This document shows, in pieces, positions 1 through 20,402 of a DNA stretch of 20,402 nt. Each line of letters starts with the position of its first letter. The first letter of the stretch is position 1. The notes below the pieces were generated by a model. The model made no database searches and was not told the origin of the DNA. It saw nothing but the letters and a program-made list of their open reading frames with translations. The position numbers and the translations under genes were made by a program. The stretch is from a virus: positions 1 to 20,402 of IMG/VR virus record IMGVR_UViG_3300031673_000602; one strand, 5' to 3'.

Positions 1-181
1 CATACGGATTATTAATAACCTCACCTGTAGATTTTAATAATTGAACCTTTCTTGGAATAATAGGCAGCGTATAAGGATTTGCAAATGTATAATCAATATC
101 AGCTACTAAATTAATAGTTGATGAATCATTATACCCTGATATATTTATCGTGCCTCTATTTACTACTACTTCTATTACCAT
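1..181 (-). CDS. Partial tail/baseplate-region protein (runs off left edge)
   Basis: An open frame begins with ATG at 181 and stays open to the left edge, giving about 60 residues of the N-terminus (MVIEVVVNRGTINISGYNDS...). The stop of the upstream 119-residue gene ends one base before this ATG, so the two are almost certainly co-translated. The visible part is rich in beta-forming and polar residues (Asn, Thr, Ser, Val), as is usual for phage tail appendage proteins. I do not recognise the family and the C-terminus is missing. Its place at the end of the tail-fibre module suggests a structural or host-recognition role, but that is inference from context only. Confidence 0.6.
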   Translation of the reverse strand, partial: MVIEVVVNRGTINISGYNDSSTINLVADIDYTFANPYTLPIIPRKVQLLKSTGEVINNPY

Positions 182-182
182 A

Positions 183-542
183 TCAGTAAGGTTTATTTTG
201 TATGTTAAACGTATCTAATGCTACCCGGATAGTGTTTTCTAAGTTATCGGGTAGAACATTATTTGTATCTATTAATTCAATCCACATATCAGCCCTGCCT
301 AAATATATTGGCGGGTCAGTAGTGAGGTAGAAATAATAATTATAAGCGTCAATCCTTTCTAAGGCCGTGAAGTCTCCAGAACCATCTTTATTATATTGGC
401 GAGTTACGTTTTGACCGACCGCTATACGTATTTGCAAGTCATCGAGAGCATCAATACTAATAGGGATAGTTTTATTATCATCTACGTAAAGCCTGATTAT
501 TATCTGTTCGTCACAGCCTTTATATATTATTGTCGCTGCCAT
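183..542 (-). CDS. BppU-like small beta-rich baseplate/appendage protein (119 aa)
   Basis: A small beta-rich protein starting MAATIIYKGCDEQIIIRLYV. The layout (IYKG at the start, a run of alternating hydrophobics, then 'D-x-IRIAV', a Gly/Asp turn, 'YYFYLTTD' and 'GRADMWIELID') resembles the immunoglobulin-like N-terminal domain of phage upper-baseplate proteins (BppU type), which anchors receptor-binding proteins to the baseplate. This likeness rests on the pattern of strands and turns, not on a match I could test. The gene lies three bases after the large fibre gene and one base before the gene at the left edge. A role as adaptor or collar between baseplate and fibre is inferred; a plain hypothetical structural protein is the alternative. 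Confidence 0.7.
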   Translation of the reverse strand: MAATIIYKGCDEQIIIRLYVDDNKTIPISIDALDDLQIRIAVGQNVTRQYNKDGSGDFTALERIDAYNYYFYLTTDPPIYLGRADMWIELIDTNNVLPDNLENTIRVALDTFNIQNKPY

Positions 543-545
543 AAT

Positions 546-2267
546 TTACAATCTAAAGATATGAAAATTCATATGAGAAACAGTTATTGTTCCTGTATTG
601 TCTGCTCTAAATTTTATTTTTACTATATCGCCTGTGTTTAAAAATAAAATACCAGAATTACTGCTATTGCCAACATCGCCCCCAGTGCCTATCTTTCGTT
701 GAGTTTCTATCTGAGTTGCCTCTACATCATTAACAAATACAGAATGATGAATAATAGTGCTAATTGTTCCGTGTGTATAGCTAGAGGAGTTACATATTTT
801 ATAATATCCTGACGTTGTAGTTGTTATCGTAGAATCTGTTAACGTAGTGTTAATAGTTAAATCCGTTTGAAACTTTCTAAATGTATAATAAGTATCCGCC
901 ACTCCTATTGACAGAGTACTATCTCCATCAACGTATAATTGACCTATGTATTGCGGTGCAACTATTTTTTTCTCAAATATAATACTATCATTTGGGGAGG
1001 TTATTTTTTTAGTTATTACAGAATCAGCATACATTGCAGGGGTTACTACTTTTTCATTAAAATAAAAAGGTATATCACTTAACCCAGAATCACATAATAC
1101 ATGCAATGATTTTAACCCTCCGCTTATTTGACCTATGTCTAGTAATGAGTTAGCTCCTGTAAAAGGGTCTATATCAATTGCCGGTGATGATGCTGTTTGA
1201 TTTAGTCTAATTCCAATACCTCCATTAGTAGTGCAAGATGAAACAAAAGAGGCTCCCGATGTACTTGTATTTTCGATAGCTATCATAGCCCCATTCCCAC
1301 CCAATAAACCATATATTCCAGTACCATCAGAAGGGCTTTCTATTTTTATCCCAGAAGCTGGATTCCCTGCATTATTAATTAATAGACCTGTTGAGCTACC
1401 ATCTGCAACATCTATAACAATTGATTTAGAATAATTTGAAGTTACATGTAGCGCAGTGTCGCCGATTGACGATGTTAATTTTAACGTATTTAAATTATAA
1501 GTAAAATTAGAACTACCTCCACTAGTGTCGTTTACTTCGTATAACACTGCGCCGGTTGGCATATATTGTAAACTAATATTCCCTGAATTTAAAGAAATAC
1601 TAGCAATACTATCTTCAATCATACCACCAACATAAGACACATGAGTTAAAGATAATGCTGTTAAATCTTGATAATCAGCATAATATTTTAAACCTGTCTG
1701 GGAACCTCCGGCTTTATAGTCTCTAAATATGTTATCTGTAGCATTCATGGAAAGTATACCACCGCCAGGACTAGTATTTGTTCCAAATGAACTAGTTATT
1801 GTACCGCTTAATTCTAAATAATTCGGATATACCCCAAAGTTATTTACCCCAGAGTTAGCCCCAATAAATAAATTCCCTGTTATTCCGTCAAAGTTTAAAG
1901 TATTTCCATCAAGTTCAATTGAAGTACTTTCTATTAATGTATCGCCCCATTTAACATCATTACCATCTCTTACTAATCCGTTGGTGAAATTTAACGTTCC
2001 AATTGAATTTGTTACATAGGTATCATTTACTAATGTTCCTGAATAAACGCCAGTTATTACACTATCTTTTAACTCAATAGATGTTATAGCAAATGTATCG
2101 GCTGTTATATTAAACGTAGTATCTGAAGATAACGTCCATATACCACCGCTATATATTAACGAAACAGTATCATTATTTTGAACAGCATTAAACCCTTTTC
2201 GTATAGTGCTTTGAGAATAAACACTTACACTTATAAGTGCAATTAATAAGATTAATATTTTTTTCAT
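546..2267 (-). CDS. Large tail fibre-like protein with N-terminal signal peptide and C1q-like tip (573 aa)
   Basis: A long repetitive Ser/Thr/Asn/Gly-rich protein typical of fibrous phage appendages. The start chosen is the ATG at 2267, inside a TAATG overlap with the upstream stop; an ATG 24 bases earlier would only add eight residues (MGRTNHKV) in front of a perfect signal peptide. Residues 1-19 (MKKILILLIALISVSVYSQ) have a Lys pair, a hydrophobic core and a Bacteroidetes-type cleavage end. The middle (about 20-450) is built of short beta-rich segments with repeated 'DS-x-I' and 'SGG' turns, probably a trimeric shaft. The last ~110 residues read as a C1q/TNF-like jelly roll: 'SGYYKIC', 'HHSVFVN', 'ILFLNTGDIVKIKF', ending 'MNFHIFRL'. 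It probably recognises the host surface. The signal peptide is odd for a virion protein; a phage-encoded exported protein is an alternative. Confidence 0.82.
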   Translation of the reverse strand: MKKILILLIALISVSVYSQSTIRKGFNAVQNNDTVSLIYSGGIWTLSSDTTFNITADTFAITSIELKDSVITGVYSGTLVNDTYVTNSIGTLNFTNGLVRDGNDVKWGDTLIESTSIELDGNTLNFDGITGNLFIGANSGVNNFGVYPNYLELSGTITSSFGTNTSPGGGILSMNATDNIFRDYKAGGSQTGLKYYADYQDLTALSLTHVSYVGGMIEDSIASISLNSGNISLQYMPTGAVLYEVNDTSGGSSNFTYNLNTLKLTSSIGDTALHVTSNYSKSIVIDVADGSSTGLLINNAGNPASGIKIESPSDGTGIYGLLGGNGAMIAIENTSTSGASFVSSCTTNGGIGIRLNQTASSPAIDIDPFTGANSLLDIGQISGGLKSLHVLCDSGLSDIPFYFNEKVVTPAMYADSVITKKITSPNDSIIFEKKIVAPQYIGQLYVDGDSTLSIGVADTYYTFRKFQTDLTINTTLTDSTITTTTSGYYKICNSSSYTHGTISTIIHHSVFVNDVEATQIETQRKIGTGGDVGNSSNSGILFLNTGDIVKIKFRADNTGTITVSHMNFHIFRL

Positions 2268-2602
2268 TACTTTATGATTTGTCCGTCCCATGTTCCTGCT
2301 TGTATTGCACCTCCAAAATCGAAGGTTAGTTGTGTATCTGATACCCTTGTCATTATAGCGTAAGCGTTTTCATATGTTCCATCAGGTCTACGTAGCGATG
2401 GTTTAGGGTAGCTTGTCGAAAAAGGTAGATTAACAGTTAATATCCCTGCAACCAAACTAGCGGTAGTAAATTGGAAATTATAATTATCATCTACATTGTT
2501 TTTAGCTTGTGCAAAATTACTATCTAGATCAGCTAGTAAATCGGCTGTTTTATAATTAGTACCTTCCGATATGGCTTTTGTTAATATGTCTATGTATGCC
2601 AT
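2267..2602 (-). CDS. Small tail fibre/appendage-associated protein (111 aa)
   Basis: The N-terminal half (MAYIDILTKAISEGTNYKTADLLADLDSNF...) is helical and could be an attachment or trimerisation segment. The C-terminal half is a beta domain ('SLVAGILTVNLPFSTSYPKPSL', then 'DTQLTFDFGGAIQAGTWDGQIIK'), of the sort seen at the ends of small phage fibre proteins. It is the first gene after the candidate promoter at 2607-2645 and it overlaps the large fibre gene by TAATG, so the two are likely made together. I do not recognise a named family. A fibre adaptor or chaperone role is inferred from position and composition. Confidence 0.75.
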   Translation of the reverse strand: MAYIDILTKAISEGTNYKTADLLADLDSNFAQAKNNVDDNYNFQFTTASLVAGILTVNLPFSTSYPKPSLRRPDGTYENAYAIMTRVSDTQLTFDFGGAIQAGTWDGQIIK

Positions 2603-2606
2603 AATA

Positions 2607-2645
2607 TTGTTTTTACAAATTTAATGTTTATTTATACTAAATAAA
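2607..2645 (-). promoter_or_regulatory. Candidate late promoter P2 for the fibre module
   Basis: Read on the minus strand there is a perfect 8-bp inverted repeat (TTTATTTA, spacer GTA, TAAATAAA; 2627-2645), three bases, then TAAATTTG (2616-2623), which fits the Bacteroidetes -7 consensus TANNTTTG. It continues as TAAAAACAA to 2607, five bases before the start codon at 2602. No TTG lies at the usual -33 distance; the palindrome sits there instead. The 14-mer ATTTGTAAAAACAA is shared exactly with the site at 20308-20321, which also has a palindrome upstream. An activator-dependent late promoter with a very short leader is inferred. AT-rich DNA makes chance palindromes common, so the exact extent is uncertain. 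Confidence 0.5.
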
Positions 2646-2647
2646 AA

Positions 2648-2965
2648 TTATGCGTCAATCCTTTTATCTATATTTATAGCTTCTAATAAGTCAACATATA
2701 CAGGCCATTGAATAGCCCAAAATGTCTCAGTTACAAACTCATTTTCTAATGATCTATTGTTCAGTACTATACTATTAATAGAGTAATAATCTTTTACTTT
2801 ATCATTACCCTTGCCTACCGTGTTTATTATTAAATCTAAATCCCCGCCTAAATTGGAATTTATAGTTAATTTATTAGGAATTATTACATCTTCCCATATA
2901 CGCTCTAAATCGCCCAATTCTTGTAAGCATATATCAAACACATTTTGTCCTTCTTGTACTTTCAT
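2648..2965 (-). CDS. LysM-like tail protein X analogue (105 aa)
   Basis: The N-terminal ~48 residues follow the LysM/tail-protein-X pattern: 'VQEGQNVFDICLQELGDLERIWEDVI', then 'NKLTINSNLGGDLDLIIN'. That is an opening strand with GQ in the place of the GD turn, two short helices, an Asn-containing loop and a 'G-x-DL' closing strand. In contractile phages a small LysM-type protein (P2 gpX) is part of the baseplate hub region. The remaining residues (about 50-105) are of unknown type. The gene ends at a palindrome that belongs to the next promoter, and it starts two bases after the preceding small gene. A baseplate role is fairly likely from both sequence and place. Confidence 0.75.
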   Translation of the reverse strand: MKVQEGQNVFDICLQELGDLERIWEDVIIPNKLTINSNLGGDLDLIINTVGKGNDKVKDYYSINSIVLNNRSLENEFVTETFWAIQWPVYVDLLEAINIDKRIDA

Positions 2966-2967
2966 AA

Positions 2968-3219
2968 TTACGCTATTGTTCCAGTTCCAGTTCCTAGGCC
3001 AGATCCACTTATGCCAACGCCAGGAGTTACGCCTGCTACGCTAGTTACCGTTACTGTAGTGTTTATAGTCCCGCTTTTAACATATGTATCTAGCGCATTA
3101 GATAAGCCAGTGGCAAGATTATCTATCCCTTGCGTTTGTTCAGTTGTTAAACTACCTGCATATTGACTTGTAAATATTGCTATTAAAGCCGCCTTTAAGC
3201 CAGTTTTATTTAGTGCCAT
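2968..3219 (-). CDS. Small virion structural protein with Gly/Thr-rich tail (83 aa)
   Basis: The first ~50 residues are helical (MALNKTGLKAALIAIFTS..., 'QGIDNLATGLSNALDTYVKSG'). They are followed by a strand region rich in Thr and Val and a Gly-Thr tail ('GVGISGSGLGTGTGTIA'). Proteins of this layout (helical 'MALNK..LK' start, 'A-x-DTYVK', Gly-rich end) recur near baseplate genes in many tailed phages and are usually annotated only as structural or hypothetical. The gene is translationally coupled to the gpV-like gene by a TAATG overlap. It might be a baseplate component or spike accessory; I cannot assign a defined activity. Confidence 0.7.
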   Translation of the reverse strand: MALNKTGLKAALIAIFTSQYAGSLTTEQTQGIDNLATGLSNALDTYVKSGTINTTVTVTSVAGVTPGVGISGSGLGTGTGTIA

Positions 3220-3713
3220 TATGTTAATAAGTTGTTAATACTTGTGTTAATACTTGTAAAATCAGCAACATTTAAAGGTACACCGCTAGTTCCAGAAGGG
3301 GTTGGTACAGTAATCAACTTTATTGCCGAAATTAAATTATTTAGTATAGTTTTCAAATCATCCGATGTATTAGATATATTTACTTTATCTGTTAAGCTTA
3401 ATTTAGCCCCATCAGATGTAATAGTTTCAATACTATCTATTTCAGAATACTGAATAATTACCCCAGTTTGATTATTAATAAAAGATAGTAATATATAGCT
3501 ATTAATAGCAGGCTTAATGTAAATGCCTGTTGTTAGTTCAATAGAAGCTTGTAAACGTCCTTTACGTTCTGCATCGCCATTTATTGGCTCTAATTGGCAG
3601 GTTCGTTTTGTCGTGTCGATCGACAATACTTTACAAATAGATGAATATCTCTTTTCTTTTCTATCCATCTTATCGAATATATCTTGGAATATTTCAATTA
3701 TATTTCCGTTCAT
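3219..3713 (-). CDS. gpV-like baseplate spike/assembly protein (164 aa)
   Basis: After a short helix (1-25) the protein has an OB-fold-like segment: 'SICKVLSIDTTKRTCQLEPING', 'IYIKPAINSYILLSFINNQTGVIIQYSEID', which is the pattern of gpV/gp45-type baseplate proteins that sit under the tail tube. It then has 'GAKLSLTDKVNISNTSDDLKTILNNLISAI' and a Pro/Thr/Ser tail, the form common at the C-terminus of Bacteroidetes phage spike-like proteins. It is shorter than P2 gpV and lacks an obvious long beta-helix tip. It follows the gpD-like hub gene with a 4-base ATGA overlap, the normal hub-spike order. The assignment is from pattern and neighbourhood together. Confidence 0.75.
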   Translation of the reverse strand: MNGNIIEIFQDIFDKMDRKEKRYSSICKVLSIDTTKRTCQLEPINGDAERKGRLQASIELTTGIYIKPAINSYILLSFINNQTGVIIQYSEIDSIETITSDGAKLSLTDKVNISNTSDDLKTILNNLISAIKLITVPTPSGTSGVPLNVADFTSINTSINNLLT

Positions 3714-4783
3714 TTTGCTTTATATTGTGCTACTTGCTGTCTTAATTCTATCTCTTGGAAACCTCCATTCATATCTATTTTTGTTACAACACTTCTTACT
3801 TTATATTTCCCGTTCCTTTCTTGGTATTGAAGATCATACAAATTTATATAATCGTTTATTTCTGTTAAAGGCTCTAAATAAGTAGTAAATGTTCCAGAAT
3901 ATCCAGTATAATAAAATTTAGGGTACTCCTTTCTGAGCAATGCTTCTAGTTCGCTTTCTGTTTTATTATATGCGTTCAAAGTCCTTTGCTCTCCAGGTAT
4001 GCCCGTGTCGTTTACAATTAATTCTTTATTTTTTGTATATGCAAATAATTCAATCTTTTCATTAGTGTCTAAGTTTGAAATTCCCTTTAACACTAAATAA
4101 TAATCGTTATTGTCTTTATATATTAAATTATTTTCAGCTACATTATGCTGAATTATGAAATTTTTTGTTTCACCTTGCAGATTATCCATTACCCCTATAT
4201 ATAAAACACCGTTATTTGGGAATATTTTCAAACCTACTTTTTCAAGCTCCTGAAAAACTTGTATACCATTGATAACAGAATTATTATCTATAATAAAGTC
4301 ACCTACATTAAGGTTTTCTAAACCGCTTTCTTGGTAATTAACTTGAATTAAAGTTCCTGATATAACGTAATTAACGATATTTTTAAGTAATGATTTTACT
4401 CCTCCGCTTGGTGGAGTTTTATAAAATGTTTTTGAAGCCACATTTATTGATTTCAAAGCATATCCATAATCTTCGCAATAAATAGTTATATTTTCTTTTA
4501 TTTCCATTCTAGTAACAAACCCGGTAAATCGTAAAGGTAGCTGATCGAATGTTTTATTATATCCTGACCAAATTTTCACAACGTCATCTCTACTTATTAA
4601 AGCTTCTAAATTTTCAGATTCATTGACGATGAATGATGCTTTGCTTTTTTCTCGATACAAAATATTAGGCAGTACGATAACAGCATTTTGAGTAAAATTA
4701 TCAATGCTTTTAGTTATCTCAGTGCTAACACAACCAGTAACTCCTATGTTGCCTATCTGTATTTTCTGAAAAAGACTATACAT
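3710..4783 (-). CDS. gpD-like baseplate hub protein (357 aa)
   Basis: The length and layout fit the gpD/gp27-like hub of contractile tails, which forms the ring that joins tube to spike. The N-terminal part is beta-rich ('IGNIGVTGCVSTEITKSIDN', 'DDVVKIWSGYN', 'LRFTGFVTRMEIKENITIYCEDYGYAL'), the usual order of a small barrel recording an offset 'field'. A middle part ('INGIQVFQELEKVGLKIFPNNGVLYIG') matches the second hub domain, and the end returns to strands ('YINLYDLQYQERNGKYKVRSVVTKIDMNGGFQEIELR'). It lies between the preceding baseplate gene (TAATG overlap) and the gpV-like gene (ATGA overlap). The alternative, a late-control regulator, reflects only the old naming of P2 gpD. Confidence 0.8.
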   Translation of the reverse strand: MYSLFQKIQIGNIGVTGCVSTEITKSIDNFTQNAVIVLPNILYREKSKASFIVNESENLEALISRDDVVKIWSGYNKTFDQLPLRFTGFVTRMEIKENITIYCEDYGYALKSINVASKTFYKTPPSGGVKSLLKNIVNYVISGTLIQVNYQESGLENLNVGDFIIDNNSVINGIQVFQELEKVGLKIFPNNGVLYIGVMDNLQGETKNFIIQHNVAENNLIYKDNNDYYLVLKGISNLDTNEKIELFAYTKNKELIVNDTGIPGEQRTLNAYNKTESELEALLRKEYPKFYYTGYSGTFTTYLEPLTEINDYINLYDLQYQERNGKYKVRSVVTKIDMNGGFQEIELRQQVAQYKAK

Positions 4784-5490
4784 TATGAATTAAGTATATT
4801 AATTAACTGTTCAGAATCTTCAACTTGCTCTTGGGTAAATTCAAGTATATTATTTTTATCACTCATACAGTTTATTTCAAATGATTGATTATTCCTGCCT
4901 CCTTCAATTTGTGGAAATCTATAATCTGTAATAACTACATGATTAATCCCGAATATTTCATTTAGAAATTTAGAGTAAATAGGTATTTGATACCCTGCTT
5001 TACATATAAAGATTAATGTTTTTAACTCTTGCTCTGGAAAATAATTATTTGATACTACTTTTACCGACTCCCATTGATCAAAATCACTATCATATTTGCC
5101 GGAAATAGTTCCGGTTATTAATATTGAATAATCACCATCTGATATATATTGTTTTATAGTTCCGTTTTTTCCTTGTATAGACGTAGAAACTATATTCCTT
5201 GTCATTGACACATCGACAAGCACCTCTATAAGTTTTAATGGGTTATATGACACTTTATTACCCTGTATATCTAAGTAATTATTACTACCCTTATTTGTTG
5301 TGCTTCCAAATGTTACCGAATCATATATTGGAGTACCTAAAGGCGAGATATCATCTGGTATTGCATCTAAGGTTATAGCATTCTTTTTGTCTAATACCTC
5401 CCTTAATATCTGTATCTTTACAAGATTTGTACTAGCACCTACTAAAGTCCCACCTATATTATTAAATCTAAAATCTTTCTCGTTTGCCAT
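4783..5490 (-). CDS. Baseplate-region protein, DUF6046-like (235 aa)
   Basis: A mixed protein with a C-terminal segment ('YQIPIYSKFLNEIFGINHVVITDYRFPQIEGG', then 'SFEINCMSD') that I associate with a family of uncharacterised Bacteroidetes phage baseplate proteins (DUF6046); this is recalled, not checked. The 'LIEVLVDVSMTRNIVSTSIQGKNGTIKQYISDGDYSILITG' segment resembles baseplate proteins that contact the tail hub and carry a beta-barrel with a LysM-like anchor. The gene sits between tape measure and gpD-like hub, where P2-type phages have gpU-like or adaptor proteins. Start and stop are one base after and overlapping (TAATG) the neighbours. The precise function is unknown. Confidence 0.72.
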   Translation of the reverse strand: MANEKDFRFNNIGGTLVGASTNLVKIQILREVLDKKNAITLDAIPDDISPLGTPIYDSVTFGSTTNKGSNNYLDIQGNKVSYNPLKLIEVLVDVSMTRNIVSTSIQGKNGTIKQYISDGDYSILITGTISGKYDSDFDQWESVKVVSNNYFPEQELKTLIFICKAGYQIPIYSKFLNEIFGINHVVITDYRFPQIEGGRNNQSFEINCMSDKNNILEFTQEQVEDSEQLINILNS

Positions 5491-5491
5491 G

Positions 5492-7183
5492 TTACCCTGC
5501 TTTTAATGATCTTTGAGCATCGTTTGTTGCATTTAATAAAACTTCTGTTATCATTCTTTGTATCTGAGGTAAGCTTTCGGTTAAATTCTGAGTGTTTACC
5601 GATAATGTTTCTACCATTTTACCAAATGTTATATTTATTACCTTTGGCGAACGCGAGGTTATAGTTGTTTCTTTAACAGTCTCATTAATGGTGTTATTAG
5701 TGCTTAATCCATCTTTTGAATGCTTATCAAACAATTTTATTTGATTATTTATATTTTTTAATAAGCCGTCATAAATATTTATATATGGTTTTATATCTTT
5801 TATATTCGATTCTTTTACAAAATCAGGCACGTCCGACATTTTTATATTCTCAACCGAACGTTTCATCTCTGCTATTTGCTCGTTAAATATATCTGCTGAC
5901 GCATTTAATTCGTCTATTCCAAAGTTTTTAATTACTTCCCTGAATTTATTTATACTTTTTAAATCAAGATTTAAAACATCTATTCCAAACTCATTCTTAG
6001 TTAGAATACCTAACGATTTTAACATTTTACTAACTTTTTCTTCTAAAGCAATTAACGCTGGTTTTTCTAATTGTTCATTTAATAGTTTCTGTTGATCTGT
6101 TGCATCTTTTTGCTTATTTCTTAATTGTATTAATTTTGTTATTAATAATGTTATGCCAGTAATCGCTAACCCTATAGCATTACCTCTCATGGTTGCGTTA
6201 AAAGTTTTTGTTAATCTTATTGCAGATTTTAAACCCCTATTTGAGGCTATAATTGAAAATCTAAACAATTTATTTGCTATCATAGCTATTTTAATTGCTC
6301 TACTGGTTGCATACATTATTGTTTTATACAACACATATATTTTTATAGCTTTAACGGTTAATTTGATAAGATTTTCAATTACATCCTGATTTTTTACTAA
6401 TACGTCAACTAATTTAATTACCCTATCAGCATATTCTTTTAAAACACCGTTATTTTCACCTAAATTAGCACCTAGCAACTCAAATTTACCTCTTATTGTT
6501 GATATTTTACCCCCTAATGTAGCTGATTGCTTTTCCATTAAATTAAAGAAAGTACCACCCTCACTCGTCATTACGCCGAAAGCTTTAGCCATTAAATCAG
6601 ATGTTATTTTTCCTTCGCTCCCCATTTTCATAACCTCAGCTGTAGTAATGCCGAACATATCAGAAAATGTTTGTAATATAGGTACGCTTCGCTCTGCTAA
6701 TTGGTTTAGCTCCTCAGCTTGTAACCTTCCTTTATTCATACCCTTTGCATATATAGCAGCCATTTCGGTTAGTGGTATATTTGATCCTGCTGATACGTCA
6801 CCAATAGTTTTTAAAGTGCCTTGTATTTTTTCTAATGGTATTTGCGCAGCTAATAACATCCTCCCCGATTTTATAACTTCTTGATTATTAAACGGGGTGA
6901 TATTTGCAAATTGGTTTAAATCTGCTATTAACTTATTAGCCTTTTCACCATCTTTTAGAAATGTTGTAAATGCTACTCTGGTTTGCTCCATTTCTATGCC
7001 TAACTGAACAACCCCTTTAATTCCCATTGCTACACCCGCAAACCCTAATAAAGGAGCTAAACTTCTTAAATTCTGAGCAAGTGCTGATGAATTTTTATTA
7101 GTATCTTGTAGATTTTTATTAATATTTTTTAAGTTCTTCGTGAACTGATCCCGTAAAGTAATTATATATTCTACATTCTTCAT
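5492..7183 (-). CDS. Tail tape measure protein (563 aa)
   Basis: The tape measure protein sets tail length and sits inside the tube until injection. Residues 60-250 have the standard tape-measure domain: 'GIEMEQTRVAFTTFLKDGEKANKLIADLNQFANITPF', 'LAAQIPLEKIQGTLKTIGDVSAG', 'AAIYAKGMNKGRLQAEELNQLAERSVPIL', 'GKITSDLMAKAFGVMTSEGGTFFNLMEKQSATLGGKISTIRGKF'. Residues ~270-355 hold several hydrophobic helices ('AIGLAITGITLLITKLIQL'), and the start is coiled (repeated Lys/Asn/Leu). At ~563 residues it is short for this class, which suggests a short tail. The ATG overlaps the stop of the frameshifted chaperone extension, the usual chaperone-tape measure arrangement. Confidence 0.92.
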   Translation of the reverse strand: MKNVEYIITLRDQFTKNLKNINKNLQDTNKNSSALAQNLRSLAPLLGFAGVAMGIKGVVQLGIEMEQTRVAFTTFLKDGEKANKLIADLNQFANITPFNNQEVIKSGRMLLAAQIPLEKIQGTLKTIGDVSAGSNIPLTEMAAIYAKGMNKGRLQAEELNQLAERSVPILQTFSDMFGITTAEVMKMGSEGKITSDLMAKAFGVMTSEGGTFFNLMEKQSATLGGKISTIRGKFELLGANLGENNGVLKEYADRVIKLVDVLVKNQDVIENLIKLTVKAIKIYVLYKTIMYATSRAIKIAMIANKLFRFSIIASNRGLKSAIRLTKTFNATMRGNAIGLAITGITLLITKLIQLRNKQKDATDQQKLLNEQLEKPALIALEEKVSKMLKSLGILTKNEFGIDVLNLDLKSINKFREVIKNFGIDELNASADIFNEQIAEMKRSVENIKMSDVPDFVKESNIKDIKPYINIYDGLLKNINNQIKLFDKHSKDGLSTNNTINETVKETTITSRSPKVINITFGKMVETLSVNTQNLTESLPQIQRMITEVLLNATNDAQRSLKAG

Positions 7184-7377
7184 TTAATAATATTCTTAAA
7201 ACTTAAAGGAACTTGCGCAATTGGTAATATATGACTTGCTTCTAATATTTCAATATACTTCCAATATTTTGCTAATTCATCTAAATTGGATATTTCTTTG
7301 TTAAAATAAAATAGGATTAACGCTCTCATATGCACTAATCCTAAATTTTTATATTTACAGTTATGTAGACTTAATTT
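7180..7377 (-). CDS. Frameshift extension of the tail assembly chaperone (hidden 64-codon frame)
   Basis: The 187 bases between the chaperone and tape measure genes are not empty. In the -1 frame relative to the chaperone, reading is open from the A-run (7375-7383) through 64 codons: LSLHNCKYKNLGLVHM..., 'ISNLDELAKYWKYIEILEASHILPIAQVPL', to TGA at 7180-7182, which overlaps the tape measure ATG. Most of the frame lacks a credible start, so it is probably reached by -1 slippage, giving a fusion of about 154 residues. This is the G/GT (lambda) or E/E' (P2) arrangement. An independent start at the internal ATG (the M of LVHM) would give a 49-residue protein and is the alternative, as is a homopolymer sequencing error. 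Confidence 0.72.
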   Translation of the reverse strand, partial: KLSLHNCKYKNLGLVHMRALILFYFNKEISNLDELAKYWKYIEILEASHILPIAQVPLSFKNIIK

Positions 7378-7643
7378 TTTTTTACATCACCTTCATATAT
7401 ATTTACTATATTAGCACATGATAAACAAATACTAATATATAAATCAACATCCTGTTTTATTTTAGCAAGCTCTTCAGCTCCTTCAGAATAACAAGCGTCA
7501 AAGATAATTTGCCCCGAACCTATTAAATCCATATCCCCAGACCCTTTTAACAATTTACTGATTGCCAATGATTTTACTTCAAATGTAGGTTCTATTAATT
7601 TATACCTTAGTTCCTTATCGTCTTTTTTAATTATTACTTCCAT
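7371..7643 (-). CDS. Tail assembly chaperone, short form (90 aa)
   Basis: The product, a small acidic helical protein (MEVIIKKDDKELRYKLIEPTFEVKSLAISKLL..., 'SGQIIFDACYSEG', 'DVDLYISICLSCANIVNIYEGD'), sits between tail tube and tape measure, where contractile and siphoviral phages encode the tape-measure chaperone. The 'DKELRYKLIEPTFEVKSLA' start ('the protein moves through a kinase-like K-x-P pattern' common in such chaperones) and the final GDVKKN fit. The stop TAA lies immediately after a run of nine A, a typical slippery sequence; slippage would fuse it to the extension at 7180-7377. Both forms probably keep the tape measure soluble and recruit tube subunits. The sequence family is too diverse for a firm match. 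Confidence 0.78.
   Translation of the reverse strand: MEVIIKKDDKELRYKLIEPTFEVKSLAISKLLKGSGDMDLIGSGQIIFDACYSEGAEELAKIKQDVDLYISICLSCANIVNIYEGDVKKN
7375..7383 (-). promoter_or_regulatory. Slippery A9 run, candidate programmed -1 frameshift site
   Basis: On the minus strand the chaperone ends GTA AAA AAA AAT TAA, so nine A in a row stand directly before the stop. The A AAA AAA heptamer is one of the best-known slippery sequences for -1 frameshifting; re-reading one A gives AAA AAA AAA TTA and enters the open 64-codon frame. No clear downstream pseudoknot was found by eye. The A-run can also cause transcript slippage. Confidence 0.65.
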
Positions 7644-7644
7644 T

Positions 7645-8073
7645 TTAATATATGTTAGTTATTCCGCTTGCTATGCATGTATACTGTACTTTTGCATCAG
7701 TAGTGTCTTCATCAGAAGAATAGCTAGTACTCATTACCAAAACATTTTTTATAATATCATATCTAGGCGCTTCTAGATTTATCGTAGTTAAAGGGATATC
7801 GAAAGGTGATAAATCTAACACATCTCTATTTGGACTTGCCGCATTTAATGCAGCATCTTCTTTTTTGCTGATAGTAAAAGTAACATCAACTGGATTATTT
7901 TTTCCTATTCCATAACCAACAGGATCACCTTGAGTTCCAAAAGAGAACCCTTTTTCTTTTGATTTATCAATTGTTAAATCAGATAAAGAAACTATAGGTA
8001 CTCCACCAATAGAAAAGATGATATCTTGATGCGCTATATTTCTGCCGTTTATAAGTGCTATTCCTTTTGCCAT
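7645..8073 (-). CDS. Tail tube protein (142 aa)
   Basis: A compact beta-rich protein directly downstream of the sheath gene (one-base gap), in the conserved sheath-tube order of contractile tails. Features are 'INGRNIAHQDIIFSIGGVPIVSLSDLTIDKSKEKGFSFGTQGDPVGYGIGKNNPVDVTFTI', which is the tube-family layout of an opening strand, a loop and long paired strands, and a C-terminal strand pair 'IIKNVLVMSTSYSS' / 'AKVQYTCIASG'. It has no signal peptide or membrane segment. Tube subunits stack as hexameric rings around the tape measure and form the channel for DNA. The call rests on gene order plus fold pattern. Confidence 0.85.
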   Translation of the reverse strand: MAKGIALINGRNIAHQDIIFSIGGVPIVSLSDLTIDKSKEKGFSFGTQGDPVGYGIGKNNPVDVTFTISKKEDAALNAASPNRDVLDLSPFDIPLTTINLEAPRYDIIKNVLVMSTSYSSDEDTTDAKVQYTCIASGITNIY

Positions 8074-8074
8074 T

Positions 8075-9694
8075 TTATGTCAATTTAACCACATAACTAT
8101 TATTAACTACTATATTATTGGCTTTGCCTTTAGGGATTATATCTACAGTTATTTGAAGCTCTGAAGTGCTTAAAATGTTCTGTGTTTGATCAATTGTTAC
8201 CTGTTTGGCGGCTATTTCACGATCAATCTTCATGACATCTAGTACACCGTCAATAATAGAATGGTACTCATTTATTGATTCCTGAGCAAGTGTACCATCA
8301 TCATTAATATCTATATCGTCAGCTAATTTTGGAACTAACGCAATATAAATATTTCTTTCTGCTTTATCCATTGTGCGATTATTCTCAGATGTTGCGTAAT
8401 CGTTTGAACTTGCAATAGCAGTATAACTACCATTGAAATAAACCCCCGTAGACCCGCTAAATTCTCTTAGATAAGTATAATGGTAATCATGTAATTGATT
8501 ACGTAAAGCCTTAGACACATCTTTATAAATGTCACCTGTAGCAAATCCAGCGATACTAAGTATGTTACCAAGCCTTAACGGGAACCTTTCTGGGTTAGCC
8601 GTGCTTTCATTTACTTTCGCTTTCGCCAAAGCACCCATTGAAGCACCTAGTGTAGAAATGGAATTACCAGCTATATCCGATAAATTCAAACTAACCTCAC
8701 TAAAATATTCACTATCATAAGGCGATTGCCCGACACTTGATTTGTTTGCTATAAATGTTTTATTCAGCCATTTAGCTTTATCCCCCGGAACATATGACTT
8801 ACTAGCAGAATAAGCTTGTTGTAAAAAGTTACCGTCCTCACCTGCTATAACTTGAACTTTAGAAGACGTTAAAGCTGCCAAATTGGGAAGTGTTGAAAGT
8901 GTCAAAGAAGACATGTCGGCATGAATAAGTCCAAACATGTTCTCTTTTTCAGTTCTAGCAGTTACCAACTGAGACTGAGTGCTGGATAGCATTGAAGTAG
9001 CAAAAGTTTCATCTGGTAAATAGATAGATAATTGTCTGATCTCTCCACCTGCCGTAGCCCTCATTAAAGCTATTTCTGCACCATCATAAGTAGTCTCTGC
9101 ATAAATACCTACCCATAATTTCCCGTCAGGTTTTAGCCTGAAAAATTCGGAAATATGATAATGGAACTGTGCAAATACTGACCCTACACCTGCTGAAGCT
9201 TGGGTGACAGTTGCCGCCCCCGTGCCTGTACTAGTAAATGCTATTGTTGCACTATTTGGAACTGCTCCCATTTTTGCTGGTGGTGTAAGTTCTACGGTTG
9301 CAACATTAAGTGTTGCAACCCATCCATGGTATAAAGTTAAGGCATTTATAGCATCTACAAGCCCACTAGCTACATCCGCAGCTGCATCTGATAAAATTAC
9401 AGTATACAAACCTAATAATACACCATCTACAGTAATAGCATTAACATCAGCGGCTGCACCTGGTACAGTTATTAAAACCTGCCCACCTGTTGCTACTACT
9501 TCATCGGAATGGGTGTCTACTATCCCTAAATCTTCGGCCTCTTGTACGCTAAATATAGGTTTCACCCTATCAGTAGCAGTAAACCCACTAGGCAAAGTAT
9601 CCGAATAAAGCAATAAACCGGAAACATGATCTAACGAAGTATCTCTCCTTCCAAGTCCATTAGTCCTTATAAATTGTACGTTATTCTCAGGCAT
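8075..9694 (-). CDS. Contractile tail sheath protein, DUF2586-like (539 aa)
   Basis: The sheath encloses the tube and contracts at infection. The start (MPENNVQFIRTNGLGRRDTSLDHVSGLLLY) and the body ('KLWVGIYAETTYDGAEIALMRATAGGEIRQLSIYLPD', 'RNQLHDYHYTYLREFSGSTGVYFNGSYTA', 'NNRTMDKAERNIYIALVPKL') fit Bacteroidetes contractile sheaths. The C-terminal strand 'LQITVDIIPKGKANNIVVNNSYVVKL' is the extended arm that links neighbouring subunits. Residues ~66-170 hold an inserted beta domain ('NAITVDGVLLGLYTVILSDAAADVASGLVDAINAL', 'NSATIAFTSTGTGAATVTQASAG') of the type that decorates the outside of some sheaths. That stretch is visibly richer in G and C than its surroundings. The start overlaps the preceding gene by 8 bases. 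Confidence 0.9.
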   Translation of the reverse strand: MPENNVQFIRTNGLGRRDTSLDHVSGLLLYSDTLPSGFTATDRVKPIFSVQEAEDLGIVDTHSDEVVATGGQVLITVPGAAADVNAITVDGVLLGLYTVILSDAAADVASGLVDAINALTLYHGWVATLNVATVELTPPAKMGAVPNSATIAFTSTGTGAATVTQASAGVGSVFAQFHYHISEFFRLKPDGKLWVGIYAETTYDGAEIALMRATAGGEIRQLSIYLPDETFATSMLSSTQSQLVTARTEKENMFGLIHADMSSLTLSTLPNLAALTSSKVQVIAGEDGNFLQQAYSASKSYVPGDKAKWLNKTFIANKSSVGQSPYDSEYFSEVSLNLSDIAGNSISTLGASMGALAKAKVNESTANPERFPLRLGNILSIAGFATGDIYKDVSKALRNQLHDYHYTYLREFSGSTGVYFNGSYTAIASSNDYATSENNRTMDKAERNIYIALVPKLADDIDINDDGTLAQESINEYHSIIDGVLDVMKIDREIAAKQVTIDQTQNILSTSELQITVDIIPKGKANNIVVNNSYVVKLT

Positions 9695-10025
9695 TTTCTT
9701 TGTCTTTAATTAAAGATTCTATTTTTTCAATACCCATACGCTTATCAACTTTTAAACCTAGGATTTTAGCTTCTTCTATTTTCTTTTCTTTAAAATCCTC
9801 ATCAGCATTAGGTAATTTAGCTATATTATTGCCCTTATTTTCAATATCTTCCCTTACTATGACATAAGGAGGTTTTAGCTTATTAACACTAGCATGCGAA
9901 TTAGCAAAATCAACACTATTATCATAAAACACTTGTGCATCTTCCGTCACAAGCAACCTCATGATTTTGCCGTCTTTAAAATATGGGCGTACTATTTCGA
10001 TTAATTTATCTTTTGAATATATCAT
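9687..10025 (-). CDS. Small protein with C-terminal LEM/HeH-like motif (112 aa)
   Basis: An acidic-basic mixed protein between capsid and sheath genes. The C-terminal ~35 residues ('EEAKILGLKVDKRMGIEKIESLIKDKE') have the helix-extension-helix layout seen in HeH/LEM and SAP-like domains, which occur on several phage head proteins. The N-terminal part ('DKLIEIVRPYFKDGKIMRLLVTEDAQVFYDN') is not recognised. It follows the hairpin terminator behind the major capsid gene, so it would be made at lower level than the capsid protein. A head-tail connector or head completion role fits the position, but the function is unknown. Confidence 0.65.
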   Translation of the reverse strand: MIYSKDKLIEIVRPYFKDGKIMRLLVTEDAQVFYDNSVDFANSHASVNKLKPPYVIVREDIENKGNNIAKLPNADEDFKEKKIEEAKILGLKVDKRMGIEKIESLIKDKENA

Positions 10026-10038
10026 GATAAAAAATATT

Positions 10039-10063
10039 ATAGCCCATAGTTAATATGGGCTAT
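10039..10063 (-). terminator. Hairpin terminator/attenuator behind the major capsid gene
   Basis: A perfect 10-bp stem (ATAGCCCATA, 5-base loop, TATGGGCTAT) lies in the only sizeable gap of the capsid-tail block. On the minus strand it is followed within a few bases by TATTTTTTA, so it reads as a Rho-independent terminator for transcription leaving the capsid gene. No promoter is visible between it and the next gene, so it must leak; a partial terminator would keep capsid mRNA levels above those of the tail genes. The hairpin is symmetrical, but the T-run is on the minus-strand side only. Confidence 0.75.
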
Positions 10064-10074
10064 TATTATTACTA

Positions 10075-11022
10075 CTAGGTGTCTTGTACTATTGTCACAA
10101 TACCGGTGCCATCTGTTCTCATTTGGCTGTTGTTAAACCGTTGAGTTGCTGAATAAAGATTGCCTTGATATGTAGGGCTTCCAATTTCTGAATAAACTTT
10201 TGGAGTTCCTTTCGCTCTTGATACTTCATTTTGGTGCCAGCATATAGCAGCCCAGACATCTGTAGCGGCTGCAACTGCGCCCACTGCCTTAATTGTTGGC
10301 GTGGCAGCATTGGCATAAAGTAAAGTATGGGGTCTTAACATAATGTTAAACCCGTAAACTTTTGCCACTACGCCATCAGATATATCACCATTAGATAAAT
10401 TTTTATTAAAGTCTATATCTAACAATTGCGCTTTGTTAATTTCAACAAAATCCCAATACATATCAGAAGGCATGAGACAATATCTTCCCTCGCGTGGTAG
10501 ATTATCTTTATCTAGTTTTTTTGCCGCATTAGCCATATCAACAAGCATTAACCCTTTTGGGCTTAACGTACCAACTGATCCAGGAGGTGCTATGCTTGCG
10601 CTAGCGGTTCCTGTAGTTAGCACAATGTTGCCTGCGCCTGTGGACAGTAATCCGGCACCACCAAGATTATAAGCTGCTCTAAGTGCTATTCTGTCATTTA
10701 GCTTATCAATATGCTGCTTCATAATAGATGCAGATTTATCATATGATAGTTCTTTTTGTTCTTTTTCTGATACTTTTATTACCCCTAATGAGAATTCAAT
10801 TAGGTCGTAAGTTTGCTTGGTATCTGTACGTGTAGTTACAGCAATAGGGTAACTAGTTCTATTTTCTACTATGTCTGGTAATGTTCCAGAGATAGGTATC
10901 TCTACTGTTATGTCGTTTACAAACGCATCATGTGATAGAGATTTTAAAACAAACTCGGAGCCTGCAAATAGTTTCTCCTTAATTATTTTAGTAAATGCTA
11001 TTGTTCTTACATCTGTTGCCAT
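10075..11022 (-). CDS. Major capsid protein (315 aa)
   Basis: The protein forms the head shell and is placed directly after the protease/scaffold unit. The chosen start, ATG at 11022 (MATDVRTIAFTKIIKEKLFAGSEFV...), lies 11 bases after the upstream stop; the longer frame to 11067 would overlap that gene by 34 bases. HK97-like features include a charged start helix, 'NDITVEIPISGTLPDIVENR', 'YDLIEFSLGVIKVSEKEQKELSYDKSASIMKQHIDKLNDRIALRAAYNLGG' (long spine helix), 'YCLMPSDMYWDFVEINKAQLLDIDFNKNLSNGDI' and 'KVYGFNIMLRPHTLLY'. The end 'DVWAAICWHQNEVSRAKGTPKVYSEIGSPTYQGNLYSATQRF' is the usual P-domain/axial region. It resembles capsid proteins of Bacteroidetes phages. A strong hairpin terminator follows it. 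Confidence 0.88.
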   Translation of the reverse strand: MATDVRTIAFTKIIKEKLFAGSEFVLKSLSHDAFVNDITVEIPISGTLPDIVENRTSYPIAVTTRTDTKQTYDLIEFSLGVIKVSEKEQKELSYDKSASIMKQHIDKLNDRIALRAAYNLGGAGLLSTGAGNIVLTTGTASASIAPPGSVGTLSPKGLMLVDMANAAKKLDKDNLPREGRYCLMPSDMYWDFVEINKAQLLDIDFNKNLSNGDISDGVVAKVYGFNIMLRPHTLLYANAATPTIKAVGAVAAATDVWAAICWHQNEVSRAKGTPKVYSEIGSPTYQGNLYSATQRFNNSQMRTDGTGIVTIVQDT

Positions 11023-11033
11023 TATTGTATTTT

Positions 11034-11426
11034 TTAATTTATTTGTACTGTTGATAATTTTACCCACGCAGTTCCGTTAAATATAAAAGTTACAATGGCT
11101 GTTTTACCGACTGGGATAGCATCGTATAAACCTGTTATATTAGTTCCGTATCTAAGTGTGTCTGCTGAGGCCGTTCCTTCCGTTCCTTCGATTACTAATA
11201 GATCACCTAATTTCCATTCAGAACCAACTGTAGTAACATTGATAACCATGTTAGTATCATTGTTAGGGATATAATAATTCATTCCTCTTATTAAATAAGA
11301 GCTGATATCCACTGTATCATTAACTTGATTAGTGACTGCATTAACATTTCCGAAAGGCCATCTAATTTGAGCCTGTATACTCAATGTGAATGCAAAAAAC
11401 AAAAGTATGAATAGTATCCTTTTCAT
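11034..11426 (-). CDS. Small exported beta-rich protein with signal peptide, between protease and capsid (130 aa)
   Basis: Residues 1-20 form a clear signal peptide (MKRILFILLFFAFTLSIQAQ): Lys/Arg start, a hydrophobic stretch rich in Phe and Leu, and an AQA-like end. The rest is a compact beta protein ('DTVDISSYLIRGMNYYIPNNDT', 'EWKLGDLLVIEGTEGTA', 'DAIPVGKTAIVTFIFNGTAWVKLS'), like a small phage decoration or fibre domain. It begins in a TAATG overlap with the protease gene and sits where lambda-like phages encode a head decoration protein. No lipobox cysteine is present. Either it is a capsid accessory that keeps an acquired signal peptide, or the phage exports it during infection. I do not recognise the family. 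Confidence 0.75.
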   Translation of the reverse strand: MKRILFILLFFAFTLSIQAQIRWPFGNVNAVTNQVNDTVDISSYLIRGMNYYIPNNDTNMVINVTTVGSEWKLGDLLVIEGTEGTASADTLRYGTNITGLYDAIPVGKTAIVTFIFNGTAWVKLSTVQIN

Positions 11427-12643
11427 TATTCCCAGTTTTTTTCTAATGTTGCGTATAGTGTTTCGTTTCTTGATTTAATAGCCTCTAATACTTCTGGCTT
11501 ATTTTTCCAAAGAAAATCGTAATTCATTTCCTCTGCCTTAACTCCATACTTTGCAGCTTCTTCTACTAGATTAGAAGTGACTTGAAGTTGCGCTACAATG
11601 TCAACTCCTTTAACAGTGAAATTAATTGAGGCCATCAATGCATTGAATCCTTCGAGGTCATCAGTAGCCATTTGAATCATTTTTTCTTTTGATTCGGCTT
11701 TTATCTTACCTTCTTTTTCATAAGTTTCTATTGTTTGCTTTGCCATTTCAGCTTTAAGAGATTTTTCTTTTTCTTCAAAAGATTTTAGTTTACTCTCTAA
11801 AGCTGTTATTTTTTCGGTAGATTTTGCTTCAGCTTCTTTACGAGCCTGAGCATCCTTTTCTATTGTTGCCTCCAAAGTTGTAACGCTTTTTAGGGCTTTA
11901 TCTTTTTCGGCATTAATAGAATCAATTTTTGCTGCCTTAGCATCTTCTGAAGCTTCGGCAGTTAATCCTAATTTTGCTGCAACTAGTGTCATGTTGTCTT
12001 TTTTTAAATTATTATTTATTTCTTTATAAAATGCTGCTATTGTTAATATTTTGTCCTGTACTGTTGCCTCGGTATCAAATTGAGGCATTTTTTCGTATTT
12101 GATTACATTTTCTTTGTTGATAAATCCAGCTTCTATACATTCTTTAACAGAAAAAAACGAATCTTTAGAAAGCATAGTCTTAATGTCCTGCTTGCTTAAT
12201 CCTGTTGCTTTTTCTGTTATTTCAGATAGCATACTATTGATAACTGATAGATAAACTTTATCATCTTCATTATCAGGTACTACTATATTTCCATCCTCAT
12301 CAATAAACCTTGCAGCATGTAACATCGCTTTAGCGAAATAACTAGCGTGACGGTTTTCTTTGCGTGCAGCGAGCCATATAAAAGCTCCCATGCTCATTGC
12401 AAATCCTTGATTATATGTATGTACTGGTATTTTGCTATTTTGAATTGCTGAAATTATTCTAATGCCGTTTATTACATCACCACCCTCGGAGTTAATATAT
12501 AAATTTATTTTTTCTGCTAACTTGTTTTGGTTTATCAGCATTATGTCGCTTTCAATATACGTCCCATTAACTTCCGTACCAATAATTCCACCTATGTAAA
12601 AGTTAATTTCTTTGCCTTCTTTTTTAGCGTATACTAATTTCAT
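11426..12643 (-). CDS. ClpP-like prohead protease fused to scaffold domain (405 aa)
   Basis: The N-terminal ~180 residues are an S14/S49-type ClpP-like protease. It shows 'NSEGGDV' (51-57), the nucleophile in 'GFAMSMGA' (Ser84), 'AMLHAARF' (His109) and 'SKDSFFSVKECIEAGFI' (Asp161), so the triad Ser-His-Asp is complete. Residues ~218-405 are a Lys/Glu/Ala-rich coiled coil ('EKDKALKSVTTLEATIEKDAQARKEAEAK', 'LESKLKSFEEKEKSLKAEMAKQ') of scaffold type, ending 'NETLYATLEKNWE'. The protease matures the head and cleaves the scaffold. An internal ATG at 11992, after an A-rich stretch, begins 'MTLVAAKLGLTAEASED', which looks like the start of a separate scaffold protein (a nested gene, as in lambda C/Nu3). 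It is the first gene after the divergent cassette. Confidence 0.9.
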   Translation of the reverse strand: MKLVYAKKEGKEINFYIGGIIGTEVNGTYIESDIMLINQNKLAEKINLYINSEGGDVINGIRIISAIQNSKIPVHTYNQGFAMSMGAFIWLAARKENRHASYFAKAMLHAARFIDEDGNIVVPDNEDDKVYLSVINSMLSEITEKATGLSKQDIKTMLSKDSFFSVKECIEAGFINKENVIKYEKMPQFDTEATVQDKILTIAAFYKEINNNLKKDNMTLVAAKLGLTAEASEDAKAAKIDSINAEKDKALKSVTTLEATIEKDAQARKEAEAKSTEKITALESKLKSFEEKEKSLKAEMAKQTIETYEKEGKIKAESKEKMIQMATDDLEGFNALMASINFTVKGVDIVAQLQVTSNLVEEAAKYGVKAEEMNYDFLWKNKPEVLEAIKSRNETLYATLEKNWE

Positions 12644-12691
12644 GTTTTAAAATTACGCTTAATAAAAAGAGTTGGTTTTAATGTATTTCCA

Positions 12692-12732
12692 TTTCTTGTT
12701 GTTTCTTGTCATTTTTTACATTATTTTTACAT
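12692..12732. promoter_or_regulatory. Divergent intergenic region: phased direct repeats and a plus-strand promoter
   Basis: The 108 bases between the protease gene (starting at 12643, minus) and the small cassette (starting at 12752, plus) hold two pairs of direct repeats: TTTCTTGT at 12692 and 12702 (10 bases apart), and TTTTTACAT at 12713 and 12724 (11 bases apart). Spacing of about one helical turn fits sites for a regulator binding one face of the DNA. For plus-strand transcription, TTG (12699-12701), 20 bases, TATTTTTA (12722-12729) fits the Bacteroidetes -33/-7 pattern, except for A in place of the last G of TANNTTTG; the ATG follows 22 bases later. The minus-strand reading of 12721-12740 (TATATGTAAAAATAA) is a weak relative of the late promoters. 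All by eye. Confidence 0.45.
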
Positions 12733-12751
12733 ATAATAAATACTATTACAT

Positions 12752-12913
12752 ATGACAACTAAAGAATTATTTAATATGAACCAAGGAGAAATGTTAGAGG
12801 CTTATCATACTAATCTGAAAAGACAAAACGATATATTGAAAAGTAAGAATCTTTTTTTAAAAATAATAATTATTATTTTAGCATTAATTATATTATTTAT
12901 ATTATTTATATGA
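12752..12913 (+). CDS. Tiny tail-anchored membrane protein (53 aa)
   Basis: A short frame starts at 12752 (MTTKELFNMNQGEMLEAYHT...) and ends with TGA overlapping the next ATG (ATGA, 12910-12913), so the two are coupled. The first ~33 residues are polar and helical ('NLKRQNDILKSKN'); the last ~18 are a purely hydrophobic segment of Ile, Leu and Phe ('IIIIILALIILFILFI') with almost no residue behind it. That is a C-terminal tail anchor leaving the rest on the cytoplasmic side. It may be a membrane-associated moron product such as an exclusion protein, or a small lysis component. No family is recognised. Its placement ahead of a helix-turn-helix gene, with a promoter-like site upstream, supports it being real. 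Confidence 0.62.
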   Translation: MTTKELFNMNQGEMLEAYHTNLKRQNDILKSKNLFLKIIIIILALIILFILFI

Positions 12914-13104
12914 GTTCAATACATTTAAGTAAAAAAGAGCTACAAAATTACTTTGATTGTTCACGTCCTACAGCAAGGAGCAAAGAAAAAGCATATAAAG
13001 AAATAGCCGGGAAGAATGAAAAATTAGAACTTACTATTTATGATCTGTGCAAGTTGGATGATGTACCGATTGAGGTTGTAAAACAAAGATGCGGGAAAAT
13101 ATGA
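12910..13104 (+). CDS. Small helix-turn-helix DNA-binding protein (64 aa)
   Basis: Residues 7-30 ('SKKELQNYFDCSRPTARSKEKAYKEI') form a helix-turn-helix with the shape seen in excisionase/MerR-like and other Bacteroidetes phage regulators: a short first helix, 'DCS' turn, and a basic second helix. A C-terminal helix follows ('LTIYDLCKLDDVPIEVVKQRCG'). At 64 residues it is nearly only the DNA-binding domain. It probably binds the repeats in the adjacent intergenic region, but this is inference from proximity. It is coupled to both neighbours by ATGA overlaps. The target, and whether it activates or represses, are unknown. Confidence 0.72.
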   Translation: MSSIHLSKKELQNYFDCSRPTARSKEKAYKEIAGKNEKLELTIYDLCKLDDVPIEVVKQRCGKI

Positions 13105-13385
13105 AAGAAATAACTTTAAAAGGAATATTAAATTCTGTACATATATCTAAATATAATACAATTGCTTATTATTTAAGAGACTATAATGTTGTAGCTTGTC
13201 TTTTAACGAGTGGAAGATACCTAACAAAAGAACAATTCGAGAAAGAAGCTGAAGGAGTCTATTTAGGGGCTGAATTTATTAATGATAGATTAGAGCTGTA
13301 TGACGAACTTAAAAAGTATTTCGATTTTATGCACTCATCAAAAAACACAGAATTTATAAACGGCATAACCATAAATAAACGATAA
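13101..13385 (+). CDS. Unknown cassette protein (94 aa)
   Basis: Start chosen at ATG 13101 (MKEITLKGILNSVHISKYNT...), which overlaps the preceding stop by ATGA, like the preceding pair; an ATG at 13089 in the same frame would give four extra residues (MREN). The protein is mixed helix/strand, with 'YNTIAYYLRDYNVVACLLTSGRYLTKEQFEKEAEGVYLGAEFINDRLELYDELKKYFDFMHSS'. It has no signal peptide, membrane segment or catalytic motif that I can name. It lies within the opposite-strand cassette and presumably serves its function together with the helix-turn-helix protein. Function unknown. Confidence 0.68.
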   Translation: MKEITLKGILNSVHISKYNTIAYYLRDYNVVACLLTSGRYLTKEQFEKEAEGVYLGAEFINDRLELYDELKKYFDFMHSSKNTEFINGITINKR

Positions 13386-13388
13386 ACT

Positions 13389-13688
13389 ATGGAAAATACA
13401 GTAACTTTAAAAATAGAAGATTACGAAGCTTTGAAAAATGAAAGACGTGATTTAGAATCATCAATAGAAGTATTGTCAGATGAAAGGATTACAACATCAA
13501 TACAATACCCTTGGAAGGGCAGCTATTCAATTGTATATGAAGGCGATGATAAAGCCATTCAACTCGTAATTAAACAGCATGATGAAATAGAACTAAAGTA
13601 TGCAAAATTATTACAGATATTCAATATTCTGTCAAAATCCCTTTTATTCAAACTATTATTCAAGAAATATATTAATGAAGCTAAATAA
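13389..13688 (+). CDS. Unknown coiled-coil cassette protein (99 aa)
   Basis: A protein with an N-terminal strand and coiled segment ('VTLKIEDYEALKNERRDLESSIEVLSDER'), a central beta-like stretch ('YPWKGSYSIVYEGDD') and a helical end ('KHDEIELKYAKLLQIFNILSKSLLFKLLFKKY', basic and amphipathic; this last part could touch membrane). It starts three bases after the previous gene and ends 20 bases before the convergent tail terminator gene. Small proteins beginning with 'TLKIEDYE-x-L' are common accessory products of Bacteroidetes phages. I do not recognise a function. It is the last gene of the opposite-strand cassette. Confidence 0.66.
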   Translation: MENTVTLKIEDYEALKNERRDLESSIEVLSDERITTSIQYPWKGSYSIVYEGDDKAIQLVIKQHDEIELKYAKLLQIFNILSKSLLFKLLFKKYINEAK

Positions 13689-13708
13689 TGGTTAAGAAGA
13701 CTATTTTT

Positions 13709-14293
13709 TTAAGGAAACTCCTTAGCCGTTCTAATAATATCGTTATCAATAATTAAATCAGTGGTTAATATAGGTTCAACCCCTGTTTTAGTCTGTTTAG
13801 TTTCGTCTTTCATTGCTGATTCAACTATTCCGCATTGATAAACCATGGGGAAAGTAAATACCCGATCATGTGACGAATCAATATCCGACCCTATACGCAT
13901 TAAATGCGTAAAATAATTGTCATCCTGTAGTAAGTTAATAGCCCTATGTACGCAATGTCTAACCTGTTCAGCTTCTTTAAAAGACACTGTCTCATCGTAT
14001 AAATTCTCAAATATAACATATACAGTAACTGTTGCAAGCCCTTTTTGTTGATTCTGTAACATGCCGGACGTATATCCGTAATTATTCTTAACGGCTATTT
14101 TATCCCATTCTACGGATATGTTAACAGCTACGTAAGGGTATAAACGTGGACGCTCTTCATTTTCAAAGTCAGTTTGTGAGTTAAATATCTCTACTGAGTT
14201 TATAGTATTATCATTTATAGAACCTTCTAAAGCCGTTTCAATGGCTTCGAACAATACTAACTGAGCACTTTTATCTGTTACCTCTGTTGCCAT
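13709..14293 (-). CDS. Putative tail terminator/completion protein (194 aa)
   Basis: The layout suggests the protein that caps the tail tube at the head side. It has an N-terminal helix ('SAQLVLFEAIETALEG'), strands and loops with 'RPRLYPYVAVNISVEWDKI', 'QQKGLATVTVYVIFENLYDE', 'FKEAEQVRHCVHRAINLLQDD', and 'VFTFPMVYQCGIVESAM', matching the strand-helix-strand order of gpU/gpZ-type tail terminators. It follows the virion morphogenesis gene (TAATG overlap), the position where Mu-like and HK97-like phages place this protein. The family is very divergent and the call depends mostly on position. Its 3' end faces the plus-strand cassette. Confidence 0.65.
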   Translation of the reverse strand: MATEVTDKSAQLVLFEAIETALEGSINDNTINSVEIFNSQTDFENEERPRLYPYVAVNISVEWDKIAVKNNYGYTSGMLQNQQKGLATVTVYVIFENLYDETVSFKEAEQVRHCVHRAINLLQDDNYFTHLMRIGSDIDSSHDRVFTFPMVYQCGIVESAMKDETKQTKTGVEPILTTDLIIDNDIIRTAKEFP

Positions 14294-14727
14294 TATCTAA
14301 ATACTTTATCAAGATGATTTTCTATTAACTTAATATTTTTATTATTCAAACTATCGCTATCGCCAATAAATTCTCTTTTCGTTTGATGACCTAAACCTTC
14401 GTTGTGTACCATTGCGTAATTATTAGTAATACTACTTGTCCCTATAACTATTGCATCAAAATCAACCCTTAATGTTTGAACATCTCTTTGCAATGTAGCT
14501 GTCTTTATCAAAATATTTCGCCCTGCATCTCTGTTTGTTTTCCGTGCTTCCCAACCGCTTTTTGAGGCATTTGTCTGCCCTCCTCCTTTTGAAAATCCTA
14601 GTTTAAAATGGTTTACAGAATTAACAGCTATAATCTTAGGGATAGTCTTCCTAAATGAAGCGTATTGTTTTATGCTTTGATCTATCCCAAAGCTACCTCT
14701 CTTTTGTATGGTTATTCCGCCAGCCAT
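14293..14727 (-). CDS. Phage virion morphogenesis protein, Mu gpG/P2 gpS-like (144 aa)
   Basis: The protein has the usual parts of this family: a basic first half ('SIKQYASFRKTIPKIIAVNSVNHFKLGFSKGGG'), then 'SGWEARKTNRDAGRNILIKTATLQRDVQTL', which corresponds to the 'W..r........iL..tG.L..s' core, and 'AIVIGTSSITNNYAMVHNEGLGH', the 'v...v.YA..hq.G' core. It ends 'DSLNNKNIKLIENHLDKVFR'. Members act in head-tail joining or tail completion. It comes directly after the Mu F-like gene, as in Mu (F then G), and both junctions are TAATG overlaps. Confidence 0.85.
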   Translation of the reverse strand: MAGGITIQKRGSFGIDQSIKQYASFRKTIPKIIAVNSVNHFKLGFSKGGGQTNASKSGWEARKTNRDAGRNILIKTATLQRDVQTLRVDFDAIVIGTSSITNNYAMVHNEGLGHQTKREFIGDSDSLNNKNIKLIENHLDKVFR

Positions 14728-15584
14728 TATAATCCGTAATTTATATCCATCCCAAAGTTAGCATTTTTATACACTTCAAAGGCTTCATCTACCTTGAAAT
14801 ATGGATGAGAGCCTATGCCTTCGTTCTTAAATATTAGCCTATCCTTTGCCGGGTTCATCTTGAATAGCGGTTCAGGTACATCTTTAAGCGTGTTTATCTC
14901 GTTTACCTTTTTGCCCCGTGTAGTTTCGTTATATTTAGAAACTTCTTTGTTGTATTCACTTACCCTTTCCTCTTCCCATTCTTGACTTGAACGTTCACCT
15001 TTTTCTAATTGTTCTACCCAGCATCTACATCCGTAATCATTAATAGGCTGTATACTAGACCAATAAGAGTCATTAACAGGAGCAGTGAACCCATCTAGTA
15101 CAGCATGAGACAGCCTTACCCTTTCATCGCCTTGCGTATGGTATATTAATAAAGGAAATAAATCTTTATCCCTTTCAAACTCCATCCATTGACGTGCGCT
15201 TTGCGCCTGCGCTACCGCTGTTTGTGCTTCTGTTTTTAGCCAATGGTCTAAATATACAGCGTCAAGCTCCTTTACATCTGCAAGGTATTTATTAAACGGT
15301 CTTAATGCGCCAGATTCATCAAGTATTAACCTTTGTGATTCTTTTATTTGGTCAAAGGTCTTTGCTCCTGAGAATATATTAACATTTTCACGAAAATCAT
15401 TAAGTAAAAGCCACTCTGGAGAGGCTATCTCTGCACTTTTTAACGTACTCCCATAGCCTTTATATACCGATTTTTGTAGTGTTTTAGCTGTCGATTCGTA
15501 AAGGTTTATAGGGAGGTTTAAAACTGTAATCGCTCCAATGTAAACACCCTCATATATTTCATTTTTTTCTTCCTGTGTTAGCAT
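14727..15584 (-). CDS. Mu F-like minor head (SPP1 gp7-type) protein (285 aa)
   Basis: Residues ~110-190 hold the conserved head-morphogenesis core: 'HWLKTEAQTAVAQAQSARQWMEF', then 'HTQGDERVRLSHAVLDGFTAPVND' (149-172) and 'INDYGCRCWVEQL' (181-193), the DER..H..l.G and PP-x-G-CRC type motifs. Members are minor head proteins packaged near the portal and needed for head assembly. The rest is helical with 'VLNLPINLYESTAKTLQKSVYKGYGSTL' at the start. In Mu this gene follows the portal directly; here four tail-type genes intervene. The stop of the preceding fibre-like gene is one base before the start. Confidence 0.92.
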   Translation of the reverse strand: MLTQEEKNEIYEGVYIGAITVLNLPINLYESTAKTLQKSVYKGYGSTLKSAEIASPEWLLLNDFRENVNIFSGAKTFDQIKESQRLILDESGALRPFNKYLADVKELDAVYLDHWLKTEAQTAVAQAQSARQWMEFERDKDLFPLLIYHTQGDERVRLSHAVLDGFTAPVNDSYWSSIQPINDYGCRCWVEQLEKGERSSQEWEEERVSEYNKEVSKYNETTRGKKVNEINTLKDVPEPLFKMNPAKDRLIFKNEGIGSHPYFKVDEAFEVYKNANFGMDINYGL

Positions 15585-15585
15585 T

Positions 15586-16677
15586 TTATGTATGCCATAT
15601 TGTTATCCAACCTCTATTATATGATGTTGAGTTATAGTTAGCATCATCATATTGCCCACTTGTCAACCTTGTCAAATAAACGTCAGTTGCATCAACTCTG
15701 TTTATACCTGCGTTTACTACTGAAGCAAAAAAATCAGGTATAGGACTGTATGTAGTTCCTGCATCGTCTCTTATTGTAACCGTTACACTCCTTATATTTG
15801 CTAGCGTAAGACCGTGTGTTACTGATTTAGTTCCATCCGTATCCATATTCCAATCGCCTATATCCAGTACAGTACATTTTAAACCGCCTGTGAGTAATCC
15901 AACTGAATACGGTGACATTAGAGCATTATTATTGCTTAATTGCCTAGCTTCCGTGACGCTAGCTAAATCTGATAATACACTATATTTAACCTCCCATGAT
16001 GTACCGTTATTTGTTAATAACGTTATTTTAGGCGTACTTGTTGAAAATATTGCCGTTAAATCTGCTTGTTGAACATATAGCGTATCTAATGTATTCGTTG
16101 TAATAATATATAAATATTCAGATGTTGTATCTGCCGGATTAGGAATGGTTAATGTTTTTGAAAAAGGTAAATCTAATGCATAATTAACGTATTGAATCGT
16201 ATTATCTATTGATACATCCCCGTCAATAGTCGCGGTATATGATACACTTGTTTTTTTAGAGATTATTTTTATTCTATCGCTTAACCTATCAGGACTTCCA
16301 GTAATAGGATTCTCTAAAGTACCACTTGATGCGCTTGCAACGGCTCTATTTTCTTGATACACATCAACGATACCGCCTAATTGAGTTTGTTTAGCCCCAT
16401 CTGAATTATTAGTTTGCACTAAAACAAAATAGTCGTCACTAGGTGTATGCGCATCTACCTTTGTAAGCACACTGTCAAGCATTACCCACCCTTCAGTAAC
16501 GTTACTTCCTGAAATCTCTACACCTTGCACTATAAAATCAGTACCTAACTCTACTAACATGGCTTCAATACTTTGTATAATTCCATCATTATACACTCCT
16601 ATCCCCCATGAAAATTCTGCGTCTTCCCAATTAAAAGGGACTCCATTACTAGGCGTTGGTATATTTAATTTATCCAT
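15586..16677 (-). CDS. Tail fibre-like/appendage protein (363 aa)
   Basis: A beta-rich Asn/Thr/Ser protein beginning MDKLNIPTPSNGVPFNWEDAEFSWGIGVYNDG. The first part ('AMLVELGTDFIVQGVEISGSNVTEGWVML', 'DYFVLVQTNNSDGAKQTQLGG', 'NRAVASASSG') has the pattern of an N-terminal domain binding to the baseplate. The middle ('TKITLLTNNGTSWEVKYSVLSDLASVTEARQLSNNNALMSP') is a linker. The end ('SVTHGLTLANIRSVTVTIRDDAGTTYSPI', 'VYLTRLTSGQYDD', 'NYNSTSYNRGWITIWHT') is a beta tip domain. It probably binds the host surface or the baseplate. It lies between an unknown gene and the F-like gene, an unusual place for a fibre. Confidence 0.72.
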   Translation of the reverse strand: MDKLNIPTPSNGVPFNWEDAEFSWGIGVYNDGIIQSIEAMLVELGTDFIVQGVEISGSNVTEGWVMLDSVLTKVDAHTPSDDYFVLVQTNNSDGAKQTQLGGIVDVYQENRAVASASSGTLENPITGSPDRLSDRIKIISKKTSVSYTATIDGDVSIDNTIQYVNYALDLPFSKTLTIPNPADTTSEYLYIITTNTLDTLYVQQADLTAIFSTSTPKITLLTNNGTSWEVKYSVLSDLASVTEARQLSNNNALMSPYSVGLLTGGLKCTVLDIGDWNMDTDGTKSVTHGLTLANIRSVTVTIRDDAGTTYSPIPDFFASVVNAGINRVDATDVYLTRLTSGQYDDANYNSTSYNRGWITIWHT

Positions 16678-16679
16678 GG

Positions 16680-17123
16680 TTAATATTTTTCAATTTTATA
16701 TCTTTTATTAACTAATTTATATCTACTTACAGTAGCGTTAAAATTATCTTCCACATACACAAGCGATACAGGCACGTAGATTATGAAGTCATGTTCCGTC
16801 CCTTGTTCGCTTATTCGTCCTATATAAAATGGCGTTGCCGCTTCTCCTATCCTATACACGTATGTTGTTTGACTTTCGCTATTCCTAAATACATATTTAT
16901 CTGTTATCCCTTGCTGGTTTACTATGTATATACGTCTTAATGTATTATCGTATAAATCATTGAGTCTTCTAACCAGATATATACCCTGCCCGTTAAACTT
17001 CAAATCTTCTTTTATGCCGAATATATAAACGTAGAATTTATCATTTAATGTTTGCAATCCGCTTAAACAAGCTTGCAAAAATCTTAATACATTACCATTG
17101 CCTTTTTTTACTATTATTCCCAT
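16680..17123 (-). CDS. Unknown protein in displaced baseplate block (147 aa)
   Basis: Mixed alpha/beta with a strand-rich end: 'VKKGNGNVLRFLQACLSGLQTLNDKFYVYIFG', 'LKFNGQGIYLVRRLNDLYDNTLRRIYIVNQQG', 'PFYIGRISEQGTEHDFIIYVPVSLVYVEDNF'. No signal peptide or membrane segment is present. It overlaps the gp25-like gene by TAATG and precedes the fibre-like gene by two bases, so it is likely a further baseplate wedge or fibre-attachment component. I do not recognise a family. Confidence 0.68.
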   Translation of the reverse strand: MGIIVKKGNGNVLRFLQACLSGLQTLNDKFYVYIFGIKEDLKFNGQGIYLVRRLNDLYDNTLRRIYIVNQQGITDKYVFRNSESQTTYVYRIGEAATPFYIGRISEQGTEHDFIIYVPVSLVYVEDNFNATVSRYKLVNKRYKIEKY

Positions 17124-17515
17124 TATCTATCTACGTCTAATGCGATTAAAAAACCATTTTGTTTAATAATATTTAATATTTCAGGGTCATTAATAGGGTT
17201 GTTTATCAAATCCGTTTCGGTGATTATGTATATCTTATTGATTTTAAAATTATCATTATCTAGATTTTCACGTATAATCTGCCTTAATTCTATCTTAGTT
17301 ATATCAGCATTTAAATATTTATTTATACCTACTCCCAAATTATAATGCTTATAATACTGGCCTTTATTAGCTTCGAGTATAAAATAGCTCTCCTGTTCAT
17401 TAGTATTCGAAATTAAAAAATCACCATCTTTTATATCGAAATCATACTCACGTAAAAAGCTTGGAATGAACTTTTCAGCATAATCTTCGTAATCTATTTG
17501 ATAAAAAAGGCTCAT
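17123..17515 (-). CDS. gp25/gpW-like baseplate wedge protein (130 aa)
   Basis: The protein has the wedge-protein layout: a strand 'DGDFLISNTNEQESYFILEANKGQYYKHYNLGVGINKYLNADI', the 'G-V-G-I-x-x-Y-L' turn leading into a helix 'ELRQIIRENLDNDNFKINKIYI', and a C-terminal strand. This is the order of gp25/P2 gpW lysozyme-like wedge proteins, although the usual final 'E-x-R' motif is not clear. Wedge proteins clamp sheath and baseplate J proteins. It overlaps the J-like gene by ATGA, and J and gp25/W are neighbours in nearly all contractile phages, which supports both calls. Confidence 0.7.
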   Translation of the reverse strand: MSLFYQIDYEDYAEKFIPSFLREYDFDIKDGDFLISNTNEQESYFILEANKGQYYKHYNLGVGINKYLNADITKIELRQIIRENLDNDNFKINKIYIITETDLINNPINDPEILNIIKQNGFLIALDVDR

Positions 17516-18492
17516 TCTGCTATATATGTTATCGTTGGTATCGTATTAGTGGGATAATCGTAATATCCGTCAAGTTCGTAGTTAGTGCCCATAGCCATAT
17601 AGCCTGCCCTAGCAACATACTGCTTACCTACCTCTAATAATACATCCGTAGCCGCCGACCATGCTTGCGTATCTGTTTTTGCATCGCAATTATCTATTGT
17701 TATATTTTCAACTCCCTGAGCCGCTTGTATAGCATCAACTAATCCGGCAATAGTAAACTTACTATTAAATGGTATTTGTTGAATGTAATTTGTTACTGCC
17801 GTTTCCACTGGTTTAATGCTTGTATCACTTAGTAGTTCCCCATCTGAATTAATAATCTGAGAATTATAAAATACTGTGCATGAAAACCTTAAGTTATCGG
17901 GGTCTTCACTTATAATTGTTATCTGTGTTCCCGCTGGAGCAATACAGTCCTCCGCGTAAGGTTGATTGCTTCCTACCATATATTGCTGAAAAGCGTTTAA
18001 TTGCGCAGTTGTTAACTTTGCCAGCGAACCTACTACACCTTGCGCTACTTTCAATAAGATAGCTCCATTAGTTACTGTTGCTGCTGCCTGTGTTACTATT
18101 TGCTTTGTATCGTCAAGCACAGAATAGCCATAATAACTATTATCGAGCCACTCTAAAGCATCGCCATACTGAAACTCTTTAGACACCTTAGCATACCATG
18201 GTAATTGCCCGTATTCCCTGTTTTCAATAGCATCGTCCACTTCTGAAACAAACGTATCATACAGACTTTCTTGCAACCATATAGCGTATGCAACGGCATC
18301 CATTACGAGCCGCCATATTGCGACCTTAGAGACACTCAATGACTTCGTAATAGTATTGGCTAGTAGCTTGAAATTTTCATATGTATATAAAGCCGCCCAA
18401 TTATCAGGATTAGGAAGTAACGTATCTAAATCCGTATTAGTTTCCTTTGAAGCCGTAAGCTGGTTATATATAGTGCTTAAACTACGTCCCAT
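17512..18492 (-). CDS. Baseplate J-like wedge protein (326 aa)
   Basis: The sequence has the J-protein layout. An N-terminal helical part contains 'WRLVMDAVAYAIWLQESLYDTFVSEVDDAIE'. A middle part ('GAILLKVAQGVVGSLAKLTTAQLNAFQQYM', 'CIAPAGTQITIISEDPDNLRFSCTVFYNSQI') precedes the helix 'KPVETAVTNYIQQIPFNSKFTIAGLVDAIQAAQGVENITIDNC' typical of the last J domain. The protein ends in strands 'RAGYMAMGTNYELDG'. It is shorter than P2 gpJ-type relatives in some parts, and the N-terminal third is unfamiliar, so the assignment is good but not certain. J forms the wedge that connects baseplate to sheath. It overlaps the portal gene by 11 bases, an unusual neighbour for a baseplate gene. Confidence 0.75.
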   Translation of the reverse strand: MGRSLSTIYNQLTASKETNTDLDTLLPNPDNWAALYTYENFKLLANTITKSLSVSKVAIWRLVMDAVAYAIWLQESLYDTFVSEVDDAIENREYGQLPWYAKVSKEFQYGDALEWLDNSYYGYSVLDDTKQIVTQAAATVTNGAILLKVAQGVVGSLAKLTTAQLNAFQQYMVGSNQPYAEDCIAPAGTQITIISEDPDNLRFSCTVFYNSQIINSDGELLSDTSIKPVETAVTNYIQQIPFNSKFTIAGLVDAIQAAQGVENITIDNCDAKTDTQAWSAATDVLLEVGKQYVARAGYMAMGTNYELDGYYDYPTNTIPTITYIAE

Positions 18493-19756
18493 TGTACATT
18501 GTTTTTAATTCTTTTAAGTTGCTTTGTGCTTTTATTGCTTTTGCTATTTCGTTCTCAGTAGTTTTCTTTTCAGATAATGCGAAACCTATTTTTTCGCTTA
18601 CTTCATCCACGTCCATGTTGAAATACATAGGTAAAATTTTCAATGCTTCAAGCTTATCGCTATACTTCATTGTATCTTCGCTTTTCCATCTGAAGAAATT
18701 GCCGTTTAATTTAAATCCGTATTTCAACATGCGAGGGATCAACTTATCTTGCACAATAAAGGCTATTTTTCTGCATATAGCTTTTTGTTTTTCTTCAAAT
18801 ATCCGCTCGCCAACTTCTGCGCTACCGACAAAGCTACGCTCATCAACTACCGATGATGAACCTATCAATAATTTGCTAATCTCATTATTTGAATATTCAA
18901 GATTGTCTTTAAATAAAGAAACCGTTCCGCTTGCTTTTGCTTCTACTAACATTACTTCGTCTTGTGGATGAATAACAGCCGATAGGCTACTGCCCATGTT
19001 AGTCATCATATTTTCCATGTTAGCATGCCTAGCCGGGTCTGTAATGTCTGTTTTTCCGATTCTCATCGGTATACCAAGCATCTCTCCAAACCTCCACCAA
19101 TAAATTAACATGGCTTTCTTGCCTAATGCATGGTAAGCAATTTTATCAAGCAATCCTAACTCGTAATCACAAAGCAATTCAATAAAATAGGGAGCTAATT
19201 TAGGGTCTGAATAATTCCATCCATCAACGCCTGTCTTGTAAGTACCATATACATACAGATTTTGTTTAATAAACTTCTTTTGAGGTATTACATATTCACG
19301 TTTTATAAGCTTTAAATCCTTGAACTGATCATCTTCAACGTCTCCGAGCTGTATTACTGAATATGGATAGTAAATAGTTTCTACGCATATATCTAGGAAC
19401 TTAAAAAACCATTCTGATTGAAATATCTCTGTTTTTTCTTCATCTACTTCATAGTTGCTATCAACTATTTCAAACGGTTTCGCTTTTATCTTGTCTTTTA
19501 TTACCTCGATTATAGCTGTAATGTGACTGTCCACCATTACATCATCGTAAGCTCTTATTAATCCTGTCCAATCTGGTAAAGATATGTCTAATGCCGCTAT
19601 CCTACCATTTTGCCAATCTTCAATATCCTGCTTATATGAGTCAAGATTATCGTATTCTATTTTTTTGTAGATATCAACGCTTTTAGGCATTTTTTTACTT
19701 ACCTCTGCCATTAACTTAACATTATCTACGTGAGCATTATATAGTTTAGCATTCAT
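18482..19756 (-). CDS. Portal protein, DUF935/Mu gp29-like (424 aa)
   Basis: The portal is the twelve-subunit ring through which DNA enters the head. The start is taken at ATG 19756 (MNAKLYNAHVDN...), since it lies in a TAATG overlap with the upstream stop; an ATG four codons earlier (MEFL) exists. Family features are 'LPDWTGLIRAYDDVMVDSHITAIIEVIKDKIKAKPFEI' (60-98), 'YYPYSVIQLGDVEDDQFKDLKLIKREYV', 'ALGKKAMLIYWWRFGEMLGIPMRIGKTDITDPARHANMENMMTNMGSSLSAVIHPQDEVMLVEAK', 'ISKLLIGSSSVVDERSFVGSAEVGERIFEEKQKAICRKIAF' and a helical tail. This is the DUF935 portal layout, with a length close to Mu gp29-type relatives. It follows the gp36-like connector. Confidence 0.92.
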   Translation of the reverse strand: MNAKLYNAHVDNVKLMAEVSKKMPKSVDIYKKIEYDNLDSYKQDIEDWQNGRIAALDISLPDWTGLIRAYDDVMVDSHITAIIEVIKDKIKAKPFEIVDSNYEVDEEKTEIFQSEWFFKFLDICVETIYYPYSVIQLGDVEDDQFKDLKLIKREYVIPQKKFIKQNLYVYGTYKTGVDGWNYSDPKLAPYFIELLCDYELGLLDKIAYHALGKKAMLIYWWRFGEMLGIPMRIGKTDITDPARHANMENMMTNMGSSLSAVIHPQDEVMLVEAKASGTVSLFKDNLEYSNNEISKLLIGSSSVVDERSFVGSAEVGERIFEEKQKAICRKIAFIVQDKLIPRMLKYGFKLNGNFFRWKSEDTMKYSDKLEALKILPMYFNMDVDEVSEKIGFALSEKKTTENEIAKAIKAQSNLKELKTMYNGT

Positions 19757-20301
19757 TAGAAATTCCAATCTTTTTGAGTTTCACTAGTATATGTTATTCT
19801 ATGCCCTTCTTCATCACCGTCAGAGTCTTCATTAACAGGGAGTATAATTGTGCGAGTTCCTTTTTGATAGGCTTTAAGATCATCCCGCACCCTGTCATAT
19901 TCTGACACAATCCATTTAGGGGTAATACGTGGCGTTATTCTACGAAATAGGTAGTATATAGCTATAATACAAGTGATATCCAAAATAGACTGATCCCTAG
20001 GGTCATCTATTTCAGTAAAATATGTTGTATTTGTAGGGTAATTAGCTGTTGATTCGAGTATGTTAACATAGTATTTTTCATTAAAATAAACGTTATCATT
20101 TACAACGTAGGTTACTGAATTATCATAAATAGTCATCTCAGTAAACACTAAATCAACATCATAACGGTGCTGGATATAGCTTTTAACCTCTTCAATTGCC
20201 TTTTTTATTACTATCTGTAGGGTGTAGTCATCACTGGCCATCTTATTTATGTCAGTGTCATTGAGCGTACTATTTAGATCGTTACGGATGATAAAAGACA
20301 T
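19756..20301 (-). CDS. Mu gp36/DUF1320-like head-tail connector protein (181 aa)
   Basis: The first gene of the operon. It starts MSFIIRNDLNSTLNDTDINKMA and has the helical first half of the DUF1320/gp36 family ('IVIKKAIEEVKSYIQHRYDVDLVF', 'SILDITCIIAIYYLFRRITPRITPKWIVSEYDRVRDDLKAYQKG'), then a loose C-terminal tail. In Mu and relatives gp36 is a head-completion or connector protein. The ~180-residue size is somewhat larger than the usual ~140, from a middle loop ('NYPTNTTYFTEIDDPRDQ') and the tail. It overlaps the portal gene by TAATG. A small terminase subunit was considered, but the helix pattern fits gp36 better. Confidence 0.82.
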   Translation of the reverse strand: MSFIIRNDLNSTLNDTDINKMASDDYTLQIVIKKAIEEVKSYIQHRYDVDLVFTEMTIYDNSVTYVVNDNVYFNEKYYVNILESTANYPTNTTYFTEIDDPRDQSILDITCIIAIYYLFRRITPRITPKWIVSEYDRVRDDLKAYQKGTRTIILPVNEDSDGDEEGHRITYTSETQKDWNF

Positions 20302-20305
20302 AGCT

Positions 20306-20352
20306 ATTTGTTTTTACAAATATACAACATTATTTATAATGATTATAAATAA
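20306..20352 (-). promoter_or_regulatory. Candidate late promoter P1 for the main virion operon
   Basis: On the minus strand a perfect 10-bp inverted repeat (TTATTTATAA, three bases, TTATAAATAA; 20330-20352) is followed by five bases and TATATTTG (20317-20324), which fits the Bacteroidetes -7 element TANNTTTG, then TAAAAACAAAT to 20306. No TTG sits at the usual -33 distance. The 14-mer ATTTGTAAAAACAA (20308-20321) is identical to that at 2607-2620. A start about seven bases after TTTG would leave only about ten bases before the first ATG at 20301. This looks like an activator-dependent late promoter with a nearly leaderless mRNA; the palindrome would be the activator site. Confidence 0.55.
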
Positions 20353-20402
20353 GCTCTAAATTATTATTTATATTGTTTCTTAATAATGGATTTTGTATAT
20401 TG

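Follow-up and report, generated by a model that had tools for sequence, protein, structure and literature searches.

The window is an entire linear IMG/VR contig of 20,402 bp, which carries head genes of the Mu type: gp36 (PF07030), a portal (PF06074) and a Mu F-like protein (PF04233). The first gene of the head operon encodes the gp36 head-tail adaptor (19756-20301, minus strand; PF07030) and the second the Mu-type portal (18482-19768, minus strand; PF06074). The candidate promoter in front of gp36, site 1, is at the right end of the window, in the intergenic DNA between divergent genes. A second contig, L009 (IMGVR_UViG_3300031673_009020), shares the window's final ~125 bases and extends the phage by ~7.7 kb. 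Past site 1 it has five small plus-strand ORFs (L009:146-1366), followed by the terminase gene on the minus strand. As these five ORFs lie on the plus strand beyond the site, site 1 is taken to drive gp36, on the minus strand. The segment L009:146-1366 and window positions 12752-13688 are two cassettes of small plus-strand genes that interrupt the minus-strand late operon; in related Winoviridae, too, a reversed gene is found before the protease gene.

Read on the minus strand, site 1 has the order TTATTTATAATCATTATAAATAA-TGTTG-TATATTTG-TAAAAACAAATAGCT-ATG. The 23-bp dyad TTATTTATAATCATTATAAATAA (20330-20352, minus strand), a predicted Fur-type operator covering promoter positions -40 to -18, is an 11-1-11 inverted repeat with perfect 11-bp arms (20330-20340 and 20342-20352) around a centre of 1 nt. 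It is separated by 5 bp from the -7 element TATATTTG (20317-20324, minus strand), which conforms to the sigma-A type TAHHTTTG expected at -12 to -5 (consensus from PMC6847099), and the ATG of gp36 (20301) comes 15 nt past the -7 element. The intervening TAAAAACAAATAGCT (20302-20316, minus strand) would comprise the initial transcribed region and an A-rich leader, given the start-site distance in PMC6847099; if transcription starts 4-5 nt beyond the -7 element, the leader would be ~10-11 nt long. The arrangement of palindrome, five bases, -7 element and start codon given in the preliminary description was confirmed. Neither TTG nor TTTG was present near -33 at site 1, or at the second site proposed in that description (site 2, below). 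This lack is normal, since in F. johnsoniae the -33 element is weak and is outweighed by AT-rich motifs at -18 and -28 (PMC6847099).

A literature search with the dyad core brought up one match from bacteria: Riemerella anatipestifer has ATTTAGAATTATTCTAAAT as its Fur box, and purified Fur was used there in EMSA on promoters with a predicted box (PMC5609570). The 19-bp core of site 1 (20332-20350, ATTTATAATGATTATAAAT on the plus strand) agrees with this box at 16/18 positions, the best match in the window and a score that one of 150 shuffled windows equalled; it deviates in having TATAAT/ATTATA in place of the consensus TAGAAT/ATTCTA. Fur boxes are expected at iron genes, and the copy at site 1 precedes gp36; the literature search turned up no mention of such boxes at structural operons of phages. 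By its sequence, then, the site 1 dyad comes close to the Fur box of Flavobacteriales and is not Mor/C-like. Gene searches likewise gave no support to the earlier suggestion of a Mor/C-like activator: L009 and five further records, either related or bearing the motif, lacked a match to the Mor/C family PF08765, nor was the family found in a Pfam scan of the window ORFs, window and L009 together being part of the phage genome. A T4-like late promoter box, TATAAATA, was considered and rejected, as TATAAATA is part of the dyad.

For perfect dyads with arms of at least 8 bp located 2-6 bp before TANNTTTG, shuffling gives an expectation of 0.014 per window. The window itself has two, and none of 1000 shuffles contained two such sites. 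For the 11-bp dyad itself, P is ~0.0005 within 35 bp of intergenic composition.

The second of these sites (2616-2645) reads TTTATTTAGTATAAATAAA-CAT-TAAATTTG-TAAAAACAATATT-ATG. Its dyad TTTATTTAGTATAAATAAA (2627-2645, minus strand) has 8-bp arms and a 3-bp spacer, and lies 3 bp from the -7 element TAAATTTG (2616-2623, minus strand), which with the leader makes up the 14-mer shared with site 1 (2607-2620). Downstream is a 111-aa gene (2267-2602, minus strand) at the start of the distal late genes, which matched neither a PHROG nor a Pfam family. The two sites had been regarded as matching copies. They do have in common a TANNTTTG -7 element, the lack of TTG at -33 and the 14-mer, but the dyad of site 2 is another element: the TTATTTA/TAAATAA half-sites are 9 bp apart at site 1 and 3 bp apart at site 2, and on this spacing site 2 was rejected as a second copy of the site 1 dyad. 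Its Fur-box score is 13/18, a level that every shuffled window reaches. A single dyad repeated at several late promoters, as an activator would have it, is thus not seen in the window phage; it is seen in other phages of the class described below. Exactly two copies of the 14-mer, ATTTGTAAAAACAA, are present in the contig, both on the minus strand. The 14-mer was rejected as evidence by itself because the window holds 14 repeated 14-mer families (6.5 in shuffles) and because the core motif with the 14-mer is also present in L007, an unrelated 86-kb contig. A further sequence, ATATGTAAAAATAA at 12722-12735, resembles the 14-mer at 12/14 positions; it is ~80 bp upstream of the protease gene and has no proper -7 element.

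Portal and terminase relatives of the window phage were gathered and the DNA upstream of gp36 was compared among them. A -33-less TANNTTTG precedes gp36 in many Winoviridae-like phages. The junction of lotta8-1 consists of a terminator hairpin followed by TATATTTGGAAAAAATT; the corresponding elements are TAAGTTTGTAAAAAC in FPSV-S1 and TATATTTGGCAAAACA in L024, L025, L027 and L030. L018 has a canonical TTG-N19-TAACTTTG, and in L003, whose gp36 is 55% identical, terminase abuts gp36 with no gap. Judged from these junctions, a late promoter before gp36 is normal in the family, whose other members do not share the window's dyad, the relatives having a terminator with a -7 element, a canonical promoter or no gap. 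Single-sequence searches with portal and capsid gave no matches, and a genome scan using a portal alignment gave no confirmed relative. The known 28 kb of the window phage contain one Fur-type box, and none scoring at least 15/18 was found in 16 related or comparison records; the box is therefore an isolated acquisition in this phage family.

These junctions bear on the possibility that site 1 is a plain AT-rich sigma-A promoter whose palindrome arose by chance. Promoters usually combine a weak -33 element with AT richness at -18 and -28 (PMC6847099), and related phages manage at the same junction with -33-less promoters that have no dyad, or with the canonical form. We nevertheless consider this explanation improbable, as it has to accommodate the P value of the perfect 11-bp dyad, the 16/18 match to the Fur box, and a layout identical to that of a class that recurs in other phages.

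This class was found by searching 2.9 million viral contigs with a pattern derived from site 1, TTATTTANNNTNANNNTAAATAA-N5-TANNTTTG. The pattern matched 39 viral stretches, L009 among them, and several contigs contained at least two copies. The consensus of the class is TTATTTAGAATNATTCTAAATAA. The Riemerella Fur box forms its inner 19 bp, where the consensus is identical to the 9-1-9 palindrome ATTTAGAATNATTCTAAAT of the Flavobacteriales Fur box. Relaxed matching in the same contigs yielded further copies, 3-6 per phage in some; one phage (G014) has six, with gaps between dyad and -7 element of 5, 6, 6, 6, 5 and 8 bp, and another (G010) has four, all with gaps of 5 bp. The genes downstream encode portals (of different PHROGs), head maturation protease, major tail protein and terminase small subunit. 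Among sites outside the selection imposed by the query, 23 have gaps of 4-8 bp (15 at 6 bp, eight at 4, 5, 7 or 8 bp) and 19 form a second gap class of 11-14 bp. Real promoters avoid G in the NN positions of the -7 element (PMC6847099). G was found there in 2 of 78 class sites, leaving 76/78 without it, compared with 566 of 2275 (25%) of all TANNTTTG occurrences in the same DNA, so by composition the -7 elements of the class are real. In phage DNA the half-sites were spaced by N9 in 121 distinct dyads and by any other distance in 0-3, although the loci were fetched by N9 patterns and are partly selected for this spacing. When the dyad was scanned without requiring a -7 element, it proved common also in viral contigs that lack a close -7: among the matches listed, 63 of 67 distinct new dyad sites had none close by.

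These results support the assignment of site 1 to a recurrent class of late promoters in Bacteroidota phages, in which the dyad and a TANNTTTG -7 element stand at fixed spacing before structural operons. The new promoter class put forward in the preliminary description is upheld for site 1, with its 39 viral stretches and structural genes downstream, and not for site 2 with its 3-bp spacer. The case for the class draws on dozens of sites, spread over several head modules that are unrelated to one another, that for the window phage on one 16/18 box.

Several other arrangements were noted during these scans. At 13 sites (L054, L057, L064, L068, L080 and others) the ATG is located exactly 4 nt past the -7 element; with transcription starting 4-5 nt after the -7 element, this predicts leaderless mRNAs for late phage genes such as those for protease and tail protein. 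Dyads 11-14 bp before TACATTTG/TATATTTG (L156, L163, L171, L174, L184, L187, L203, L214, L215, L220) are mostly upstream of a ~220-aa protein, MAVKPEIIKARLKALFPKANLS. At L157, L159, L168, L172, L173, L182, L200, L213 and L223 the dyad precedes a gene, MRITIPTQLSEI/MKITIPSDLSEI, by ~40-80 bp without a TANNTTTG, and the region before this gene ends in TTATATTAATATG-like DNA, perhaps another type of promoter. L070:5441-5499 has the order dyad-N5-TATATTTG-dyad directly before an ATG, with both dyads perfect, an operator-like layout. In F. psychrophilum phage 6H (L262), one such dyad (1501-1529) is immediately upstream of an XRE regulator gene.

In bacteria the dyad is rare. Of 149 genomes from the F. 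psychrophilum family, 18 contained it, in 1-2 copies each, and a control with the reversed motif found none in the same genomes. The bacterial neighbours tested included four proteins carrying TonB-receptor domains, an imelysin, a DUF4856 protein and, next to hemA/hemC (a haem locus), a regulator of the AraC type. Where a -7 element was found near these dyads it was mostly 24-26 bp distant, not 5-6. The density of the dyad is 1 per ~4-20 kb in class phages as against ~1 per Mb or less in bacteria. Several copies per phage genome, ~100 times denser than in bacteria, are what would be expected if the dyad served mainly as a decoy: titration of host Fur would derepress iron uptake by the host, and control of the promoter would be secondary. 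Many copies, however, stand at a fixed distance from the -7 element of late genes and not just anywhere between genes, and of the explanations considered here we find the decoy the hardest to credit.

Among cultured phages, a motif search identified the Polaribacter phages Danklef and Freya (Forsetiviridae). Dyads in Danklef_1 precede portal (344), gp13 (7754) and gp18 (16014), with gaps to the -7 element of 1, 3 and 14 bp. Danklef_1 also encodes, just upstream of its terminase genes, a Fur-family protein, gp73, whose sole match among solved structures is ferric uptake regulation protein 2xig (E 0.0009). Alignment with flavobacterial Fur showed that gp73 keeps RVSRAT, in the DNA-reading region, and has lost the QHDH motif and the FCDPRI cysteine. 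In Danklef and Freya alike, late operons are preceded by the dyad and the genome encodes a Fur relative lacking metal ligands. The other dyad-bearing phage records had no match to PF01475 at E 0.1 or 0.01, and a Fur profile built in this work gave no convincing match there; these phages would therefore have to depend on host Fur or some other factor. F. columnare MS-FC-4 has a second Fur-like gene, C6N29_04015, 28% identical to Fur, within ~37 kb of DNA that is probably foreign (PMC9618737); it is possibly another phage-borne Fur.

We propose that site 1 is the head-operon promoter, a sigma-A -7 element with a Fur-type operator upstream, most likely repressed by host Fur; we give this reading a probability of about 0.58. 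Host Fur (or, in Danklef and Freya, the phage Fur relative without metal ligands) would bind the dyad and cover the -33 region, and a Fur dimer on -40 to -18 would block RNA polymerase. Metal-loaded Fur, when in excess, would then keep the late genes off; they would come on once iron drops or replicated phage genomes titrate Fur. Counted against Fur are the mismatches at 2/18 positions, the single box, the failure to detect a Fur gene in dyad phages other than Danklef and Freya, the -7 spacing of mostly 24-26 bp in bacteria, the many viral dyads with no -7 element close by and the Danklef gaps of 1, 3 and 14 bp. As to the direction of control, repression is likeliest, but activation by a dimer centred near -29 is also possible. 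The narrow 5-6 bp spacing favours activation, whereas the differing spacings in other groups and the L070 promoter with its two dyads favour an operator. Mu-style activation at site 1 is likewise possible, and the -40 to -18 position fits repression at least as well.

If the protein were instead a phage-encoded late activator unrelated to Fur, it would bind the dyad near -29 and replace the -33 contact, as C of Mu does. The narrow 5-6 bp gap found at almost every late promoter within a phage, without a -33 element, and the late genes downstream in the best-studied group would suit such a protein. The dyad, however, equals the Fur-box consensus and is found at bacterial iron genes; its spacing varies among phage groups (1-3, 5-6 and 11-14 bp) and does not preserve helical phase; a -7 element with dyads on both sides, as in L070, looks like an operator; and no Mor/C gene was found in the records searched. 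We regard this alternative as unlikely, though it is the most serious competitor to repression by Fur.

Late-transcription control in Bacteroidota phages is hardly known, and the bacteria concerned are widespread. It is conceivable, if somewhat short of an even chance, that several unrelated groups of these phages put their late structural operons under host Fur, and that one captured Fur, lost the metal sensor and runs the switch itself. If Fur gates late genes, assembly would be tied to host iron status or to titration of Fur by replicating phage DNA, and the timing of assembly may depend on an iron sensor of the bacterium or on the phage's version of that sensor. Among phage regulators, a Fur devoid of metal ligands would represent a new type. 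The idea can be tested in the existing cultured Polaribacter phages.

The late promoters of phage Mu, controlled by C/Mor, have only a -10-type element with an upstream dyad and serve late structural genes. Site 1 resembles them in all three respects, but no Mor/C gene was found in the known part of the window phage, and the dyad of site 1 has the sequence of a Fur box. With sigma-A promoters of Flavobacterium (PMC6847099, PMC9723704) it shares the TAHHTTTG -7 element, the AT-rich upstream DNA and the absence of a Shine-Dalgarno sequence; it differs in that a long and exact operator dyad stands where those promoters are loosely AT-rich. The Riemerella Fur box, a 19-bp palindrome equal to the core of the phage dyad, similarly overlaps a Bacteroidota promoter, yet bacterial copies are at iron genes and mostly 24-26 bp from the -7 element, whereas phage copies are 5-6 (or 11-14) bp from it at structural genes. 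Danklef and Freya have the same dyad before late operons as the window phage, and differ from it in their own Fur-family protein and in their -7 gaps. In enterobacteria, the phage-borne stx1 promoter is controlled by Fur. It too is a prophage promoter under host Fur, but it controls a cargo gene, whereas the boxes of the class described here precede structural late operons.
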